From NCBI RefSeq assembly GCF_000348725.1, contig NC_020813.1, forward strand, positions 1,960,248-2,024,247: a stretch of 64,000 nt of DNA, in the 5' to 3' direction. This document shows positions 1 through 64,000 of this stretch, in pieces. Below the pieces are notes generated by a model. The model had not been told where the DNA came from. It did not search any database and saw nothing but the letters and a program-made list of their open reading frames with translations. Source of the stretch: Pseudobdellovibrio exovorus JSS. GTDB lineage: Bacteria > Bdellovibrionota > Bdellovibrionia > Bdellovibrionales > Bdellovibrionaceae. Position 1 is the first letter of the stretch. The number at the start of each line of letters is the position of its first letter. The translations under genes and the position numbers were made by a program.

Positions 1-65
1 GACTAGACTTGCCGACAATTTTAAAGCTCGCTACTCTGTTCAGGTTATCAACTAAAGAGGTAAAA

Positions 66-665
66 ATGGCTAAAAAAAAGAAAGCTCCAGCAAAGAAAAA
101 GACTGTTAAAAAACCAAAAGCCGCAGCTAAAAAAACTGCGAAAAAACCGGTAAAAAAGGCAGCTCCTAAAAAAGCCTCTAAACCGAAAAAGAAAACTGCT
201 ACAAAAGCTAAAAAAGCTGCTCCCAAAAAAGCGGTTGCAAAGAAAATAGTAAAAAAAGCTACGAAAAAGCCGGTAAAAAAAGCCGCTCCGAAAAAGGCTG
301 CTAAACCGAAAAAAGCTCCAGCAAAAGCTAAAAAAGTAAATCGCAAAGAAGCTGATGAAGTTAATACAGCAACAATGACTCAAACTTCTATGATTGAGGA
401 CATTTCCTCTGAGTTTGATGACGAAGCAGAACTAGATACACTAGTCGATATCGAAAGTGAAGATGCCCTAGCCGACGCTGAGCCTCTTGATGAAGACGAT
501 CTAGATGACGATGACGAAGACGACGATGAAGAAAAAGAAGCGGGCTTCGAAAGCCTAGAAGATGAAGACTCTTCTGACGATATGGAAGATGACATGGAAG
601 ATGATATGTCGTTGACTCGTTCAGATGAAGAAGACGATGAAGATGATGACGAAGGTTACTTCTAA
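66..665 (+). CDS. Histone H1-like Lys/Ala-rich protein with acidic C-terminal tail
   Basis: A 199-residue protein of two oppositely charged halves. Residues 1-100 are almost entirely Lys, Ala and Pro in AKK/PKK units, like the C-terminal tail of histone H1 and bacterial H1-like DNA-binding proteins. Residues 115-199 are Asp/Glu-rich and end in a short aromatic tip (GYF). The start at 66 is chosen because AGAGG lies 5 nt upstream; an in-frame ATG at 9 lacks a ribosome site. A role in nucleoid compaction is inferred from composition only. The acidic tail could neutralise the basic part or bind a partner, so a DNA-free or RNA-associated role is also possible. It is monocistronic and followed by a strong terminator. 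Confidence 0.8.
   Translation: MAKKKKAPAKKKTVKKPKAAAKKTAKKPVKKAAPKKASKPKKKTATKAKKAAPKKAVAKKIVKKATKKPVKKAAPKKAAKPKKAPAKAKKVNRKEADEVNTATMTQTSMIEDISSEFDDEAELDTLVDIESEDALADAEPLDEDDLDDDDEDDDEEKEAGFESLEDEDSSDDMEDDMEDDMSLTRSDEEDDEDDDEGYF
141..314 (+). repeat. Imperfect internal repeat in the H1-like gene
   Basis: Two copies of a roughly 50-nt unit, at about 141-191 and 264-314, encode nearly the same 17 residues (KKPVKKAAPKKA-x-KPKK) separated by another Lys/Ala stretch. The copies differ mainly at synonymous positions, so the peptide rather than the DNA appears to be conserved. Such repeats expand and contract easily, and the basic domain may vary in length between strains. Confidence 0.7.
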
Positions 666-696
666 TTCAGAATTCTGTTTTTAGATAAAACAAAAT

Positions 697-724
697 AAAA
701 AAGGAGTCTTACGACTCCTTTTTT
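697..724. terminator. Bidirectional Rho-independent terminator
   Basis: A perfect 8-bp stem (AAGGAGTC / GACTCCTT) with a TTAC loop, flanked by A6 on the left and T6 on the right. It follows the H1-like gene by about 35 nt and can also stop transcription from the convergent sigma-54 activator gene. Confidence 0.9.
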
Positions 725-831
725 ATTTATTCTAAAATTTGCTACCTTGATCCGTCGACGTTTCCTTATTCAAAATAGCTTGTCCACCTTCCGTCAACGT
801 GTCCTGATTGATGGTTTAAATCGAATATAAA

Positions 832-1896
832 TTAATCTTTCATCGGTTTTGAATGAACCGCGTATTTTTCAAACTCACCATACTCATGTAATTTGTTGTA
901 CAACGTTTTAATCGTGATACCCAAACCTTGAGCTGCCTGTGTTTTATTTCCACCGTAATGAGCAAGAGCTTTTAGGATGTACTTTTTCTCTAAATCATAT
1001 AAAGGTACTGATGGATCAAATTCCATGCTGTCTTCCATAACCTCTGGATTGCGAATGCCTTCTGGCAAATCGTTCACCATAATCATGTGACCTTCAGAAA
1101 GAATCTGTAAACGCTCGCAAGCATTTTGTAATTCACGGATATTTCCTGGCCATTCATACTTCACCATGATTTTCATCGCTTCTTCATCGATGCTTTTGCC
1201 ACGATTCATAAATGAGTTACCAGAGCTTAAGAAGTAGTTCACTAATACTGGAATATCTTCTTTACGTCTTCTTAATGGTGGAGCGCTCACTACGATTGTA
1301 TTAATACGATAGAATAAGTCTTCACGGAAATTTCCACGCATCACTTCTTGATCTAACTCGCGGTTTGTTGCACAAACAAGGCGAATATCTACTTTGATTG
1401 GATCTTTACCACCAACACGATAGATCTCACCTTCTTGGATAAATCTTAAAAGCTTCGCTTGGATCGCTAATGGCAACTCTCCGATTTCATCTAAGAATAA
1501 AGTTCCGCCGTTAGCTGCTTCAGCTAAACCGATTTTTCTGTTGTATGCACCAGTGAAAGAACCTTTTTCGTGACCGAATAACTCAGACTCTAATAGTGTT
1601 TCTCTTAAAGCGCCGCAGTTGATCGCTACGAAAGGTTTGTTGCGGCGGTTAGATTTGTCGTGGATAGCGCGAGCGATTAACTCTTTACCCGTTCCAGACT
1701 CACCCATAACCAATACACTGGCTTGAGATGGAGCCACACGCTCGATCATTTTCATTAACTGCATCATCACATCGGACTTATAGATAATCTGTTTAGTTTC
1801 AGTAACTTTTTGTTGAGCCACCCAACTAGATTGTGTTTGAGACTGTAGAAGTGAACTTGGTAAGTGCGGTAGTGAAGTTGCGTTTGATTCTGACAT
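832..1896 (-). CDS. Sigma-54-dependent transcriptional activator without receiver domain
   Basis: A 354-residue bacterial enhancer-binding protein. A short N-terminus of about 35 residues is followed by the AAA+ domain: Walker A GESGTGKE at 65-72, the sigma-54 contact loop as GSFTGA at 112-117 (usual form GAFTGA), Walker B GGTLFLDE near 130-137, and a WPGNIREL segment near 258. A Fis-type helix-turn-helix lies at about 320-345. It has no receiver, GAF or PAS domain, so its activity is probably set by expression level or a partner protein, in contrast to NtrC-type response regulators. AAGGTGG lies 5 nt upstream of the ATG. No histidine kinase is adjacent and its target promoters are not evident here. 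Confidence 0.95.
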   Translation of the reverse strand: MSESNATSLPHLPSSLLQSQTQSSWVAQQKVTETKQIIYKSDVMMQLMKMIERVAPSQASVLVMGESGTGKELIARAIHDKSNRRNKPFVAINCGALRETLLESELFGHEKGSFTGAYNRKIGLAEAANGGTLFLDEIGELPLAIQAKLLRFIQEGEIYRVGGKDPIKVDIRLVCATNRELDQEVMRGNFREDLFYRINTIVVSAPPLRRRKEDIPVLVNYFLSSGNSFMNRGKSIDEEAMKIMVKYEWPGNIRELQNACERLQILSEGHMIMVNDLPEGIRNPEVMEDSMEFDPSVPLYDLEKKYILKALAHYGGNKTQAAQGLGITIKTLYNKLHEYGEFEKYAVHSKPMKD

Positions 1897-1972
1897 TTAA
1901 TCCACCTTTCAGATGTTCCTATTTTGCGACTTTTTGCATCAATCTCATTTTGATACAACGCGTCATAAGGGC

Positions 1973-2002
1973 ACTATAACTAAAGTCCTGTATTAATTGC
2001 AA
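1973..2002 (-). promoter_or_regulatory. Putative sigma-70-type promoter of the sigma-54 activator gene
   Basis: Read on the minus strand, TTGCAA (1997-2002) and TATAGT (1973-1978) are separated by 18 bp and lie about 80 nt upstream of the activator start codon. Agreement with the consensus is 4/6 and 5/6. The assignment is by eye and assumes an ordinary housekeeping sigma factor. Confidence 0.45.
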
Positions 2003-2074
2003 GAAAAAAATTTCATTATGATATATTTTTTTCTGGCCTTTTAAGGGCTCACAGCCGCAGGCATAATATAGAGG

Positions 2075-2974
2075 ATGGGCCAAAAGCTACAGGAAACAAT
2101 AGATAACTATTTGAAATATCAAGAAAATATTGAATCTTGCTCACCTTTAACCCTGAAGGCCTACAGGTTAGATCTTAAGCAGATCTTTGATAAAAAACTA
2201 AATAATGTTTATGAGTATGCTCAAATTTATCCCCTAGCCAAAGAAAACCTCGGGATTTGGGGGCACCTGTGCCTCAGCAGTCGAAATCGCAAAATTGCCA
2301 CTTTAAAAAGCTTCTTTGCATGGATGTTCAATCAAAGCCTCACCGAATCCAACCACTCCCACCAACTGGTCTGCCCTAAGGTTTCACGCAAGCTCCCCCA
2401 CTTTCTATCTGTAGATGAGGTCCTCAGTGTGATGGGTTACTTAAATGGTCCCACACCTCAAGACACAAATGCCCTTTATTACAGACAGAAACAAAAGACA
2501 TTGTTTTTACTTCTATATGGAGGAGGCCTTCGTATCAGTGAAGCCTGCAATGTAAAGTGGAAAGATATACACACAACGGAAAGACGAATTTTGATTCGGG
2601 GAAAAGGTAATAAAGAACGTTTTGCCGTTTTACCTGAATCCGCTATCGCGCAGCTTTCAGAGTTCAAGAAACTCAGTTCTACAAATTCGAGCTATGTTTT
2701 TGGAGATAAACCCTTAAACCCGCGAATTGGTTATAAACTCATACAGGAACTCGGTGTCGCCGCAGGGCTACTGACTCCACTGCATCCCCATGCCTTAAGA
2801 CATAGTTTTGCCACACACCTCTTATCCAGTGGAACTAATTTAAGAACACTGCAAAAGCTCTTAGGACATGAAAGTCTACAGGCGACAGAGAAGTACACGC
2901 ATTTAAGTATCGATCATTTAGCCCGTTTAGTAGATCAAACCCACCCGCTGGTGAAGCTTAAGCTCACCAGCTAG
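2075..2974 (+). CDS. Tyrosine recombinase of XerC/XerD type
   Basis: A 299-residue site-specific recombinase, the normal length for XerC or XerD. The N-terminal SAM-like core-binding domain covers about 1-100. The catalytic domain holds the full set of residues: Arg153 in GGGLRISE, Lys177 in RGKGNKER, His239 and Arg242 in HPHALRHSF, His265 in LLGHES, and the nucleophile Tyr274 in TEKYTHL. It could resolve chromosome dimers at a dif site, but one protein alone cannot be assigned as XerC or XerD. No phage gene, tRNA or attachment repeat is nearby. GAGG abuts the ATG without normal spacing, and a CATAAT element lies only 8 nt upstream, so the mRNA may be nearly leaderless. Confidence 0.93.
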   Translation: MGQKLQETIDNYLKYQENIESCSPLTLKAYRLDLKQIFDKKLNNVYEYAQIYPLAKENLGIWGHLCLSSRNRKIATLKSFFAWMFNQSLTESNHSHQLVCPKVSRKLPHFLSVDEVLSVMGYLNGPTPQDTNALYYRQKQKTLFLLLYGGGLRISEACNVKWKDIHTTERRILIRGKGNKERFAVLPESAIAQLSEFKKLSSTNSSYVFGDKPLNPRIGYKLIQELGVAAGLLTPLHPHALRHSFATHLLSSGTNLRTLQKLLGHESLQATEKYTHLSIDHLARLVDQTHPLVKLKLTS

Positions 2975-2985
2975 TCGTTTATTTT
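2947..2985 (+). terminator. Terminator embedded in the 3' end of the recombinase gene
   Basis: GCTGGTGA (2947-2954) pairs with TCACCAGC (2964-2971), and the intervening bases can extend the stem. The hairpin ends one base before the TAG stop and is followed by a T-rich run at 2977-2985. The last codons of the recombinase therefore double as a transcription terminator in front of the convergent RND gene, whose stop codon begins at 2986. Confidence 0.75.
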
Positions 2986-5900
2986 TTAATCTTCGCTTTT
3001 CTTGAATCTCATGTGATTTAGAACCAGATAAAACTGCGGAACAACAAACAGTGTGAAAATCGTCGATACGATCGTTCCCCCGATAATCACCAAACCCATC
3101 GGTTGGCGCGTTTCATGCCCCATACCACCACCGACAACCAGTGGGAATGCAGCAGCAACTGTCGCCACAGAGGTCATGAGGATCGGACGTAAACGCACTG
3201 GACACGCTTTTAATAAAGCTTCGCGATAGTCTAACTTGTCATGTTCACGAATTTGGGTGGTGAACTCTACCAACATAATAGAGTTCTTCTTCGCAATACC
3301 CATCAACACAATTAATCCAATGAAACTGAATAAGTTTAATGAGGAATTAAACATCCAAAGAATAATAATCGCTCCGGTCACCGAAAATGGTAAGGCCATC
3401 AAGACCGCAATCGGATCACGGAAAGAATTGAACTGTACCGCTAGAATCATATAAGCCACAACGATACCGATTAATAAGACTAAGTACATATTTTGGAAAC
3501 TCGAGCTAAAGCCTGCCGCCGCACCTTCTAGATTAAATGTATAACCTTCAGGTAAAACCTTGGCCGCAATTTGATTCGCCTGCGCAAGCACCGTACTTTG
3601 CGATTGCCCTGGAGCTAAGTTTCCGTACACCGAAATAGCTCTTTGACGATTAATACGATTGATCGATTGCAGCGCTTGCTTGTGTTCGGTCTCAACAAGC
3701 TCTGAAAGTGAAATCACGTTCCCGAAATTATTGCGAACATACAGCTTATTGATATCCTGCTTTTCTTTGATTTGCTCTTCAATGACCTTAAAGCGAATAT
3801 CATGTCGTTTACCATCAGCCATATACTGACCTACACGTAAGCCGGCAATACTGACCTGTAGAACCTGTGATAGGGCATCGGCACTTACACCTTTACGAAT
3901 CAACTGATCACGCAGTGGAGTCACGCTAAGTTCTTTTTGTCCCAAACGATAATCCGTGTCGACATCGACGCCTAGCTTTTCATCTTCCAAGATCTTGATC
4001 ATCTCTTGCGCTTTATCATTTAAGATTTGTAAATCAGGTCCACGGATATTGAACGCGATAGGATTTAAACGTCCTGTCGTTAAATTCCGAGCCGAGATAT
4101 CACGCATAGAAATACGTAGCCCTTCAGCTTCTTTACTGCGAGCACGAATACGATCCATTACCTCTGTATGCTTAAGATCACGCTGTGTTTGATCCACTAA
4201 CGCAATCGGTACAAATAACTGACCTGGTCCAATAGAGATCATGTAACCCGAAATCTCTTTAGTTTCGTTGAGGATTTTTTGTAATGGTTCAGCCATTTTA
4301 ATCGTTTCATCCAGCGCTGTACCTGGACGAGCTTGCGCCGTTAGAATGATTAAGTTCTGATCTTGTGATGGCACGAACTCTTGTTTGATTTTCGTCAACA
4401 AGAACATCGAACCGCCAAACATCAGGAATGATACAAATAAAATTTTCCATTTGTGATCCAAACACACCGCCAAAATAGAGCCATAGTACTCGCCCCATTT
4501 TTCAAACATGTGATCTAATTTAATTTCCAGCTTGCTCATTTTAGGTTTCTTACCCAAGAACGTCGCCGCACGCATTGGAGTGATAGTCACCGCTTCCAAT
4601 AGCGACAGGATAACAGCCGCTGACATGGTGATACCGAATTGGAAAAGGAATTTCCCGATAACTCCATCCATAAAAATAACTGGCAAAAACACAGCCAATA
4701 CAGCTAAGGTAGCCGCCGTAGCCGCAGGTAAAACCTCAACGGCACCATCATAGGCCGCTTGAAACGAGGTTTTCCCCATCCTCGAGTGCCGCACAATGTT
4801 TTCTAGAATCATAATCGCATCATCGACGACAATAGAAATTGAAAGTGTTAAAGCCAGAAGAGTGAAGATATTAAGTGTAAATCCCGAGAAATATAAAATT
4901 ACAAATGTTCCTAGAATAGAGGTAGGAATCGAAAATAGAATATTCAAAGATGATTGAAAGTTTCCTAAGAATAAGAAACACACCAAAATCGTAATAATCG
5001 ATGCGGCCCATAGCTTTTCAACAGTTAAATCCACAGTACTTTTAGTCGACTGTGTAAAGTTCACGTTTACGCGATATTGCAAACCTTCTGGAAACTCGAC
5101 TTCATTCAATTTTTTAATGACACTGTCTGCGACTTCAACCTCATTCGTACCGCGTTGTTTGAAAATCCTAAATGAGATCGCTGTTTTTCCATCTACACGT
5201 GCAATACGGCGTATATCATCAAGTCCATCCTCAACTTTTGCCACGTCTTTAATATGAAACACGCGATCTTGAATAAGCTGCCCACCACGACGCTGGATAG
5301 GAAAATTTTCGATCTCTTGTACAGTTCTGGCCTCACCTAAGTAACGAACGCGAACCTCTTGCTTCCCATCTGAGTACTGACCCGCAGCGCTTTCTAAGTG
5401 CTGCGAACGAAGCGCTTCAACGATGTCATTTACAGTGAACTCAAGACGACGTAGTTTATTTAAATCTAACCAGACACGTAAGTTTCGGTCAGGAAATCCC
5501 CCGATATCAATTTCACCCACCCCTGGAATGAATTGAATCTGATCCATAAAGGTATTATCCGTCCAGCGCATCATATCTTCGAGTTTACGATCACCATAGA
5601 CCGAGATAATGATAATCGGATCTTCTTCAGGATTGGTCTTTCTTACAATGGGTGGATCCACATTCAATGGATAGCGGATCTGACTGATCGCCGTTTGAAC
5701 CTCTTGTAAAGCCACATCGACATTACGATTGATATCGAATTCAAGTGTAATACGTCCCGTGCCCTGAGTCGCTGATGAACGCATTTCTTTAATGCCTTCA
5801 ACAATCAACAGACGCTGTTCAGTTTCATCTAGTATTTCATTTTCAATAACTTCCGGCGCAGCCCCCGGATAATTAATGGTGATATTCAAAACCGGAAAGT

Positions 5901-6021
5901 TAACATCCGGCATTTGGCTGATACCCATTTTATTTAAGCTGATCGCTCCAAAGATAATAAGCCCTGACATCAAAACCCATCCGAAGACAGATCGTTTCAA
6001 CGCTATTTCAATTAAATTCAT
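2986..6021 (-). CDS. RND-family efflux permease (AcrB/MdtB-like)
   Basis: A 1011-residue inner-membrane proton-driven exporter of the hydrophobe/amphiphile (HAE1) class. The N-terminus has the family pattern of one helix then MPDVNFPVLNI and a porter domain beginning PGAAPE. The TM4 proton-relay pair is seen as VVDDAIMILENI near residue 400, and TM10 carries the partner Lys in GIAKKNSIMLVEF. Two large periplasmic loops and about twelve membrane segments fit the family. The periplasmic adaptor and TolC-like channel normally encoded alongside are absent, so it must borrow them from elsewhere. Its ATG overlaps the recO stop (ATGA), implying translational coupling. The substrate is unknown. Confidence 0.95.
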   Translation of the reverse strand: MNLIEIALKRSVFGWVLMSGLIIFGAISLNKMGISQMPDVNFPVLNITINYPGAAPEVIENEILDETEQRLLIVEGIKEMRSSATQGTGRITLEFDINRNVDVALQEVQTAISQIRYPLNVDPPIVRKTNPEEDPIIIISVYGDRKLEDMMRWTDNTFMDQIQFIPGVGEIDIGGFPDRNLRVWLDLNKLRRLEFTVNDIVEALRSQHLESAAGQYSDGKQEVRVRYLGEARTVQEIENFPIQRRGGQLIQDRVFHIKDVAKVEDGLDDIRRIARVDGKTAISFRIFKQRGTNEVEVADSVIKKLNEVEFPEGLQYRVNVNFTQSTKSTVDLTVEKLWAASIITILVCFLFLGNFQSSLNILFSIPTSILGTFVILYFSGFTLNIFTLLALTLSISIVVDDAIMILENIVRHSRMGKTSFQAAYDGAVEVLPAATAATLAVLAVFLPVIFMDGVIGKFLFQFGITMSAAVILSLLEAVTITPMRAATFLGKKPKMSKLEIKLDHMFEKWGEYYGSILAVCLDHKWKILFVSFLMFGGSMFLLTKIKQEFVPSQDQNLIILTAQARPGTALDETIKMAEPLQKILNETKEISGYMISIGPGQLFVPIALVDQTQRDLKHTEVMDRIRARSKEAEGLRISMRDISARNLTTGRLNPIAFNIRGPDLQILNDKAQEMIKILEDEKLGVDVDTDYRLGQKELSVTPLRDQLIRKGVSADALSQVLQVSIAGLRVGQYMADGKRHDIRFKVIEEQIKEKQDINKLYVRNNFGNVISLSELVETEHKQALQSINRINRQRAISVYGNLAPGQSQSTVLAQANQIAAKVLPEGYTFNLEGAAAGFSSSFQNMYLVLLIGIVVAYMILAVQFNSFRDPIAVLMALPFSVTGAIIILWMFNSSLNLFSFIGLIVLMGIAKKNSIMLVEFTTQIREHDKLDYREALLKACPVRLRPILMTSVATVAAAFPLVVGGGMGHETRQPMGLVIIGGTIVSTIFTLFVVPQFYLVLNHMRFKKSED

Positions 6022-6635
6022 GCAAACCCCGCATCCGCTGTTTTAATATATTGGGCGACCAAAGACTCAATCGAGCCCAAATAGTTTTCTGTTATAATTT
6101 TGATATTTTCATCTTCAGCCAACTGAATCGAGTCGCTGATATTTGTTTTCAAAAATGGAGTCATCCATGTTTCAAGTGAGATCACACCTTGCTGGTACAA
6201 AAACTTAAGACAAAAATGAAGCTTCAGAACATCGTAGTTTTTACTTTGTGAGACCGCACGCAATGTATGACCTGTTAAATTAAATAAAAAGTCTGAACTC
6301 TGATCCCCTTCAAGGCTGACGTGGGAAACACAGTTAAGAACAAAAAGACCTAGTTCTAATTTATCATAGTCTTCACGAATATCTTTAAAGTCTTCTATCA
6401 GAGTTGCTTCATTCAGAGTCTTCATCTGATGAGCTGCTGATCCTTCTTTATAAGTAAAACCCACATAGTGTAGCGGTTCTAAAATACCCCCACCAAATCT
6501 CTTTTTACTTTTTAAGGCACTTTTAGCAATAAAGGAATGTCGAGATCCATCCACACTGATGGCCTGTATAATGAGGTCCGCCTCGCCGTATTTAATTTTT
6601 TTCAAAATAATAAAGCGGCCTTGCTTTTCACTCAC
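6018..6635 (-). CDS. recO: DNA repair protein RecO
   Basis: About 205 residues. The N-terminal OB fold matches RecO (FIILKKIKYGEADLIIQ, then the AKSALKSKKRFGG segment corresponding to the AKGxRKxxSR motif and LEPLHYV), followed by an alpha-helical C-terminal part. RecO anneals SSB-coated single strands and helps load RecA in the RecF pathway. I prefer the GTG at 6635 because AGAGGA lies 7 nt upstream; a TTG at 6665 would add ten residues but has no ribosome site. The zinc-finger cysteines of some RecO proteins are not present. The gene precedes and overlaps the RND exporter gene. Confidence 0.88.
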   Translation of the reverse strand: MSEKQGRFIILKKIKYGEADLIIQAISVDGSRHSFIAKSALKSKKRFGGGILEPLHYVGFTYKEGSAAHQMKTLNEATLIEDFKDIREDYDKLELGLFVLNCVSHVSLEGDQSSDFLFNLTGHTLRAVSQSKNYDVLKLHFCLKFLYQQGVISLETWMTPFLKTNISDSIQLAEDENIKIITENYLGSIESLVAQYIKTADAGFA

Positions 6636-6863
6636 AGATTTATCCTCTGAAAAATGTAACCACAATCATTACCGAAAGCCAAGGTGAACGCAGTCAGTTG
6701 AAACTCTTTTTTAGACCTCAGATTAAAAAAATTTAATAATGTCTTACTCTGAATAAAGTGTGGCCAACAATACACGACGATTGTCTTATTTTGATGCTCT
6801 TAAGGGTCACCTTGCCTGACTTATATCAGCCAACATAGAATGATAAAGAGCAAGAGGTGTTAT

Positions 6864-7496
6864 ATGAAAAATCATTTAATTAAGTTTGTCTTTTTTGCTG
6901 CGCTAACGTCAGTTCCTGCAAGTGCTTGGGCTCTGTTTGAGGCTCGCCTGACTTATGGAAGTTTAGTTTCACAGCAAAGTTTAACTGATATCTGCCAAGG
7001 ATCTTGTACAGCTCCATCGGATGCACCTTCTATCGTTCCTACTTTTGGATTAGGCGCTGATGCCATCGTAACACTGCCATTTGTTCCAGTGGGAATTGGT
7101 CTTCGTTACGAAGACATGAAACTATCGACTTCTAGTGCGAATATCGAAGCCGATTTGAAATACAAACGTACGGCTTTACTTATAAATTATCGCCTTATTG
7201 ATACGATCTTACATATCGGCCCTATTGCCTCAATTGGAATCTCGCATTCCGGCAGTATGAACCTTAAAGAGGGCGGCACCGAGCGCATCAATCTTTCCTC
7301 AGGCTCTGTTTCCTCTTACTCTTTAGGTTTAGAAGTAGGAGCGAAGCCTTTAATCGTTGTACCGATTAAGATCGGCGCCGAGGCTGGTTATATGATGTAC
7401 GACTGGGGTAAAATGACAAACTCTGTAGATGGAACACAAAAAGATATCAATTTAAGTGGCTACTACTTAAAAGTATTCCTCGGTTTAGATATTTAG
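6864..7496 (+). CDS. Small outer-membrane beta-barrel protein
   Basis: A 210-residue exported protein. The signal peptide ends near residue 23 (SAWA-LFEAR). The mature part alternates hydrophobic and polar residues in about eight strand-like segments joined by Gly/Ser/Asp-rich turns, as in small OmpW/OmpX-type barrels, and ends in a hydrophobic strand. The start at 6864 is set by AAGAGGTG about 5 nt upstream; an in-frame ATG at 6840 would bury the signal peptide. No specific family is recognised. Two further exported-protein genes follow in the same direction. Confidence 0.75.
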   Translation: MKNHLIKFVFFAALTSVPASAWALFEARLTYGSLVSQQSLTDICQGSCTAPSDAPSIVPTFGLGADAIVTLPFVPVGIGLRYEDMKLSTSSANIEADLKYKRTALLINYRLIDTILHIGPIASIGISHSGSMNLKEGGTERINLSSGSVSSYSLGLEVGAKPLIVVPIKIGAEAGYMMYDWGKMTNSVDGTQKDINLSGYYLKVFLGLDI

Positions 7497-7615
7497 ACCC
7501 ATCTTACCTCTCTTGTTAGTTCTTTTCAGTTGGCTCTTTTTGGCCAAACCTAGACTTCAGTCTGTTTCGGGCAGGTTTAAATCAAGTTAATTGAAACTCT
7601 GTCCGATAGCGCTTT

Positions 7616-8644
7616 ATGTGCTTCACTAGAGTAATTACTTTTTTGGCGATATTCGCATCATGGACTACAGCTTGGGCCAACAACACGACCTATGTGATGC
7701 GCGCAACAAGTTACTTTATTCGAAGCTCTCCTGACTTCGGGTCTCACCGCAACAACCTCGTAGGTGTCTTAACAAAAGATAGTCGTTTCAAGGTATTAGA
7801 GCGTCAACAAAGGCCAGATGGCTCGTGGGCCGTACGTATTGAAGTGAAGCGGGAAGACTTAGGACGCAATGGTAATTTGAATTCGTCACCTACCCGCCAA
7901 TATTGGATCTTTCAATCTAACGATCAAGATTACGTTCGTGCTGATGGACGAACCGATACAACAACGACTGCGGGTCGTGATCAAAGCCGTACATGTACAG
8001 GTTCTGATTGCAGTGGCAGCAGCACAAGGCAGCCGATTCCACGACGTACACAGGATGATTTTGCCGCGGTTTCACGCGAGGCTACTCGCCGCGCAGAAGA
8101 GGCCACACCCACAGCTGATACAAACAGACGCCCAAGTGCCGGAGCTCCGACACGTGCCGAAATCGCCAACTACAGTAGCTCCAGTAAAGTGACCCGTATG
8201 ATCAATTATGCTCAACGAAACTTCGGACATAATAGACGTGGTGGTGGTCGCTGTTATCGTCGTGTTAAAGACTCACTTGTTGCTGGAAACTTAATTCCAA
8301 ATTGGTACTCAGATCAGGCCGCTAAAAATGCCGTCCACACTTTAAAAGGACGTGGCTTTATTAATCTTTTAGATTACGAGCCCTACAAAAGTGAAATTAA
8401 AAAAGCCAGTGATGCTCCTAAAGGTGCCATCCTTGTCTATGAAAACATCCCCGCTAGCAATGCGGCCTGCAGACGTCGTAGTAAAAGCTGTGGTCATATA
8501 GAAATCAAAATGGATGGCCCCGGAAGACCTGGATATATCAGTGACTATCGCTCAGCAACAGCCATTAGTGAAACCTCTGCATCTTATACTCGTCGCGGAC
8601 CACTTTATCGTCTTATTGGTGTGATGGTAAAAAGAAACCCTTAA
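7616..8644 (+). CDS. Exported protein with SH3-like and papain-like (CHAP/NlpC-type) domains
   Basis: 342 residues with a signal peptide (cleavage near AWA, residue 21). Residues 26-100 resemble a bacterial SH3 domain (YFIRSSPDFG, then SWAVRI). Residues 105-195 are a low-complexity Ser/Thr/Arg linker. Residues 205-340 carry a Cys213 in GRCYRRVK at the start of a helix, then GAILVYE, then His294 in CGHIEIK and YISDYRS, which is the Cys...His order of CHAP and NlpC/P60 hydrolases. A cell-wall amidase or endopeptidase role is inferred from that pattern plus the SH3-like domain, not from a family match. No clear Shine-Dalgarno precedes the ATG. The next gene starts 11 nt downstream. Confidence 0.7.
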   Translation: MCFTRVITFLAIFASWTTAWANNTTYVMRATSYFIRSSPDFGSHRNNLVGVLTKDSRFKVLERQQRPDGSWAVRIEVKREDLGRNGNLNSSPTRQYWIFQSNDQDYVRADGRTDTTTTAGRDQSRTCTGSDCSGSSTRQPIPRRTQDDFAAVSREATRRAEEATPTADTNRRPSAGAPTRAEIANYSSSSKVTRMINYAQRNFGHNRRGGGRCYRRVKDSLVAGNLIPNWYSDQAAKNAVHTLKGRGFINLLDYEPYKSEIKKASDAPKGAILVYENIPASNAACRRRSKSCGHIEIKMDGPGRPGYISDYRSATAISETSASYTRRGPLYRLIGVMVKRNP

Positions 8645-8655
8645 GGATGTTAGAT

Positions 8656-9090
8656 ATGAAAAAATCGTTTTTAATTATCTTATCACTTCTTTTAATGAAT
8701 ACCTCGTATGGTAATCAATCAGCCACACCAACGCCTCCTGCTGCTACTCCGGCTCCAACAACGCCGCCTGCAACAACAGCTACACATGAGGCGGCCCATC
8801 TCGACACGAGCGCTATGGATGAAATCGAAGAGTTTTCAAACAAGACTCTTAATAAAAAAACCGATTACCCTGCAGTCAAACGCATAGTGGAACTACTATT
8901 AGTGATGGATGATCGCGACCCTTCGCGCTCTGGTGTGATGTTGCTGTCTTACAGCTATAATCAAAACAAACAGATGTACGATAAAGCTATCAACGAAGTT
9001 TCAAAGAGTAAATCCAAGGAGCAGAAAAAACAGCTCCAAGAAATCAAAACGATATTAAAAAATTATTTTGAAAAAGGTCAGGATTACTAA
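8656..9090 (+). CDS. Small exported protein, Pro/Thr-rich N-terminus
   Basis: 144 residues that I do not recognise. A signal peptide ends near residue 19 (TSYG-NQS). A Pro/Thr/Ala linker runs to about residue 45, followed by a charged, helical C-terminal domain rich in Lys and Glu. The start at 8656 has AAGGA 8 nt upstream; the ATG at 8647 overlaps that site and is disfavoured. It lies 11 nt after the papain-like protein gene and is probably co-transcribed, so it could be a partner or immunity-type protein, but nothing in the sequence shows this. Confidence 0.7.
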   Translation: MKKSFLIILSLLLMNTSYGNQSATPTPPAATPAPTTPPATTATHEAAHLDTSAMDEIEEFSNKTLNKKTDYPAVKRIVELLLVMDDRDPSRSGVMLLSYSYNQNKQMYDKAINEVSKSKSKEQKKQLQEIKTILKNYFEKGQDY

Positions 9091-9094
9091 AAAG

Positions 9095-9122
9095 ACAAAG
9101 CGGGATTAGATCCCCGCTTTGT
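9095..9122. terminator. Hairpin between convergent genes
   Basis: A perfect 10-bp stem (ACAAAGCGGG / CCCGCTTTGT) with an 8-nt loop, lying between the small exported protein and nuoI and covering the nuoI stop codon. It lacks a long T tract on either side, so termination may be weak or Rho-assisted. Confidence 0.55.
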
Positions 9123-9627
9123 GTCTGTCTTGATCATCAACTGCAGACTGCACGCCACCTTTTAATTGTGGGCGGTATGCTAAGTGATTGATGTCATAAA
9201 TAAAGTTTGAACCATTTTTACCTGGTGTTTGCCACTCAGGTCCCAAGCGAATAGCATCCACAGGACACGCCTCTTCACAAAAGCCACAGAATACGCAACG
9301 TAACATATCAATCTCGTAGCTGATTGGAAACTTTTCAACCTGAGCATCTTCATGCTCGCTCGCTGTGATCTTAATGCATTCTGCTGGGCAATTTGTTGCA
9401 CACAACATACAAGCCGTACAACGGATAGCGCCATCTTTTTTTACAGTAAGAATATGATTCCCTTTAAAACGCGGAGAATATTCGTACTTTTCTTCTGGAT
9501 AATTTAGGGTCAACATCTGCTTCTTGTTAAAAATATTTTTCACAAGATGTTTAAATGTAATTCTTAAACCCGTCAAAATACCCGGCAAGTACCAAACATT
9601 TTTATTTTCTTTACTAACAACTGACAT
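9106..9627 (-). CDS. nuoI: NADH-quinone oxidoreductase subunit I
   Basis: 173 residues. This ferredoxin-like subunit of respiratory complex I carries clusters N6a and N6b, which pass electrons to NuoB. Both 4Fe-4S motifs are intact: Cys70-x2-Cys73-x2-Cys76-x3-Cys80 and Cys111-x2-Cys114-x2-Cys117-x3-Cys121. It follows nuoG by 30 nt, with AAGAGGCG upstream of the ATG. In most nuo operons nuoH separates nuoG from nuoI; here it is missing. It is the last gene of the cluster. Confidence 0.98.
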   Translation of the reverse strand: MSVVSKENKNVWYLPGILTGLRITFKHLVKNIFNKKQMLTLNYPEEKYEYSPRFKGNHILTVKKDGAIRCTACMLCATNCPAECIKITASEHEDAQVEKFPISYEIDMLRCVFCGFCEEACPVDAIRLGPEWQTPGKNGSNFIYDINHLAYRPQLKGGVQSAVDDQDRHKAGI

Positions 9628-9657
9628 GTTCGCCTCTTTTATTAAAGTCGTTCGCTA

Positions 9658-11256
9658 TTAAAGCCGTCCACGGTTAAATACAAATTCATTCTTCTTACGA
9701 TGATCCAATGTCACTTGGTCTTTACGTGTATTCGATACAGCCGTGAAAAGATTTTTTTCGTTTATCACTTGAATTTGTAAGCTTTGTCCCGCTAGTAACT
9801 GAGCCGCTTCAACGCCTGTTAAAGCTTCGCTAACTACGATGGTCGCTTTCTTAAACTGTTGTGCACGTCCTTGATAATTCACAAAAGTGCCATCTTTTTC
9901 GATGTAAGACTTCAATGGAATCAAAGTAACGGATTTCAATGCGGCTGCATTTTCCAAAGCTGGAACCTTCGCTGTACTGAAATAAGTTAAGTTTTGCGCC
10001 TGAGCAAACAAGTCAAGTTTTTGATTTAGGTCAGGATACACAGCCGTATTTTCTGGACCAAACACGACAACATGTTTCAATTGTCCTGATTTAATTCCTT
10101 GTTCTAAATCAGTCCATTTCGCCGTAATACCATACTTCGCTAAAGCTTGTTTTAAACCTGAAGTATTTGGATTTTTATCACCGCGAATTAACAGACCATC
10201 AAACTCTTCTGCTTGCGCCTCTTGTGGCCACCAGTGGAATACGTTCTTAGTTTGATATGTATTAACAAATGTATTCAAAATAGCTTCGTACTCTTCAACA
10301 GTCTGTTGACCTGTTAAGACTAACGCGATTTCACCAGCCGGAGAGGCTTTCAACACTTGAGCCGCTTCCATCGAAGCTTGACCTGCATGAACCTCAGCCT
10401 GCCATGAACCATTTACAAACTTTTTACTTTTTTGCAAGCGATGCTCTTTGTTCACGAATTTGTAGGTGTTGCGACCTTCATCGCACATCCAGTGTCCGTT
10501 CACTTCTGCATTGTATTTTGGTTTAACGCGGAAAAGTCCTTCCTTATTGAAGTAAACTTTTACATTACAACCAGTTGAACAGCCGTTACATACAGTTTCA
10601 GAATCTTTTAGATACCAAACTCTTTGTTTGAAACGGAAATCCTTAGATGTCAAAGCTCCCACCGGACAGATATCCACTGTATTCAAAGAGTATTTATTAT
10701 CTAACTGTTTTCCATCGTGGGTCCCAATTTCAGCATGGTCACCACGATTGAAGATTCCCAATTCATTTGTTTTAGAAACTTCATCAGTAAAACGAACACA
10801 GCGAGAACAAAGAATACAACGCTCAGAATCTAGAACTACAGTCGGTCCTAAATCCACCACTTTGTGTTTCTTTTGTTTTTTCTCGGCCATTTCAGGGTTG
10901 TATTTACCGTATTCCATATACTGATCTTGCAGACCGCACTCACCGGCTTGGTCACAGATCGGACAATCCAATGGATGGTTGATCAAATGGAAATCTAATC
11001 CCCACTTAACAGCGTCTTTTACTTTTTCTGACGTGTTATTAATTTTCATGCCTTCAGTGATCGTCGTGTTACATGCGATTTGTACACGTGGATTTCCTTC
11101 GATTTCCACCATACATAAACGACAAACACCTGCTACGCTCAAACCTGGATGCCAGCAGTAATGTGCAATTCTTTGCGCATTATCATTCATTGCCTGAATG
11201 ATAGTTGTTCCCGGTTTTACTTCGAGTTCAACGCCATTAATGGTGCATTTCAGCAT
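9658..11256 (-). CDS. nuoG: NADH-quinone oxidoreductase subunit G (short form)
   Basis: 532 residues. The N-terminus holds the complex I iron-sulfur ligands: 2Fe-2S at Cys34, Cys45, Cys48 and Cys62; the N5 set at His94, Cys98, Cys101 and Cys107; and the N4 set from Cys147, Cys150 and Cys153 with a distal Cys in DICPVGA. A further CxxCxxxC motif with a distal Cys (MCDEGR) matches the N7 off-path cluster found in Escherichia coli and Thermus. The molybdopterin-oxidoreductase-like C-terminus is only about 260 residues, against 500 or more in those relatives. The start has AAAGGAGCT upstream and overlaps the end of nuoF by 20 nt. Confidence 0.96.
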   Translation of the reverse strand: MLKCTINGVELEVKPGTTIIQAMNDNAQRIAHYCWHPGLSVAGVCRLCMVEIEGNPRVQIACNTTITEGMKINNTSEKVKDAVKWGLDFHLINHPLDCPICDQAGECGLQDQYMEYGKYNPEMAEKKQKKHKVVDLGPTVVLDSERCILCSRCVRFTDEVSKTNELGIFNRGDHAEIGTHDGKQLDNKYSLNTVDICPVGALTSKDFRFKQRVWYLKDSETVCNGCSTGCNVKVYFNKEGLFRVKPKYNAEVNGHWMCDEGRNTYKFVNKEHRLQKSKKFVNGSWQAEVHAGQASMEAAQVLKASPAGEIALVLTGQQTVEEYEAILNTFVNTYQTKNVFHWWPQEAQAEEFDGLLIRGDKNPNTSGLKQALAKYGITAKWTDLEQGIKSGQLKHVVVFGPENTAVYPDLNQKLDLFAQAQNLTYFSTAKVPALENAAALKSVTLIPLKSYIEKDGTFVNYQGRAQQFKKATIVVSEALTGVEAAQLLAGQSLQIQVINEKNLFTAVSNTRKDQVTLDHRKKNEFVFNRGRL

Positions 11257-12562
11257 ACGGAGCTCCTTTAAAAGCAGTACCTTTTACTTTAGATTTGCCT
11301 TCGCGAACAAAGTATTCAAATTCGTCTCTGAATTTCGTCACAAAACTTAGAACAGGTAACGCGGCTGCATCTGATAATGCACAGATCGTTTTACCTTTCA
11401 TATTGTCAGCAACTTTCAATAACAGCTCGATGTCTTGCATACGGCCTTTACCAGCCAAGATCGAATGTACGATTTTATCTAACCATCCTGTACCTTCACG
11501 GCATGGAGTACACTGACCACAAGATTCATGGTGATAGAAGTGTGTTAAGTTCGCTAAACACTGAACCATGCAGTTAGAATCGTCGATCACGATAATCGCA
11601 CCAGAACCTAACATCGTGCCCATCTGAGCTAGGCATTCATAGTCTAATGTTGCTCGCCCAGCTTCTTCTGCTGTCAAAACCGGAGCTGATGAACCACCAG
11701 GGATCACTGCTTTTAGATTTTTACCAGCTTTCATACCGCCACCAAGACCGAAAATCATATCTTTCAGAGGATATGCTAAAGGAACTTCGTAGTTACCTGG
11801 CTTTACAACGTTTCCTGATAGCGAAAACAGTTTTGTTCCTGCAGATTTTTCTGTACCGAAAGTACGATAGTGAGCAGCCCCATCACGGATAACATACTTC
11901 ACAACAGCTAAGGTTTCGACGTTATTCACGATAGTCGGTTTTTTCAAGTAGCCTTGAACAGCTGGGAACGGAGGCTTTAATTTTGGTTGTCCTTTAAGAC
12001 CTTCAAGTGACGAAATCATTCCTGTTTCTTCACCGCAGATATAAGCACCAGCACCACGATATACATCCATATCGTGATCGAAGCCCGAACCTAAAATGTT
12101 TTTACCTAAATAGCCGGCTTTGTATGCCTCTTGGATAGCATTCAATAGCGAGTTGATAGATTTATCGTACTCACCACGAACGTAGATATAAGATTTTTTT
12201 GAATTGATCGCAAAACCAGAAATGATCATACCTTCGATCAATTGATGTGGAGCGCGCTCCATCATCATACGATCTTTAAATGTACCTGGCTCGCCCTCAT
12301 CGGCGTTGCAAAGTAAATATCTTGGTTCGTCATTTTTAGGTAAGAAACCCCATTTCATACCAGTCGAGAAACCAGCACCACCACGGCCACGAAGACCTGA
12401 AGCTTTCACTTCATCAATGATAGCTTGTGGTTGCATCTTAAGAGCTTTTTCTAACTCTTTATAGCCACCATGCTTTTTGTAGCCTTCAATACCTTGAAAT
12501 TCTGGCAGATGATAGAACTCAGTTAAGTATTTAGTCTCTGTAACTTGTTGAGTAGTTTGCAT
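11237..12562 (-). CDS. nuoF: NADH-quinone oxidoreductase subunit F
   Basis: 441 residues, the normal length. This flavoprotein oxidises NADH with FMN and feeds cluster N3. The NADH/FMN-binding glycine-rich segments are present (RGRGGAGFSTGMKW near 58 and GAGAYICGEETG near 170), as is the N3 4Fe-4S motif CGQCTPCREGTG with a distal Cys in the CALSDAAALP segment. Its ATG overlaps the nuoE stop by one base (TAATG), and its 3' end overlaps nuoG. Confidence 0.98.
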   Translation of the reverse strand: MQTTQQVTETKYLTEFYHLPEFQGIEGYKKHGGYKELEKALKMQPQAIIDEVKASGLRGRGGAGFSTGMKWGFLPKNDEPRYLLCNADEGEPGTFKDRMMMERAPHQLIEGMIISGFAINSKKSYIYVRGEYDKSINSLLNAIQEAYKAGYLGKNILGSGFDHDMDVYRGAGAYICGEETGMISSLEGLKGQPKLKPPFPAVQGYLKKPTIVNNVETLAVVKYVIRDGAAHYRTFGTEKSAGTKLFSLSGNVVKPGNYEVPLAYPLKDMIFGLGGGMKAGKNLKAVIPGGSSAPVLTAEEAGRATLDYECLAQMGTMLGSGAIIVIDDSNCMVQCLANLTHFYHHESCGQCTPCREGTGWLDKIVHSILAGKGRMQDIELLLKVADNMKGKTICALSDAAALPVLSFVTKFRDEFEYFVREGKSKVKGTAFKGAPYAEMHH

Positions 12563-13035
12563 TACTTCATACCTCTTAAAAGATTCATTGCAGATTCAGG
12601 AGTTAAATTTTCGTAGTACTGATCCCCGATTTGCATCATAGGAGCCGTACCACATGAACCCAAGCATTCCACTTCAGAAACAGTAAATCGTCCGTCAGCA
12701 GTCACTTCATTCAATTTCACATTTAATTCTTTGCACAGATGAGCCGTTAACTCTTCAGCACCATTCAACATACATGATAAAGTACGACAAACTTGAACGT
12801 GGTGTTTGCCGATCTTTTGTTTGTTGTACATCGTATAGAATGTGAACACTTCATTAATTTGTGATTCTGGAATATCCATCACACGTGAAAGCTCTTTGAT
12901 CACTTCGGCATTGATGTGACCATTGTTTTCTTTCTGTCCAATGTAAAGCGCCGGCAATACTGCTGACTGCTTTGATTCGTATCGCTTTAGTTCGCTTAGA
13001 ACTTTTTCTTTTCCTTCAGATGATAGTTGAAACAT
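12562..13035 (-). CDS. nuoE: NADH-quinone oxidoreductase subunit E
   Basis: 157 residues. A thioredoxin-like 2Fe-2S protein (cluster N1a) that pairs with NuoF in the NADH dehydrogenase module. The four ligands are visible as Cys83, Cys88, Cys124 and Cys128 (CRTLSC, then CLGSCGTAP). It shares one base with the nuoCD stop and one with the nuoF start, so translation of the three genes is probably coupled. Confidence 0.98.
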   Translation of the reverse strand: MFQLSSEGKEKVLSELKRYESKQSAVLPALYIGQKENNGHINAEVIKELSRVMDIPESQINEVFTFYTMYNKQKIGKHHVQVCRTLSCMLNGAEELTAHLCKELNVKLNEVTADGRFTVSEVECLGSCGTAPMMQIGDQYYENLTPESAMNLLRGMK

Positions 13036-14732
13036 TATCTATCCAGTTCTCCAGCAATAACGTTCATGCTGGCTACAGTTGCAATTGCATCGGCTAACAT
13101 TGCTCCGCGAACTACAGTCGGGAACGACTGATAAATGGCAAAGCATGGTGGACGAACTTTCAAACGATATGGATTCGCAGAACCATCGCTGATTAAGTAA
13201 AAACCCAATTCACCATTAGCTGCTTCGGTCGCATCATAGACTTCACCTGCTGGAGGTCTTAAGCCTTTGATGATCAACATGAAGTGATTCATCAAACCTT
13301 CAATGTTACCGTAAACATCTTTTTTCTCTGGCAATACAATGCCCTTATCACGGATTGTATAGTCGCCGCCTGGCATGTTTTTACAAACTTGACGGATAAT
13401 ACGAATACTTTGGCGCATTTCTTCAATACGAACACAGTAACGATCGTAAATGTCACCATTTGTTCCAACTGGAACGTCAAAGTCGTAGTTTTCATATCCA
13501 TAGTAAGGATTTGTTTTACGTAAATCTTGAGCTAAACCAGTCGCTCTTAAAAGAGGACCTGTGTAACCCCAAGCAATCGCGTCCTCTTGTGAAATCGGAC
13601 AGACACCTTGTGTACGTTTGATAAAGATCTTGTTGTCTAACAACATTTTAGAAATTTGATCGATACCTTCGCTCATCTCGTCACAGAAAGCTAGAACATC
13701 ATCGAACCAACCTTCAGGAGCATCTTGAGCCATACCACCTACGCGAGTCATCGACACTGTCAAACGAGCCCCGCATAGCTTTTCAAACAAGCTATAAACT
13801 TTTTCACGATACGTAAATAAATGGAAGAACGCAGTTAAAGCCCCTAAGTCAACTCCACCAGTACCGACCGCAATGATATGGTCGATCACACGAGAAAGTT
13901 CACACAGTAACACACGCATAGCTTGTGCGCGTGGTGGAATGTCGACGCCCAAAAGACGCTCAACAGCTTTACAGTAACCCACGTTATTCATCGGTGCCGA
14001 ACAGTAGTTCAGACGATCTGTATAAGGGATCACTTGATTGTACGGATGAGTCTCGGCCATTTTTTCAAAGCAGCGATGTAAGTAACCGATTTCGCAGTTA
14101 GCGCGCACCACAGTTTCACCATCCAGTTCAGCCATCACACGTAAAGTTCCGTGCATCGCGGGATGCGAAGGACCAATGTTGATAGGAACAAAACGACTGT
14201 CTAACAAATCACCGCGTTGTTCTGGTGTATTGTTGAAGTGGATTTGCATCACGCTATCGCAATGTTGTTGAGCATCAGCTTCGTAATCTTTACGAAGTGG
14301 ATGTCCTACGAACTGGTGATGCGTTAAAATTTTTCTTAAGTTGGGATGCCCCTCAAAAACGATTCCGAACATGTCATAAGCTTCACGTTCAAACCAGTCC
14401 GCACCCACCCAGATATTCGTAGCTGTACCGATTGTTTCGTCTTCAGCCACTTGTGTTTTTACACGAACACGACTGAAATCTTTTGAGTTGAATAAGTGAT
14501 AAACCACATCAAAACGTTTAGCGCGATTTGGAAAATCCACACCGCAAACATCCATCAAGAAATCAAAGCCCGCATACTCTTTTAGGTATTGTAAAAGGGC
14601 ATGAGATGCGGCTTTAGGAGTTTCAATAACTTGATCTCCGACAGGCGTAGTTAAAAACTTAAATTGGTCTCCGCCGAATTTTGCGATCAAGTCACTTCTT
14701 AACAATTCTGGAAAATTTACTGTTGTAGCCAT
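13035..14732 (-). CDS. nuoCD: NADH-quinone oxidoreductase fused subunit C/D
   Basis: 565 residues. A fusion of NuoC (about 1-170, with the WFEREAYDMFGI signature and HPLRKDYE at its end) to NuoD (about 180-565, from GPSHPAMHGTLR to the terminal ASMNVIAGELDR). The two subunits form the quinone-reducing part next to NuoB, and fused forms are known from enterobacteria and some other lineages. The quinone-site His of NuoD lies in the PSHPAMHG loop. The start shares a base with the nuoB stop. The linker of about ten residues is short, as in other fusions. Confidence 0.97.
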   Translation of the reverse strand: MATTVNFPELLRSDLIAKFGGDQFKFLTTPVGDQVIETPKAASHALLQYLKEYAGFDFLMDVCGVDFPNRAKRFDVVYHLFNSKDFSRVRVKTQVAEDETIGTATNIWVGADWFEREAYDMFGIVFEGHPNLRKILTHHQFVGHPLRKDYEADAQQHCDSVMQIHFNNTPEQRGDLLDSRFVPINIGPSHPAMHGTLRVMAELDGETVVRANCEIGYLHRCFEKMAETHPYNQVIPYTDRLNYCSAPMNNVGYCKAVERLLGVDIPPRAQAMRVLLCELSRVIDHIIAVGTGGVDLGALTAFFHLFTYREKVYSLFEKLCGARLTVSMTRVGGMAQDAPEGWFDDVLAFCDEMSEGIDQISKMLLDNKIFIKRTQGVCPISQEDAIAWGYTGPLLRATGLAQDLRKTNPYYGYENYDFDVPVGTNGDIYDRYCVRIEEMRQSIRIIRQVCKNMPGGDYTIRDKGIVLPEKKDVYGNIEGLMNHFMLIIKGLRPPAGEVYDATEAANGELGFYLISDGSANPYRLKVRPPCFAIYQSFPTVVRGAMLADAIATVASMNVIAGELDR

Positions 14733-15301
14733 TACTTCACTACTCCCAATTGCTCGACTTGGCCCAACTCACTTGTTGGATTCGACAATGTGTACGGAGA
14801 AGTCCAATTGTCTTTCCATGGACGAGGCGTGCCGTCTTTGATCATTTTTTGTAAAGTCATAATTCCATCCAACACAGCTTCTGGTGTCGGAGGGCAACCT
14901 GGTACATACACATCAACTGGAATGACTTTGTCACAACCTTGCAAAACGTGATACGCGCGATAGAAACCACCAGAGCTGGCACAGGCTCCCATCGAAAGAA
15001 CGTACTTTGGCTCAAGCATTTGTTCATAGATACGAACTAAGATCGGCGCCATTTTTTCTGTAATCGTTCCCGCAACAATAAGTAAGTCCGCTTGACGAGG
15101 AGAGAATCGTACAACCTCAGCACCAAAACGGGCTAAGTCGTATTTAGGTCCCATCACCGACATCAATTCGATACCGCAACAAGCTGTACCGTATGGCAGT
15201 GGCCACATAGAATTTCTTCGCCCCCACGCAACGATTGCGTCTAGCTTAGTGGTCAAGGCAAAAGACCGCGACATGTCGTCTAAGTTTTTTGAATCAGACA
15301 T
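14732..15301 (-). CDS. nuoB: NADH-quinone oxidoreductase subunit B
   Basis: 189 residues. This subunit carries cluster N2, which reduces quinone. All four ligands are seen: the tandem Cys41-Cys42 in TACCGIEL, Cys107 in GACASSGG and Cys136 in [14 protein letters not shown] precedes the ATG. It is the first gene of the nuo cluster; the membrane subunit NuoA that usually sits before it is absent and a divergent protease gene takes its place. Confidence 0.98.
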
Positions 15302-15329
15302 TCAACAACCTCACTTCAAGCATTTGCTG

Positions 15330-15351
15330 CATTTCGATAAATAGCGAAATG
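15330..15351 (-). promoter_or_regulatory. nuoB: Leader hairpin upstream of nuoB
   Basis: CATTTCG (15330-15336) and CGAAATG (15345-15351) are perfect 7-bp arms around an 8-nt loop. The element would lie at the start of the nuo transcript, between the predicted -10 box and the ribosome site, and could affect mRNA stability or bind a regulator. Confidence 0.45.
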
Positions 15352-15364
15352 AAACAAATAATTT

Positions 15365-15395
15365 TCATTATGTTTTCAACTAGACATAATGACAA
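15365..15395 (-). promoter_or_regulatory. nuoB: nuo promoter overlaid by a perfect inverted repeat
   Basis: On the minus strand TTGTCA (15390-15395) and CATAAT (15367-15372) are spaced by exactly 17 bp, a near-consensus promoter about 65 nt upstream of nuoB. TCATTATGT (15365-15373) and ACATAATGA (15384-15392) form a perfect 9-bp inverted repeat with a 10-bp gap that covers both the -10 box and most of the -35 box. This is the geometry of a repressor operator, and the regulator is unknown. Confidence 0.65.
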
Positions 15396-15481
15396 AAACC
15401 CTCTGTGAAGACAACGAGATAAGTCATTGCGCCCCCTCTGTAAAAATCTTTCAACGCGATGGCTCAATTTCGGGTTTTCAC

Positions 15482-15509
15482 TTGGCGTTCGGAACCGGTG
15501 TACTAGACT
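15482..15509 (+). promoter_or_regulatory. Possible promoter of the subtilisin-like protease gene
   Basis: TTGGCG (15482-15487) and TAGACT (15504-15509) with a 16-bp spacer, about 40 nt before the protease start. The match to consensus is moderate. Confidence 0.35.
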
Positions 15510-15547
15510 TCTTGGCAGCTTAAACAGTTTTCACTCGAGGGGGAGTC

Positions 15548-16969
15548 ATGAAGACCATTCTGACGCTATTTTTAGCGAGTTTCGCCTTTTCTTTAAACGT
15601 TCACGCTGACGATTTGCTGGTTAAATTAGCAAAACCTGTCTCTGCTGACCGCATGTCACAGTATTTTCAATCTAAAGGCCTTCAATCTGAAGCTTTGACT
15701 GAAAACTGGGTCCGCCTGCAGGGCAGCTCTTCCGCCTTGCAAAGCTTCAGAAATGGTGGAGTTCTAGAAAGCTCTGCAGTTTTACATGTGCAAAAAAATT
15801 ACAAGATTCAATTGCGCGAAAATCCTTCGCTTAAACAAGCTTTGGCTGATTATTTAGCAAAGTATCCACAAATGAAAAATGCAGCTTTTTCTGCTGCTAA
15901 AGATAATCCAGCAATTCCCGCTGCTCCATCAACAACAACTGGTGCTGACCCACTTTTCAATCGTCAATGGGGAATGAAAGATATCGGTGTGGCTCAAGCA
16001 TGGGATATTTTCAAAGGTGATGATAAAGTCATCGTAGCTGTGATCGACACAGGCGTTGATTACACTCACGAAGATCTATTACCAAACTTATGGCGCAATC
16101 CTTTTGAAATTCCAGACAACCAAATTGATGACGATAATAATGGATACGTAGATGACATCATCGGTTGGGATTTTTTCTCGAATGACAATCTTCCTTATGA
16201 TCTAGCCGCCTCCAGCTTAGGTGAATTACTTAACGGCGGAAATCCAGGCCATGGAACTCACTGTGCAGGAAATGTAGCCGCACGTGCAGACAATGGATTA
16301 GGAATTGCAGGAGTCGCACCCAACGCCAAGATCATGTCTATTCGCTTCTTAGGTGACAAAGGTGGAACCACAGCTGATGCCATCAAGTCTATCAAATACG
16401 CTGTAGATAATGGCGCGAAAGTGCTTTCAAACTCTTGGGGTTCTGAAGGCGAAGATCCCGACGACGCGATCAACAATCAAGCCCTGCGTGACATCATCAC
16501 CTATGCGGCTGAACGGGATGTTCTTTTCATTGCTGCCGCAGGAAATGGCCATCAAGGCAAAGGTTACGACAACGATAACGACCCTCACCCCGCTTATCCG
16601 GCAAGCTACAGCCACGATAATATTATCTCGGTCGCCGCTCTTGATGTGAACAATAATTTCGGAAGTTTTTCTAACTGGGGATCCGTCTCTGTAGATATCG
16701 GAGCACCAGGTGTTAAAGTGTTTTCAACAACTGTTGGTCAAAAGTATTCAGACACAGTTATTCCGCTACTGAATGCAAACTGGGATGGAACGTCAATGGC
16801 GTGCCCTCATGTTGCTGGAGCCGCAGCACTTTACTGGTCACGTCACCCGCACAAAACATATCAAGAAGTTAAGGAAGCTATTTTAAGTTCAGCGATTCCT
16901 ATTCCAGCTGCCGCAGGTAAATTGGTTACCGGAGGAAAACTGAACGTTGAAAATTTAATGAAGCAGTAG
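15548..16969 (+). CDS. Exported subtilisin-like serine protease (S8 family)
   Basis: 473 residues. A signal peptide ends near residue 20 (NVHA-DD) and is followed by a propeptide of about 80-100 residues. The catalytic triad is complete: Asp in VIAVIDTGVDYTHEDL near 170, His in GHGTHCAGN near 236, and Ser in NWDGTSMACPHVAGA near 418. The oxyanion Asn lies in the AAAGNGH segment. GGGGGAG lies directly upstream of the ATG. The enzyme is probably secreted or periplasmic; in a predator it could digest prey protein, but that is inferred. It is divergent from nuoB and convergent with the GYF-PilZ gene. Confidence 0.96.
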   Translation: MKTILTLFLASFAFSLNVHADDLLVKLAKPVSADRMSQYFQSKGLQSEALTENWVRLQGSSSALQSFRNGGVLESSAVLHVQKNYKIQLRENPSLKQALADYLAKYPQMKNAAFSAAKDNPAIPAAPSTTTGADPLFNRQWGMKDIGVAQAWDIFKGDDKVIVAVIDTGVDYTHEDLLPNLWRNPFEIPDNQIDDDNNGYVDDIIGWDFFSNDNLPYDLAASSLGELLNGGNPGHGTHCAGNVAARADNGLGIAGVAPNAKIMSIRFLGDKGGTTADAIKSIKYAVDNGAKVLSNSWGSEGEDPDDAINNQALRDIITYAAERDVLFIAAAGNGHQGKGYDNDNDPHPAYPASYSHDNIISVAALDVNNNFGSFSNWGSVSVDIGAPGVKVFSTTVGQKYSDTVIPLLNANWDGTSMACPHVAGAAALYWSRHPHKTYQEVKEAILSSAIPIPAAAGKLVTGGKLNVENLMKQ

Positions 16970-17000
16970 AAACTGCTTCATTAATTAAGCTGCTTTTTTT
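16955..17000. terminator. Hairpin terminator between convergent genes
   Basis: A perfect 12-bp stem (16955-16966 with 16973-16984) whose 6-nt loop contains the protease TAG stop codon. A second CTGCTT copy followed by a T7 run at 16994-17000 provides a T tract for the plus strand. It separates the protease from the GYF-PilZ gene, whose stop lies at 16985. Confidence 0.75.
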
Positions 17001-17749
17001 GTGAATTTATCAATGAAGTCACGGGCAGATTCTGAGATCTGCTCGAATTTGACACCGTAACGTCCACCTGCACGGCGAACGATCTTACAAGTGGCATTGA
17101 AGGCCGGAACCTCTGGGCCCGGTTTAAAATGAAGATGTAATTGATCCCCTACTTTAAAGTCCGCATTTTCTATCTTGAAGCTCGCTCCACCATTGCTGAT
17201 TTCGATGCTAGTTGCTGAAAATACTTTTTTATTATTATGAACAAATAGCTCACACGCATAATCAGCGCGCGGGTATTTACGACGGAAAAATACGTCGGCG
17301 ATATTTTCGACCACTTGTCCTTTGCTTTCACAAAATGCTTTCACATTCTCTGGCTTAAACTGTGGTACTTCGGCTAAACGCTTCCATGAAGCCTGCGTCT
17401 GATTCCAAATAAAATCGAATTCAAAAAGAGCTTTGCTCTGCAACATTTGAATCATGTCTGCAGCTGTAAAAGGACCATAGTTGTCATTCACTTTTAGGAT
17501 ATACCAAATACGGTCATGGTAGAGGTCTACGTTTTCTAGTTTATGATTTTTCTGCACAGGCTTTTTAAAGCTCGAATTAAAATGCTCTGTCAGTAACGGG
17601 AACTCAAATAGGAAGATCCACGACTCTTTTTTTTCATCATAAATATGATCATTCCAACTCAAAGTATGACTTTGGATGTTTTGCAAAATCTCTTGCAAAC
17701 TCCACGGCCCTTTTTGCTCACCACGAACTTCAATCAAATATTTATGCAT
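16985..17749 (-). CDS. Double-GYF plus PilZ domain protein
   Basis: 254 residues, cytosolic. Two GYF_2-type domains at about 2-50 (KGPWSLQEI...SWIFLFE) and 82-127 (YGPFTAADM...SWKRLAE) precede a PilZ domain from about 155. The c-di-GMP-binding arginine motif is intact as RKYPR (157-161); the second motif reads EISNGG (183-188), with Glu where Asp or Asn is usual. GYF domains bind proline-rich peptides, so the protein may link c-di-GMP level to a partner. The ATG at 17749 has TTAGGA 6 nt upstream and is preferred over a GTG at 17764. It stands alone between convergent and divergent neighbours. Confidence 0.85.
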   Translation of the reverse strand: MHKYLIEVRGEQKGPWSLQEILQNIQSHTLSWNDHIYDEKKESWIFLFEFPLLTEHFNSSFKKPVQKNHKLENVDLYHDRIWYILKVNDNYGPFTAADMIQMLQSKALFEFDFIWNQTQASWKRLAEVPQFKPENVKAFCESKGQVVENIADVFFRRKYPRADYACELFVHNNKKVFSATSIEISNGGASFKIENADFKVGDQLHLHFKPGPEVPAFNATCKIVRRAGGRYGVKFEQISESARDFIDKFTKKAA

Positions 17750-17840
17750 ATGATGTCCTAACACGTTTGTCTCTAGTTAAGACTTCGGCTTTAATCTAGC
17801 TGGACTTTAATTAATCTCATATTGAGACTATATTCAGACG

Positions 17841-19118
17841 ATGTCAGACAGCATTCTCGCCATAGATTTTGGCACCAGTCATTCTTTGGTGGGAGCCCTC
17901 CATCAACAAAAACGTATCGACACCATCCCTATTGACCCCCACCATCCTGACGATCGCAGCTTGATGCGCAGTCTACTGTACTTTCCAACGGCCAATCAGT
18001 GCTTCTACGGCTCAGAAGCGATTTCCAAGTACACCGAAATGGAGATGGAAGGACGCCTATTCCGTTCATTCAAATCACATCTTCCCAACAAAAATTACAT
18101 CGGAACAGTGATCGACAATCGTATCCTTTCACTCGAAACCATGATCGGTCTTTTCCTTCTGGAGTTGAAAAAGCGCGCGGAGGCCCACTTAAAAACCTCG
18201 GTAACCAAAGCGGTCATTGGTCGTCCTGCTCGTTATTCTATGGACGATGTGGCTGATGGCTTTGCCCTACACCGCATGCAAAAAGCTGCGGAATATGCTG
18301 GTTTTAAAGAAGTCAAATTTGTACCGGAACCTCTGGCAGCAGCTCTGGATTTTAAACGACAAATTTCAGAGGAAAAGTTAGCGCTCATTGGAGATTTCGG
18401 TGGAGGAACCTCAGACTTTACCATTATGAAGATCACGCAGTCTGATTTTAAAAAGTCAGACGTGCTTGCTGTAGAAGGCTGCCCTATGGCCGGAGACGCC
18501 TTAGATAGTCTTTTCATGCAGAACCGCCTCAATAGAAGCTTCGGTGCAGGTGTTCAATATCGCATGCCTATGTCGAGTAATCTTTTGCAAATGCCTCAGG
18601 CCGTCATAGAGCGTCTCAATAAACCCGCCCATATCGTGCATCTCAAAGAAAAAGAGACCTACGAATTTATCAAAGAGGTTCAGCGCTGTGCTTTGCGTGA
18701 TGACGACAAAAGTAATATCGATCGCCTGTTTGTTTTGATCGAAGATCAGCAGATATTTTCATTCTTTGAAGAAATTGAAAAAACAAAGAAAGCCCTATCG
18801 TCTAAACCGACAGCCAAATTTCAATTCGACTATCCTGACATTGAAACGTCCGATGTGTTTTCCTCGGACGAATTCATCACATGGTCTGAACAGTTTAAAG
18901 AGGGCATCTTTTCCGCTTTAGATCGCTGCTTGAAGCAAGCACAGGTCGAACCCCATCAGATTGATTTGGTCTTTCTTACCGGTGGTACCGCCCATGTTCC
19001 CTTTATACAGAATGAATTCCGACGTCTTTTCGGAGAAGAGAAACTTCAATCTAAGAATTTCTTCCATTCGATTATGTCAGGATTGATCGAGAGCGCCAGA
19101 AACTGGGATGAACTTTAG
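17841..19118 (+). CDS. Hsp70-family ATPase (YegD-like)
   Basis: 425 residues. The actin-like ATPase core of Hsp70 is recognisable: phosphate 1 loop LAIDFGTSHS at 6-15, the PEPLAAALDF segment near 162-171, phosphate 2 IGDFGGGTSDFTI near 186-198 and the adenosine motif VFLTGGTAHVPF near 385. There is no C-terminal substrate-binding domain, as in YegD-type proteins, so ordinary peptide chaperoning is unlikely. The substrate or partner is unknown. No Shine-Dalgarno is visible, and a TATATT box ends only 6 nt before the ATG, suggesting a leaderless transcript. TCTCA-TAT-TGAGA (17815-17827) is a small dyad just upstream. Confidence 0.9.
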   Translation: MSDSILAIDFGTSHSLVGALHQQKRIDTIPIDPHHPDDRSLMRSLLYFPTANQCFYGSEAISKYTEMEMEGRLFRSFKSHLPNKNYIGTVIDNRILSLETMIGLFLLELKKRAEAHLKTSVTKAVIGRPARYSMDDVADGFALHRMQKAAEYAGFKEVKFVPEPLAAALDFKRQISEEKLALIGDFGGGTSDFTIMKITQSDFKKSDVLAVEGCPMAGDALDSLFMQNRLNRSFGAGVQYRMPMSSNLLQMPQAVIERLNKPAHIVHLKEKETYEFIKEVQRCALRDDDKSNIDRLFVLIEDQQIFSFFEEIEKTKKALSSKPTAKFQFDYPDIETSDVFSSDEFITWSEQFKEGIFSALDRCLKQAQVEPHQIDLVFLTGGTAHVPFIQNEFRRLFGEEKLQSKNFFHSIMSGLIESARNWDEL

Positions 19119-19140
19119 AATTCAGATAGCTGGCGTGAAA

Positions 19141-19542
19141 TTACTTCGTGAGCTCAATGGCCTTAAGCCACTCTTCTGTCGGTAATACTAATTTACGATT
19201 TTTCAAATCGAAGAATCCAGCAGTGAAAATGGCCTCACTGGCTACTTCTTGGTCTGCTTTCAACATCTGTTGTTTAATCTTAAATATCTTGCCTTCGGCA
19301 GAAAGCATTTCGACCGTGATTGTGATCGTTTCGCGCAGCTTAAGTTCTTTCAAGAATTTAATTTCTGCGCCTAAAACCACAGGTCCGAAGCCTGTCTGTT
19401 GCACCTTCTTGTAGCCATAACCGCCCGATGTGATCGCTTCCCAACGTGCCTCTTCATACAAAGACATGTAGTTCGCGTTGTTCACGTGGCCGTAAGAATC
19501 AAGATGGTGCTCTTTAATGACAACTTCGTATTTAAAGGACAT
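19141..19542 (-). CDS. Acyl-CoA thioesterase, hotdog fold (YbgC/FadM-like)
   Basis: 133 residues, typical for the 4-hydroxybenzoyl-CoA thioesterase-type family. The active-site signature Asp15-x2-Gly-His-Val-Asn-Asn is present (HHLDSYGHVNNANYMSLYEEAR), and the long central helix is followed by alternating strands. It should hydrolyse acyl-CoA or acyl-ACP, with unknown chain specificity. The ATG directly abuts the phnE stop with no gap, so it is probably the last gene of the phn transcript, although no link between the two activities is obvious. Confidence 0.9.
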   Translation of the reverse strand: MSFKYEVVIKEHHLDSYGHVNNANYMSLYEEARWEAITSGGYGYKKVQQTGFGPVVLGAEIKFLKELKLRETITITVEMLSAEGKIFKIKQQMLKADQEVASEAIFTAGFFDLKNRKLVLPTEEWLKAIELTK

Positions 19543-20577
19543 CTATTTAAGCGCCTCACGAATGTAAGCAGATGCCTGATCCATTAACCAAACAACAGCC
19601 GCAATCACCACGATAATTGTGCCCACTTCTGGCCACATCGCCTGCCCTTGGTACTTGATTAACATCGTACCGATACCACCACCGCCGACAAGACCGATGA
19701 TCGTGGCCATACGCACGTTGATATCCCAACGATATACAGTGAACGAGATATAAGGTAAAATCACCTGAGGAACGATCGCAAACCAGATGGTTTGCAGTTT
19801 ATTCGCACCACATGACTGAACACCCTCAATCGGGCCTTCATAGACAGTTTCAACCATTTCGGAGTACTGCTTCGTTAGTGATGAGATCGAGTGAATCATT
19901 AAGGCCAACATACCTGCGAATGGACCGATACCCACCCAAACCGAAAAGATAATCGCCCAAACAAGTGCTTCAATTGAACGAGTCACATTCATCACTGTAC
20001 GTAATACGATATAGACAGAGTAAGAAAATGGCCCCTTCATAATATTCTTTGCCGCCATGAAGCTAAGAACAAATGCGAAAGGAATCGCTAAGAACGTCGC
20101 TAGGAACGCCATGAAAATCGTTTCAATGATATTCAGAATAGCTGTTGGTAATACATTCCAGTTCGGAGAGAAAATACCTTTGAAAAGACGTTTTGCACCC
20201 TCGAAGCCATCTTGATCTAAAAGTTCATACATCGAGAACTTCGTCTTAAAGATACTCACGACAAATAGAACGACGATTGTTAGGAATAAATGCCAACCCC
20301 AGAAAGCTTTGTACCACGGCTTAGCTTCCGCACGTGCTTTGATATAAGCTGGCTCGAATAGGTTTTCACCGAATGTCTTATACCCTGCTTTGTTCAAGAA
20401 GTGACTGATGATACCACCAACAAAAATAGCACCTACAAAGATAGAGGCTACAAGCGGTAAATTCATTAAGTCTTCATCTGATGGATTGAAAATAAGGGAT
20501 AAAACGACCGCTACAAATAATGCGAAGCTGACGCCATCTAAAATAGATCTACGAAAAATATGTGATTTCGATTTCAT
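19543..20577 (-). CDS. phnE: Phosphonate/phosphite-type ABC transporter permease
   Basis: 344 residues with about eight hydrophobic segments. The C-terminal 200 residues match PhnE, with the coupling loop EGVQSCGANKLQTIWFAIVP that docks onto the ATPase, and a terminal GLVGGGGIG segment. An N-terminal extension of about 110 residues with three extra hydrophobic segments makes it longer than the usual 260-280. AAGGAG lies upstream, and the gene follows phnC by 11 nt. Confidence 0.93.
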   Translation of the reverse strand: MKSKSHIFRRSILDGVSFALFVAVVLSLIFNPSDEDLMNLPLVASIFVGAIFVGGIISHFLNKAGYKTFGENLFEPAYIKARAEAKPWYKAFWGWHLFLTIVVLFVVSIFKTKFSMYELLDQDGFEGAKRLFKGIFSPNWNVLPTAILNIIETIFMAFLATFLAIPFAFVLSFMAAKNIMKGPFSYSVYIVLRTVMNVTRSIEALVWAIIFSVWVGIGPFAGMLALMIHSISSLTKQYSEMVETVYEGPIEGVQSCGANKLQTIWFAIVPQVILPYISFTVYRWDINVRMATIIGLVGGGGIGTMLIKYQGQAMWPEVGTIIVVIAAVVWLMDQASAYIREALK

Positions 20578-20588
20578 TCTGCAGCTCC

Positions 20589-21362
20589 TTAGTTGATGTG
20601 AACTTCTTTAGCGCCTTCGCCGTAGATTTTTTCGAACCATGCCTGATCGATATTTTTAGGATCGCCTTCATAAACCAACTCACCACCTTTTAATGCGATT
20701 ACGCGAGTTGCGTAAATACGTACTAATGAAAGGAAGTGAAGATTACAAATAACGGTGATGCCTAGTTCTTGATTTACCTTTTTAAGATAATCCATAACTG
20801 TATGACATGTAGCTGGATCTAATGAAGCTACCGGCTCATCGGCCAATAAAACTTGTGGGTTTTGAGTTAAAGCACGAGCAATTGCCACACGTTGCTGTTG
20901 TCCACCTGAAAGCTGATCAGCACGGATATGAGCTTTCTCAGCAATACCCACCAGCTTTAAGTATTTCAAAGCTTCTGCTTTATCACTGTCAGAGAATAAC
21001 CCTAGGATGCTTTTCCATGTAGAAGTGTAAGCTAGCTTACCCATCAACACGTTATTTAAAACTGTGTGACGAGGTATTAAGTTGAAGTGTTGGAAGATCA
21101 TGCCGATCTTTTTACGCAACCCACGGATTTCTGATGATGTTGAAAGCTTTGTTGTATCTTCCTTGTGAAAGATAACTTCGCCGCCAGTCGGATCATGTAG
21201 ACGATTCAAACATCTTAATAAGGTTGATTTTCCAGAACCGCTCAGACCGATGATAACAAGGAATTCACCTTTCTTAACATCGAAGCTCACGCCTTTAAGG
21301 GCCTGAACTCCATTTGGGTAGGTCTTTTGCAAGTTTTTGATTTGTAAAATAGGTTCAGACAC
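20589..21362 (-). CDS. phnC: Phosphonate/phosphite-type ABC transporter ATPase
   Basis: 257 residues. Walker A GLSGSGKS at 39-46, signature LSGGQQQR, Walker B VLLADEPVASLD and a switch His in CNLHFLSL. The segment RCLNRLHDPTGGEV is typical of PhnC. It starts with GTG, preceded by GGGGGAA at a normal distance. It powers PhnE, with PhnD delivering the ligand. The ligand may be a phosphonate, phosphite or phosphate. Confidence 0.95.
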   Translation of the reverse strand: MSEPILQIKNLQKTYPNGVQALKGVSFDVKKGEFLVIIGLSGSGKSTLLRCLNRLHDPTGGEVIFHKEDTTKLSTSSEIRGLRKKIGMIFQHFNLIPRHTVLNNVLMGKLAYTSTWKSILGLFSDSDKAEALKYLKLVGIAEKAHIRADQLSGGQQQRVAIARALTQNPQVLLADEPVASLDPATCHTVMDYLKKVNQELGITVICNLHFLSLVRIYATRVIALKGGELVYEGDPKNIDQAWFEKIYGEGAKEVHIN

Positions 21363-21387
21363 GGAAGTTCCCCCTCATTATCTGCAG

Positions 21388-22326
21388 TTATTTTTTACGA
21401 ACTAAATCTTCAGCGTTAGCACCAACTTCTTTAATCATCGCGCGTGCAGAATCATAATCAGCGTCAGTAGCTTTTTTAATCGCAGTAATTCCATAGATAG
21501 CTTTAAAAGCCTCAACTCCTTCTGGAGTTTGTACGAAAGCCAACATCGCATCTACGATTTGGTTTTTCATTTCTTCCGACATCTCTTTTCTGAATACGAT
21601 TGGATCGTTCATCAAGTGTTCAGATAATGAAAGAATTGTTACTTTTTTCTCGACATCTGGGTACTGAGTCATCACAAGGCGACGAGCATCTTCAATCACT
21701 TCTACGCCTTTATCATCTTTGCTTGGCGGAGAGTAAAATGTAGCGCCGGCATCCACTTGACCTTGGTAAACCATTGAAACCACGTTGTCGTGTTTACCCG
21801 CAAAAACAGTTTCTTTTACAGTAATGCCTTTGTCTTTCAGAGTTTTGATCGGCAACAAGTAGCCAGATGTTGAAGCGGGTTCAACAAACGCGATTTTCTT
21901 TCCAGCTAAGTCTTCTACTTTTTTGATGCCGCTATCGGCGCGAACGATGAACTGAGACTGGTACGTTGATAACCCATGGCGGATAACCGTCAAGCGAGCC
22001 TCTGCACCATATTTTTCGTGAGCTAAGATATAACCGAATGTATTGAAGGCTGCGACATCGGCTCTTTTCGTACCGAAAGCCTCTACAACTGCAATAAACG
22101 ACTGAGGAATAGTGATTTCGTATTTATAGGGAGTATTCTTTTCGAGGTAATCTTTGAAGATTTTTGAATTGTCTTCGATCACTTTAGCATCAACTGAAGG
22201 GACAAAGTGAAGCTTAACAGGGTTTTCAGCAGTTCCTAGTTCTGCTTTATTACGCGTACAACCGGTAAAAAGCACGGCAACAGACACAAGGACAGCGACC
22301 AAAGTTCTCTTCAGAATAGAGCTCAT
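21388..22326 (-). CDS. phnD: Phosphonate/phosphite-type ABC transporter substrate-binding lipoprotein
   Basis: 312 residues. A lipoprotein signal ends in LFTGC with the lipidated Cys23. The mature protein is a PhnD-type periplasmic binding protein: the ligand region shows GTKRADVAAFNTFGY, the hinge region SGIKKVEDLAGKKIAFVEP, and the STSGYLLP loop that holds the phosphonate oxygens. AAGGAAG lies upstream. It is the first gene of phnD-phnC-phnE-thioesterase. No C-P lyase or phosphonatase gene is in the window. Confidence 0.94.
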   Translation of the reverse strand: MSSILKRTLVAVLVSVAVLFTGCTRNKAELGTAENPVKLHFVPSVDAKVIEDNSKIFKDYLEKNTPYKYEITIPQSFIAVVEAFGTKRADVAAFNTFGYILAHEKYGAEARLTVIRHGLSTYQSQFIVRADSGIKKVEDLAGKKIAFVEPASTSGYLLPIKTLKDKGITVKETVFAGKHDNVVSMVYQGQVDAGATFYSPPSKDDKGVEVIEDARRLVMTQYPDVEKKVTILSLSEHLMNDPIVFRKEMSEEMKNQIVDAMLAFVQTPEGVEAFKAIYGITAIKKATDADYDSARAMIKEVGANAEDLVRKK

Positions 22327-22363
22327 AATTCTTCCTTTTGCTTAAATTACAAAATTTTGCCCG

Positions 22364-22392
22364 AAGTTAACAAAAGAGCGCTCTGATTCCAA
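22364..22392 (-). promoter_or_regulatory. phnD: phnD promoter with palindrome in the spacer
   Basis: On the minus strand TTGGAA (22387-22392) and TAACTT (22364-22369) are separated by 17 bp, about 40 nt before phnD. The spacer contains the perfect 10-bp palindrome AGAGCGCTCT (22375-22384). A repressor bound there would block the promoter; it does not look like a Pho box. Confidence 0.5.
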
Positions 22393-22448
22393 GCCTCTTT
22401 TAGAAAACACTTTTCTTTTTTTATGGTTCATTACATACTCGGGTCAAA

Positions 22449-23159
22449 ATGAGTGCAATTCCTACAAATCTTAACGAAATCCTTAAAATCTCTCGTGAAT
22501 ATGCTGCTCAAAATCTGCGCACATTGGCTGTTTTCGATCTCGATTCGACCCTGTTTAATGTCAGCACACGCACACAGAAAATCCTCTCTGAATATGCAGA
22601 GCTGCACCAGATCGAAAAACTAAAATCGGTCCGCGTCTATCCAGAAGATTGGGGCATAAAAGAAGCATTGTTGCGTGCAGGATACAGTTTAGAAAACGAC
22701 TTGCAACTTTTACAGCCTTTGCGTGATTTTTGGAGCGAGCGCTTCTTTTCTAACGAATATTTACACTACGATGTGCCTTATGCTGGAGCAATTAGCTTTG
22801 TGCAAGAGCTTGCCGATACAGGTTGCGAGATCAATTACCTCACAGGCCGAGATCACAAACGTATGTATAAAGGCACTGTTGAGGTTTTAAAAAAGTGGGG
22901 CTTCCCACTTTCAGAAAATGGGCTTTTTCTGAAACCAGAGCGCACTCAAGAAGATGAGTTGTACAAATATGACTGGTTCGCACGTTTGAACCACGCTGAT
23001 TATCATAAAATTTATTTTTTTGAAAACGAACCCATCAATGTGAATGCCATTGTCGACTCTTGCCCTGAAGTCGAAATTATCTTTTTAGATACGACCCATG
23101 CACGTAAGCAAGAAGTAGGTCAGCACATTCCCCGTATTAAAAACTTCAGTAGGTCTTAA
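22449..23159 (+). CDS. HAD-superfamily hydrolase
   Basis: 236 residues. Motif I is FDLDSTLFN with Asp30 as nucleophile and Asp32 as acid/base; motif II is the Thr in NYLTGRD near 138; the acidic motif IV is weak (FENEPINVNAIVDSCP), being degenerate relative to the usual DD. A helical cap lies between motif I and II. It is probably a phosphatase of unknown substrate. It is divergent from phnD, but the sequence does not resemble phosphonoacetaldehyde hydrolase, so no phosphonate role is claimed. The next gene follows after one base. Confidence 0.8.
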   Translation: MSAIPTNLNEILKISREYAAQNLRTLAVFDLDSTLFNVSTRTQKILSEYAELHQIEKLKSVRVYPEDWGIKEALLRAGYSLENDLQLLQPLRDFWSERFFSNEYLHYDVPYAGAISFVQELADTGCEINYLTGRDHKRMYKGTVEVLKKWGFPLSENGLFLKPERTQEDELYKYDWFARLNHADYHKIYFFENEPINVNAIVDSCPEVEIIFLDTTHARKQEVGQHIPRIKNFSRS

Positions 23160-23160
23160 T

Positions 23161-23820
23161 ATGTTAACGCTGATCGCAACTCCTATTGGACGAAATGACG
23201 AAATCACTTTGCGCTCTTTAGAGCTTCTAAAGGCTGCGGATGTCGTCGTGTGCGAATCAACTAAGGAAACGTCAAAACTATTAAAGTCCTATGAAATCAA
23301 AGCCAAGCGCTACGAAATTCTGGATGAACATTCAACGCCTGAAGATGTAAAAGAACTACTCGCCCTTTGCCGTGATCAAAATGTCGTGTTGGTTTCGGAC
23401 TGCGGTACCCCAAGCTTCTGCGATCCTGGATTTCAATTAGTAGCCGCTTGTCGCAAAGAGGGCTTAAAGGTTGAATCATCATTGGGTGCGTCGAGCCTGA
23501 TGGGCCTACTCTCTTTAAGTTCTGAGCGTATTTATCAATTCCACTTCCGTGGATTTATCCCTGCGGAAACCGTGGCACGCGAACGCGAATGGCAAAGTCT
23601 GAAAAAGACCAAAGAGCCAATTGTGCTGATGGATACGCCCTATCGTCTAAAAAAAATGTTAGACGAGTGCTGCCAACATCTTGATGATCGCAAAATTCTT
23701 TTGGCCTTAAATCTTTCTCAGCCAGAAGAGTGTATTTTAGAGGGACGTCCTACAGCCGTACGCTCTCAGTTAAAAGCCGATAAAGCTGAATTCATGATTT
23801 TAGTGTATGCCAAAACTTGA
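23161..23820 (+). CDS. rsmI: RsmI-like tetrapyrrole-methylase family methyltransferase (short)
   Basis: 219 residues. The N-terminus shows the RsmI pattern: LTLIATPIGRNDEITLRSLELLKAAD, the VCESTKETSKLL segment and VLVSDCGTPSFCDPG, which form the SAM pocket. RsmI 2'-O-methylates C1402 of 16S rRNA. At 219 residues it lacks the small C-terminal domain of typical 270-290-residue RsmI, and CESTKET replaces the usual EDTR. Its 3' end overlaps the HrpB gene by 14 nt. Identity as RsmI rather than a sister methyltransferase is likely but not certain. Confidence 0.8.
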   Translation: MLTLIATPIGRNDEITLRSLELLKAADVVVCESTKETSKLLKSYEIKAKRYEILDEHSTPEDVKELLALCRDQNVVLVSDCGTPSFCDPGFQLVAACRKEGLKVESSLGASSLMGLLSLSSERIYQFHFRGFIPAETVAREREWQSLKKTKEPIVLMDTPYRLKKMLDECCQHLDDRKILLALNLSQPEECILEGRPTAVRSQLKADKAEFMILVYAKT

Positions 23821-26233
23821 TGCGCTTCCTATTGATTCGTACCTTGAGACCGCTGCACTCGCTTTTATAAAAAGTGCGAATGTTATTTTAACAGCGCCTC
23901 CCGGCTCTGGAAAAACGTCCCGCACTCCAGCTTATCTTTTAAAACACTTCAAAAAAATTATCGTCTTAGTGCCTCGCCGTATTGCTGCCCTGTCTTCTGC
24001 GGCCCGTATCTGTGATGAAAATAATTGGAATCTAGGTGAAGACGTTGGCTATCAGGTGCGTTTTGAAAACAAGACACAAGCTAATACACGTTTAATCTTT
24101 ATGACTGAGGGTGTGTTTGTAAAAAAACTCAACGATCCGAAGCTATGGCAAGATCTTGAGTTGATTATTTTTGACGAATTTCATGAGCGCTCATCGCAAT
24201 TGGATTTAGCTTTAGGAGTGTGTTTAGAAAAGCAAATTTTAGAGCAATCGATTAAGATGCTGGTGATGTCGGCGACCTTAAATACCGAAAAACTTCAAAG
24301 TTATTTACCTGAAAGCACTTTGGTCGAAGTGGAAAGCTCACCTTATCCCTTACAAATTGTATACTCGAAGAAGTCCCAAAGATTGATGTGCGATTACCAA
24401 TTTGCGGATCAGCTTATCGAGACTCTACAAAGCGCCGTTAACACCTGCAAAAAAGATATCCTGATCTTTTTACCGGGCTTAGCTGAAATACGTTTTATTG
24501 CACGAGCCATAGAAAATAAATTTAGTTCTCTTGAAGTGGCTATTTTACATGGGTCGACGCCGTTGGCTGAACAAAAAAGAATTTTGGCTCCTACCGCTCA
24601 ACGCCGGATTATTCTATCGACGAATGTGGCGGAGTCGTCGCTGACATTACCTTCGATAGATGGCGTGATTGACTCGGGTTTAGAAAAAAAAGCGGTTACT
24701 GAAAGTAAAATCGGCTTTAAAAAGCTAGAGCTGACCCGCATTTCTTTATTTTCAGCCAAACAGCGCGCAGGGCGAGCCGCACGTACAGGAGCTGGAGTTT
24801 GTTATCGTCTGTGGCATGAACTGGATGAGCGTTCCATGGATGAACAGATTGAACCGGAAATTCTAAGTAGTGATCTTTTAACAGAGAGTCTGACTTTGGC
24901 CTCTATCGGCATTAAAGATCCAGATAGCTTTAGCTGGCTTGATCGCCCGAAGAAACCCTTTAAAAAGGCCCTTGAACAGCTTCAAAGTTGGGAACTGTTA
25001 GATCAAAACCTCGATATCACCTCTAAAGGGCGTCTTGTGCAAAGTTGCCCTTTAGACATCGAACGCGCCTTGCTTTTTGTTGAACTGGCTGTAGCCGGCT
25101 TTCAGCCCGAAGCCGCGACTTTCTTGGGCTTTATTGAAAGTACTAACTTTGATAAACAAACTGAAGCCATCGATTTAGCGTCCTTGCACCTTAATGATGC
25201 TGGTTTACGAATTGCCAACCAACTGAGCCGTCTTTTTATTACGTTAAAGGAAAGTGAATTTAAGACCTTTAAAGAGCAGTTGATTCATACCTTCTTCAGA
25301 TACTTCCCGCACCGTATTGCACAGCTTAAAGATGGCGTACAAGCAGTATCCAGCTTGGGACGCGGAATTGAACTGTCGTCTTATCTTGTGACACCGCAAG
25401 TGCGCTATTTCTTATTATTGTCAGGACGCGACTACACGCAGGCGATCACCAAGTGTGACTTTGCCATAGGAGTAACACCTGAGGAATTTACAAGACACAG
25501 CCAACAAAATGTTCTGACTCAAACAGAAATTCTTTTAGATGAGGAACGACAGCAGCTTTATAAAATAGAGCGAAAAACTGCTGGTAACTTCGTGCTTTCT
25601 GAAGGGGTCAAAACATTCCTTAAACCTACGGAGTTAAAAGAACATTTTGCTGATTTTCTAAATCAACGTTTCTTTGAACTTTTGGAAAAGAATGAATCTT
25701 TTCAGAAGTATCATAACAAAATGAATTTCTTGAAGAAAAGATCATCTGATTTAGGATACAACTCGAACGACTTTAGCTTTTTAGAAGACCTGAACGAGCA
25801 GTTAAAATCCAGCGTGATTGATACAGTGGGAAGCCTTGAAGATTTTTATCAATTAAATATCTATGAGCTTTTATTGTTTCTGACACCAGATAAAATAAAA
25901 TCAGATCTACTGCAATTGCCCGACTACTTTAAACTTCCTAATAGCAAAACAGTTCCGATTGATTACCTATCAGAACAGGCACCAAAAGTTTCTGCTCGTA
26001 TTCAAGAGTTCTTTGGCTTGCAAAAAAATCCTACCTTATTAAAGGATCGCCTTCGTATGACCATCGAGCTTTTGGCTCCAAACTACCGCCCAGCACAGGT
26101 TACAAGCCAGCTCGAAAACTTTTGGAAAACAAGTTACCTTGAAATTCGCAAAGAACTGAAAGCACGCTACCCTAAACATGCATGGCCAGAAGATCCCTCT
26201 AGTTATATAGCTCCGATACAAAACAAAAAATAA
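23807..26233 (+). CDS. hrpB: ATP-dependent RNA helicase HrpB
   Basis: 808 residues, usual for HrpB. The DEAH/RHA helicase motifs appear in order: motif I APPGSGKTSR (GSGKT at 33-37), motif II as DEFHERS, motif III MSATL, motif V with IDGVIDSGLEKK, and motif VI QRAGRAARTGAG. The C-terminal HrpB-specific region ends with the characteristic segment of paired Pro, Lys and Trp residues (YPKHAWPEDP). The ATG lies inside the end of the rsmI-like gene. HrpB is a widespread putative RNA helicase whose cellular RNA target is poorly defined. Confidence 0.95.
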   Translation: MPKLDALPIDSYLETAALAFIKSANVILTAPPGSGKTSRTPAYLLKHFKKIIVLVPRRIAALSSAARICDENNWNLGEDVGYQVRFENKTQANTRLIFMTEGVFVKKLNDPKLWQDLELIIFDEFHERSSQLDLALGVCLEKQILEQSIKMLVMSATLNTEKLQSYLPESTLVEVESSPYPLQIVYSKKSQRLMCDYQFADQLIETLQSAVNTCKKDILIFLPGLAEIRFIARAIENKFSSLEVAILHGSTPLAEQKRILAPTAQRRIILSTNVAESSLTLPSIDGVIDSGLEKKAVTESKIGFKKLELTRISLFSAKQRAGRAARTGAGVCYRLWHELDERSMDEQIEPEILSSDLLTESLTLASIGIKDPDSFSWLDRPKKPFKKALEQLQSWELLDQNLDITSKGRLVQSCPLDIERALLFVELAVAGFQPEAATFLGFIESTNFDKQTEAIDLASLHLNDAGLRIANQLSRLFITLKESEFKTFKEQLIHTFFRYFPHRIAQLKDGVQAVSSLGRGIELSSYLVTPQVRYFLLLSGRDYTQAITKCDFAIGVTPEEFTRHSQQNVLTQTEILLDEERQQLYKIERKTAGNFVLSEGVKTFLKPTELKEHFADFLNQRFFELLEKNESFQKYHNKMNFLKKRSSDLGYNSNDFSFLEDLNEQLKSSVIDTVGSLEDFYQLNIYELLLFLTPDKIKSDLLQLPDYFKLPNSKTVPIDYLSEQAPKVSARIQEFFGLQKNPTLLKDRLRMTIELLAPNYRPAQVTSQLENFWKTSYLEIRKELKARYPKHAWPEDPSSYIAPIQNKK

Positions 26234-26366
26234 GTCTGTTACTTACAGCAAGCGCTTTTATTCTAAGCAATTTAAGATCATGACAGAAATAAGTGGTGTC
26301 GTTTTGTTTTGGCCTACACTTTGCTAACTCTGATTTTCATCAATAAAAATGGGGGAAATGAATTTT

Positions 26367-27155
26367 ATGAAACCAGTTATGAAAAAAGTGAGTCAATTAG
26401 CTCTATTAGCAGTTGTGGCTGTCAGCTTCACAGGCTGCGATGAAAAAGATGTTGTGAATGGTATTATTATCGGTGGAATCATCGGTGGTATCGCTGCCGG
26501 TGCGGATCTAACAGTGGATACAGGCCGTCCTGGTTACACATTCCTATCTGATTGTGAAGGATACAATCGTGAATGGGTTTGTGAATGGTATTCTGGTAAC
26601 TGGCGCCGTACACACCGCCGTCATACTTATAATCCGCCATACCCAGCTCCTCACTATCCGCCACATCGTCCACCGCCACCACGCCCAGGCTACCCACGTC
26701 GTCACTTTAGTGCGGAAGTTGGATCTGCAAATACAGCCACTGTAATAACAGATTTAAAAGCCTTACAAATCGAAGATCGTTGGAAACTAAAGCCAGCGGC
26801 TGCTTCTAAGTTGTCTCTTGTAATCGAAAATGCAAAAGGTGGAGACTTAAAAGCATTTTCTGGCATTGGATTAAACTTACGTGACCTCAACACTTTGTTA
26901 CAGAAAAAACAAGTGAGCGCAGATAACCTAGAAAAAGTATCACGCCAATTACAAACGACAGAAGACAATGCGTTAGCAATCTTGAATGACTTTGTACGTG
27001 AGTACCAACTTCAACAACGTGATCAAAACAGTGCTATGTGGCAGCAATGTGTTGCTAGCGGAAATTGGAAAACTCCAGAAGTAGCTAGTTGCTCTTCATT
27101 AAGTGATGCAGGCTGCGCACCGACAACTGGCGCCTCTAGCTGCTTACCTCTATAA
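26367..27155 (+). CDS. Lipoprotein with glycine zipper and Pro/His-rich segment
   Basis: 262 residues. The lipobox is SFTGC with Cys24. It is followed by a Gly/Ile-rich segment (residues about 33-46) that resembles a glycine zipper, an aromatic/Cys region, a Pro/His/Arg-rich stretch at about 90-115, and a helical domain with many Leu and Lys. Six Cys lie in the mature part, four of them near the C-terminus, suggesting disulfides. The ATG at 26367 has GGGGGAA upstream; ATGs at 26349 and 26358 overlap that site. No family is recognised. It is monocistronic with a strong terminator, so it may be abundant. Confidence 0.75.
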   Translation: MKPVMKKVSQLALLAVVAVSFTGCDEKDVVNGIIIGGIIGGIAAGADLTVDTGRPGYTFLSDCEGYNREWVCEWYSGNWRRTHRRHTYNPPYPAPHYPPHRPPPPRPGYPRRHFSAEVGSANTATVITDLKALQIEDRWKLKPAAASKLSLVIENAKGGDLKAFSGIGLNLRDLNTLLQKKQVSADNLEKVSRQLQTTEDNALAILNDFVREYQLQQRDQNSAMWQQCVASGNWKTPEVASCSSLSDAGCAPTTGASSCLPL

Positions 27156-27180
27156 GCACCTGTAGTTCAACGCTCAATAA

Positions 27181-27214
27181 AAAAGGCCTATCAGAAATAC
27201 CTGATAGGCCTTTT
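27181..27214. terminator. Strong bidirectional terminator
   Basis: A perfect 14-bp stem (27181-27194 with 27201-27214), loop AAATAC, with A-rich and T-rich flanks. It separates the lipoprotein gene from the convergent pilus operon. Confidence 0.95.
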
Positions 27215-27237
27215 TCTTTTTGATATTTATCGAAGTC

Positions 27238-28167
27238 TTAGTCAGCAGAAGAGACAGTAAACGTGATCGTATCGGTATAGGTCCCTGCCGCTGCTCCAGT
27301 CATATTCCCGATAGTCACAGCGATAGGAATTCTTTGTCCGCCCGTTGGCGAGACTCCTGAGGCCGAAAGTACCATCGACGGCGATGGCTGTAACGAAACT
27401 GATGAACCATTCAGTGTTAATGTGTAAGGAATAGTTGTGGATTTTTGGTCATTGTGAATTCGTCCTGCATTCGTTGAACTCACTGAAATTTTATAACCAG
27501 CATTATAGCCCAGTACTAAATCCACGCTTCGAGTGGCACCTTCCTCTAAGTTTCCAAAATTCAATGACTGTGAAACTGAAAAGGGATTAAAAGCAGCACC
27601 TGTGCCCACTAAAGACAGATCAACTTTGCGACTTTGATTAAAACTCAAGGTCACCGAGCTTGTATTTTGTAAATTCGGACTACTTAAATCACCTTGATAG
27701 AGTTTAATAACAAAGTTTTGACTGTACTGCCCGAAACGCAAATAGGTGTTGGGATCAATATAAGGTCGATAGTAAACTTCAGTCGTGTCGTTGGATCCAC
27801 TGAAAGTTCCGGATAAAGTATCAGATAGCGATGAAGCCTCATTCAAAGATTTTATAATTTGAGTGCGTCCGGCATCTTTATAAATCTGTACAGGATACTC
27901 ATCCCCTCCCGAACTTAAGGAGCGATTAACATAAGAAGAGGCGCCTCCATTTTCAAAGACAACAAAAAAATTGCAATTTGTGTTGTTATCATCACGACGA
28001 ATACGAATTTGAATACTGGGAAAGTTATCAGAGCTTAAGCTCACAGAAGACGTCGTCATCATTTGTAAATTGTTGGCACAAGCGGAAGCAACTTCTGTTA
28101 CAAATAAAAATGATAAGAACAGAAGCTGTATCGATGTCTTTCTGATATTTTGTGGGCTCAGTATCAT
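27238..28167 (-). CDS. Chaperone-usher pilus tip subunit (spore coat U-like)
   Basis: 309 residues with a signal peptide (cleavage near VASA). The N-terminal half (about 30-180) is unrecognised and contains two Cys that could form a disulfide. The C-terminal half (about 190-309) resembles the spore coat protein U/Csu subunit fold and ends in the donor-strand-type AGTYTDTITFTV segment, similar to the end of the major pilin. The two-domain layout and the position after the usher suggest the tip adhesin. The ATG overlaps the usher stop (ATGA). Confidence 0.75.
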   Translation of the reverse strand: MILSPQNIRKTSIQLLFLSFLFVTEVASACANNLQMMTTSSVSLSSDNFPSIQIRIRRDDNNTNCNFFVVFENGGASSYVNRSLSSGGDEYPVQIYKDAGRTQIIKSLNEASSLSDTLSGTFSGSNDTTEVYYRPYIDPNTYLRFGQYSQNFVIKLYQGDLSSPNLQNTSSVTLSFNQSRKVDLSLVGTGAAFNPFSVSQSLNFGNLEEGATRSVDLVLGYNAGYKISVSSTNAGRIHNDQKSTTIPYTLTLNGSSVSLQPSPSMVLSASGVSPTGGQRIPIAVTIGNMTGAAAGTYTDTITFTVSSAD

Positions 28168-30608
28168 GTTCCTGCCTTTTTTTCGACTTTGATATCACCG
28201 AGGTCTAAATCACTTGCGGATTCAATTTCTGATTCAACTTCACTGGAGTCAGGCATTTGAATTATCAGTGGGATTCTCTCTAATCGAGGGTCTGATAACT
28301 CGACTTCATAACTTCCATAGGATATCCCATCCAAAATAAAATTTCCAGACTCGTCCGTAAAGAAACTATCCGAAAATACTCGTCCATCTGAGGTCCAAAT
28401 TTTTCCGTAAGCGTAGTTAACAAGTTCAGGATTATCCGATTTTAAGCGTCCTTTGACGACTACAGAGCGCACGACTTGTAAAGGGACAAAGATTCCACTG
28501 CGATAACTCGGCTTCATAACGTAAGCCTCGCGCTCTAAATAGAAACCCATTGGCAGCTCTGTGGAGTCAATTTGAAGTTGGCTCTCAATATAAGACGTCA
28601 AATTCGTGTAGACAATTTTCTGACCATCTTTCAGAGGAATACCTTCATCCCCCTGTGTATCTGGTACCGTCAATTGACTTTTTCCCAAACCTCTTGCCGC
28701 AACAATAGCGAAAGAATCCGAAATCGGACGCGATAGCCCTACACTTTCCTGTGTCCATGCCACCGCTGATCTTAATCCCACTTGCCCTGTAAATGAACGA
28801 TCATCACCTAAACGTGTCTGATTCAAGCGAACATTCGGTTCGACCACACGGCCAAAATACTCTGCATCCAAATCAAAGCTTTCACTAGACACTCCATCTG
28901 TAGGATTTCTTTGTGCCGCCAACAATCCAAGTCTTGTATCCTGATACTGCCGCGAGTTGTTATGATTGTATCTTAAAGAGCTTTCTCGCACAGCCGAGTT
29001 ATAGGCAACAGCCGCTGACGAATATCCTAAAATTTCATTCCACGTCAGTGTCAGTAAAATTTGATCCCGTCTTTGATTCGACCATTCATACGACACATCC
29101 CCCATCCACTCGCGAGAGAAGTAAGTTTGAAATCCTAAGCGTCTGGTCGATTCATCGACCCCTGTGTTCTGTCCTTTAAGCTCCGTTAAAGCAAAACTCA
29201 ATGAACTCGTACTGCCCAATTGTTTTTGCGCTACGAAATCATACTTATCTGAGTAATACGGCAAGATGGTCGTAGGATACTGAATACTTTTGAAATTAGA
29301 AGAACGATTTTCTATTCCACCAAATACACGCATGTGGCTGACAACATTGTTATGTATATCAGGAGAGCTATAACGCCAGCGCCACGCTCGGCCCGCATCA
29401 GCCGAGTCATCGCGGTAGTACGCTACATCCAAGAAGTGAGTACCAAGACTTGTGATCAGCCCCCCACCAATTTGATATTGCTGAGCATCTTGATAGTTTT
29501 GGAAACCCGCCTGAAAAGTAAAAGCATTGGTTACACCATAGCGATGATAAATTGATGAAAAAACATGGTCATCATAGCGCTTGTCGAAATTGTTATAATA
29601 AGAAGGGATTCCGGCTTGATATGAAAAATCATGTACGCCTTCAGATAAAATTTGATCATCAAACATCAGATCAACCATAAACTCTTCGCGACCGCCGAAG
29701 TCGTCTAACATCACAACTTGCACAAGGTTACGCCCATAGAGTACAGGTAGCTCTCGTAAATTGTACGGTCCTGGGTTGACTCGAATTCTAGAGATCAAAC
29801 TTCCATTCACATAGACTTCCATGATGGAACTCTGTTTGACCTGTATCAGTGCCGAGCGCTTTGTTAAAGAGCCTAAATCTGGGCGGATATTAAATTGCTT
29901 CTGTATCTGAACGCCTGCAGCGGGCAAAGCCGCTTGAAACCCCTGAGCCCCCGTATCAAAATCACCAAAGCGATAGCGGATTTGTCTTGCCTCTTGATTG
30001 TAAACTAAAGAGCTATTCTGCCTTTGAAAAGACTGTGGCTCTTGTTCACGATAGGTCGCCGTACTTTCTAGAGTAAGAAAATTCAGGTTCTGTATCAGTT
30101 CTAATTGTCCTTGAATCGGTCCATACTGCTCACGACTTCCAGCCCCTGTCGTGTTTTGTGTGCTATACGAAGTTTGTACTGAGTAGTTCAAGTAACCTGA
30201 ATAAGGTTTTCCTTCAATCGCTAAGCCTGTTTTTTCACGATACCCATTCAACGGAAAATCCTTGATCAAACGCTGATTCAAGGGGATATCCAGTTTCAAT
30301 CGGAGTTCTTTTTCATCAAAATTAGCTTGGATACCAACCCGTTCCAGTTCAGAGACCATTAAGGTATCGCTGGCATCACGCACTAGGCTCTGTAAATGAC
30401 GAATTTTATTGCGCTCAAGGTACGGGGCCAATACTTCAGCTAAAGATGATGCCCGCACTGAGTTGGCTAAGCCTGTATCTAAAGCAACATCCATAGGAGC
30501 TTGCCCGATGACAACCTCATCAAGAGTCACTTCAACAGGAATCCACTCTGCGTTCGCAAATATAGAAAAAGTTAAAATGGAAACAACTGTTAGCAGTCTA
30601 ATCTGCAT
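28164..30608 (-). CDS. Chaperone-usher pilus outer-membrane usher
   Basis: 814 residues. After a signal peptide (ending FANA) comes an N-terminal domain that would bind chaperone-subunit complexes, a long 24-strand-type barrel region, the conserved PGPYNLRELPVLYGRNLVQVV plug/strand segment near residue 280, and C-terminal domains rich in Val and Asp. It threads pilus subunits through the outer membrane. The gene overlaps the chaperone gene by 11 nt and the tip gene by 4 nt. The motif pattern fits an archaic or alternative chaperone-usher class better than the classical FimD class, but that placement is by eye. Confidence 0.88.
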   Translation of the reverse strand: MQIRLLTVVSILTFSIFANAEWIPVEVTLDEVVIGQAPMDVALDTGLANSVRASSLAEVLAPYLERNKIRHLQSLVRDASDTLMVSELERVGIQANFDEKELRLKLDIPLNQRLIKDFPLNGYREKTGLAIEGKPYSGYLNYSVQTSYSTQNTTGAGSREQYGPIQGQLELIQNLNFLTLESTATYREQEPQSFQRQNSSLVYNQEARQIRYRFGDFDTGAQGFQAALPAAGVQIQKQFNIRPDLGSLTKRSALIQVKQSSIMEVYVNGSLISRIRVNPGPYNLRELPVLYGRNLVQVVMLDDFGGREEFMVDLMFDDQILSEGVHDFSYQAGIPSYYNNFDKRYDDHVFSSIYHRYGVTNAFTFQAGFQNYQDAQQYQIGGGLITSLGTHFLDVAYYRDDSADAGRAWRWRYSSPDIHNNVVSHMRVFGGIENRSSNFKSIQYPTTILPYYSDKYDFVAQKQLGSTSSLSFALTELKGQNTGVDESTRRLGFQTYFSREWMGDVSYEWSNQRRDQILLTLTWNEILGYSSAAVAYNSAVRESSLRYNHNNSRQYQDTRLGLLAAQRNPTDGVSSESFDLDAEYFGRVVEPNVRLNQTRLGDDRSFTGQVGLRSAVAWTQESVGLSRPISDSFAIVAARGLGKSQLTVPDTQGDEGIPLKDGQKIVYTNLTSYIESQLQIDSTELPMGFYLEREAYVMKPSYRSGIFVPLQVVRSVVVKGRLKSDNPELVNYAYGKIWTSDGRVFSDSFFTDESGNFILDGISYGSYEVELSDPRLERIPLIIQMPDSSEVESEIESASDLDLGDIKVEKKAGT

Positions 30609-31320
30609 CTTTCATTTCAATCTGTGCAGGACGTGCTTTAAGATCAAATTGGGATGCGCTTTTAAAAGTATATGTACGACGTCCACCCGATAAAAGATTC
30701 TCTCCGTTCCAATCTTTAACAAGATTTTCATCTACGACGATGTGACGCCCCTGTGTATCTTGTAACTTGATAGAGACTCCGCGCAACAGTCTGTGACGTG
30801 TACCTGTATTCGCAATCGTCATTTGTACTTGACCATTTGCAGGAGCCGTAATGGATTCAACTTCAATTTGAGGAAAAAATTTAGACTGATTTACATAAAC
30901 TGAAGCAACAAACTCGAATAGAAATTTAACCCCTGATTGACGTGTTTCTTCTTTAAAGTCCACTGGCAATTGCGTTGCTACTAATCTATATGACTGCTCA
31001 CGATCAATTTCTTTGGGGCCACTATAAACAACGCGAATCACACGAGAGTCTTTTGAATTCAACGAAAATTGCGTTGGAAAGACTTTAAAGTCCTGAGTCG
31101 GTTCGCGTGTTTCAATTCCTTTATCATCCACAATACGACGATACATTTGAATTTTAACTGCAATTTTTTCTTGGGCTTCATTATCTACACGGATAGTCTT
31201 CGCCGCATGTGTTCCTGTCGGTTGAAAATCTACGACCATTGGATCTAATCTAAACGCCCACGTGGTCACAGGGCTTAATACAGATACTAAACTAATAACG
31301 GCAAGAATATGTTTGTACAT
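30598..31320 (-). CDS. Periplasmic pilus chaperone (PapD-like)
   Basis: 240 residues with a signal peptide ending near AFRLD. The first immunoglobulin-like domain is recognised from RLDPMVVDFQPTGTHAAKTI and the YRRIVDDKG loop; the second domain carries ALDFKEE-like acidic strands. Pilus chaperones of this group complete subunit folds by donor-strand complementation and deliver them to the usher. A short GAGAG site lies before the ATG. It sits 65 nt downstream of the small exported protein gene and overlaps the usher gene. Confidence 0.88.
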   Translation of the reverse strand: MYKHILAVISLVSVLSPVTTWAFRLDPMVVDFQPTGTHAAKTIRVDNEAQEKIAVKIQMYRRIVDDKGIETREPTQDFKVFPTQFSLNSKDSRVIRVVYSGPKEIDREQSYRLVATQLPVDFKEETRQSGVKFLFEFVASVYVNQSKFFPQIEVESITAPANGQVQMTIANTGTRHRLLRGVSIKLQDTQGRHIVVDENLVKDWNGENLLSGGRRTYTFKSASQFDLKARPAQIEMKDAD

Positions 31321-31385
31321 ACTCTCATTTTAAAACAATTTCTTATGTCGTGATAGGGAAATCAATTAGATATAGCACGTGTCTA

Positions 31386-31706
31386 TTAAGGCGCTTCAAT
31401 GCGAATATGACGATAGTCATCGAGTTCCTGTGCACTTGTCACCACTTCCCAACGTCTAGAGTCCAAAGTAAATGTATTCTTGCCAACAGGTGCTCCAACA
31501 GAGGCTGGCTGACGTCCGACCTGTGACACTTTAGCCACATAGACTTTGTATCCTGACTCCGGTTTAGGAATTAAAAGAGTGCGACCTACATCGTTTTTCT
31601 TAAGATGATAAGGAGCGTGACGAACAACCCCTGAAATTTTCAAAGTTGATTGCGCATAAGAAACTGCTGCAACAAACAAGATAACTAACGCCACTACACC
31701 CTTCAT
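31386..31706 (-). CDS. Small exported protein in pilus locus
   Basis: 106 residues with a signal peptide (SYA-QST). The mature part of about 87 residues is basic and strand-rich (KISGVVRHAPYHL, then GYKVYVAKVSQVG) with no Cys. It is not recognisable as a pilin and lacks a clear donor strand. GGGAG lies 4 nt before the ATG. Placed between the major pilin terminator and the chaperone gene, it could be a minor component or assembly factor, but the sequence does not say which. Confidence 0.7.
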   Translation of the reverse strand: MKGVVALVILFVAAVSYAQSTLKISGVVRHAPYHLKKNDVGRTLLIPKPESGYKVYVAKVSQVGRQPASVGAPVGKNTFTLDSRRWEVVTSAQELDDYRHIRIEAP

Positions 31707-31805
31707 ATTACTCCCGTCTTTAGTCTAGATACCTATCGGAAGGTCTAGCCACAGAAATGAGGACACGAAGAAGGTTTTTTAAATCTGTCTCAATTCAATC
31801 CAAAA

Positions 31806-31839
31806 AAATAAAAGGGAGCTTGTTAGCTCCCTTTTATTT
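31806..31839 (-). terminator. Terminator between major pilin and assembly genes
   Basis: A perfect 15-bp stem (31806-31820 with 31825-31839) with a TGTT loop and T-rich flanks on both strands. It follows the pilin stop by about 30 nt and lies inside the co-directional pilus locus, so most transcripts starting at the pilin promoter should stop here, giving more pilin than usher. Confidence 0.85.
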
Positions 31840-31871
31840 CTATTTTAGAATAGCAATCGAGGTAATCGAAA

Positions 31872-32342
31872 TTAGTTCGCAACAATTGAAATTGTAACAG
31901 TATCTTGGTACGTACCGGCCATCGCATTGCTCAATGGTGTTACGTTTACGATTACTTGTGATGTCTGAGTTGTCATGTTGTTCAAGTTACTTACAGTTTT
32001 CACTGTTTGATCTGTCTGATGTAATGAAATCGCAGACTGACCATTGTAACTTACAGTGTACGGAGTTTGTTTACCGTTATCTGTAGTGTGAATCAAACGA
32101 CCAGCATTAGCTGATTTCATATTGATTTTATAACCTGTTGGGCTGTTTGATTTTTCAGTTACTTCAGCCACGTTTCTGTTAGTTTCACCACCGATGATAT
32201 TCAATGCTGTAGCTTCAGCTTTAGCGTTGATGATGATCTCGTTAGTTACACCAACAACACCTTGTAATTGCAAAGTGCCCGTTGTTGCTGCCATTGCAGA
32301 TGTGGTAGCTAACATCACGAATGCTGTTAAAAATGTTTTCAT
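31872..32342 (-). CDS. Major pilin subunit (spore coat U/Csu-like)
   Basis: 156 residues with a signal peptide (AMA-ATT). The mature part starts with alternating hydrophobic residues (TGTLQLQGVVGV) suited to donor-strand exchange, and ends AGTYQDTVTISIV like the tip subunit. It lacks Cys. AAGAAGGAG lies 6 nt upstream of the ATG, a strong site. Together with the terminator immediately downstream, this fits the abundant shaft subunit. Confidence 0.82.
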   Translation of the reverse strand: MKTFLTAFVMLATTSAMAATTGTLQLQGVVGVTNEIIINAKAEATALNIIGGETNRNVAEVTEKSNSPTGYKINMKSANAGRLIHTTDNGKQTPYTVSYNGQSAISLHQTDQTVKTVSNLNNMTTQTSQVIVNVTPLSNAMAGTYQDTVTISIVAN

Positions 32343-32645
32343 AAAATTCTCCTTCTTAAATTTGTTATTCTTTAAAACTAATCTTTTGTTTATTAATTCA
32401 AAAATTTCTTTTTATACTTTCGTTTGCAATTCACATACTCGAACTTTCTATGCTCACTTGCAGTATAGAGTTACTGGGATCAGTAAATACTTTGTGTGTA
32501 GTTATTTTTATCATTTGCTGTACAACTTATTTACTCACTCTTTTTGAAAAATAGATACAGAGATAGAGAACTTCTATTCAGAGATAGAGTTAAAAACATA
32601 GAGTGAAAAATTTAAACAACCAGCTGACTGTTTGCTCTAGTGAAT
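32343..32645. other. Intergenic region upstream of the major pilin gene
   Basis: About 300 AT-rich bases between the pilin and sugar-dehydrogenase genes, with no open frame of note. It holds a CAGAGATAGAG direct repeat (32558-32568 and 32579-32589, 21 bp apart) and a third partial ATAGAG at 32598-32603. A TATAAA box (minus strand, about 32408-32413) lies near the pilin start, but no convincing -35 box accompanies it. No terminator is seen for the upstream gene. Confidence 0.5.
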
Positions 32646-33737
32646 TTACTTGAGCAAGCGACCTAGTTTTCCAGAGTCAGTAGACAAATACAGATACCCA
32701 TCGGGGCCGGAACGAACGTTGCGAAAACGATCGACATTTTCTAGCAACACTTCTTGCGAAACAACACGTGAACCATCGAGCTTAAGACGACGTAGCTGTT
32801 GACCTGACAAACACGCCACAAAGACGTTACCTTTCCATGCAGGGAATACATCAGCATCGTAAAAAGCAATGGCAGAAGGTGAAATCGATGGAACCCAATA
32901 AACAACCGAAGGAACAACTCCTACTTTTTCTGTGCCTTCACCTATCTTCGGTCCATAGTACTCACGCCCATGAGTGATATCAGGCCAGCCATAATTTTTT
33001 CCTGCTTCGATGATATTAATTTCATCTCCACCTCTTGGTCCCATGTCAGCTAACCACAGCTCGTTAGTTTGAGGACGAAATGCCAATCCCTGTGGACTAC
33101 GAATACCATAAGCAAATATCTCGGGACGTTGGCCTTTCTTTTTAAAAGGATTGTCTTCAGGTATAGAGCCGTCCTCTTTCAGACGAATCACCTTCCCATT
33201 ACTGTAAGCTAAGTCTTGCACTCTTTTGCGATCGTTGCGGTCACCCACAGTAAAAAACACATGTCCTTTTCCATCAAATTCGATACGGGAACCATAATGA
33301 ATGTCACTAGTGGAAGCTTCGTGAGCCGTGTAAATTTTCTTAAAGCTCTTCAACTCATCACCTACTAGAAAAGCGACAGCAAGTGCAGTTGCACTTTTAC
33401 CATTCGCCGGTTCTGAATATGTCAGAAATATTTTTCCGTTAGCAGGATGGACACGAATATCTAACAGACCACCTTGCCCGCGAGCATGCACCTGAGGAGC
33501 ACCCTTCACTTGCGTCGATCTTTTTGTTTTTGGATCAAAAATAAAAATTTTTCCACCGCGTTCGGTAAAGATAATCCGCCCATCTTTTAAAAAATCAAAT
33601 CCCCAGATAACATCTTTTCGTTCAGTCAAAACTTCATAACGAACTTTTTGTTTTTCGGGTACAAACTCACGTGCGAATGTGAGTGAAGAACTGAATACAC
33701 TGCCTATAAAGGCAAAAAGAAGCAAATTACGGATCAT
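32646..33737 (-). CDS. PQQ-dependent aldose sugar dehydrogenase
   Basis: 363 residues with a signal peptide ending near TFA. The six-bladed propeller of soluble glucose dehydrogenase-type enzymes (YliI-like) is indicated by WGFDFLKDGRIIFTERGGK, the catalytic-His region GGLLDIRVHP, HYGSRIEF, and YGIRSPQGLAF followed by NYGWPDITHG. PQQ would be bound in the periplasm and electrons passed to an acceptor. PQQ synthesis genes are not in the window. The gene starts with a good GGAGG site 26 nt after cysE and is probably the last of the long operon. Confidence 0.9.
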   Translation of the reverse strand: MIRNLLLFAFIGSVFSSSLTFAREFVPEKQKVRYEVLTERKDVIWGFDFLKDGRIIFTERGGKIFIFDPKTKRSTQVKGAPQVHARGQGGLLDIRVHPANGKIFLTYSEPANGKSATALAVAFLVGDELKSFKKIYTAHEASTSDIHYGSRIEFDGKGHVFFTVGDRNDRKRVQDLAYSNGKVIRLKEDGSIPEDNPFKKKGQRPEIFAYGIRSPQGLAFRPQTNELWLADMGPRGGDEINIIEAGKNYGWPDITHGREYYGPKIGEGTEKVGVVPSVVYWVPSISPSAIAFYDADVFPAWKGNVFVACLSGQQLRRLKLDGSRVVSQEVLLENVDRFRNVRSGPDGYLYLSTDSGKLGRLLK

Positions 33738-33763
33738 ATAAGCCTCCGATGTTTGATTTGTAT

Positions 33764-34276
33764 TTAACTATTTTTTTTAGCTGGTAACTCAACACTTTGT
33801 GGAGCTACGATAATAGCCCCTGCAGCCACAGGTTTTAAAACCACCGCATTAGCTCCTATGCGGGCATCATCACCAATTGTGATCGGCCCTAGCACTTTAG
33901 CTCCAGCCCCAATTAAAACTCGATTGCCCACAGTAGGATGACGTTTAACAGGATCGAATTTCACTCCCCCTAAAGTCACACCATGAAAAATTACGCAGTC
34001 ATCACCAATGATAGCCGTTTCCCCAATAACACATCCAACCCCATGATCGATCACAAGGCGTTTGCCAATCCGCGCCCCTGGATGAACCTCAATACCTGTT
34101 AATGTTCTAGAAATATCCGCAACTAAACGTGCAATGAAGTATAAACCAATATTGTAAAGGCCATGAGCTATCTGATGAAAAAAAATAGCGCGAGGGCCGG
34201 GATATAGAAAAAAAATTTCGAGGTAGGATTTAGCTGCGGGGTCATACTTTTTGTAAGCTTTTAATAATTCAAACAT
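33764..34276 (-). CDS. cysE: Serine O-acetyltransferase
   Basis: 170 residues. A short N-terminal helical part is followed by a left-handed beta-helix of hexapeptide repeats ([20 protein letters not shown], then IFHGVTLGG and [18 protein letters not shown]). The serine- and CoA-site residues Asp-His of DHGVG and His of HGVTLGG are seen. It makes O-acetylserine for cysteine synthesis. Its length matches short EpsC/CysE forms. It starts 3 nt after the OB-HD gene. A cysK partner is not present here. Confidence 0.94.
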
Positions 34277-34279
34277 CTA

Positions 34280-35257
34280 TTACGTCCAACGTCCTTTGAG
34301 ATCTTGTAGATAAAAATACCTCTCAAAGTGTTCGCTGTAACGTGACCATGAGTCACCCGTTTCACGTTCATCCTTAATAAAACCGAACATAGTGTCCATT
34401 TTAGAGTCCAACTCATCAATAGACGCCACCACAAAGGCCTCCATAATATAGGGACGCACCGGAGACCCATATTCAAGTTTACCATGATGTGACAAGACAA
34501 TGTGCTTTAAGATCTCTCGCAGATCTTCTGGAAAGCCCAAAATGCGTTGAGATTTACGATCAATTAACTCACACGCAAGTTGCATGTGCCCAAGTAATCT
34601 TCCCTTATGCGAATACTGAATTTGCTCGCGATTGATTTCGAGCTCCCAAACTTTACCAATATCATGAAAAATAGCTCCGAAAATCAATAGATCTTCGTTC
34701 AGATAGTTGTAGTGCGAGGCGACTAGTTTCATCATCTTACAGATCGAAACGATATGCTCTAATAAACCACCGCGTTTAGCGTGGTGAATAGATTTCGCAG
34801 CGGGAGCCTTTAATAACAACTCTTTGATTTCATCATCTTGTAAGCTATCCGTCAGAATTTGACGTATAGGTGGAGATTGTACAGTGGAAACAATCGACAT
34901 CATCTCGGCAAATAGCGCGTGGACATCAATTTTAACATCTTCTAAAAGGAAATCTTCTTTTTTGAATTGGTTCTGATCTGCTTTTTCAAGTTTGTGTACA
35001 ATAATCTGCTTACGCCCTTGATATACTTGCACCAAACCTTTTACAGAAATTAAATCACCTATATCAAATAAGTCCGAAATTTCGTCGACACGATCCCATA
35101 CACGCGCATCGATATGGCCACTTTTATCACCTATCAGTAAACTTAAAAAAGCGCGGCCATTTTTGCCAGTGCCTTTGACTTTGTCTTTCACAAGAAAAAC
35201 ACGATCCGTAATGGGCTCTTTATCGTTTAGAAGTTTAATTGAAGTGTGTTGTTGCAT
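34280..35257 (-). CDS. OB-fold plus HD-domain exoribonuclease (YhaM-like)
   Basis: 325 residues. An N-terminal OB fold (about 15-95) with KGTGKNGRAFLSLLIGDKSG precedes an HD domain whose metal ligands appear as His in GGLLEHIVSI, His-Asp in GAIFHDIGKV and His in VLSHHGKLEYG. This order matches the 3'-5' exoribonuclease YhaM of Gram-positive bacteria. It would degrade short RNA or act on single-stranded DNA. The ATG at 35257 has AGGTGA upstream and shares one base with the preceding stop (TGATG); a TTG at 35260 is disfavoured. Confidence 0.9.
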   Translation of the reverse strand: MQQHTSIKLLNDKEPITDRVFLVKDKVKGTGKNGRAFLSLLIGDKSGHIDARVWDRVDEISDLFDIGDLISVKGLVQVYQGRKQIIVHKLEKADQNQFKKEDFLLEDVKIDVHALFAEMMSIVSTVQSPPIRQILTDSLQDDEIKELLLKAPAAKSIHHAKRGGLLEHIVSICKMMKLVASHYNYLNEDLLIFGAIFHDIGKVWELEINREQIQYSHKGRLLGHMQLACELIDRKSQRILGFPEDLREILKHIVLSHHGKLEYGSPVRPYIMEAFVVASIDELDSKMDTMFGFIKDERETGDSWSRYSEHFERYFYLQDLKGRWT

Positions 35258-35904
35258 CAAAAATCACCTACGCATAATTCTTGAGTGTATCTAGAGTCTG
35301 TAATTGTCAGTTGTGTTAAGTTAATTTGATTCCCCTGACGGAACACCAATAGATAGCGACCTGCAATGACAGGTAAGTAACGCAGATCTGTCGTGTTCAG
35401 CTTTAAGAAATCTTCTTTTTGCAGGCTCGTGAAACTTTTTTTGATATCAACGAACTTACCACACCCCATACCGAAGTTCTCATCGTCAATAGTACGCAAA
35501 GGGCTATTACTGATAAAGTAGAGATGCTGTATTTCTGGAAGTGATTCAAACTGCTCTTTCGGAAAGTTCATAAAAAAACTTCCATCACCCGTTACAACAT
35601 TTTTCAAATCGATATCACCACCACCTTTAGGCAATTCATATCGAATGATCGGTTCAGCTAAAACATTTTCACTAATACTTGTGAACTGAATTTGCAGAGG
35701 AACAAGAATATACTGCGGTGAAAAACTGGTGGCCACTTCAGCCATCAGCTTATCTTCGATTTCAACCATCACTTGCTTGGGAATCTGAACCTCACGAGCT
35801 AAATCTTTTACCTGAATCGTAGTTACATCCACAGTCTTTTTTTCTTTAAGACAGCCCGTAAGTGATAGAATACAGATCAAAAATATTAATCGATAGTTAA
35901 GCAT
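35257..35904 (-). CDS. Uncharacterised lipoprotein in the Mla operon
   Basis: 215 residues. The lipobox SLTGC places the lipidated Cys at 18. The rest is strand-rich with no recognised domain; two Cys near residue 148 and the C-terminus (MGCGKF, LCVGDF) could form a disulfide. It starts with ATG at 35904, sharing one base with the stop of the GYF/TM gene, so the two proteins are probably made together and may form a complex. Its position downstream of the mla-type genes suggests an envelope role. Confidence 0.8.
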   Translation of the reverse strand: MLNYRLIFLICILSLTGCLKEKKTVDVTTIQVKDLAREVQIPKQVMVEIEDKLMAEVATSFSPQYILVPLQIQFTSISENVLAEPIIRYELPKGGGDIDLKNVVTGDGSFFMNFPKEQFESLPEIQHLYFISNSPLRTIDDENFGMGCGKFVDIKKSFTSLQKEDFLKLNTTDLRYLPVIAGRYLLVFRQGNQINLTQLTITDSRYTQELCVGDF

Positions 35905-37643
35905 CAATTAACCAAACTTTTAGCCTCGAAAACAGGGTTAAAATTCTGAATCGTAATAAAGTGATCTTTGAGGAAAGCACGAATATCCGCCTGAGAATTT
36001 TGACGAATCAATTTATCCAGCTTCAACCAATCACGATAAAATATCTGTTGTCTAGAGTCTAATAACTGGATCTGTTGTGAAATATCGCTATCTGCGTTGA
36101 CCTTCAGTTTATTTTGGCCAATCAGTAGATGATTTAGCTCTGAGTTCAGATCTAAATTTGAAGATTTTTCTAACGTCACAGCCTCTTTACTGCGCTCTTG
36201 AGAATCGAATAGCAATAAATTCAACTGATCACGATTTTGCGGGTTTGAAATTTTAGCCACGTTATTAGCCACAAACTCAGTAGCAGCGCTTTTTTGAGAT
36301 ACTTCTAAGTAATCATGTAATTGGAACAAGATCAGCTCATCCCCTGTAAGAAGCTTTTTAGCTTCTTCACGCGCGACCTGAAGATCTTTCCACAGATACG
36401 AATTCTGCGGCACTAAAGGCGGCTTAATAAACTGAGCCGCCAATTGGCAAGGTGTATTCAAGAACTGACGTACAGAAACTTTAAATAACACATCATTAGC
36501 AGCTTCATGGGCCAACACGATCTGAGACAAAAGGAGTTCTTTTTTATAATCGTAATAAACTGTTGTGTACTTTTCTAATAAGCTCACTAACTCAGCACTG
36601 AATTGCGCGCGGTCTATCGGTGCCATCGCATGATAAGACTGTGTCATCCCGACTAAATAGCGACCTGACTTTTCTTGATTAAAAAGATTTTTAAATTGAT
36701 TGTAAGCCTCTGTAAAACGACCACTCACCAAGTAAAGTAGAGCTTGATTTTCACGTGTTACTAGTGACGTCGCATCTGAAGAGGTCGATTTAACTAGAGC
36801 CTCTTGCGCTAACGAATAATTTTTTTCATCAAAAGCTCTAAGAAAGTTAACCAGCTCCATACTTGCACGTTGTGTGTGGGATAAGGACTGCTCTTGTAAG
36901 TAACTGATATCTTCGCGAGTAACCAAATTCATTTTAGACAGCAGTGGATACATCTCGAGTAAGTCAGGAAGAATACGGCGTTGAACCGCCACAGGTAAAC
37001 GCGCAAAGGCCTCTGCTGCTTTTTGATATAGCCCTTGATATTTCAACTTGCGCACATTGATGGCTAACTCTTCTTCTTGCTTTTGTAGATTACGTTTTTG
37101 AATAAAGCCATACCCAAAGAAGCCACCGAGTACTAAGACGACGGCCACAATCGTTAAGCCAATCACTTTGCCCGAAAATACACTGACTTTCTTTTGTACC
37201 GCGGCATCTGTTTTAACCCCATAAACCCGTGTTTTTTCACTTCTAACAGGTTGGTATTCAGCCGCATTATTTAGGATTTCTTTAACGATATCGATGTCTT
37301 GTGTATTGGAATAATCTTTATTGTCGAATGAAATATCGGTGAACTTGTTTTCTTCTTTTTCTGGAACCAACAAGGATTCATCGATTGTTTTAGAAACACT
37401 TTGATAGGTCTTGGTACTTTCTTGTCTAGCATCGATCTCTTTACGCATTTCTTCAACAATGCCCTTAAACTCAGGGTTTTCGCGTACGTAAAGCCAACGT
37501 GTCTCTGGATCACGAATTTCGTCAATTAAAGACAATTGTTTTTTACGGATAAGATCAGTTACTTGATCAAACGTATAGGGCCCTAGAATTTTGCTCTCGG
37601 ATTTAATCAGCCATTTTTTCTCTGAGTTTTTTTCAAGATACAT
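35904..37643 (-). CDS. GYF_2-domain protein with single membrane helix and helical C-terminus
   Basis: 579 residues. A GYF_2 domain at about 8-55 (KILGPYTFDQVTDLI...RWLYVREN) is followed by an acidic linker, a transmembrane helix at about 160-180, and about 390 residues of helices that look TPR-like (QGLYQKAAEAFARLP, SGRFTEAYNQFKNLF). The topology is cytoplasmic GYF domain with the repeat part in the periplasm, though helical repeats in this orientation are unusual and the orientation is inferred. It lies 23 nt after the MCE gene. Along with the GYF-PilZ protein it is the second GYF protein in the window. Confidence 0.85.
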   Translation of the reverse strand: MYLEKNSEKKWLIKSESKILGPYTFDQVTDLIRKKQLSLIDEIRDPETRWLYVRENPEFKGIVEEMRKEIDARQESTKTYQSVSKTIDESLLVPEKEENKFTDISFDNKDYSNTQDIDIVKEILNNAAEYQPVRSEKTRVYGVKTDAAVQKKVSVFSGKVIGLTIVAVVLVLGGFFGYGFIQKRNLQKQEEELAINVRKLKYQGLYQKAAEAFARLPVAVQRRILPDLLEMYPLLSKMNLVTREDISYLQEQSLSHTQRASMELVNFLRAFDEKNYSLAQEALVKSTSSDATSLVTRENQALLYLVSGRFTEAYNQFKNLFNQEKSGRYLVGMTQSYHAMAPIDRAQFSAELVSLLEKYTTVYYDYKKELLLSQIVLAHEAANDVLFKVSVRQFLNTPCQLAAQFIKPPLVPQNSYLWKDLQVAREEAKKLLTGDELILFQLHDYLEVSQKSAATEFVANNVAKISNPQNRDQLNLLLFDSQERSKEAVTLEKSSNLDLNSELNHLLIGQNKLKVNADSDISQQIQLLDSRQQIFYRDWLKLDKLIRQNSQADIRAFLKDHFITIQNFNPVFEAKSLVN

Positions 37644-37666
37644 ATTCTATCCCATCAATAAAACAT

Positions 37667-39046
37667 CTAAAAAGGCGCTCGGGTTAACAAGAGTTTCAAA
37701 TCATCATTCGTTAAGTAAATACCCGCTCCGAAGAAGTTCGACTGAGCACCTTTTTTATCCAAGATATCGTTGTATCCCGCTGTCAGATAAAGCCCATAAA
37801 ACAGACGATAGTTCAAAGTGGCACGCATTTGTAATTTTTCAAAATCATAGAAATCCATGCCCGCTTTTAAGTTGCGACCTAGCATGTGATAATCGATACC
37901 AAATCCACCTGTATTTTCAAAAAGACCTGCTCTAAGAGTCCAATCGAAAAAGTTTTTGGCAAAATAAACCGTGAATGTCGATTTGCTTTTAAATGTTTTA
38001 GTTTCGGTGTACGAGTTCCCACCGCCACCACCCGGAGTGATATTGTACTCTGTTGTTTCCACAACTCCCGCAGGATCCGTTACTACACCAACATAGTAGT
38101 AGCGATCCAGACCTGGTTGAATCGTGATACCTACGCTTGTACGAGTTCCTTTAGCTTCACTTAAATAGTATCCGTTAAAGTCTACGCCAGTTTCGATACG
38201 CTCAGCCGCTCCCACCAGACCACTTAAACCTTCAATCGCTGAAGATACATCTTCAGCTGTTTGTTCGTCTGAAATCAACTTACCAATCGTACCTTGACCA
38301 TTATTAATTTTAGTTGTGATTTCTTCGATGTTTTTCATCGAATTATCTAAGCGGGACATCGTGTGCTTCCACGTAGATTTAAAGCCCTGTTCGCTTTCAT
38401 CATTGATCAATTCATCTAATGTAGAGGTGATGCTACCCACCTCGGCGATGATCTGACTGATTTGTTCTTTATTTTCACCAGTCATCTGAGATAAATCAGC
38501 CGTTAACTTTTCAATATTCAAGACGATACGGCCTAAGACATGTTTATCCGTACCATTTTCAGAAACGGCCTCTTGTAGATTCTTAGAGACTTCTTTTAAT
38601 GATCCGGCCAATTCAGTGATTTGCCCCATGACATCATCAAGGCCACCGCCTGATTTAACATTCAGGATTTGACCGCCATCTTCCAGTTCCGGATCACCCA
38701 CATTACCGGGGAAAATTTCGACACTTTTATCACCCAAGATCCCGTTCGCCTTCATCGCCACCGCAGCAGAACGAGTTAAGCTGACATCGGATTTAACAGT
38801 GACATCGATACGAGCCTGACCATCCTGCAAACGAATATCTTTAATGACACCTACTGGAATACCAGCGGATTTAATGGCAGAGCCTTTAACTAATCCTTGG
38901 GCACTTGGTAAAAGAAACCATGCTTTTTTAGAGCGACCCAAATAACTTGGATCATCGCTTACTTGCATAGACATAAAGGCGATCAAGCCGCCGATCAGAA
39001 CTACTAATAGTCCAACTTTAAACTCTGGCGATTTTAAAAAACTCAC
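37667..39046 (-). CDS. MCE-domain (MlaD-like) protein with C-terminal barrel-like domain
   Basis: 459 residues. An N-terminal membrane anchor (about 11-28) is followed by one MCE domain (about 35-130; SAGIPVGVIKDIRL and GILGDKSVEIFPG). Residues 135-285 are a long helical, Gln/Glu-rich region. Residues 290-459 alternate aromatic and polar residues in strand-like segments (TSVGITIQPG, YYYVGVVTDP, FTVYFAKNFFDW, YGLYLTAGY) and end in Phe, as an outer-membrane barrel does. MlaD alone is about 180 residues, so this is an MCE-barrel fusion. It begins with GTG, preceded by GGAG. Together with MlaF and MlaE it forms a lipid ABC transporter. Confidence 0.88.
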   Translation of the reverse strand: MSFLKSPEFKVGLLVVLIGGLIAFMSMQVSDDPSYLGRSKKAWFLLPSAQGLVKGSAIKSAGIPVGVIKDIRLQDGQARIDVTVKSDVSLTRSAAVAMKANGILGDKSVEIFPGNVGDPELEDGGQILNVKSGGGLDDVMGQITELAGSLKEVSKNLQEAVSENGTDKHVLGRIVLNIEKLTADLSQMTGENKEQISQIIAEVGSITSTLDELINDESEQGFKSTWKHTMSRLDNSMKNIEEITTKINNGQGTIGKLISDEQTAEDVSSAIEGLSGLVGAAERIETGVDFNGYYLSEAKGTRTSVGITIQPGLDRYYYVGVVTDPAGVVETTEYNITPGGGGGNSYTETKTFKSKSTFTVYFAKNFFDWTLRAGLFENTGGFGIDYHMLGRNLKAGMDFYDFEKLQMRATLNYRLFYGLYLTAGYNDILDKKGAQSNFFGAGIYLTNDDLKLLLTRAPF

Positions 39047-39074
39047 TCGGGAATCTCCATCATGTTGTCAGTTC

Positions 39075-39839
39075 TCAGTGTTTTATTCCTTTATCAACAA
39101 ATCTTCTAACCAACTCGTTATCCGATTTATAAAAATCATCTGCCGTTCCTGATAAAAGAACCTTCCCCGCATCCAACATCACAATATAGTCCGCGATTCG
39201 AAAGGCAGCTTTCAAATCGTGGGATACCATTATAGATGTAGTTCCAGGACGAGCCTGGTGCGTTTCTAGGATTAAATTATCTACCATTTCCGTCAGAATG
39301 GGATCTAATCCTGTCGTCGGTTCATCATAGATCAGGATTTCTGGATCAAGGGCGAGCGCACGAGCTAGACCAGTACGCTTCTGCATACCACCCGAGATCT
39401 GACTTGGTAGTTTATGATTATGTTTCGGATCTAACCCCACCATCGTTAATTTTTCTTGGGCTATCTTTAAAACCTGCTCTTTTGAAAGATGGCGACGATG
39501 CTCTTCTAAGGGGAAGCATACGTTTTCTAATACAGTCATATCATCGAAAAGTGCGGCACTTTGGAAAAGCACTCCATAGTTACAACGAAATGCAGTCAAG
39601 GCATCATTATCTAAAGAGTTCAAATCAGTCCCTAGAATCGACACATGACCAGAGGTCGGGCGATACAATCCTAACATGTGCTTCAACATCACACTTTTAC
39701 CCGTACCAGAGAAACCAATAATAGAAGTCAAACTCCCTTTAGGAATTTTTAAATCAATACCTTTTAGGATGAACTCATGTCCATCGAAACTCTTTTTTAC
39801 ATCATCTAGAACTACGGCGTATTCTTTTGCTGTGCTCAT
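39075..39839 (-). CDS. mlaF: MlaF-like phospholipid ABC transporter ATPase
   Basis: 254 residues. Walker A GFSGTGKS near residue 43, signature ISGGMQKR, Walker B LIYDEPTTGLDP and the H-loop SHDLKA. The YGVLFQSAALFDDMTVLENV segment is typical of MlaF. It drives lipid movement with MlaE and the MCE protein. Its ATG shares one base with the mlaE stop. Confidence 0.95.
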   Translation of the reverse strand: MSTAKEYAVVLDDVKKSFDGHEFILKGIDLKIPKGSLTSIIGFSGTGKSVMLKHMLGLYRPTSGHVSILGTDLNSLDNDALTAFRCNYGVLFQSAALFDDMTVLENVCFPLEEHRRHLSKEQVLKIAQEKLTMVGLDPKHNHKLPSQISGGMQKRTGLARALALDPEILIYDEPTTGLDPILTEMVDNLILETHQARPGTTSIMVSHDLKAAFRIADYIVMLDAGKVLLSGTADDFYKSDNELVRRFVDKGIKH

Positions 39840-40687
39840 TAACCAATCCCTGTCATCACGTAGAAAATACGAATTAAATTCATCAAGAAGTAATCTAGGA
39901 TAATGATGCTCACCATACTGATCACGACTCCGCGGTTAGTGGCTTCACCCACACCTTTTGCTCCGCCTGAGGTATTAAATCCTTTGTAGGTACAAATAAC
40001 GGCGAAAACCAATCCGAAGATCGCAGCTTTAATCAAACCTTCATTAATATGACGAACTTCAACTGTCGCTGCGATTTTAGACATGAAAACCGCGTGATCT
40101 AAACCAACCAATTTAGTACACAAAATCCACGACCCAAACATCGCCATGAAATCGAACAATGCAGTGAGCAGCGGCATACAGATAATCGCCGCTATCAAAC
40201 GTGGAGCAATCAAATACTGTTTCGTATTCACACCCATCACATCTAACGCATCCATTTGTTCATTCACACGCATCGTTCCCAAACGTGCCGCCATAGCTCC
40301 ACCCGCACGGGCGGCTACGATCAAACCCGTTAATACCGGACCTAACTCGCGTGAAATCCCCAAAGCCACTGTCGGACCAACAAGATCCACCGCATTGACA
40401 AGTTTAAATCCTAAGTAAACCTGAAATGATAACGCCAAACCGGTAAAGATACTTGTTAATGTGATAATTCCTACGGATTGATTTCCGATGAATTCCATGT
40501 GCTTTAAAACTTCGCCATAGCGATATGGTTTTACAAATAGCAATCGCAGACTTTGCCATGCAAAAATCGTAATCAGTCCAACTTCACGCACACTCGAAAC
40601 AAAACTATCTACAACAACAGAAATAGTTGTATCAATTTTTGCAGCCCATCTTTGTATCCAAGTGGTTTTAACGTTTTCTTCACTCAT
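39839..40687 (-). CDS. mlaE: MlaE-like phospholipid ABC transporter permease
   Basis: 282 residues. The MlaE fold is seen from the amphipathic N-terminal helix, the central GLIVAARAGGAMAARLGTMRVNEQMDALDVMG motif region and about five membrane helices to the end. The Mla-type complex keeps lipid asymmetry or exports lipids to the outer membrane. The ATG overlaps the alr stop (ATGA). Confidence 0.95.
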   Translation of the reverse strand: MSEENVKTTWIQRWAAKIDTTISVVVDSFVSSVREVGLITIFAWQSLRLLFVKPYRYGEVLKHMEFIGNQSVGIITLTSIFTGLALSFQVYLGFKLVNAVDLVGPTVALGISRELGPVLTGLIVAARAGGAMAARLGTMRVNEQMDALDVMGVNTKQYLIAPRLIAAIICMPLLTALFDFMAMFGSWILCTKLVGLDHAVFMSKIAATVEVRHINEGLIKAAIFGLVFAVICTYKGFNTSGGAKGVGEATNRGVVISMVSIIILDYFLMNLIRIFYVMTGIG

Positions 40688-41865
40688 GTTTTTTTCAATC
40701 CTCTAAAGTGTCTTGGCACGCGCTCTCCGACAGACGTCAGCGTTTCCCACACAATGGTATTTGTATGCAGCGCCTGTTCCGTTGCCGACAAAAAGTTGTT
40801 CTTATCATCGTAACCAAAAAGAATAACTTCCTCTTCAACCCATTGTTCCGGAGTTGTTTTTTCCACAACATCCGTCGCATCTAACATTAAAAAATCCATA
40901 CAAACACGTCCCACGATAGGAACGCGTTCTCCGTTCAATAGGGCATATCCCCGATTTGAAACTAAACGATGAATCCCATCCGCATAACCAATGGGAACAA
41001 CAGCTATATACGATGGCCGCTGAGCTACCCATGTAGAGCCATAGGATACCGAATCACCTACTTCAAGACGTCGCATATTATTCACAACGCTTTTCAAAGA
41101 CATCACAGCCCGAAACTCTGCTGGCCCCTGTAATTCATTTCCTGTGTAGCCATACAACATAAGACCCGGGCGAAATCCCCACTTCTGTTGCAGTAATAAC
41201 TTATTAGGATTTTCAATCTGAGGACCACTTTGCAACTGTGCAAGGCCGACTATACCACCCGTATTCAAAAGATGTGCGTACACATCCATATCTTTGAAGT
41301 AATCAAACACCTGTGAAAAAACTTGAGTTTGACGAGCAGACTGTCCTAAAGCGGACGCCGCATCTTCACCAGAGGTAAAATGAGTTAGTACCGCTTTAAG
41401 TTTCAACTTTTTAGAATTTGAAAAATACTGACGAAGCTTTTCGGCCTCGCTTGGAGCAAACCCTAAACGACTCATCCCCGTATTGAACTTCAGATGAATT
41501 TTCATAGGCTCGTCGGCTACCGCTTCTAGATGTTGAATTTGTTGCCACGAACTCACGACAGGAGTCAGTTGATACTCCATAATTTTTTCAGCACCACGCT
41601 TATCAAAGCCACGAAAAACTAAAATATCTGTTTTAATACCAGAAGCTCTTAATAAAAGGCCTTCTTCAATCAGACAAACACCTAAGACATTAGCCCCTTC
41701 TTTTTCAAGGGTTTTACCGATTTGAACGTCCCCATGGCCATAGGCATTGGCCTTAATCATAGGACATATAAATCGATCATCTGCCGCAATCTTTTTAATC
41801 TGGTTCCAATTAAAGATCAGATTCTCAAGATTAATGTCGGCATAGGTCCGTCTGAACATCTCCAT
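40684..41865 (-). CDS. alr: Alanine racemase
   Basis: 393 residues, the normal length. The PLP lysine is Lys38 in MIKANAYGHG, and the second catalytic base Tyr lies in VSYGSTW near residue 268. Further PLP contacts are LSHxT-like HFTSGED and PIGYADG. It supplies D-alanine for peptidoglycan. It lies 7 nt after the degenerate GGDEF gene and overlaps mlaE. Its placement between signalling genes and a lipid transporter is unusual, since alr usually sits near dnaB or tatD. Confidence 0.97.
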   Translation of the reverse strand: MEMFRRTYADINLENLIFNWNQIKKIAADDRFICPMIKANAYGHGDVQIGKTLEKEGANVLGVCLIEEGLLLRASGIKTDILVFRGFDKRGAEKIMEYQLTPVVSSWQQIQHLEAVADEPMKIHLKFNTGMSRLGFAPSEAEKLRQYFSNSKKLKLKAVLTHFTSGEDAASALGQSARQTQVFSQVFDYFKDMDVYAHLLNTGGIVGLAQLQSGPQIENPNKLLLQQKWGFRPGLMLYGYTGNELQGPAEFRAVMSLKSVVNNMRRLEVGDSVSYGSTWVAQRPSYIAVVPIGYADGIHRLVSNRGYALLNGERVPIVGRVCMDFLMLDATDVVEKTTPEQWVEEEVILFGYDDKNNFLSATEQALHTNTIVWETLTSVGERVPRHFRGLKKT

Positions 41866-41872
41866 AGCTAGC

Positions 41873-43330
41873 TCACGTATTGACCTGAAAGTCAGGTTGG
41901 TGATCTTTAGGAGCTTTATAAATGCAAATCTTGTCTCCGCCTTTAGTTATAATAAAATCTAAAGCTTTGCGAGCTGAATCATTTAGACTTTCTGCTGTCT
42001 TAGTTAACGAAGGATATTCGCTAATACCTTGGCTGACAGTTACAACAAAACCCGCCTTAGAAAAACTTTCGCCTTTTAGGCGCTGACGTAATCGATCTGC
42101 ACGCAAAGCTGCGCCTTTTCTATTACAGTTGATCAGCACCAAAGAAAATTCATTTTCGGCTGTTCGACAAATGTAATCTGGTAAACGGCTGGTTTGTTTA
42201 ATGACATCAGCCACCTTTTTGATGATCTCGTCACAGAAAGCTTTGCCATGACTGACTTCAATTTCGCGAAAGATATCAATCGCGACTTTAACTACAGAAA
42301 TAGGAGCAAATGTTCTTTTCGATCTATCGATTTCTTTATCTAAAATTCTTTTATAAAAAAGCTGATTGTAAAATCCAGTCAAAGGATCTTCCACATCTAG
42401 ATTTTGCGGCTGAGCTTCTAGGGTGATCAAATTGTACACCAAACTCATAAGTGAAAAATCTTCCGCTACCTCTGCAGAAATATCTTGAGGCGTGATCAGC
42501 AGGCCTTCAATTTCATTCTTTAAAAGTAATGGCATAACTTTCAGTGTATCCACACCCCATTTGGCTTTTATATATTGCAAAAAGCTTTCAGGATATTCAC
42601 CCAATAAAATTTTGTCGTTAAAATCTGATTGAGAGGATGGAATTTTATAAGACAGGCCTTCAACCCACTCGTCTGGCATATTCTGACTTGAAACAGAAAT
42701 GTAAGTCTGAATAGAGCTGACGTACTTTAAGAAAGCCCATGACTGACTAGCTGTCTGCCTAAAGAACATTTGAACCAGTTCTTCTTTGCTTTCAGCAGCA
42801 CGATATTCGGCTATGCGTGTTTGAAAAGGTCGAGCCTGTGGACCCATCTTCTGCTTTTCATTTTCTTCTTGCAGGTATGCCAGCTCTCCGGCTGTGCCTT
42901 TATAGGTATTGAACAGTTGTTCATTTTGGTAAAGACGATAGAGCGTTTCACAGGTCTGATCTACAGACATACAAACTTGATCTACGACGACACCTTCGGC
43001 GCGGTTAAAATACTGAACCATGTTGTAATCGCGATAGTCATTCAATTGCGATAGCACTTCTGACTCAGCTAAACAAAGCATTCGTATTTCAGAAGACGAC
43101 TCGAGTACTTTTTGGAAAACCTCAGAAAGAGGAGTCACCAAGGCCGCTTGATCCAAAACAATCACATGGGGAGCTGCACTTTGTACACGTTGAAACATCT
43201 CTTCAAAGTCCGAGAAAAAATGCACATCGTATTTCGCCATTCCAAGAGCAAACTTAAGACGACTTCCCAAATCTGCATCTTGAGAAAAAACGAAAACGCC
43301 AAATTCAGGTGCTACTTCACGGATATTCAT
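41873..43330 (-). CDS. Degenerate GGDEF protein with receiver-like and sensor-like N-terminus
   Basis: 485 residues, cytosolic. Residues 1-120 have a receiver-like order (VFVFSQDAD, HVIVLDQAA with Asp60 at the phospho-acceptor position), but the loop after it is not typical. Residues 180-305 look like a GAF-type sensor. The GGDEF domain (about 315-475) keeps the DPLTGFYN opening and VTVSQGISEYPS, but the active-site motif is AENEF (391-395). The Glu is kept while both Gly are lost, so cyclase activity is doubtful. It more likely binds a nucleotide or a partner. It overlaps the sensor gene upstream by 4 nt. Confidence 0.9.
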   Translation of the reverse strand: MNIREVAPEFGVFVFSQDADLGSRLKFALGMAKYDVHFFSDFEEMFQRVQSAAPHVIVLDQAALVTPLSEVFQKVLESSSEIRMLCLAESEVLSQLNDYRDYNMVQYFNRAEGVVVDQVCMSVDQTCETLYRLYQNEQLFNTYKGTAGELAYLQEENEKQKMGPQARPFQTRIAEYRAAESKEELVQMFFRQTASQSWAFLKYVSSIQTYISVSSQNMPDEWVEGLSYKIPSSQSDFNDKILLGEYPESFLQYIKAKWGVDTLKVMPLLLKNEIEGLLITPQDISAEVAEDFSLMSLVYNLITLEAQPQNLDVEDPLTGFYNQLFYKRILDKEIDRSKRTFAPISVVKVAIDIFREIEVSHGKAFCDEIIKKVADVIKQTSRLPDYICRTAENEFSLVLINCNRKGAALRADRLRQRLKGESFSKAGFVVTVSQGISEYPSLTKTAESLNDSARKALDFIITKGGDKICIYKAPKDHQPDFQVNT

Positions 43331-44826
43331 GATTTTTCTGGCCGCCGTACATTCACTTTAAATTCATCTACCTGAAAATTCTTTTTTTCTAATTTAAAAT
43401 TAGGCTTATCCACAGGGGCACCCATTGAAGACAAGCTGATCTTTTGTGGAGTCAGGTTTTTCGCAATAAAATCATCTTGATCAGCCACAACTGATTCTTG
43501 TGCCGGTTCGGATAAGGGTTCATTATCAAATTCATCCAAGGCCAAAGCTCTTTCAATATCAGATAGATCAATCTTTTCGTCCTGAAGAGCTAGAAATTGA
43601 TCTTCAGCCAAGTCGCGTTTGATCGTAGGTTCTTCATCCAAAATATCTTGCACGTCTGCGGGATTGGCTTCTAGTTCGTATGAAGACACTGTTGAAGACA
43701 TGGTGACCTCTTCTTCTGCCTCGTCGGCCTGACTTTCAATCGAATAAAAACCTGTCGGTGGTTTTTTGTAAGTGACAGAATCTTCTTTTACTAGAGGCAC
43801 GGGAGTTGCTGCTGCATCTTCATCCAGAATTTTCTTTACTGATGCTTTTTCTGGCATGGGAGTTTCTGCTAACTGCACAGGAGATCTGTCTAAAGTCAGC
43901 GGATTCATCATGGCCGCTTTGCCTGTCATCCGCCCCAATGTGTCTTTGTAGATTTGTTCGCGCTCTTGTTTTTTGTAGCGCTCGATACGTCTTTCTAATG
44001 GATCTAAGCTGTAGAACAGGACAGCCAACAAGATACAACCGAAACCTGCGATAACTCCGACAACCGACCACGGAACCGCAAAGCCACCGATCACTTTACT
44101 TTTCAAGGCATAGGAAATGGAAACGAGGTTAGTTCCCGCCACTTCCTCTTTAGCCACGATGTATTGCTGACCCGAAGATAGACGTGTTTCATCTGTTAAC
44201 GTGGCGATATAGTCAGGCTCTGTATGCGCGGCTAACATATTCTCAGTTGTCGCCAGTAAAGAGGTACTGCGAATTCCGCTACCTAAATCGAAAAACTTTT
44301 GGAAGTAATCAGCTGCGCCGACCACTGCCAGTTCCTGAGCGCCTGAGGTTTTAAAACGTAAAATCAAAAACTTAGAACCACCACGATCTTGAAAGAGCTG
44401 TACCAATATCGGTCGATCAGCCTGAGCGCGATTGATTGTCAGAGCTTTATCTAAGTAGGATGTATTCCAACGCTCAGCTATCGTTCCCGAGCGCGCGATC
44501 ATTTGCTGCACATGTGGCTTTCCAGAAACCATGTCCACTCTTGCGATAGCGAAGAAAGGATCTAATTGAACCCAATTGATATTGGCTTCATCCATCTGTA
44601 GCTCATACGACGAAAGCGTGTTTCGCAACTGTGAAAGCTGAGTGGCCACACCTGTTTTAAGAAGTCCTACCGAGCTTCTTAAATTGGTCTGCATCGAAAA
44701 AGCTTTTTCATCCCGAAAATAGTCGTTGAGCTTGTAAACCACTGTGGCCAACAAGATAAAAAGAACAATTGAAATTTTTAAGACAAGTCCTGTCTTATTC
44801 GATAGTTGCGTCCGTGCTTTATTCAC
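43327..44826 (-). CDS. Two-helix membrane sensor-like protein without output domain
   Basis: 499 residues. A first membrane helix (about 12-33) precedes a periplasmic domain of about 215 residues that has a Cache-like layout, then a second helix (about 250-277) and a cytosolic tail of about 220 residues rich in Asp, Glu, Pro and Lys, without HAMP, kinase, GGDEF or methyl-accepting features. It looks like a signal input half whose output protein is encoded by the overlapping degenerate GGDEF gene. The start is GTG; the ribosome site is weak. A promoter should lie in the 126 nt between this gene and nadB, but I cannot place it. Confidence 0.85.
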   Translation of the reverse strand: MNKARTQLSNKTGLVLKISIVLFILLATVVYKLNDYFRDEKAFSMQTNLRSSVGLLKTGVATQLSQLRNTLSSYELQMDEANINWVQLDPFFAIARVDMVSGKPHVQQMIARSGTIAERWNTSYLDKALTINRAQADRPILVQLFQDRGGSKFLILRFKTSGAQELAVVGAADYFQKFFDLGSGIRSTSLLATTENMLAAHTEPDYIATLTDETRLSSGQQYIVAKEEVAGTNLVSISYALKSKVIGGFAVPWSVVGVIAGFGCILLAVLFYSLDPLERRIERYKKQEREQIYKDTLGRMTGKAAMMNPLTLDRSPVQLAETPMPEKASVKKILDEDAAATPVPLVKEDSVTYKKPPTGFYSIESQADEAEEEVTMSSTVSSYELEANPADVQDILDEEPTIKRDLAEDQFLALQDEKIDLSDIERALALDEFDNEPLSEPAQESVVADQDDFIAKNLTPQKISLSSMGAPVDKPNFKLEKKNFQVDEFKVNVRRPEKS

Positions 44827-44952
44827 TCTTATATTCTAGGGTTTTTTTTACCCATGAATCAACCTTTTCAGCTAATTTAATTTTGGACAAACTGACTTTT
44901 TCGCCCTATTTTAGAAGTTCTTTTTAAGAGGCCATAGAACAAGCGATAGAAT

Positions 44953-46524
44953 ATGAAAAAAGAAACTGATGTTGTCATTATAGGCTCTGGCATCGCGGCG
45001 CTGGCTCAGGCTCTGAAGATCTCTTCAGACAAACGCGTTCTTATTTTAACAAAAGACAAAGTTCCATCGACAAATAGCTCTATGGCTCAGGGTGGAATCG
45101 CTGCCGTTGTAGACAAAGGCGATAGTTTTTCTAGCCATATTGATGACACCTTAACCGCCGGAGCTGGACTCTGCCGCGCTGAAGCGGTGCGCAATTTCGT
45201 AGAACAAGCTCCCGACCGCATCCAAGAGCTTCTGGACTGGGGAGTTAACTTCGACACGGAACTTACACGTGAAGGCGGCCACTCAGTTCGCCGCATTTTA
45301 CATCACGAAGATCAAACCGGAGCCGAAATCCACTCTAAACTTTGGCAGCAGGTTAAACAGCGTTCGAATATCAGTATTTTAGAAAATCACTTTGCCATTG
45401 ATTTGCTTGTGAACAAAAAAATTGAACAATCCTTAGTTGGCCCTACCGGCATTGTGGGAGCCTACGTTCTAGATAAAACGAGCGGCGAAGTTAAAATTAT
45501 CAAATCCACGGCCACAATCCTTGCCACCGGAGGCGCGGGTAAAGTCTATCTTTACACGTCCAATTGGAGCGGCGCCACTGGGGACGGAATCGCAATGGCT
45601 TATCGCGCGGGAGCCCGCGTTTCTAATTTAGAATTCATGCAGTTTCATCCCACATGTCTTTACCATAAGGACTCACGTAACTTTTTGATCAGTGAAGCTC
45701 TGCGCGGCGAAGGCGGCGAGCTGATTAACTCTCAAGGTGAAGCCTTTATGAAAAAGCATCACCACATGGGCTCACTGGCACCAAGGGACATTGTCGCTCG
45801 CGGTATAGATGCTGAAATGAAAAAATCAGGTGAGGCCTGCGTTTACCTTGATATGACTCATAAACCGGTAGAGTTTTTAAAATCTCACTTCCCTCATATC
45901 TACAACAAATGCCTTGAGTATGGCATTGATATGGCCACGCAACCTATACCTGTAGTTCCCGCCGCCCACTATCTCTGCGGCGGAGTTGTCACGGACATCT
46001 ATGGAAAAACTGATCTTCAAGGACTTTTTGCTATCGGTGAAACCGCGTGTACAGGGTTTCATGGAGCCAATCGTCTTGCCTCGAATTCACTGCTAGAATG
46101 CCTTACCATGGCCCATAACTGCGCTCTTCATTTACAAGAAAACTGGGCAGAATTAGAAGCGGCCACGCAACTGGTTCCCGAGCCTCAACCATGGGAGCGG
46201 CCAGAAGAAACTGACTCTGATGAAATGATCGTGATCTCGCACATGTGGGAAGAAATTCGCCGCTTGATGTGGAACTATGTCGGTATCGTGCGCTCTACAA
46301 AGCGTCTGCAACGCGCCCAACATCGCTTAAAAAATATCAAAACTGAAGTAAAAGAGTATTACTCCAACATGAAGGTTCACGCCGACATTATCGAGCTTCG
46401 CAATATCGCTATTGTTGCAGATTTGACAGTCGAGTGCGCTCTGCGCAGACACGAGTCAAGAGGCATCCACTTTTCTTTAGATTATCCAAAGACCGAAGAC
46501 CAGAGTCGAGATACCATTCTGTAA
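44953..46524 (+). CDS. nadB: L-aspartate oxidase
   Basis: 523 residues. The FAD dinucleotide-binding motif is VVIIGSGIAALAQAL at 7-21, with NSSMAQGGIAAV, RTADGTG-like GATGDGIAMAY, and LEFMQFHPT. The His-Arg active-site region is in TPxxH-like VVPAAHYLCGGV near 337 and the GHGANRLA-like FHGANRLASNSL near 364. It oxidises aspartate to iminoaspartate in NAD synthesis. NadA and NadC are not encoded here. The gene lies divergent from the long operon and is followed by a hydrolase gene. Confidence 0.95.
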   Translation: MKKETDVVIIGSGIAALAQALKISSDKRVLILTKDKVPSTNSSMAQGGIAAVVDKGDSFSSHIDDTLTAGAGLCRAEAVRNFVEQAPDRIQELLDWGVNFDTELTREGGHSVRRILHHEDQTGAEIHSKLWQQVKQRSNISILENHFAIDLLVNKKIEQSLVGPTGIVGAYVLDKTSGEVKIIKSTATILATGGAGKVYLYTSNWSGATGDGIAMAYRAGARVSNLEFMQFHPTCLYHKDSRNFLISEALRGEGGELINSQGEAFMKKHHHMGSLAPRDIVARGIDAEMKKSGEACVYLDMTHKPVEFLKSHFPHIYNKCLEYGIDMATQPIPVVPAAHYLCGGVVTDIYGKTDLQGLFAIGETACTGFHGANRLASNSLLECLTMAHNCALHLQENWAELEAATQLVPEPQPWERPEETDSDEMIVISHMWEEIRRLMWNYVGIVRSTKRLQRAQHRLKNIKTEVKEYYSNMKVHADIIELRNIAIVADLTVECALRRHESRGIHFSLDYPKTEDQSRDTIL

Positions 46525-46566
46525 GCTTATTTGACTTCATTTTGATTTAACCAGACCATAAGGCGT

Positions 46567-47415
46567 ATGTATAAACGTTCTGAATCATTTTTTAATGGCT
46601 ATGATGGCTGTAAGCTTTTTTTGCAAAAGTGGATCACCGACAACGCAAAAGGCACTGTGTTTATTACACATGGACAAGCGGAACACTCAGATTGCTACCA
46701 ACGCTTAATCAATGCTCTTGAGGGACAGGGTTGGAATTTCATCGGATGGGACCTTCGCGGCCACGGTAAATCTGAAGGCATTCGCGGTTACGCAAAAGAC
46801 TTCGATGAATATGTTCTGGATTTCAATATTTTCCTAGAACACGGCTTAAAACTGCCGGAAGTTCAGGGAAAACCTGTAGTTCTTTTGGCCCACTCGATGG
46901 GTGGCCTGATTCAAACCTGTGCTTTGACAGAAAAAACCAGCTATAGCGCCGACGCGCAGATTTTGAGTTCTCCACTTTTCGGCGTAGCCGTCGAAGTTCC
47001 TGAATGGAAAGACAAAGGCGCTGGTTTCGTAAAAGCTCTAGTTCCTAAACTCACCTTAGGTAATGAGATCAAAACTGAACAGCTGACCCGCGATATAGAT
47101 ATTATGCGCGAATATGAACAGGACACGTACAGACACAATCGTATTTCAGCTGGGGTCTATCTTGGTTTTAAACGCGAATTTAATCGCATCTTAAGCCGTG
47201 CAACTGATATCCGTATCCCAACATTGATGCACATATCAGACAATGATCCAGTTGTTTCCAGCGAAAGTGCATTGAAGTTTTTTGATGCGATTGCCTGTGA
47301 AAACAAAACTCTTAAAATATTTGAAGGCGGAAAGCATGAACTTTATAACGACACGATTCGCGTCGATGTCTATAGAGTCGTCATCGATTTCCTGAAACAA
47401 TTCGAGAAAGCTTAG
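46567..47415 (+). CDS. Alpha/beta-hydrolase, monoacylglycerol lipase/lysophospholipase type
   Basis: 282 residues. The oxyanion-hole strand is FITHGQAEHSDCY and the nucleophile elbow reads AHSMGG, so Ser is the nucleophile near 112. The acid Asp lies in HISDNDPVV and the catalytic His in EGGKHELYND. A DLRGHGKSEG segment is characteristic of this group. It likely hydrolyses lysophospholipid or monoacylglycerol; a role in handling membrane lipid is inferred. AAGGCGT is close to the ATG. A lipoprotein gene follows after 8 nt, likely on the same transcript. Confidence 0.92.
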   Translation: MYKRSESFFNGYDGCKLFLQKWITDNAKGTVFITHGQAEHSDCYQRLINALEGQGWNFIGWDLRGHGKSEGIRGYAKDFDEYVLDFNIFLEHGLKLPEVQGKPVVLLAHSMGGLIQTCALTEKTSYSADAQILSSPLFGVAVEVPEWKDKGAGFVKALVPKLTLGNEIKTEQLTRDIDIMREYEQDTYRHNRISAGVYLGFKREFNRILSRATDIRIPTLMHISDNDPVVSSESALKFFDAIACENKTLKIFEGGKHELYNDTIRVDVYRVVIDFLKQFEKA

Positions 47416-47423
47416 AGGTCCAT

Positions 47424-48023
47424 ATGCCGACTATACTGAAAACAACACTGACAGCCCTCACCCTATTTTCTTTATTTTCATGCGCTAGCCGCCTGACGCC
47501 GCAACAGGGAATTCCCGAAATATCACTTGCAGGCTATCAATCTTTAATTAATGAAAAAACACAAAGAACTGAAGTTTATGAAGGGATCTCTAACATTTTG
47601 ACGATTCAAGCCACGTGGTTAGATTCTCAAGTAACGGATGGAGCTCTTTCACATACGGCGCGTTTAGCTCAATGGAATGAACAAACCTACAAAGATGAGC
47701 GCGAAAAACGCATCAATGAAAATGCGGAAAGTACACGTTTCTTTGTTAGCTTTTTTACTCCGGAAAAAAAGTATTCTGATTTAGCCCGTTTAAAAAGCCT
47801 TTGGAAAGTCTTTCTTGAGGTTAATGGACAACGCTATGAAGGAAAAGCTGTTCGTGTAAAACAATCGTTGTCTGAGATTCAAGTGATGTACCCATTCCAC
47901 AATCGCTGGTCGACTCCGTATATCATCACATTTCCAATTGCCACAGCTTTGGTTGAAAACAAAGCTGCCACTTTAACCTTTACAGGTGCGTACGCTTCGA
48001 CTCAGCTTCATTTCGGAAAATAA
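47424..48023 (+). CDS. Small lipoprotein downstream of lipase gene
   Basis: 199 residues. The lipobox is SLFSC, with Cys20. The mature part mixes helices and strands with no recognised domain and contains no further Cys. AGAGG lies upstream of the ATG. Since it starts 8 nt after the hydrolase stop it is probably co-transcribed, and it may help or localise that enzyme, but there is no direct evidence for this. Confidence 0.8.
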   Translation: MPTILKTTLTALTLFSLFSCASRLTPQQGIPEISLAGYQSLINEKTQRTEVYEGISNILTIQATWLDSQVTDGALSHTARLAQWNEQTYKDEREKRINENAESTRFFVSFFTPEKKYSDLARLKSLWKVFLEVNGQRYEGKAVRVKQSLSEIQVMYPFHNRWSTPYIITFPIATALVENKAATLTFTGAYASTQLHFGK

Positions 48024-48047
48024 TCTGACCAACTTGACATATCTTAG

Positions 48048-48082
48048 ACCGGCCTCACCTTAAGAACATAAGGGAAGCCGGT
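48048..48082 (+). terminator. Imperfect hairpin after lipoprotein gene
   Basis: ACCGGC (48048-48053) pairs with GCCGGT (48077-48082), and an inner CCTTA/TAAGG stem is separated from it by small mismatches. A weak T tract follows. It probably ends the nadB-side transcript before the Hsp20 gene. Confidence 0.5.
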
Positions 48083-48146
48083 TTCCTTCTAAAAATTAAA
48101 TGTTTAAAACAAAAACATCAGCTTACGGGCTGCTTTAGGAGGTATT

Positions 48147-48548
48147 ATGAACGCACTTACACTATTAAATAATTTTGAACGAGAATTCGCTCATCCTTTT
48201 TTTCGCAACAATTGGCTGCGCGATTTCGACGCGGTTCCAACTCATAACTCATTACCATCTCATTTGTCATCTCAGATGACTTATAACGAGGAAAAGGCCG
48301 CATGGATGTTGACTGTCGAGTTAGCAGGCGTAACGAAAGAGAATCTAAAAATTGATACACTTGATGGCTACCTGCAAATCTCTGGCGAAAAAACTAAAGG
48401 TTTAACGCAAGGTAAATTCGAGGGTCGCTACCATCTTCCTGAGAATGTAAATCTTGATAAAGTCGAGGCTGCATTTGAAGATGGCATCTTAAACGTTGAA
48501 ATCCCGCTACTTGCAAAACAACCGGCAAAAACGATTACGATTAAGTAG
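48147..48548 (+). CDS. Hsp20/alpha-crystallin small heat-shock protein
   Basis: 133 residues. The N-terminal arm (1-40) is rich in Phe and Asn. The alpha-crystallin domain (about 45-130) holds the VELAGVTKENLKI strand, LQISGEK and the conserved AAFEDGILNVEIP motif. The C-terminal IxI motif is seen as TITIK. It is an ATP-independent holdase that binds unfolding protein. The ribosome site is near-perfect (AGGAGGT, 48137-48143), which fits strong, probably heat-induced expression. A TTGACA at 48034-48039 has no convincing -10 partner. A strong terminator follows. Confidence 0.95.
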   Translation: MNALTLLNNFEREFAHPFFRNNWLRDFDAVPTHNSLPSHLSSQMTYNEEKAAWMLTVELAGVTKENLKIDTLDGYLQISGEKTKGLTQGKFEGRYHLPENVNLDKVEAAFEDGILNVEIPLLAKQPAKTITIK

Positions 48549-48593
48549 TTCTGATCTCCTTCGATCCCTAGATATTGAATACTGAGGCCGGTG

Positions 48594-48622
48594 GGCTAAC
48601 CCGAAATGGGTTAGCCTTTTTT
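48594..48622 (+). terminator. Rho-independent terminator after the Hsp20 gene
   Basis: GGCTAACCC (48594-48602), a GAAAT loop and GGGTTAGCC (48608-48616), followed directly by six T. Confidence 0.93.
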
Positions 48623-48633
48623 ATTTTGGTCGA

Positions 48634-49377
48634 TTAGGAAAGACCCCAAGATTTTTTGATCGCATCTTCTTCTGCTTCACTCGTCACTTTTTTAAATTTA
48701 GCTGGACGACCTTTGACGACGGCTTCACATTCTCCCCAAGTGGCGTGACGTCTGAAAACCCCATTGACATAGCTTAAGTACCACGCAGAGGTAGATGAAC
48801 CACTTGAAGAATTCTTTTTCATTTCTGGTAATGGTTTTTTTTCAGGTAACTGAGTGACATCAAATAGGTAGGCGGCAGCGTTACCTTCATAAAGCTCGAT
48901 GTAGTTGTTTTTCGAAAAGGCCACGGCAATTTCATCGCAGCGTTCATTACCGGCAATACCAGAATGTCCTTTTACAAAGTTCCATTCTATCTGTCCGCTA
49001 ATTGTGGGTTTAACAGAAGCCACCGCTTGATCTAGCTCGATCCACAGATCACGATTTGAGACCTCTTCATTCGCAGCATTTTTCCAGCCCCGCTTTTTCC
49101 ATCCGTGAATCCACTGTGTGATCCCACGAATGACATAGACCGAGTCTGTAAAAACTTGAATGCTTTCAATTTTCTGTTGAGTCGCCAAAATACGCGAATA
49201 GTTCAAAGCGGCAATAACGGCAGACATCTCCATGCGGTTATTAGTCGTTGCAGGATGGCCGCCACCTAACTCTTTTACTACTGACTGTTCTAAAATCACA
49301 ATACTGCCCCAGCCACCCGGGCCAGGATTTCCTGAACAAGCGCCGTCACAGTAAATCACAATTGAATTAGTTTTCAT
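48634..49377 (-). CDS. rnhA: Ribonuclease HI with C-terminal hybrid-binding domain
   Basis: 247 residues. Residues 1-155 are RNase HI with all four acidic metal ligands: Asp11 in CDGACSGNP, Glu50 in NRMEMSAV, Asp78 in FTDSVYVI and Asp148 in NERCDEI. After a Ser-rich linker, residues 198-245 match the hybrid-binding (viroplasmin-like) domain, with Tyr-x-Gly and Thr-Trp-x-Glu-Cys followed by Gly and Lys-Phe-Lys-Lys. This domain normally sits at the N-terminus. The ATG at 49377 gives the usual start to the first strand; upstream TTG and ATG starts would add 18 and 13 residues. It removes RNA from RNA:DNA hybrids. Confidence 0.93.
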   Translation of the reverse strand: MKTNSIVIYCDGACSGNPGPGGWGSIVILEQSVVKELGGGHPATTNNRMEMSAVIAALNYSRILATQQKIESIQVFTDSVYVIRGITQWIHGWKKRGWKNAANEEVSNRDLWIELDQAVASVKPTISGQIEWNFVKGHSGIAGNERCDEIAVAFSKNNYIELYEGNAAAYLFDVTQLPEKKPLPEMKKNSSSGSSTSAWYLSYVNGVFRRHATWGECEAVVKGRPAKFKKVTSEAEEDAIKKSWGLS

Positions 49378-49506
49378 AAAGTTAGCCTGCCACAGAAATA
49401 CAGATGAGGCACTCATTATCCCAAACTTCAATCGGAGTAAAAACTTGGTATGGTCTTCGCTTACAGTACTTCAGAACCCAAAACTGAAGGATGAAAAGCG
49501 CTTTAA

Positions 49507-50424
49507 ATGAAGATGAAAGCTACAATTTCCCTATTTTGTTGCACTGTCTTATTGTTAGCCAGCACGGCTATGGCTTCGTCCGTGGTTCCATCCGTAGTTT
49601 CAACTGCGGCTTCAAAAGCGCCGTCAACAACAGCTAGTGCAAAAACTCAATCAAAAACAAAAGTCAGTGCTCCAGCAGCGGCGACTCCTACTACTTTTGG
49701 TTTATTAGCGACAGCCACTCGCAGTACAAGTTTAGTGGATTTTCAAGATGGCTCTAAAAGCGATAGTGTCGATTATCTTTTCCGTCCTTCAGGGCGTTTT
49801 TCTTTTGGAACAGTTTCTCTTTCTATTGGTTACTCGCAGGATTTACGAGACGATACGGAAAGAGCCGCAGATTGGTCAGATGCTTCTATTGCGTGGGCTC
49901 TAAATCCTACAAAACTCAAATGGTCTAACAAAGAACAAAATGCACGTCTAACGTACTCGTTAAGCGCAATCATTCCCGTTTCAAAAAATTCTCGTATCCG
50001 CGATCAATTGCAAACATCCGTTAGTGGAAGCTTAGGGTTTGGTGTTTCTCCTGTAGATGATGGCTTTTCCTATGGTGCCCGCGTTTCATTTGGCAGAAAC
50101 TTTCATGCTTATTCCGAAAATATTAATGGCTCTGTTCTAAATCAGTACTCATCAAATCAAAGCCTCAATGCGGGATACACCTACGGGAATTGGGACCTTT
50201 CCTTATCTTTTACAAATATGGCCCGTTGGTCATATCAGGGTAATGTTCGTAGTTCTTTCGACTTGTCAGAAGAACTGACGTATTCATTTAATAAGAATTT
50301 TTCTTTAGCGGTTGGACACACGAATAGCGGTTCGAATTTGAAACCAAATGGTGTGGACACAAATATTAGTCTTTTTAACGAAAACAGTTCCATAGTTTAC
50401 GCGACGCTAGGGGTAGCCTACTAA
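49507..50424 (+). CDS. Exported barrel-type outer-membrane protein
   Basis: 305 residues. A signal peptide (TAMA-SSV) is followed by a Ser/Ala/Thr/Lys-rich linker to about residue 60 and then by repeated strand-like segments with alternate aromatic residues, ending in Tyr. This fits a beta-barrel of perhaps ten to twelve strands. No family is recognised. The next gene, encoding a large lipoprotein metalloprotease, starts 25 nt downstream, so they are probably co-expressed at the cell surface. Confidence 0.75.
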   Translation: MKMKATISLFCCTVLLLASTAMASSVVPSVVSTAASKAPSTTASAKTQSKTKVSAPAAATPTTFGLLATATRSTSLVDFQDGSKSDSVDYLFRPSGRFSFGTVSLSIGYSQDLRDDTERAADWSDASIAWALNPTKLKWSNKEQNARLTYSLSAIIPVSKNSRIRDQLQTSVSGSLGFGVSPVDDGFSYGARVSFGRNFHAYSENINGSVLNQYSSNQSLNAGYTYGNWDLSLSFTNMARWSYQGNVRSSFDLSEELTYSFNKNFSLAVGHTNSGSNLKPNGVDTNISLFNENSSIVYATLGVAY

Positions 50425-50449
50425 GCTACTGCATAGCAAAGGAGTATGT

Positions 50450-53400
50450 ATGAGAAAACAAATGCTTTTTATAACAAGTCTGATGGTGACCGCTACTGTC
50501 ATGAGCTCTTGTACGAAGACGCGTAAAGCAGAACTGCCGGAATCACAACAGGCCAGTGTCTTTGCTATTAGTGAATTTGGTGAAACGTTAGAAAGCTCTC
50601 AGTATAAAGTGGCGGCGCGCTCTACGGATACAGCTCGCGGCAACAGTATTCATGCTGTTGATCTTGAGGATCAAAACCTTTTAAGCTCACAGGATGTCTT
50701 AGTACCAGCTCGTTTGAAATTTATGTTTCAAGATCTTCCTTTAAGCCGCCAATCCGCAGCTCAATTTGAAGTGACGTTCTCGGTGGATAAGGAATACATC
50801 ACAGCTTATAAAATCTCGAAAAATCCAGCAGAGCTTAGTGTTGTAGAAAAATCCATCGCTTTCACGGCGCGGGAACTCCAACTGGCTTTGCGTAGCTCTC
50901 GTCACTCAGGCGTGCAAGCACAAGCCTTTGACAATGACAGACGCTCTGCGGTTCAGGAAAAAGAAAGCATTAAAAAAGGACGTATCGCCGGTACACTTCT
51001 AGTCCCTCTTTTCAAATATAAAATTGAGACCTACGGAACTTTAACGCGTACAAAAAATGATTTAAAAGAAGAGACGTCTCGTCTTGAACTTCAACGTACA
51101 GAGTGGAAAGAAGCTACGCATATTCAAATTTCCCCTCGCACTGATAGTCGTCAGGTGATTGGACAAAACATCAACCAGACGAAGCAACTTCGCCAGATTT
51201 ATTCCGAGAGTGAAATTGACAACCAGTTACTCACTGCTGAAGAGCTTCAAAGCCGTCTTTCTATAGGCATGCGCTTTATCGAACCAGATAAAAAGGTCTT
51301 CACGCGTCTTGATGCTGAATACATGCGTATTTACGAAGTCACTCAGACATCTCAATTGAACGAAAACCAACTACGTCTTTTACGCAATCACGCAGGGAAT
51401 CAAGAGATCCTCTCTTGCCAAGATCCTGCTGTACGGGCTCATATGACCTCTGCTGATGCCGACTGTGTTTTGATCTTAAAAGCCAATATCCCTGTCTCTT
51501 ATAAAACAGCTCGTCTTGCTGAAATCGAATCGGGTATTTCAGGCAGTGCCATCGAGTTTGAAAATGTCGACCGCTCACGCTCTATTGGGCTTGTTGAAAT
51601 TCAAGAAAATATAGCTGCAGCACAAGTTGATATTTCGGGAGCATTAGATCCCAACAGCACTATTAAATTAGCGGACATTCAAGGTGAGTTTTTCTACCGC
51701 CGTACATTCGAGTCGGCATCTAATATGTTCCTAGGACGCACAGGAACATCCGGCGATATGGCGATTGTGCGCTTTGAGTTAGAAGACAATCGCATTGTGG
51801 TTCGCAACCAACAATCCCTTATCAAGTACACAGGGCAAGGTGCAAAAGACCGTGAAGAGCTGATGTCATTCCCAGTGAAATATATTCGCATGAGTAATAC
51901 GGATGCACGCGGGGCCACTCTCACGATTCCGAAACCTCAAGAGACCACAAAAGAACAGGCTGAATACGCCGTCATTGATTGGACTCGCAATACAGTACCG
52001 GATTCGACGTCTCCGCTGGCTTTCTATGCGGGTGGCAGTTGCTTTGCGGCCACTTCATCATTGCGTGTGACTGACACAGATATGCGTCTGGCAACAGATG
52101 GTGTTTTAAACTACTCACTCAGTGGTTCTTACACTGTACGTCCTGATCTTTCCTGCGTTCCTGTAAAAGATGTGAACTCGGCTTATTGGGGCGGTTCCTA
52201 TCAGTTCAACTTTAATGTGGTAGAACGTATCTCGTTCTTAAAACACACAAAACCTGAATCTGATACGCAGTTCACGGCCAATATTTCACACATGGCGCAG
52301 GCTGCCTTTAACTACGGAGTCTTTACATTAGCTGATCGCGTAACTGGAAATGGTTCGCTGATGAATCGTGATGGTAGCGAAAAGTACATGCCGATTCTTC
52401 ACGACTTCCGTAATGGAAAAAAATTAAAATACTACGTCGGTGGATTAAATAACTCCGAAGTAACCAACCCTGAACGACGTGAGTTGATCATTTCAGCTAC
52501 TCGCCAAGTCATTGATGAGTGGAACAAAACTCTTCGCTATGCCTTCCGTGGCACACCACTAGAAAGACGCGGAGACTATGTTGAGATCGTCATTGATGAA
52601 GGAGACAATACAGGTCATTTAGGTGATCTTGATCGCAACTATATCTGGTTCCAAGAGCTGATCGCAGAAAATGGTCTTTTAGGTGTGGCTCAACCTGCGG
52701 CCAACCCACGTTCTGGAACTATTCAAGCGGCGAATGTTATTGTCTACTCTGGAAATACATTTAACCAAACGGAAACTCTGTTAAAAATTAACGAGATCTC
52801 ACGCGCTTATGAAAAACAGCTCGAGTCAGAAAAAGGCAGACTGAAATCTTTAGCCTTAGCTCAGCAAGAAGTTATATTCTCGGCTGATCTTATAGACTCC
52901 TTAACAGAAGCATCAGCCAACGGGGCTAACACGACTTCAAATAATGCCGTTACTTCTTCTGCAAGTCAGCGACAGATTTTATCACCCCTAATGAACAGCT
53001 CACTGACAAGTGACGCCTTAAAACTTGCATTAGATGGAATTAAAACTCCAAAAGCGCAGATGAACTTCAGCCGTATCGTATCCCGCGATATTTTGCAGAA
53101 TGCTGTTAAACCTCAGAAAATTGAATACGCACTTAACAATCAAACTTTCCTGAAAAAGTTAGTTGAAATTTCCGCAAGCAAAAAATCAGCTCATCCCTAC
53201 GAATTAGAGCTAGAAGTCAACAAAGCCTTCATTCAATATGGTGGTTTAGACGAAAATACAAAACAGCTTTTAAGCCGACGCTCAGAAATGTTAGATGCGG
53301 CTATTCAGTTTGATAATAACTCAAAACATAGACCGGGATGTTTCTTATACTCTAGAAATGATATCAATGATGCGGCTTTAGTTTTAGACAAAGACCCACA

Positions 53401-55570
53401 TAAGAACTTGATGTTGAATTTCAAGAAAAACATCATGAGCACATTGTCACATGAGTTAGGGCATGCATTTGGATTGATGCATAACTTCAAAGCCTCTACA
53501 GATAAGGCGAATTACGAATTTCCTGAAGACAAAGACCGCCCAACAGGACGTAACTACTCGTCTATCATGGACTACATAGCAGATATTGATATGCACTACG
53601 CAGGACCGGGGCCTTATGATGCCCATGCTGTACGCGCAGCTTATACGGGTTTAGTTGAAATCAATCCGACTGTGACAGCCAGTGATGAACAGTTCCAGCA
53701 ATTAGGTCCTAAAGTTAGTTCGCAAAATCTAGTGAGCATAGAAGATTTAGCAAAAGTGGTTGCGCTTAAAAAGAATCAACCGGCTTCTGCAGCCTCTTAC
53801 GTCCACATGACTAAAGATACGTTGAATACTCTTGGTCTTACAAAATACTACGCTCAATGTGATGACACAGGAGTTTCTTCAAGTGCACTTTGTACCCGCT
53901 TCGATACAGGTGGAGGCGCACAAGAAATCGTAGATAATTTAATACAAGATTATCATCGTGGTTATATCAATCGCAATTACGTGTACGACAAGATTATCTT
54001 CGGTGGTTCGCAAAAAGTACAAGTGATCACCCGTAATATTTCTTTATTCCAAAATATCCGTTCGTTCTTGGATGAAGCTATTATCAACCTCATCAATGGA
54101 ACCGGTTTATCAGAGGAGCAAAGTTCACTTGTAGTAAATGATCAGTTGTTGGCAGCCCTTAAAGGCTATCAATTCTTCCATGAATTACTACGTACTCCTG
54201 AAGCCAATAATGTCTCGTTAATGCCAGAAAGACTTGCGACTGGTGAAATCGGACCTAACCCACGCCTGATTGCTATTCCATATACTTACAAAAATCCAGA
54301 AGGCAAAGAGGTTCGCGATGTTAAAGTTCTAGAAAGTCGATCTACACGCGATGTTTTAATGTCTCGTGATAAAATAGATACGATCGGTATTGCTTATGAC
54401 AGAATCTTTTCTATGTTGTTCTTGATGCAGTCAACAGCAGCTCCGAACGCTCTGGATGCTCAAAGCAGTAATATCTCGTACATCAATTTTGAACAGTGGT
54501 TCTTGGGTATGTCAGACCCAACAGACTCTTTGACATTAAATACAGTTTTAGGTGTCTTGATGAATAATCTTAAAGCTGGATTTTTCTCTCCATCAGGGGG
54601 ACTGTTAAACACGTCTATTCCAGTACAAATCAGTCGTGATCTATCGAATCAAACAGCCCTTGCCACTGTGATTGGACTAGCTGAATCTAAATGGTCAGCA
54701 CATGATCCTTTTTCAGATATGTTCAAAATAGCACGCTCTTCTTTAGCGAATGCACCGAAAGATCGCTTCAACTCAGTTAAGCCGGGACAAGATCGCTCTT
54801 TATCTGATACACGTGTGTACTATGCTCCTCAAAATGCATGGGGTTCATCTGTATTAGTAAATGCGGCCGCTCGTAATGAGTTTTACATGACTCAACGTGA
54901 AGTTCTGTGGACTGGCATGGCGCAACTTCTAGAGGCAGACTCTAAATACCGACAGCCGATCAATGCACTGATCGCAGCCGCTTGTAATGCCGACATGAAT
55001 AGTGATGCGTGCAAAGCGGCTCGTCAAAAAAGTTTAGATCAGTATCTACAAGAAAATCCGGCGATTGCTGCAGCAAAATCTGAAGCTGACGCGAAAGCCA
55101 ACGCTTTTGTCGCTCAATTACGAGAACTAAATGCTGATGGACTCCTGCTAAGTAAACGTCTTGATACGGCCGAATCTGAAGTGAATTTAGAAAAGCAAGT
55201 CGAGATGGTACGTTCGGCTCTGACTTTAGCTGATCAAGTGATGCGAGCAAAGACTACGATTGAAGCGCAAAGCCCTGCTAACGCAGCCATGGTGGCTTCT
55301 ATGATTCGCTCTAGCTTTGCTGAGTTGAAAACACGGAACGAATCCCTAGCGCAACTGCAATTAGTCAGCACAGCCTACGACTTTTTGTACAATGCTACGG
55401 AAGAAGTCGAAGTTAAAGTACCGGGGTCTCGAGCTATTACAGCCAGTACAATTGTGTCATGGTTAGCTCCTGTAAACCGCATTGAAAATGAGCTTTCGCA
55501 TCAACAGGATGTAATTGAAAAGTTATCTTTGTTTTCAAGTGCTGTTGATCCGGACCTTGTTAGCCCATAA
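50450..55570 (+). CDS. Giant lipoprotein metalloprotease (metzincin type)
   Basis: 1706 residues. The lipobox VMSSC (Cys21) is followed by a long unrecognised part. The zinc motif HELGHAFGLMH (1001-1011) fits HExxHxxGxxH of metzincins, and a Met-turn SSIMDY lies about 30 residues later; the extended region is like that of zinc-dependent lipoprotein proteases with DUF5117/DUF4953-type domains. A region with a Gly-Asp-rich repeat (VIDEGDNTG) and a helical C-terminus completes the protein. AAGGAGTATGT precedes the ATG. It is probably held on the outer membrane, with the barrel protein before it and an ABC transporter after it. Confidence 0.88.
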   Translation: MRKQMLFITSLMVTATVMSSCTKTRKAELPESQQASVFAISEFGETLESSQYKVAARSTDTARGNSIHAVDLEDQNLLSSQDVLVPARLKFMFQDLPLSRQSAAQFEVTFSVDKEYITAYKISKNPAELSVVEKSIAFTARELQLALRSSRHSGVQAQAFDNDRRSAVQEKESIKKGRIAGTLLVPLFKYKIETYGTLTRTKNDLKEETSRLELQRTEWKEATHIQISPRTDSRQVIGQNINQTKQLRQIYSESEIDNQLLTAEELQSRLSIGMRFIEPDKKVFTRLDAEYMRIYEVTQTSQLNENQLRLLRNHAGNQEILSCQDPAVRAHMTSADADCVLILKANIPVSYKTARLAEIESGISGSAIEFENVDRSRSIGLVEIQENIAAAQVDISGALDPNSTIKLADIQGEFFYRRTFESASNMFLGRTGTSGDMAIVRFELEDNRIVVRNQQSLIKYTGQGAKDREELMSFPVKYIRMSNTDARGATLTIPKPQETTKEQAEYAVIDWTRNTVPDSTSPLAFYAGGSCFAATSSLRVTDTDMRLATDGVLNYSLSGSYTVRPDLSCVPVKDVNSAYWGGSYQFNFNVVERISFLKHTKPESDTQFTANISHMAQAAFNYGVFTLADRVTGNGSLMNRDGSEKYMPILHDFRNGKKLKYYVGGLNNSEVTNPERRELIISATRQVIDEWNKTLRYAFRGTPLERRGDYVEIVIDEGDNTGHLGDLDRNYIWFQELIAENGLLGVAQPAANPRSGTIQAANVIVYSGNTFNQTETLLKINEISRAYEKQLESEKGRLKSLALAQQEVIFSADLIDSLTEASANGANTTSNNAVTSSASQRQILSPLMNSSLTSDALKLALDGIKTPKAQMNFSRIVSRDILQNAVKPQKIEYALNNQTFLKKLVEISASKKSAHPYELELEVNKAFIQYGGLDENTKQLLSRRSEMLDAAIQFDNNSKHRPGCFLYSRNDINDAALVLDKDPHKNLMLNFKKNIMSTLSHELGHAFGLMHNFKASTDKANYEFPEDKDRPTGRNYSSIMDYIADIDMHYAGPGPYDAHAVRAAYTGLVEINPTVTASDEQFQQLGPKVSSQNLVSIEDLAKVVALKKNQPASAASYVHMTKDTLNTLGLTKYYAQCDDTGVSSSALCTRFDTGGGAQEIVDNLIQDYHRGYINRNYVYDKIIFGGSQKVQVITRNISLFQNIRSFLDEAIINLINGTGLSEEQSSLVVNDQLLAALKGYQFFHELLRTPEANNVSLMPERLATGEIGPNPRLIAIPYTYKNPEGKEVRDVKVLESRSTRDVLMSRDKIDTIGIAYDRIFSMLFLMQSTAAPNALDAQSSNISYINFEQWFLGMSDPTDSLTLNTVLGVLMNNLKAGFFSPSGGLLNTSIPVQISRDLSNQTALATVIGLAESKWSAHDPFSDMFKIARSSLANAPKDRFNSVKPGQDRSLSDTRVYYAPQNAWGSSVLVNAAARNEFYMTQREVLWTGMAQLLEADSKYRQPINALIAAACNADMNSDACKAARQKSLDQYLQENPAIAAAKSEADAKANAFVAQLRELNADGLLLSKRLDTAESEVNLEKQVEMVRSALTLADQVMRAKTTIEAQSPANAAMVASMIRSSFAELKTRNESLAQLQLVSTAYDFLYNATEEVEVKVPGSRAITASTIVSWLAPVNRIENELSHQQDVIEKLSLFSSAVDPDLVSP

Positions 55571-55588
55571 CTCGCAAAACTCGCTCTT

Positions 55589-55609
55589 GCAGTGCTTGTT
55601 ATGCACTGC
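55589..55609 (+). terminator. Weak hairpin after the metalloprotease gene
   Basis: GCAGTGC (55589-55595), a 7-nt loop and GCACTGC (55603-55609) with no T tract behind it. It may attenuate rather than terminate transcription into the ABC transporter genes. Confidence 0.35.
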
Positions 55610-55661
55610 GGGCTTCCCTCAACCATCATCCTGTGCTTTTATAGAATTATAGGAGCACAGC

Positions 55662-56210
55662 ATGTTGGAAGTTCAGAATATCAGCATCCGAAGTTTAGAA
55701 AACTTCAGCTATTCACATCCTCAAAATACGCAAACTCTTGTGCTCGGAGCCAGTGGTAGTGGTAAATCAACTTTATTGCAAGTGATCCAAGGCCATCTTC
55801 CTGTTTCAGCTGGAAATGTTTTAAATAAATTTTCACAGACAGGAATGATCTATCAGGATCTTAATCTTATTTCCCATCTGAGTGCCCATGAAAATGCCTT
55901 TTTAGTTTTATCTACGCCTCAGCTAGCAGTCTTCCAACAACTCGTGACCAGTTTAGGAATTCTACAGCTTCATCGTCCTGTCAAAACGATGTCTATGGGG
56001 GAACGTCAACGCGTTTCTGTTGCGATTGCCTTAGCTCATCAGCCCGATCTTCTTTTAGCAGATGAGCCCACATCCCATTTAGATCCCGAGATGGCCTTAA
56101 AGACTTTAGAGATTATTTTAAAGCACAGTAAATCGTTGATTCTTGTATCCCATGATCACCATTTTAAAAGTCACTTCTCTAAAATAGTCGAAATCGGGAA
56201 TCTCAAATGA
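55662..56210 (+). CDS. Minimal ABC transporter ATPase (LolD/MacB-like)
   Basis: 182 residues, shorter than the usual 220. Walker A GASGSGKS at 29-36, signature MSMGERQR near 110, Walker B LLLADEPTSHLD near 131 and the H-loop SHDHHF. All catalytic motifs survive despite the short length; the missing part is the end of the regulatory helices. AGGAG lies before the ATG. The ATGA overlap couples it to the permease. It may export or extract a lipoprotein or peptide, by family analogy only. Confidence 0.85.
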   Translation: MLEVQNISIRSLENFSYSHPQNTQTLVLGASGSGKSTLLQVIQGHLPVSAGNVLNKFSQTGMIYQDLNLISHLSAHENAFLVLSTPQLAVFQQLVTSLGILQLHRPVKTMSMGERQRVSVAIALAHQPDLLLADEPTSHLDPEMALKTLEIILKHSKSLILVSHDHHFKSHFSKIVEIGNLK

Positions 56211-57031
56211 TGTCGATAAAACTACTTAAATCCAGTGGAATCTACCTCAAACGCTATTTCCTAAGTTACATTGTGGTTTCTGTTGCTTTTGCCGTGATGA
56301 GCTTTGGCTTTGGGAAACTATTAGTCGATTCCACTCAGCAATACCGCATGATTCGTTTTTTTTCTGAGTTTCCTTACGATCTCATTGTACCCAAAGGAAA
56401 TGCTTTAGAGTCCTTATTATTTGTTGAAAATATTCGCGACAATAACTTAACAGATTATATTCCTTCTAATCTGTACAACACGCTAAAAGAAAATCCAGAG
56501 CTTCAACTAACGCCGCTTCTTAAACAAGAGACTCAGGGAAATACCGTGACCATCGCCACAGATCTAACGGAGGCTGAGTTTAATAACCGCCTTCGTTTCT
56601 TAAGCCAGCACGGAGCGCAAATTAAAACTATTCCTCTAGAGCAAAGCTACAAGTTAGATCAGCTTTGGGGACAGGCCATTGTTAACGTCATCTTAGTCAA
56701 AGGTTCACCATCGGTTCGAAACGAATTAAAAAGCCTCGTACAAAAGAAGACTGTAGCTGAGTATGTGTCGACAGAAGATAAAGTCGTGCAAATTATGAAA
56801 CTAATGGGATGGACGCCATCTTCATTGATTGTGAATTGGTTTATCTTTGCTGCTGTCTTTGTGGCCATTACGGTTTCCATGGTGATTTCACTACGTCCAC
56901 TTTGGAGTGAAATTTCTGGTGTCTTAAGCCGCTGGAACTTTAAACCACAGCAAATCGTGCTACCTGTTATTTTACCGGCACTGATTATCTATGCGACAGC
57001 TCTTTTGCTGCTTTGGCTTTCTGTCTATTAG
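56207..57031 (+). CDS. FtsX/MacB-like ABC permease, short
   Basis: 274 residues. One membrane helix near the N-terminus (about 18-38), a periplasmic part of about 165 residues, then two helices near the C-terminus (about 205-230 and 248-272). The normal FtsX-type fold has four helices, so one seems missing or too weak to see. The periplasmic domain is not a recognised MacB type. The gene overlaps the ATPase gene by 4 nt and its stop codon overlaps the convergent addA stop. Confidence 0.7.
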   Translation: MMSIKLLKSSGIYLKRYFLSYIVVSVAFAVMSFGFGKLLVDSTQQYRMIRFFSEFPYDLIVPKGNALESLLFVENIRDNNLTDYIPSNLYNTLKENPELQLTPLLKQETQGNTVTIATDLTEAEFNNRLRFLSQHGAQIKTIPLEQSYKLDQLWGQAIVNVILVKGSPSVRNELKSLVQKKTVAEYVSTEDKVVQIMKLMGWTPSSLIVNWFIFAAVFVAITVSMVISLRPLWSEISGVLSRWNFKPQQIVLPVILPALIIYATALLLLWLSVY

Positions 57032-60000
57032 AAAAGCTGCTTTAACTCTTCAGGCATTTGCTTTTGAAATTCCTGAGCATTGGCAAAGACTTTTTGCTTC
57101 ACCACTTTTTCCACAGGGTACACAACAGACTGAATGATCTTTTTTTGAGGTGAAGCTATTTTCATCTGCAAAAGTGCCTGCGTGTAAATAGACAACTGCC
57201 TGAACGCTTGCTCTGAATAAAATGAACTTCCTGTTTTATAATCTAAGACATGGATTTCATCCTCTAATTCAGCCCATAAATCTATCTGACCCTGAATAAA
57301 TCGTGACGGCGTTTTTAAACCAAAACCCCACTCGTTATGTCCCGCTTGCAAAATCTTTTTCAGATCTATTTCTTTTAGCTGCAACAAGTACGTCAGACTC
57401 TCTTTGTCTTCATCCGCCAGACTGGATTGCAACTGCTCTTCATCAACGTATTTCAACGCTTCGAAAACACGATGCAGATCAGACCCTTTTTGCGCCTTTT
57501 TAAGATTTAAAATGGTTCGCTCTTCATTGAACTGTGATGCAGCCTCTGCGGTCGCAGATGCTGTAATAGAAGGGTTCGAGATCAGTTCGGTCACCGACTG
57601 TGAGTCTTCGACAGTCCCCTGTGGAGTCAAAAACAGCGGGCGCACCGCCGCTGATGACAACTTATCTAATTTAGCATTTTCTAGTTTTTCATCCATAGTG
57701 AGTGAGAGCACGCGATATTTTCCACCAATATGCTCACCATCTTCTGGCCAATTTGAACGCTTCAGCCAACTGCTTTCAGAGGTCATGTGGCGCTCGGTTT
57801 CTGCCACTAAAGTTAAGCTCTCGATCGCACGGGTCATAGCCACATAGAGCACGCGCTCGTGTTCCTTCAATTCACGCTCTTTAAATTGTTCTGTGATCAC
57901 AGCTGCCCAGCGGGACGCTTGATGTTTCGAATTTTCCTCATCATAAACTGCCAAGCTGATCAATTCTGATTGTTCATCAAAACTGAGCTTAGGCGTGCGT
58001 GAGAGCTGTGGGGTATCTGCAAAGCCAATAACGATGACGTGTTTGAACTGCAAACCTTTTGAAGCATGAACAGTCATCAAAGAAACACAATCCGGCTGTT
58101 CTACAGGCTGTGCCTCACCAGAAGATGAGCCCAGATCTGACTGCAGTGATAAAAATTGTTCATCGAGGAAAAGACCTAAAGAAAACCCTGAGGCTCGCTC
58201 GGCCTGTGCTAGCGTGGTTAAAAACTTAAAGATATTCGCTTCGCGCTTTCCGGTTTTGTCGTAAGCGGCGGATAAGGCCATAAAACGACTTTCTTTAATA
58301 AACTCCTGCGTTGTTTGTGAGGCACCACGAGTGTTAAAAAAATCTAGATATTTCTTAAATTTTTCTTTCTGCGCAGAATTAGAATATTGCAAACTCGCCC
58401 ATAGAGACTGCTGCCTTGCAATCGGGTTGTGTGCCAAACTTAACAGCTCACTGTCTTCAATAAAAAACCACGGGCTACGTGCTAGGGTCACAAAATTTTC
58501 ATTGTCGTGTGGATTATTAAAGAAGCGATTCAGCGCAATCAAATCCAAGATTTCACGTTTTTCTTCAAATCCTGCTGCCGCCTGTAGCTGCACGGGAATT
58601 TGCACCTGCGCTGCACGGACCGCAATCTCGTTTAACTTAGAGTTATTTCTAGAAAGGACGCATATATCCTGTGGCAAAACTCCCTGATCCAAAAGACGCC
58701 GAATATGCACAAGCACCGTTTCCACCTGCTCTGGAGACTTTAAGAAATAGGCATCATAGGGAAGGTTCCTTTTCGGCGAGGACTCTGGTTTGGTCAGCAT
58801 CGGTCGAAATTGATTACTGAAATCCGCAAAGAAATCATTCATAAATAGCATAAGCGACGCTTCAGACCTGTAGTTTGTTTCTAAGAACTGAATCTGCGCT
58901 TTTTGCGCCTGCATCTCTTGCATTTTTTGTTCAAAGACTTCCGAACGGGCTCCGCGAAAAAGATAAATACTCTGTTGAGGATCGCCCACGACAAAACAAG
59001 GTCTGTCCCCGATCAGGCGATTTAAAATCTTCACCTGTAATGGGGACGTATCCTGATACTCATCCACCATGAAATAATCCCAAGACTGTGAAAACTCTGT
59101 CGCTGTTTCGGGATGAAGTTCACTGAGCTGTAACGACATCGTTTCGAGATCCGCAATCGTCAGCTCACCCGTGTTTTGTCTATGCTCTTGCATACGTGAA
59201 TAGAGCTCATTGAGGTAGCGAATAAATAAAGCGTTCAAGGCCTCGTGCTTTTGGATATAGTTTTCTGTATCGAATAAATTCTTTAGTTTTTTAGCTCGCA
59301 GGTCCTCTAAAATATTATGGGCATCCACATCAAAAGGCGGCTTTGTTTTCGAAAAGACTGGTTTCGAGGGCATGTTATCCAACTGCTGTAAGAAATCTAG
59401 CTCTCGTCCCTGTTGTAAACTCACAGCTAAACCGCGCAAGTGATCCAGATAGATTTGCCACTTGTCTGGTACCGCCGTGATAAGTCCTAAAATTTTTTCG
59501 ATCTCGTCAACGATAGCTTTTTTTTGTCCTTCGGAAATTCGCTGCAATGCCTTGGCGTTGGCATAGGAAAGTTTGGGATATTGTGATTTAAGTTCTAAGG
59601 CTTCAATTGAAATTTCAGTCAACGCCGTGAAAGAGTACTGCTCTAATAGCTCTAGATATTCAGGATGTTTCTTTAAAAGCTCATTGATTTGGCGTTTTAA
59701 ATGGCGGACATATTGTTGTGAATCCACGATACGAATATCCTGAGGAAACTTCATTTGCTCAGCATATTGCGATAAATAAATACTCAATAGCCCATGAATT
59801 GTTGAAATATGAACGTAAGATTTTTTATTGATGTATTCGAATATTTCTTTTTCATTTTCTTTTAAAGCGCTGACTAACAACCGCTCTTTAACTTCTTGAG
59901 TCGCCTTGCGAGTAAACGTTGTCATCACAACACGGGGGAATCGCCCCTGCTGCTGACGAAATTCGCGTACAAAGTTTAAGAATGTACCGATCAGTTTCGT

Positions 60001-60072
60001 GGTTTTACCAGCACCGGCTCCCGCTCGAATAAACTGCGATCCCAGAACTACATCAGATGTGGGGCTCGACAT
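57028..60072 (-). CDS. addA: AddA/RecB-type UvrD-family helicase-nuclease
   Basis: About 1014 residues. The SF1 helicase motifs are in order: GAGAGKTTK (motif I), TTFTRKATQEV (Ia), VDEYQDTSP (II), VVGDPQQSIYLFRG (III), LETNYRS (IV), LMTVHASKGLQF (V) and YVAMTRA (VI). The C-terminus holds a RecB-like nuclease with Asp in QGQIDLW and the LDYKTG motif. The ATG at 60072 has GGAGG 5 nt upstream and is preferred over the TTG at 60084, which overlaps that site. It overlaps addB by 25 nt, in the usual partner order addB-addA. It resects double-strand breaks. Confidence 0.9.
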   Translation of the reverse strand: MSSPTSDVVLGSQFIRAGAGAGKTTKLIGTFLNFVREFRQQQGRFPRVVMTTFTRKATQEVKERLLVSALKENEKEIFEYINKKSYVHISTIHGLLSIYLSQYAEQMKFPQDIRIVDSQQYVRHLKRQINELLKKHPEYLELLEQYSFTALTEISIEALELKSQYPKLSYANAKALQRISEGQKKAIVDEIEKILGLITAVPDKWQIYLDHLRGLAVSLQQGRELDFLQQLDNMPSKPVFSKTKPPFDVDAHNILEDLRAKKLKNLFDTENYIQKHEALNALFIRYLNELYSRMQEHRQNTGELTIADLETMSLQLSELHPETATEFSQSWDYFMVDEYQDTSPLQVKILNRLIGDRPCFVVGDPQQSIYLFRGARSEVFEQKMQEMQAQKAQIQFLETNYRSEASLMLFMNDFFADFSNQFRPMLTKPESSPKRNLPYDAYFLKSPEQVETVLVHIRRLLDQGVLPQDICVLSRNNSKLNEIAVRAAQVQIPVQLQAAAGFEEKREILDLIALNRFFNNPHDNENFVTLARSPWFFIEDSELLSLAHNPIARQQSLWASLQYSNSAQKEKFKKYLDFFNTRGASQTTQEFIKESRFMALSAAYDKTGKREANIFKFLTTLAQAERASGFSLGLFLDEQFLSLQSDLGSSSGEAQPVEQPDCVSLMTVHASKGLQFKHVIVIGFADTPQLSRTPKLSFDEQSELISLAVYDEENSKHQASRWAAVITEQFKERELKEHERVLYVAMTRAIESLTLVAETERHMTSESSWLKRSNWPEDGEHIGGKYRVLSLTMDEKLENAKLDKLSSAAVRPLFLTPQGTVEDSQSVTELISNPSITASATAEAASQFNEERTILNLKKAQKGSDLHRVFEALKYVDEEQLQSSLADEDKESLTYLLQLKEIDLKKILQAGHNEWGFGLKTPSRFIQGQIDLWAELEDEIHVLDYKTGSSFYSEQAFRQLSIYTQALLQMKIASPQKKIIQSVVYPVEKVVKQKVFANAQEFQKQMPEELKQLF

Positions 60073-62786
60073 AGCTTCCTCCAATCACATTCTTTACAGG
60101 TTTCAAAGTCCGCAGGCACCGTACTGAAAATAGATTCATTTAACTTTGTCAGCACCTCTGCCACTTTAGCAGAAAATTCATTCTTAAATTCTTGTAAGAC
60201 TTCATCTGCAATTAAGGATTTATTTCGTTTCGTCATGCCAAAATCAGTTAAAGCCAGTTCTTGCTCAATAATCCCTTTGCTCAAATCAAAAGTTTTATAT
60301 TGATAATATAAAGCAGCTTTAACTGGAGCAATGTCATCCGTGGCATCCTGCGACAACAGCTCTAAAGATAACATGTACAACATCATCTGAAATTGCAGCT
60401 TGGTCAGCCATGAACCATAGTTCGAAACCTGATAGGATGACGATTTATAGTCATAAACCACTGTGTAGTTTTTCTGCTTGTGTGTATCTATACGATCAAT
60501 ACGGAAGTTAAATTGAAAACCGACCTCTGGTTTAGACGCGGCAAACTTCAACTGCTGCAAATCAAAATGTACCTGCACGACTTTTTCAGTCTGAGTTTTG
60601 AAAAATTTTAATCGATCTAACTCAAAGTTATAAAATCGCTCGGCTAAAAGTACTAACTTAGCCCGTTGAATCTGCCAGTGAGAATCCTGCTGGCGGTATA
60701 ATCCAAACTCTTCCCTTTTTTCATCCAAGAAATTTTGTACACCAGCGATGGTGTAATTGCCATTTTCCATTTGCTGCAGGCAGTACTCAAAAAGAGCATG
60801 GACTAAGGAACCCCGCTGTCTTGGATCTAAATCTAAAGAGATCTGTGGCAAATCTCGAAGACGAAAGCCCTTAGCGGCTAACAATTTGAATCCACACTGT
60901 GCATAGTTTTCCACGTCACTGACAGATAATTCTTTAAAGACAGGTGAAACCACTTTACCTTCATAGCCGTGTAAATCCTCTAACAGGCGTTTTTGGCTAA
61001 AAACAGAAGCCTCCACATCCCATTGGCTTTGGGCCCCCATGTTTTTTTGTAATTCATCTAGGCGTGTCGGCTCGGGATTTAAAACCGCTGATACCGGAGA
61101 GTTCTCAATAAAAAACAGGGAAGAATTCAATGGCTCGGCTTTAAAGCTCATGTGGGACGTTGTAAATAATGTATTTTGATCGCAAGAAAGCCCCTGCCAA
61201 CGCAGGTTGAAATCCGCATAACTTTCTTCAGAAAAATCCACCGCCAAATCAAACTGCGAACGCAAAGTCATCGAATCCTGCAAGGACATCAAAGAGGTCT
61301 GTTTCTTATGATAGAACTCATCGTTGAGGCCCAAATAGATTCGGTGCGAGACCTCGATCATCTGCGCTGACATCAGTGGTAAGACATAAACTCCCTCTTG
61401 GGTATCACGTTCAATCGTGATTTCTTTGCTGCTGAGGCGGTTTTTTAGAAACTGTGTCCAACGCGAAAAACGCATACGAATATTAAGACTCTGCCCTAAA
61501 AAATCCTTAAAAATCAATTCAAACAATTCATTTTTATTTTTACTTGTAGGCAGTAGCATCCACACTTTCACCATGGCTGCTAAAAATCCATCGCGATCAA
61601 TTTCGCTGTTGAAATCCAACTGACGATAGAAAAGATCTTTAATCTTTTGATCACGTCCCAAGTCGTCTTGATCATAAAGTTGATAGAAGAGCGATTTGAA
61701 TTTATCAAAATTCAAATTAGCTTTTTCATTATCTGCAAAGTAAGAGCGCTCAAGACTGTCCCATGCCACATCGCTGGAATAGCTTTTAAGTGCAGCTAAA
61801 AGACTTTGTACATCACCCAGACTGTTCAAGCGGGCCACAATTCCTTTACGAGCTGGTAACCCCTCTTCGAACAAATAATGACGAAGTACAGGCCAGTAGC
61901 TTTCGATTTCAGTTGAAACAATGGCGATCTGATTAAGATCCACCCCAGCTTCAGCCCATTTTCTAACTGTCGCCACAGCAAATTTAATTTCGGCTAATTG
62001 AGTTGAAAGACGCACGAACTGCTCAGACGACAGTTGATGAGAGGGATAAGCCTTCACATCAACCGCACTGAGTTCCTGAACTTTTCCGAAGCCAAAGTTT
62101 TCTTTATAGGTATTCAGTAAATAGGGAAATTTTTCCTTCCAAATCGGCTCAGGTGTCACTAATGTCACCTGTTGCTGCTGGGACAGATGCTTAAAGAGCC
62201 CCATTTCGACTGTGGTGAGTTCGCTTCCCAGATCTACGATCATCTTACGTGGCCAAGAAAAAATAGCCAGATCTACTGTCTGTAAATAGGCAGCACTCCA
62301 CTTGGAATCTAATGCTTTTTTTTCTTCGACAATATATTTCAAACAGATCTTAGACAGTTTATACCAGCGGTGCCACTTTTTGGGTTGCGACTGTGAAGAT
62401 AGCCACTCTGTTAAAATTTCATCACTGGCAGGATGCAACAGAATAGGTGCGAACTCTTGTACCGCTTTATCTAAAGTTGAGGTTTCACTTTCTAAAACAC
62501 CTAACTTTTCGCCATACAGATCGACAAAGTTTTGAATTAAAGAGCGAATAAAGTCACTGCCTACCACTTGCAGCGTCGGTTCAATGCGACGAATCCAAAG
62601 ACGCCAGAAGTCACTGACGCGCATGATAGCATCATCAGTGAAATAACCCTGTTGTTTCACACACTCATTTTGAATTTCTTGTTTAGATTTTAGATCCGAA
62701 ACAATCCACGTATCCGTTAAAGGATTATATGTTTTTAAAAGCGATTTGATTTGTTCTGGATTTTGAACTTTTAAAAACTCGAGCAT
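60048..62786 (-). CDS. addB: AddB-type nuclease with inactive helicase domain and Fe-S cluster ligands
   Basis: 912 residues. The N-terminal three quarters have the helicase-like fold size but no clear Walker A, so this half may only scan DNA as in other Chi-recognising AddB proteins. The C-terminal nuclease shows FRIDRID, VYDYKSSS and QFQMMLYML (PD-(D/E)xK core). The Fe-S ligands are a Cys in NYAQCGFK and a C-terminal Cys-x2-Cys-x5-Cys, as in AddB. It starts 15 nt after the outer-membrane gene and overlaps addA. Confidence 0.85.
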   Translation of the reverse strand: MLEFLKVQNPEQIKSLLKTYNPLTDTWIVSDLKSKQEIQNECVKQQGYFTDDAIMRVSDFWRLWIRRIEPTLQVVGSDFIRSLIQNFVDLYGEKLGVLESETSTLDKAVQEFAPILLHPASDEILTEWLSSQSQPKKWHRWYKLSKICLKYIVEEKKALDSKWSAAYLQTVDLAIFSWPRKMIVDLGSELTTVEMGLFKHLSQQQQVTLVTPEPIWKEKFPYLLNTYKENFGFGKVQELSAVDVKAYPSHQLSSEQFVRLSTQLAEIKFAVATVRKWAEAGVDLNQIAIVSTEIESYWPVLRHYLFEEGLPARKGIVARLNSLGDVQSLLAALKSYSSDVAWDSLERSYFADNEKANLNFDKFKSLFYQLYDQDDLGRDQKIKDLFYRQLDFNSEIDRDGFLAAMVKVWMLLPTSKNKNELFELIFKDFLGQSLNIRMRFSRWTQFLKNRLSSKEITIERDTQEGVYVLPLMSAQMIEVSHRIYLGLNDEFYHKKQTSLMSLQDSMTLRSQFDLAVDFSEESYADFNLRWQGLSCDQNTLFTTSHMSFKAEPLNSSLFFIENSPVSAVLNPEPTRLDELQKNMGAQSQWDVEASVFSQKRLLEDLHGYEGKVVSPVFKELSVSDVENYAQCGFKLLAAKGFRLRDLPQISLDLDPRQRGSLVHALFEYCLQQMENGNYTIAGVQNFLDEKREEFGLYRQQDSHWQIQRAKLVLLAERFYNFELDRLKFFKTQTEKVVQVHFDLQQLKFAASKPEVGFQFNFRIDRIDTHKQKNYTVVYDYKSSSYQVSNYGSWLTKLQFQMMLYMLSLELLSQDATDDIAPVKAALYYQYKTFDLSKGIIEQELALTDFGMTKRNKSLIADEVLQEFKNEFSAKVAEVLTKLNESIFSTVPADFETCKECDWRKLCRAPHLM

Positions 62787-62801
62787 ACGCCCAATAATAG
62801 A

Positions 62802-63920
62802 CTATCTTCGCTGCTTAAGTCTTCTTTTTTTCCCTGCAGAATCCTGTAATTTGAAGCTTTGATCAAAATCCAAGCTCAGAGTGACACTGACATGGTAGTT
62901 ATCGCTGCGTGCCTGCCCTGCATAAGTGCCTAACTCATTAGCGTAAGCTGCGGCATCTACCTGAAGGAACCACAGATCAATACCCGCGCCATAGGTAACA
63001 TAGCCTTGATTAAGACCTGCTCGTAAATTGATAAGGCCAAAGGAAGCCTCTGTTCCCAAATGCAACTTACGGCTCAGATCATCCCCACTGTCTGTACGAA
63101 TAAATTTATATTCAAAGGCATGGGTAAAATCCACCAACATCAACTCATGTTCTAAAGAAACACCAAAACTCAAATTATCATACTGACTTGGCGGAGCCTT
63201 ATTTCCAGAAGCATGGCTGAACGTTGTCACCCCTAGATCTTGCCACGTAAAAGAGAATGTCGGCTTAAGAGGATGTTCCAAAGTCGCCATAAAGCCCAAA
63301 TCTAACGAATGCCCCACTCCACGATCTTTAAAGTTTTGGTCAGCAATTGAGTTCGCATTAGAACCGATCAAGCTAGATACGTTGATCTCTTCATTTCCAC
63401 CCCAGCGCTTAATGTGCTTAGCGGCTAAGCCTAAAGAGACATTTTTTCCTAAAGGCAAAGCCCCCGCCACCACATATCCATAGTCGCTGACGAAATCCAT
63501 ATTAAAAGTCGGAAATGTCGGATCACTGAATTTCATATGAGTGTAGTTATTACTGAAAACTCCAAAGCCGATATAAGGCATAGCAAAGCTCGCTCGCCCT
63601 GTCACATCTGCCATGAAGCTTTTGCCATACAGCTTATCTAAATCACTTGCCGTAAAATCACTGCGCCCCTCGAACTGCTTCGCCACATCGGCGACAGTTT
63701 TTGATGCTCCCACTTGAGCTTGCGCCAATGTCAGTGCGAATCCGTCCATCCTTGCCAAGGCGGCTGGATTAAAAAACACCGCATCAGAGCCACGCACATG
63801 GGACATACAAGTTCCACCCATCGCCCAACAACGGGATTTCAAACCAGCTTGATAGAGCTCTGCAAAAGCAGAAGGAATTGTCAGGATAAAAATAAATATA
63901 AAACTCAAAAAAGACTTCAT
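62802..63920 (-). CDS. FadL/PorV-like outer-membrane protein
   Basis: 372 residues with a signal peptide (AFA-ELY). The start of the mature part shows WAMGGTCMSHVRGSDAVFFNPA, reminiscent of the FadL/OmpP1 group (Gly-rich, then NPA). The remainder alternates strand-like segments and ends in a basic Lys/Arg tail, which is unusual for a barrel. The ATG at 63920 has GGAGG 11 nt upstream; the in-frame TTG at 63929 is disfavoured. It may take up hydrophobic compounds. It is the gene before addB. Confidence 0.78.
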   Translation of the reverse strand: MKSFLSFIFIFILTIPSAFAELYQAGLKSRCWAMGGTCMSHVRGSDAVFFNPAALARMDGFALTLAQAQVGASKTVADVAKQFEGRSDFTASDLDKLYGKSFMADVTGRASFAMPYIGFGVFSNNYTHMKFSDPTFPTFNMDFVSDYGYVVAGALPLGKNVSLGLAAKHIKRWGGNEEINVSSLIGSNANSIADQNFKDRGVGHSLDLGFMATLEHPLKPTFSFTWQDLGVTTFSHASGNKAPPSQYDNLSFGVSLEHELMLVDFTHAFEYKFIRTDSGDDLSRKLHLGTEASFGLINLRAGLNQGYVTYGAGIDLWFLQVDAAAYANELGTYAGQARSDNYHVSVTLSLDFDQSFKLQDSAGKKRRLKQRR

Positions 63921-64000
63921 GGCGGGCAAACCTCCGGTGGATTGGCTTGAGCATTCGCTGTCCCGACACCGTAGTCAGCCGTATTCATTAAAGAACGCAT
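63917..64000 (-). CDS. 3' end of an unidentified gene (partial, cut by window edge)
   Basis: A frame with 27 codons and a TGA at 63917-63919 runs off the right end. It overlaps the start of the outer-membrane gene as ATGA, and the GGAGG used by that gene lies in its coding sequence, as expected of a coupled operon. The visible residues are polar with two Pro-Pro pairs and one Cys. Nothing identifies the protein, and the frame could also be a chance run. Confidence 0.4.
   Translation of the reverse strand: MRSLMNTADYGVGTANAQANPPEVCPP

Follow-up and report, generated by a model that had tools for sequence, protein, structure and literature searches.

The window analysed here is a stretch of 64,000 nucleotides from Pseudobdellovibrio exovorus JSS (contig NC_020813.1, positions 1,960,248 to 2,024,247 of the forward strand). 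It contains a series of minus-strand genes, in the order GGDEF-type gene, alr-like gene, mlaE, mlaF and mlaD, in which neighbours either overlap (by 4 bases in the case of the alr-like gene and mlaE) or are at most about 30 bases apart. The genes and the parts of the mlaD product are as follows.

41873-43330, minus strand: GGDEF-type gene, upstream end of the series
40684..41865, minus strand: alr-like gene (alanine racemase, named by eye from the sequence; open reading frame, conserved neighbour)
39839..40687, minus strand: mlaE, permease, 282 residues (Pfam MlaE, E 4e-71; TIGR00056 over its cut-off)
39075..39839, minus strand: mlaF, ABC ATPase, 254 residues (Pfam ABC_tran, E 1.2e-31)
37667..39046, minus strand: mlaD, long form with a predicted C-terminal barrel, 459 residues, GTG start (open reading frame, Pfam MlaD, relatives throughout the order)
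38960..39028, minus strand: inner-membrane anchor helix of MlaD, residues 7-29 (alignment-based model, hydropathy)
38654..38932, minus strand: MCE domain, residues ~39-131 (Pfam PF02470 at 44-114; VIA-align to 5uw8)
38231..38641, minus strand: helical stretch, residues 136-272, proposed periplasmic tube (model helices, pLDDT ~34-56)
37709..38194, minus strand: predicted beta-barrel domain, residues 285-446, about ten strands (model, VIA-align, alternation over 51 relatives)
37670..37708, minus strand: C-terminal tail, residues 447-459, NDDLK helix and terminal Phe (model helix 447-456, conservation)

The mlaD operon and its conservation

The mlaD product starts with a single N-terminal anchor (mean hydropathy 2.7 over residues 11-20), which is followed by a single MCE domain (Pfam MlaD/MCE match at residues 44-114, E 7.6e-14), as expected of a barrel-bearing long MlaD; Pfam gives no reliable match in the rest of the protein. 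When 50 relatives (30-76% identity) were aligned with the protein, all 51 sequences were seen to contain the MCE domain, and the other Pfam families are each common to at most 7 members. The protein scores 56.8 bits against the NCBIfam model of the E. coli-type MlaD (TIGR04430), under the curated cut-off of 135, and the MlaF model NF008809 is among the best matches of the mlaF product, with a score under its cut-off.

The alr–mlaE–mlaF–mlaD cluster, with mlaD in last position, is conserved across the phylum. In all 64 loci of relatives that we examined (16 of which come from outside the order, and some of which represent one genome in two collections), the MCE domain and the barrel share a single open frame, 438-538 codons long. 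Of these loci, 63 have mlaF upstream, 62 have mlaE and 58 have alr; the exceptions include truncated loci. The co-encoding with MlaE and MlaF is that of a barrel-bearing long MlaD, and the two proteins, which an earlier note on this DNA had named as the motor of the system, are indeed the products of the genes that adjoin mlaD, here and through the phylum. The region shows no more promoter matches than shuffles do.

Downstream of mlaD, positions 35904-37643 encode a 579-residue protein, of which a relative occurs in 38 of the 64 loci; its N-terminus looks GYF-type by eye, and no Pfam family matches it at E 0.001. In many relatives a gap of about one gene separates mlaD from the GYF-type gene, and in one of them (locus L005, 5382-6914) this gap is filled by purH (AICARFT/IMPCHase). 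In P. exovorus JSS the two genes are adjacent (37643-37667) and AICARFT/IMPCHase has no match anywhere in the genome, which suggests that the organism has lost this purine step.

Predicted fold and surface of the C-terminal domain

A single-sequence AlphaFold2 model of MlaD was discarded (mean pLDDT 36), and the model discussed here was built on the 51-sequence alignment. It predicts, in this order, a helix (7-29), the MCE strands (39-131), helices (136-272), strands (285-446) and a last helix (447-456). The strands of the C-terminal domain are 285-295, 300-310, 315-336 (with a break at 325-328), 344-366 (with a break at 352-354), 369-376, 379-388, 393-400, 406-414, 419-426 and 436-446, which makes ten if each of the two interrupted pairs (315-336 and 344-366) is taken as one strand. 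By block, the pLDDT lies at about 74-88 for the MCE domain and at 66-91 over most of the barrel, with lower values around 320-350 (43-46 at 331-350) and in parts of the ends. The extended helices predicted between the MCE domain and the C-terminus are those of a long MlaD, in an arrangement that is modelled with low confidence (block pLDDT 34-56). The open reading frame, Pfam and the model therefore agree with the layout proposed in the earlier note: an anchor, one MCE domain, a long helical part and a strand-rich C-terminus.

OpcA and the omptins are ten-stranded barrels. When residues 283-445 of the model are compared with known structures using VIA-align, the best matches are membrane barrels: OpcA (Z 16.5, 2.8 A, 146 residues), the designed transmembrane barrel TMB10_163 (Z 15.3, 2.4 A, 131 residues) and Pla (Z 15.1), all of which score above the soluble nitrobindin (Z 12.1); pOmpT is at Z 12.0. 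The soluble fold that would have spoken against an outer-membrane-type barrel at the C-terminus was not found, and the barrel suggested from the sequence is supported. The MCE part aligns with E. coli MlaD (5uw8; Z 16.9, rmsd 1.8, 97 residues).

The composition changes along the chain, with 17% Phe, Tyr and Trp in residues 285-459 versus 1% in the helical part. In the 51-sequence alignment, nine barrel strands clearly alternate between hydrophobic and polar positions, and the mean polar fraction of the hydrophobic face is 0-0.03 in eight of these nine. The exception is strand 355-366, whose polar fraction of 0.16 is due to the conserved K364. The polar face carries conserved charges and glycines, including D289, R302, K357, R372, D385, D398 and R408; it is clearly the more conserved face in five of the nine strands, the difference is negligible in two, and it is reversed in the last two. 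An alternation that is kept across 51 relatives, with a hydrophobic face that is 0-3% polar in eight of nine strands, is more than chance would give; it suggests a polar lumen and a lipid-facing hydrophobic surface, which is the pattern of a membrane barrel. Fold prediction, fold matches and surface pattern thus all point to a C-terminal ten-stranded membrane beta-barrel.

The earlier note had also relied on strand-like alternation and a terminal Phe. The former holds over the 51 relatives, but the latter does not close the last strand: this strand stops at residue 446 and is followed by a short helix (NDDLKLLLTR, 447-456), so that the Phe, which comes after this helix, was rejected as an outer-membrane C-terminal signature. 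An aromatic residue occupies position 459 in 63% of the aligned sequences. In the tail, D449 is invariant, and N447 and D448 are at least 90% conserved. A helical stalk and a C-terminal helix that are both periplasmic would fit a ten-stranded barrel, whose two ends share one side.

Other lipid-transport genes and distribution in the phylum

Neither MlaC nor MlaA has a match in the genome, which is a complete single contig (listed as 100% complete), while the same searches find both proteins in the E. coli and Caulobacter controls. The complete MlaA/MlaC set that would have spoken against the reading of the earlier note was not found; the gene complement is that expected with a barrel-bearing long MlaD, and not that of the E. 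coli-type six-component Mla system. The genome also encodes a homologue of TamB, which is the counterpart transporter in Veillonella parvula.

Two further sets of genes were seen in the same genome. One is a second mlaE-mlaF-mlaD set (L120:2474-4748), whose MlaD, of 254 residues, is too short for a barrel; the other is a reduced Pqi-like pair (L121:4013-5390), consisting of one protein of 175 residues with a PqiA domain and one of 285 residues that is PqiB-like and has two MCE domains. Lipid traffic need not depend on the barrel-bearing system alone, since these genes are present.

The full MlaD is matched in 117 of the 119 genomes of the order, mostly as a long and uninterrupted protein (a few are split over contigs). 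Nine of these matches are weak (E 3e-12 to 6e-4) and probably correspond to the barrel-less paralogue. At the level of the phylum, the barrel profile matches 240 of 291 genomes. Searches in 144 phylum genomes gave no match to MlaA and a match to MlaC in 42 (39 of them over the cut-off). The MlaC-bearing genomes are enriched among those where the barrel is not matched: 27 of the 42 have no barrel match, and 15 have the barrel. A search of plasmids with the MlaD protein gave no match, and a search of contigs returned matches solely from relatives of Bdellovibrio.

A putative envelope-spanning MlaEFD transporter

The E. coli MlaFEDB complex shares with the P. exovorus system the fold of the MCE domain (Z 16.9 to 5uw8) and the partners MlaE and MlaF, but its MlaD has 183 residues and no barrel, and works with MlaC and MlaA. 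LetB and PqiB are envelope-spanning tunnels of MCE rings. Their MCE domains align with that of P. exovorus MlaD, but they stack several such domains and have no barrel domain. The best Foldseek matches of the whole MlaD model are those to mycobacterial Mce1 (8fed/8fef), in which long helices also follow an MCE domain; however, Mce1 is a heterohexamer in which each subunit contributes one strand to a small six-stranded barrel, and no chain has a whole barrel of its own (PMC10665443).

The closest likeness is to MlaEFD from V. parvula, whose MlaD (419 residues, compared to 459 in P. exovorus) has an anchor, one MCE domain, a helical region and a ten-stranded C-terminal barrel that has been localised to the outer membrane (Grasekamp et al. 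2023, PMC10665443). The two systems have the same four-part MlaD, an mlaEFD operon and no MlaA or MlaC, with the barrels compared by their description. They differ in that P. exovorus belongs to a different phylum and has a conserved C-terminal NDDLK helix, alr upstream and an additional barrel-less MlaEFD; barrels with an additional helical extension have also been reported, and the long MlaD type is known from many diderm phyla (PMC10665443). The main text of Grasekamp et al. makes no mention of Bdellovibrio (PMC10665443), and none of the publications listed by our search of the literature on Bdellovibrio with MlaD or MCE deals with this mlaD gene. The fusion suggested in the earlier note is nevertheless not new, being the 'long MlaD with beta-barrel' that Grasekamp et al. 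described in 2023 (PMC10665443), so that the interpretation given there was largely right but the architecture was already known.

We consider it very probable that this protein is the barrel-bearing long MlaD of a three-component, envelope-spanning MlaEFD phospholipid transporter, which would work without MlaC and MlaA and, by analogy with V. parvula, in the retrograde direction. This is because mlaD forms an operon with mlaE and mlaF; its model shows an anchor, an MCE domain, helices and a ten-stranded barrel; the MCE part matches the fold of E. coli MlaD, and the C-terminus that of ten-stranded outer-membrane barrels; in eight of the nine alternating strands the hydrophobic face has almost no polar residues; MlaA and MlaC are unmatched in the genome, and MlaA in 144 genomes of the phylum; MlaC is enriched where the barrel is not matched (27 of 42); MCE domain and barrel share one frame with mlaF, mlaE and alr upstream in the 64 loci; a TamB homologue is present; and V. 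parvula provides a published precedent with genetics and localisation. Counting against it are the low confidence with which the helical stretch is modelled, the awkward geometry of a ring of six ten-stranded barrels, remarked on by the V. parvula authors too (PMC10665443), the presence of a second, barrel-less MlaEFD and a Pqi-like pair in the genome, and the co-occurrence of barrel and MlaC in 15 of the 42 MlaC-bearing genomes.

In the proposed mechanism, the ATPase MlaF and the permease MlaE would sit at the inner membrane, where six anchored copies of MlaD would form the MCE ring, as a homohexamer combined with MlaE and MlaF at 6:2:2. The MlaD helices would prolong this ring as a tube over the periplasm, and the ten-stranded barrels would hold the far end of the tube in the outer membrane, in which case neither the MlaC shuttle nor the MlaA lipoprotein would be needed. 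By analogy with V. parvula, glycerophospholipids would be returned from the outer to the inner membrane. One may even imagine that the barrels merge or pack round the tube, that the system itself thereby lets lipids move across or along the outer membrane and that the barrel end helps this predator to take up prey lipids, but we give this extension hardly any credence.

It is possible, although on balance unlikely, that the barrel is a mere outer-membrane anchor and that lipids enter or leave the tube via another outer-membrane partner. As pointed out for V. parvula, a barrel of ten strands is too narrow to admit a phospholipid, and many long MlaD proteins have no barrel at all (PMC10665443); against this, the conserved cluster contains no evident gene for such a partner (alr lies upstream and, in many relatives, purH and the GYF-type gene downstream). 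This possibility is compatible with the envelope-spanning retrograde transporter that we favour, and differs from it in the last step only. It is rather improbable that MlaEFD exports phospholipids toward the outer membrane instead of retrieving them: nothing computed in this analysis fixes the direction, but V. parvula mla mutants show a relative enrichment of PE in outer-membrane vesicles and are suppressed by the loss of tamB, which the authors read as retrograde transport (PMC10665443). Last, the C-terminal domain is very unlikely to be a soluble, lipocalin- or nitrobindin-like periplasmic barrel that holds a lipid where the MCE tube ends, outside the outer membrane. In favour of such a barrel, nitrobindin chains align at Z ~12 over 134-135 residues and the model has several turns that are short on either side; but membrane barrels reach higher scores (Z 15-16.5), the domain is aromatic-rich, its conserved charges alternate with a nearly nonpolar face in a way that seems better suited to a polar lumen and a lipid-facing surface, and in V. 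parvula the equivalent MlaD domain is recovered with the outer membrane on fractionation (PMC10665443).

These results raise no new question beyond those of the 2023 paper (PMC10665443), but they add to the published barrel-bearing MlaEFD type a dense and conserved group from a phylum with predatory members. The presence of the barrel in 240 of 291 sampled genomes, together with the lack of any MlaA match in 144, supports the view that the six-part Mla system of the textbooks is exceptional, and relatives amenable to culture and mutation would permit a second experimental test of the barrel-bearing MlaEFD.

Follow-up and report, generated by a model that had tools for sequence, protein, structure and literature searches.

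The window, a stretch of 64,000 nucleotides of Pseudobdellovibrio exovorus JSS (contig NC_020813.1), carries on its minus strand a gene for a membrane sensor, a gene for a GGDEF protein whose active-site motif reads AENEF, and alr (Table 1). The ORFs of the sensor and the AENEF protein share 4 nt (ATGA), and alr lies 7 nt downstream of the latter, followed by mlaE and the genes for an ABC ATPase and an MlaD protein. A sequence-only reading of this DNA had described the overlap and the change of GGDEF into AENEF, both of which are confirmed in the ORFs, and had proposed a split two-part receptor formed by a sensor without output and a degenerate domain; the receiver-like N-terminal domain, the orthology to CdgA, the histidine kinase ancestry, alr and the C-terminal motif did not figure in it. 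The gene order sensor, cdgA, alr recurs throughout the order and the class, and two further families of the phylum share it, so that the arrangement is not a matter of chance. The P. exovorus genome encodes five GGDEF proteins, the other four with a canonical GGDEF or GGEEF.

Table 1. Genes and features of the sensor-cdgA-alr cluster, in coordinates of the window
Feature	Coordinates	Strand	Basis and remarks
Membrane sensor, sensor histidine kinase remnant as judged from homologues	43327..44826	-	499 aa, GTG start; ORF and homologue comparison
First transmembrane helix, about residues 14-34	44725..44787	-	Hydrophobic near residues 15-33; model helix 12-41; homologue hydropathy
Periplasmic domain, residues 38-250	44077..44715	-	About 210 residues between helices
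Second transmembrane helix, residues 253-271	44014..44070	-	Hydropathy and model
Disordered tail replacing the lost kinase domain, residues 280-499	43330..43989	-	Model, conservation
Candidate docking peptide, C-terminal motif DEFKVNVRRP (487-496)	43339..43368	-	Alignment
CdgA orthologue, degenerate REC-GGDEF protein	41873..43330	-	485 aa, ATG start
Pseudo-receiver domain, about residues 9-120	42971..43306	-	Asp60 kept, acidic pair and Lys lost; model TM-score
GGDEF domain, residues 315-458	41957..42388	-	Pfam, E 3.8e-22
I-site RLPD, residues 382-385, c-di-GMP inhibitory/receptor site	42176..42187	-	Sequence comparison
Degenerate active site AENEF, residues 391-395	42146..42160	-	Sequence comparison
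Alanine racemase gene alr, third in the conserved cluster	40684..41865	-	

Around its active site the AENEF protein reads RLPD-YICRT-AENEF, that is, an intact I-site RxxD stands five residues ahead of a ruined active site. The GG[DE]EF of an active diguanylate cyclase is thus missing, and the combination found is that of the degenerate GGDEF receptors of the PopA class. Its N-terminal region does not carry the response-regulator signature, as the Asp is kept while the acidic pair and the Lys are replaced (SQ, D, R), and Pfam Response_reg gave no match in the window protein, whereas 11 of 45 homologues match. The model of this region (pLDDT mostly 74-87) reached a TM-score of 0.87, target-normalised, to Spo0F; the structure predictions of both proteins were made from three-row alignments, with mean pLDDT of 45.9 and 44.4, and are poor outside the receiver. 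A GAF-like middle domain had Pfam support in none of the 45 members, and we assign no domain to the middle of the protein.

Five GGDEF proteins are reported for B. bacteriovorus HD100 in passages of PMC3271064, which give CdgA (Bd3125) the motif GVNEF with RxxD five residues upstream and describe it as devoid of cyclase activity, as a binder of c-di-GMP with a Kd of about 2 uM and as located at the prey-facing pole; deletion of cdgA slowed prey entry and abolished plaques. Among the genomes that we compared, one has exactly five GGDEF proteins, at 345, 706, 1351, 3029 and 3641 kb, positions which are proportional to Bd0367, Bd0742, Bd1434, Bd3125 and Bd3766, and we infer that it is HD100. The fourth of them (3029 kb) has the sequence RTNDVTCRTGVNEF that is published for CdgA, and it is the full-length match which the CdgA family profile has in this genome. 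On the strength of these five positions, of RTNDVTCRTGVNEF and of the profile match, the AENEF protein of the window is the orthologue of CdgA (Bd3125). It shares with HD100 CdgA the neighbours (sensor and alr), the degenerate GGDEF domain and the RxxD five residues upstream, that is, the degenerate GGDEF, intact I-site and syntenic cluster which mark the CdgA group; the two differ in that HD100 has GVNEF beside a full-length kinase of 750 aa with its His kept, while the window has AENEF and the kinase domain is gone. B. exovorus is a predator that remains outside its prey, and c-di-GMP binding and polar location, published for HD100 CdgA, would probably extend to this epibiotic-type species.

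The proposal that the degenerate domain serves as nucleotide receptor is therefore upheld in the published orthologue, and cyclase activity, the finding that was to speak against it, is absent there according to the same passages of PMC3271064. We considered whether the AENEF protein may still work as a diguanylate cyclase despite its atypical active site, in the manner of VCA0965, whose motif is AGDEF and for which c-di-GMP synthesis is described in part of PMC3974145. This we hold to be highly improbable, as VCA0965 differs from the canonical motif in the first residue only, whereas AENEF differs in three of five, with the metal-binding Asp changed to Asn; the GVNEF orthologue is reported inactive (passages of PMC3271064), and the motif drifts among relatives, in which AENEF, GENEF, DENEF, AANEM and GVNEL were found. 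As for the place of CdgA in the cell, the sections of the respective papers at hand report two-hybrid contacts with RomR and Bd2492 (PMC3983030), RomR as partner again (PMC11025332) and contact with Bd1971 (PMC6717892), and published work places CdgA downstream of DgcB and in the polar hub.

With regard to the sensor, the sequence-only reading was right about two helices, a periplasmic domain and the lack of an enzymatic module, as neither Pfam nor NCBIfam found an enzyme domain in the window protein. The tail is acidic, as it had said, over residues 280-450 (40 D/E against 19 K/R), but turns slightly basic in its last 49 residues (10 K/R against 7 D/E). Pfam recognised dCache_1 in the periplasmic part of 8 of 43 homologues and had no match in the window sensor, whose model is weak (mean pLDDT below 50) and gave no match at E<=0.001 in a fold search.

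A sensor built without output, on the other hand, is not supported by its relatives, which point rather to a histidine kinase that decayed. A sequence search for the membrane protein found it in only 22 of 59 related genomes, and a two-helix protein occupies the position upstream of each cdgA across the order. The alignment of 43 of these upstream proteins shows histidine kinase boxes, and Pfam assigned HATPase_c to 31, HisKA to 19 and HAMP to 5 of the 43; in HD100 the neighbour of cdgA is the 750-aa kinase, with His, N and G boxes present. A profile built from the 43 members matched, at E<=1e-3, 68 of the 72 upstream ORFs that had not gone into it, whatever the state of cdgA, the misses being G110, G112, G114 and G021. 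The window protein has neither the HisKA His nor the HATPase_c boxes of a sensor histidine kinase, and its position, topology and tail are those of the relatives' kinases; judged by these sequence comparisons, the upstream partner is what remains of a sensor histidine kinase. CdgA and degenerate GGDEF receptors were already known, and we found nothing in print on the kinase partner, its stepwise loss or the tail motif: in the Bdellovibrio literature searched we found neither Bd3124 nor Bd3126 and no membrane partner of CdgA, and no kinase is named for CdgA in the passages of PMC3271064, PMC8846402 and PMC6733907 at hand. The CdgA of PMC8846402 is, from the passages available, a Vibrio cholerae protein.

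Comparison of the relatives revealed a graded decay. Among 102 complete REC/GGDEF proteins, 9 have an intact active site (GG[DE]E[FY]); these are also the ones with a full receiver signature, and all of them adjoin intact kinases. They belong to families f2, f3, f5, f8, f11, f12 and f16, and the remaining 93 have neither an intact active site nor a full receiver signature. Since the intact form also occurs in a second order within the class and in further families of the phylum (f11, f12 and f16), we regard it as ancestral. The I-site RxxD is found in 101 of the 102, the exception (G056) having KxxD. Beside the degenerate proteins with an aligned partner, an intact kinase stands in 35 of 87 cases, and there the kinase may still phosphorylate something else. 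In the window's own family the kinase is intact in 34 of 41 cases outside the genus, many of these 41 coming from one well-sampled genus (g6), and in none of 13 within the window's genus. The latter can be arranged in three stages, HATPase_c being kept without the His region in G001, G003, G006, G007, G009 and G011, eroded in G002, G004 and G013, and gone in four, namely the window, G008, G005 and G012. Parsimony on a four-gene tree demands at least 3 active-site changes and at least 11 kinase changes, and we infer the order of the decay events from this tree as rooted at its midpoint.

Degenerate receiver, active site and kinase, together with the loss of parts or all of the system in several reduced genomes, are also what a pair decaying without function would display, as a two-component system turning into pseudogenes. 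We consider this very unlikely: both frames are open in the window, the cdgA frame has no reported stop in 13 congeners (it is cut by the contig end in G012), the I-site persists in all but one of the 102 proteins, conservation within the tail is higher at the end than in the middle, and deletion of cdgA has the phenotype described for HD100 (passages of PMC3271064).

The conservation of the tail is concentrated at its end, where right-aligned sequences have the motif D-x-[FY]-x-V-x-[IV]-R-[RK]-P; relatives with an intact kinase have it too. In 43 sensors the only columns conserved to 90% or more are Arg494 and Pro496, at the extreme end of the protein. When the window tail is compared with those of two congeners (L114 and L115), the last 49 residues are 63% and 49% identical, against 22% and 29% in mid-tail. 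Outside the pattern, Val at position -2 (50 of 71) and Asp at -6 (37 of 71) are conserved. The pattern was written after the alignment had been seen, and in its strict form it matches 5.9% of shuffled tails; a loose first pattern, which matched 31%, was replaced by it.

If the tail exists to hold CdgA, then motif and tail should be lost together with CdgA, and this is what we observed. Of the 102 tails that adjoin a non-truncated CdgA gene (99 of these genes are complete, and 3 run into a contig end), 90 carry the strict motif; where CdgA is truncated or missing, none of 10 tails has it. These ten comprise three genomes which kept the sensor and have no CdgA (G045, G093 and G099), five in which the CdgA receiver is missing and the sensor kept (G054, G106, G111, G113 and G115), and two of g4 (G016 and G034) in which the receiver is kept, the middle and part of the GGDEF half are cut and the motif is lost; the last two imply that the presence of the motif is not tied to the receiver alone. 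Of the 12 tails that miss the motif, G110 (with a complete CdgA) and G044 have nothing recognisable, and ten have near variants such as VKIRTSK, VKITRPK, VQIPRP or IRPV (G015, G029, G030, G040, G123 and five members of f10). Similarly, the tail after the kinase measures 59-429 residues in 77 genomes with CdgA and 18-36 in five of the ten, in which CdgA or its REC is missing and the tail has been lost almost entirely.

The association of motif and CdgA has a Fisher p of 1e-8 when kinship is ignored. The four-gene tree yields 6 independent pairs whose members differ in the completeness of CdgA; on average 5.9 of these are concordant, and none runs the opposite way (median p of the sign test 0.03, range 0.03-0.06). 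An Alr-only tree, which was too weakly resolved and was replaced by the four-gene tree, has only 3 supported pairs, 2.9 of them concordant. The four-gene tree leaves out G125 and G141, 18 of the 21 genomes G060-G080 (against over-sampling) and G099, G113 and G115, whose CdgA is incomplete and which have too few of the four genes. The motif count used 112 of 122 loci rows, the others being dropped because no upstream ORF was found (G020, G028, G047, G049, G053, G097 and G102), bases were masked (G117), the upstream ORF was not homologous (G114) or the contig was incomplete (G021). G047 on inspection has both cdgA and a sensor with the motif, missed owing to an over-long start call, while in G097 neither sensor nor cdgA adjoins alr. 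Beyond the first 59 genomes the counts come from samples of 116 genomes from the order, 98 from the class and 144 from the phylum, loci being taken wherever a sampled genome had a match and for some of the genomes that had none; G091, G092 and G098 have no CdgA match and no alr match either, and G100 also has no CdgA match. A scan of genome contigs with a single protein gave 3 loci, one of which is a GGDEF protein of an unrelated organism with a partial domain match only.

Wherever CdgA is complete and an upstream ORF was found (100 genomes), this ORF lies directly 5' of cdgA; G020 and G102 have a complete CdgA, and no upstream ORF was found there. The expectation that the two genes co-occur is thus borne out from the side of CdgA and not entirely from that of the sensor, which stands alone in three genomes and beside a truncated CdgA in seven more. 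Homologues occurring apart were to count against a joint receptor, and they do occur, yet in all ten such genomes the terminal motif of the sensor has gone as well. What stands of the split two-part receptor is accordingly the co-occurrence and the receptor role of the orthologue, and what falls is a sensor built without output.

Four-nucleotide overlaps are common in bacterial operons, and an unrelated enzyme gene, alr, sits in the same cluster, so that the overlap could be mere translational coupling of two proteins which act separately. The ancestral relation of kinase and regulator and the loss of the motif together with parts of CdgA make this quite unlikely. Another alternative gives the motif a third binding partner, for instance a polar hub protein (RomR, SgmX) or a membrane complex, the sensor and CdgA being merely co-expressed members of that larger assembly. 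The association described above is a correlation, and a third partner lost along with CdgA would give the same pattern; moreover, CdgA is reported, in parts of the papers cited, to contact RomR and Bd2492 (PMC3983030) and Bd1971 (PMC6717892), a hub at the same pole, and in g4 the motif was lost though the receiver of CdgA was kept. Against this, each of the 10 genomes that lack CdgA or parts of it has lost the motif as well; one of them is G045, which has neither, as opposed to its congener G118, which has both CdgA and the motif. We therefore judge a third partner unlikely, and the co-loss suggests a contact between the tail and the AENEF protein.

We propose, with a probability of roughly two in three, that the pair is a two-component remnant which works as a split c-di-GMP receptor, phosphotransfer having been replaced by docking of the tail. 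The ancestor would have been a membrane histidine kinase with periplasmic sensor, HAMP, HisKA, HATPase_c and a disordered C-terminal tail, and its response regulator a REC-GGDEF diguanylate cyclase with a product-binding I-site. Once free of phosphotransfer, the kinase would have decayed and, in the closest relatives of the window, disappeared. What was retained throughout is the periplasmic part of the sensor and its second helix, the tail including the terminal motif, and the I-site. The tail may dock on CdgA, with the receiver region needed, and keep it at the membrane; a periplasmic signal would thus be coupled to a complex that binds c-di-GMP from other cyclases (DgcB in B. bacteriovorus) and may feed the RomR/SgmX polar hub which governs prey contact. 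A stronger version, which we hold tentatively and at somewhat less than even odds, is that this system dispenses with autophosphorylation, phosphotransfer and cyclic dinucleotide synthesis altogether, a terminal peptide on the flexible tail of a membrane sensor holding a pseudo-response-regulator, so that an enzyme-free receptor would read a periplasmic signal and I-site-bound c-di-GMP jointly at the attack pole.

CdgA is needed for fast prey entry, and the neighbouring sensor can now be named as its candidate membrane partner. The 10-residue motif, present or absent according to the state of CdgA, makes the docking claim directly testable, and the natural gradation, which begins with an intact kinase and cyclase and ends with a pair devoid of chemistry, would show which contacts outlast phosphotransfer. 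For PopA of Caulobacter we know of no linked membrane sensor with a docking tail. PopA otherwise resembles the AENEF protein, being a response-regulator-type c-di-GMP receptor with degenerate GGDEF, intact I-site and a polar role, and SgmT of Myxococcus is alike in uniting a kinase and a degenerate GGDEF receptor, whose I-site sequesters SgmT (both from portions of PMC3509222). SgmT, however, is one soluble protein with an active kinase, whereas the window has two proteins, a membrane sensor and a lost kinase. The C-terminal pentapeptide of chemoreceptors tethers CheR, and the likeness lies in a short conserved motif with which a flexible receptor tail ends; sequence and partner differ, so that the comparison concerns the way of working only. 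DivL-type pseudokinases are membrane kinase homologues kept without the classical chemistry, but DivL retains its kinase domain, which in the window sensor is deleted.

The gene order around the sensor gene and cdgA (see table) is retained in much of the order Bdellovibrionales, and the c-di-GMP receptor gene cdgA is accompanied by the gene of a wall-precursor racemase, alr, and by those of an Mla-type lipid transporter. In G016 and G034, two genomes of one genus (L213, L214), the receiver of CdgA is present while its middle part and the I-site are gone, and the sensor of these genomes keeps a tail of 92-127 residues without the motif. In the sensor tails of family f1 we noticed, by eye only, another short motif, D-L/I-x-D/E-I-x-x-L/A-L-x-L-D, which is shared among these tails in their middle part.

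Features of the gene cluster and of other loci
Feature	Location	Remarks
Conserved gene cluster	37667-46524	nadB (divergent), sensor - cdgA - alr - mlaE - mlaF - mlaD
Second tail motif, example	window sensor, residues 420-432	by eye only
1706-aa protein	50450-55570	match to Met-zincin (DUF4953)
Two adjacent GGEEF proteins	410-416 kb in the window's own genome (L002, L004)	ORF lengths 402 and 382 aa
Second kinase-like gene, 808 aa	L103 4420-6846 (G047)	opposite strand, inserted between cdgA and alr

Both adjacent GGEEF proteins lack the I-site Arg, the RxxD position being read as KEDE and ADDE. Judged from its sequence match, the 1706-aa protein is possibly a large protease of this predator.
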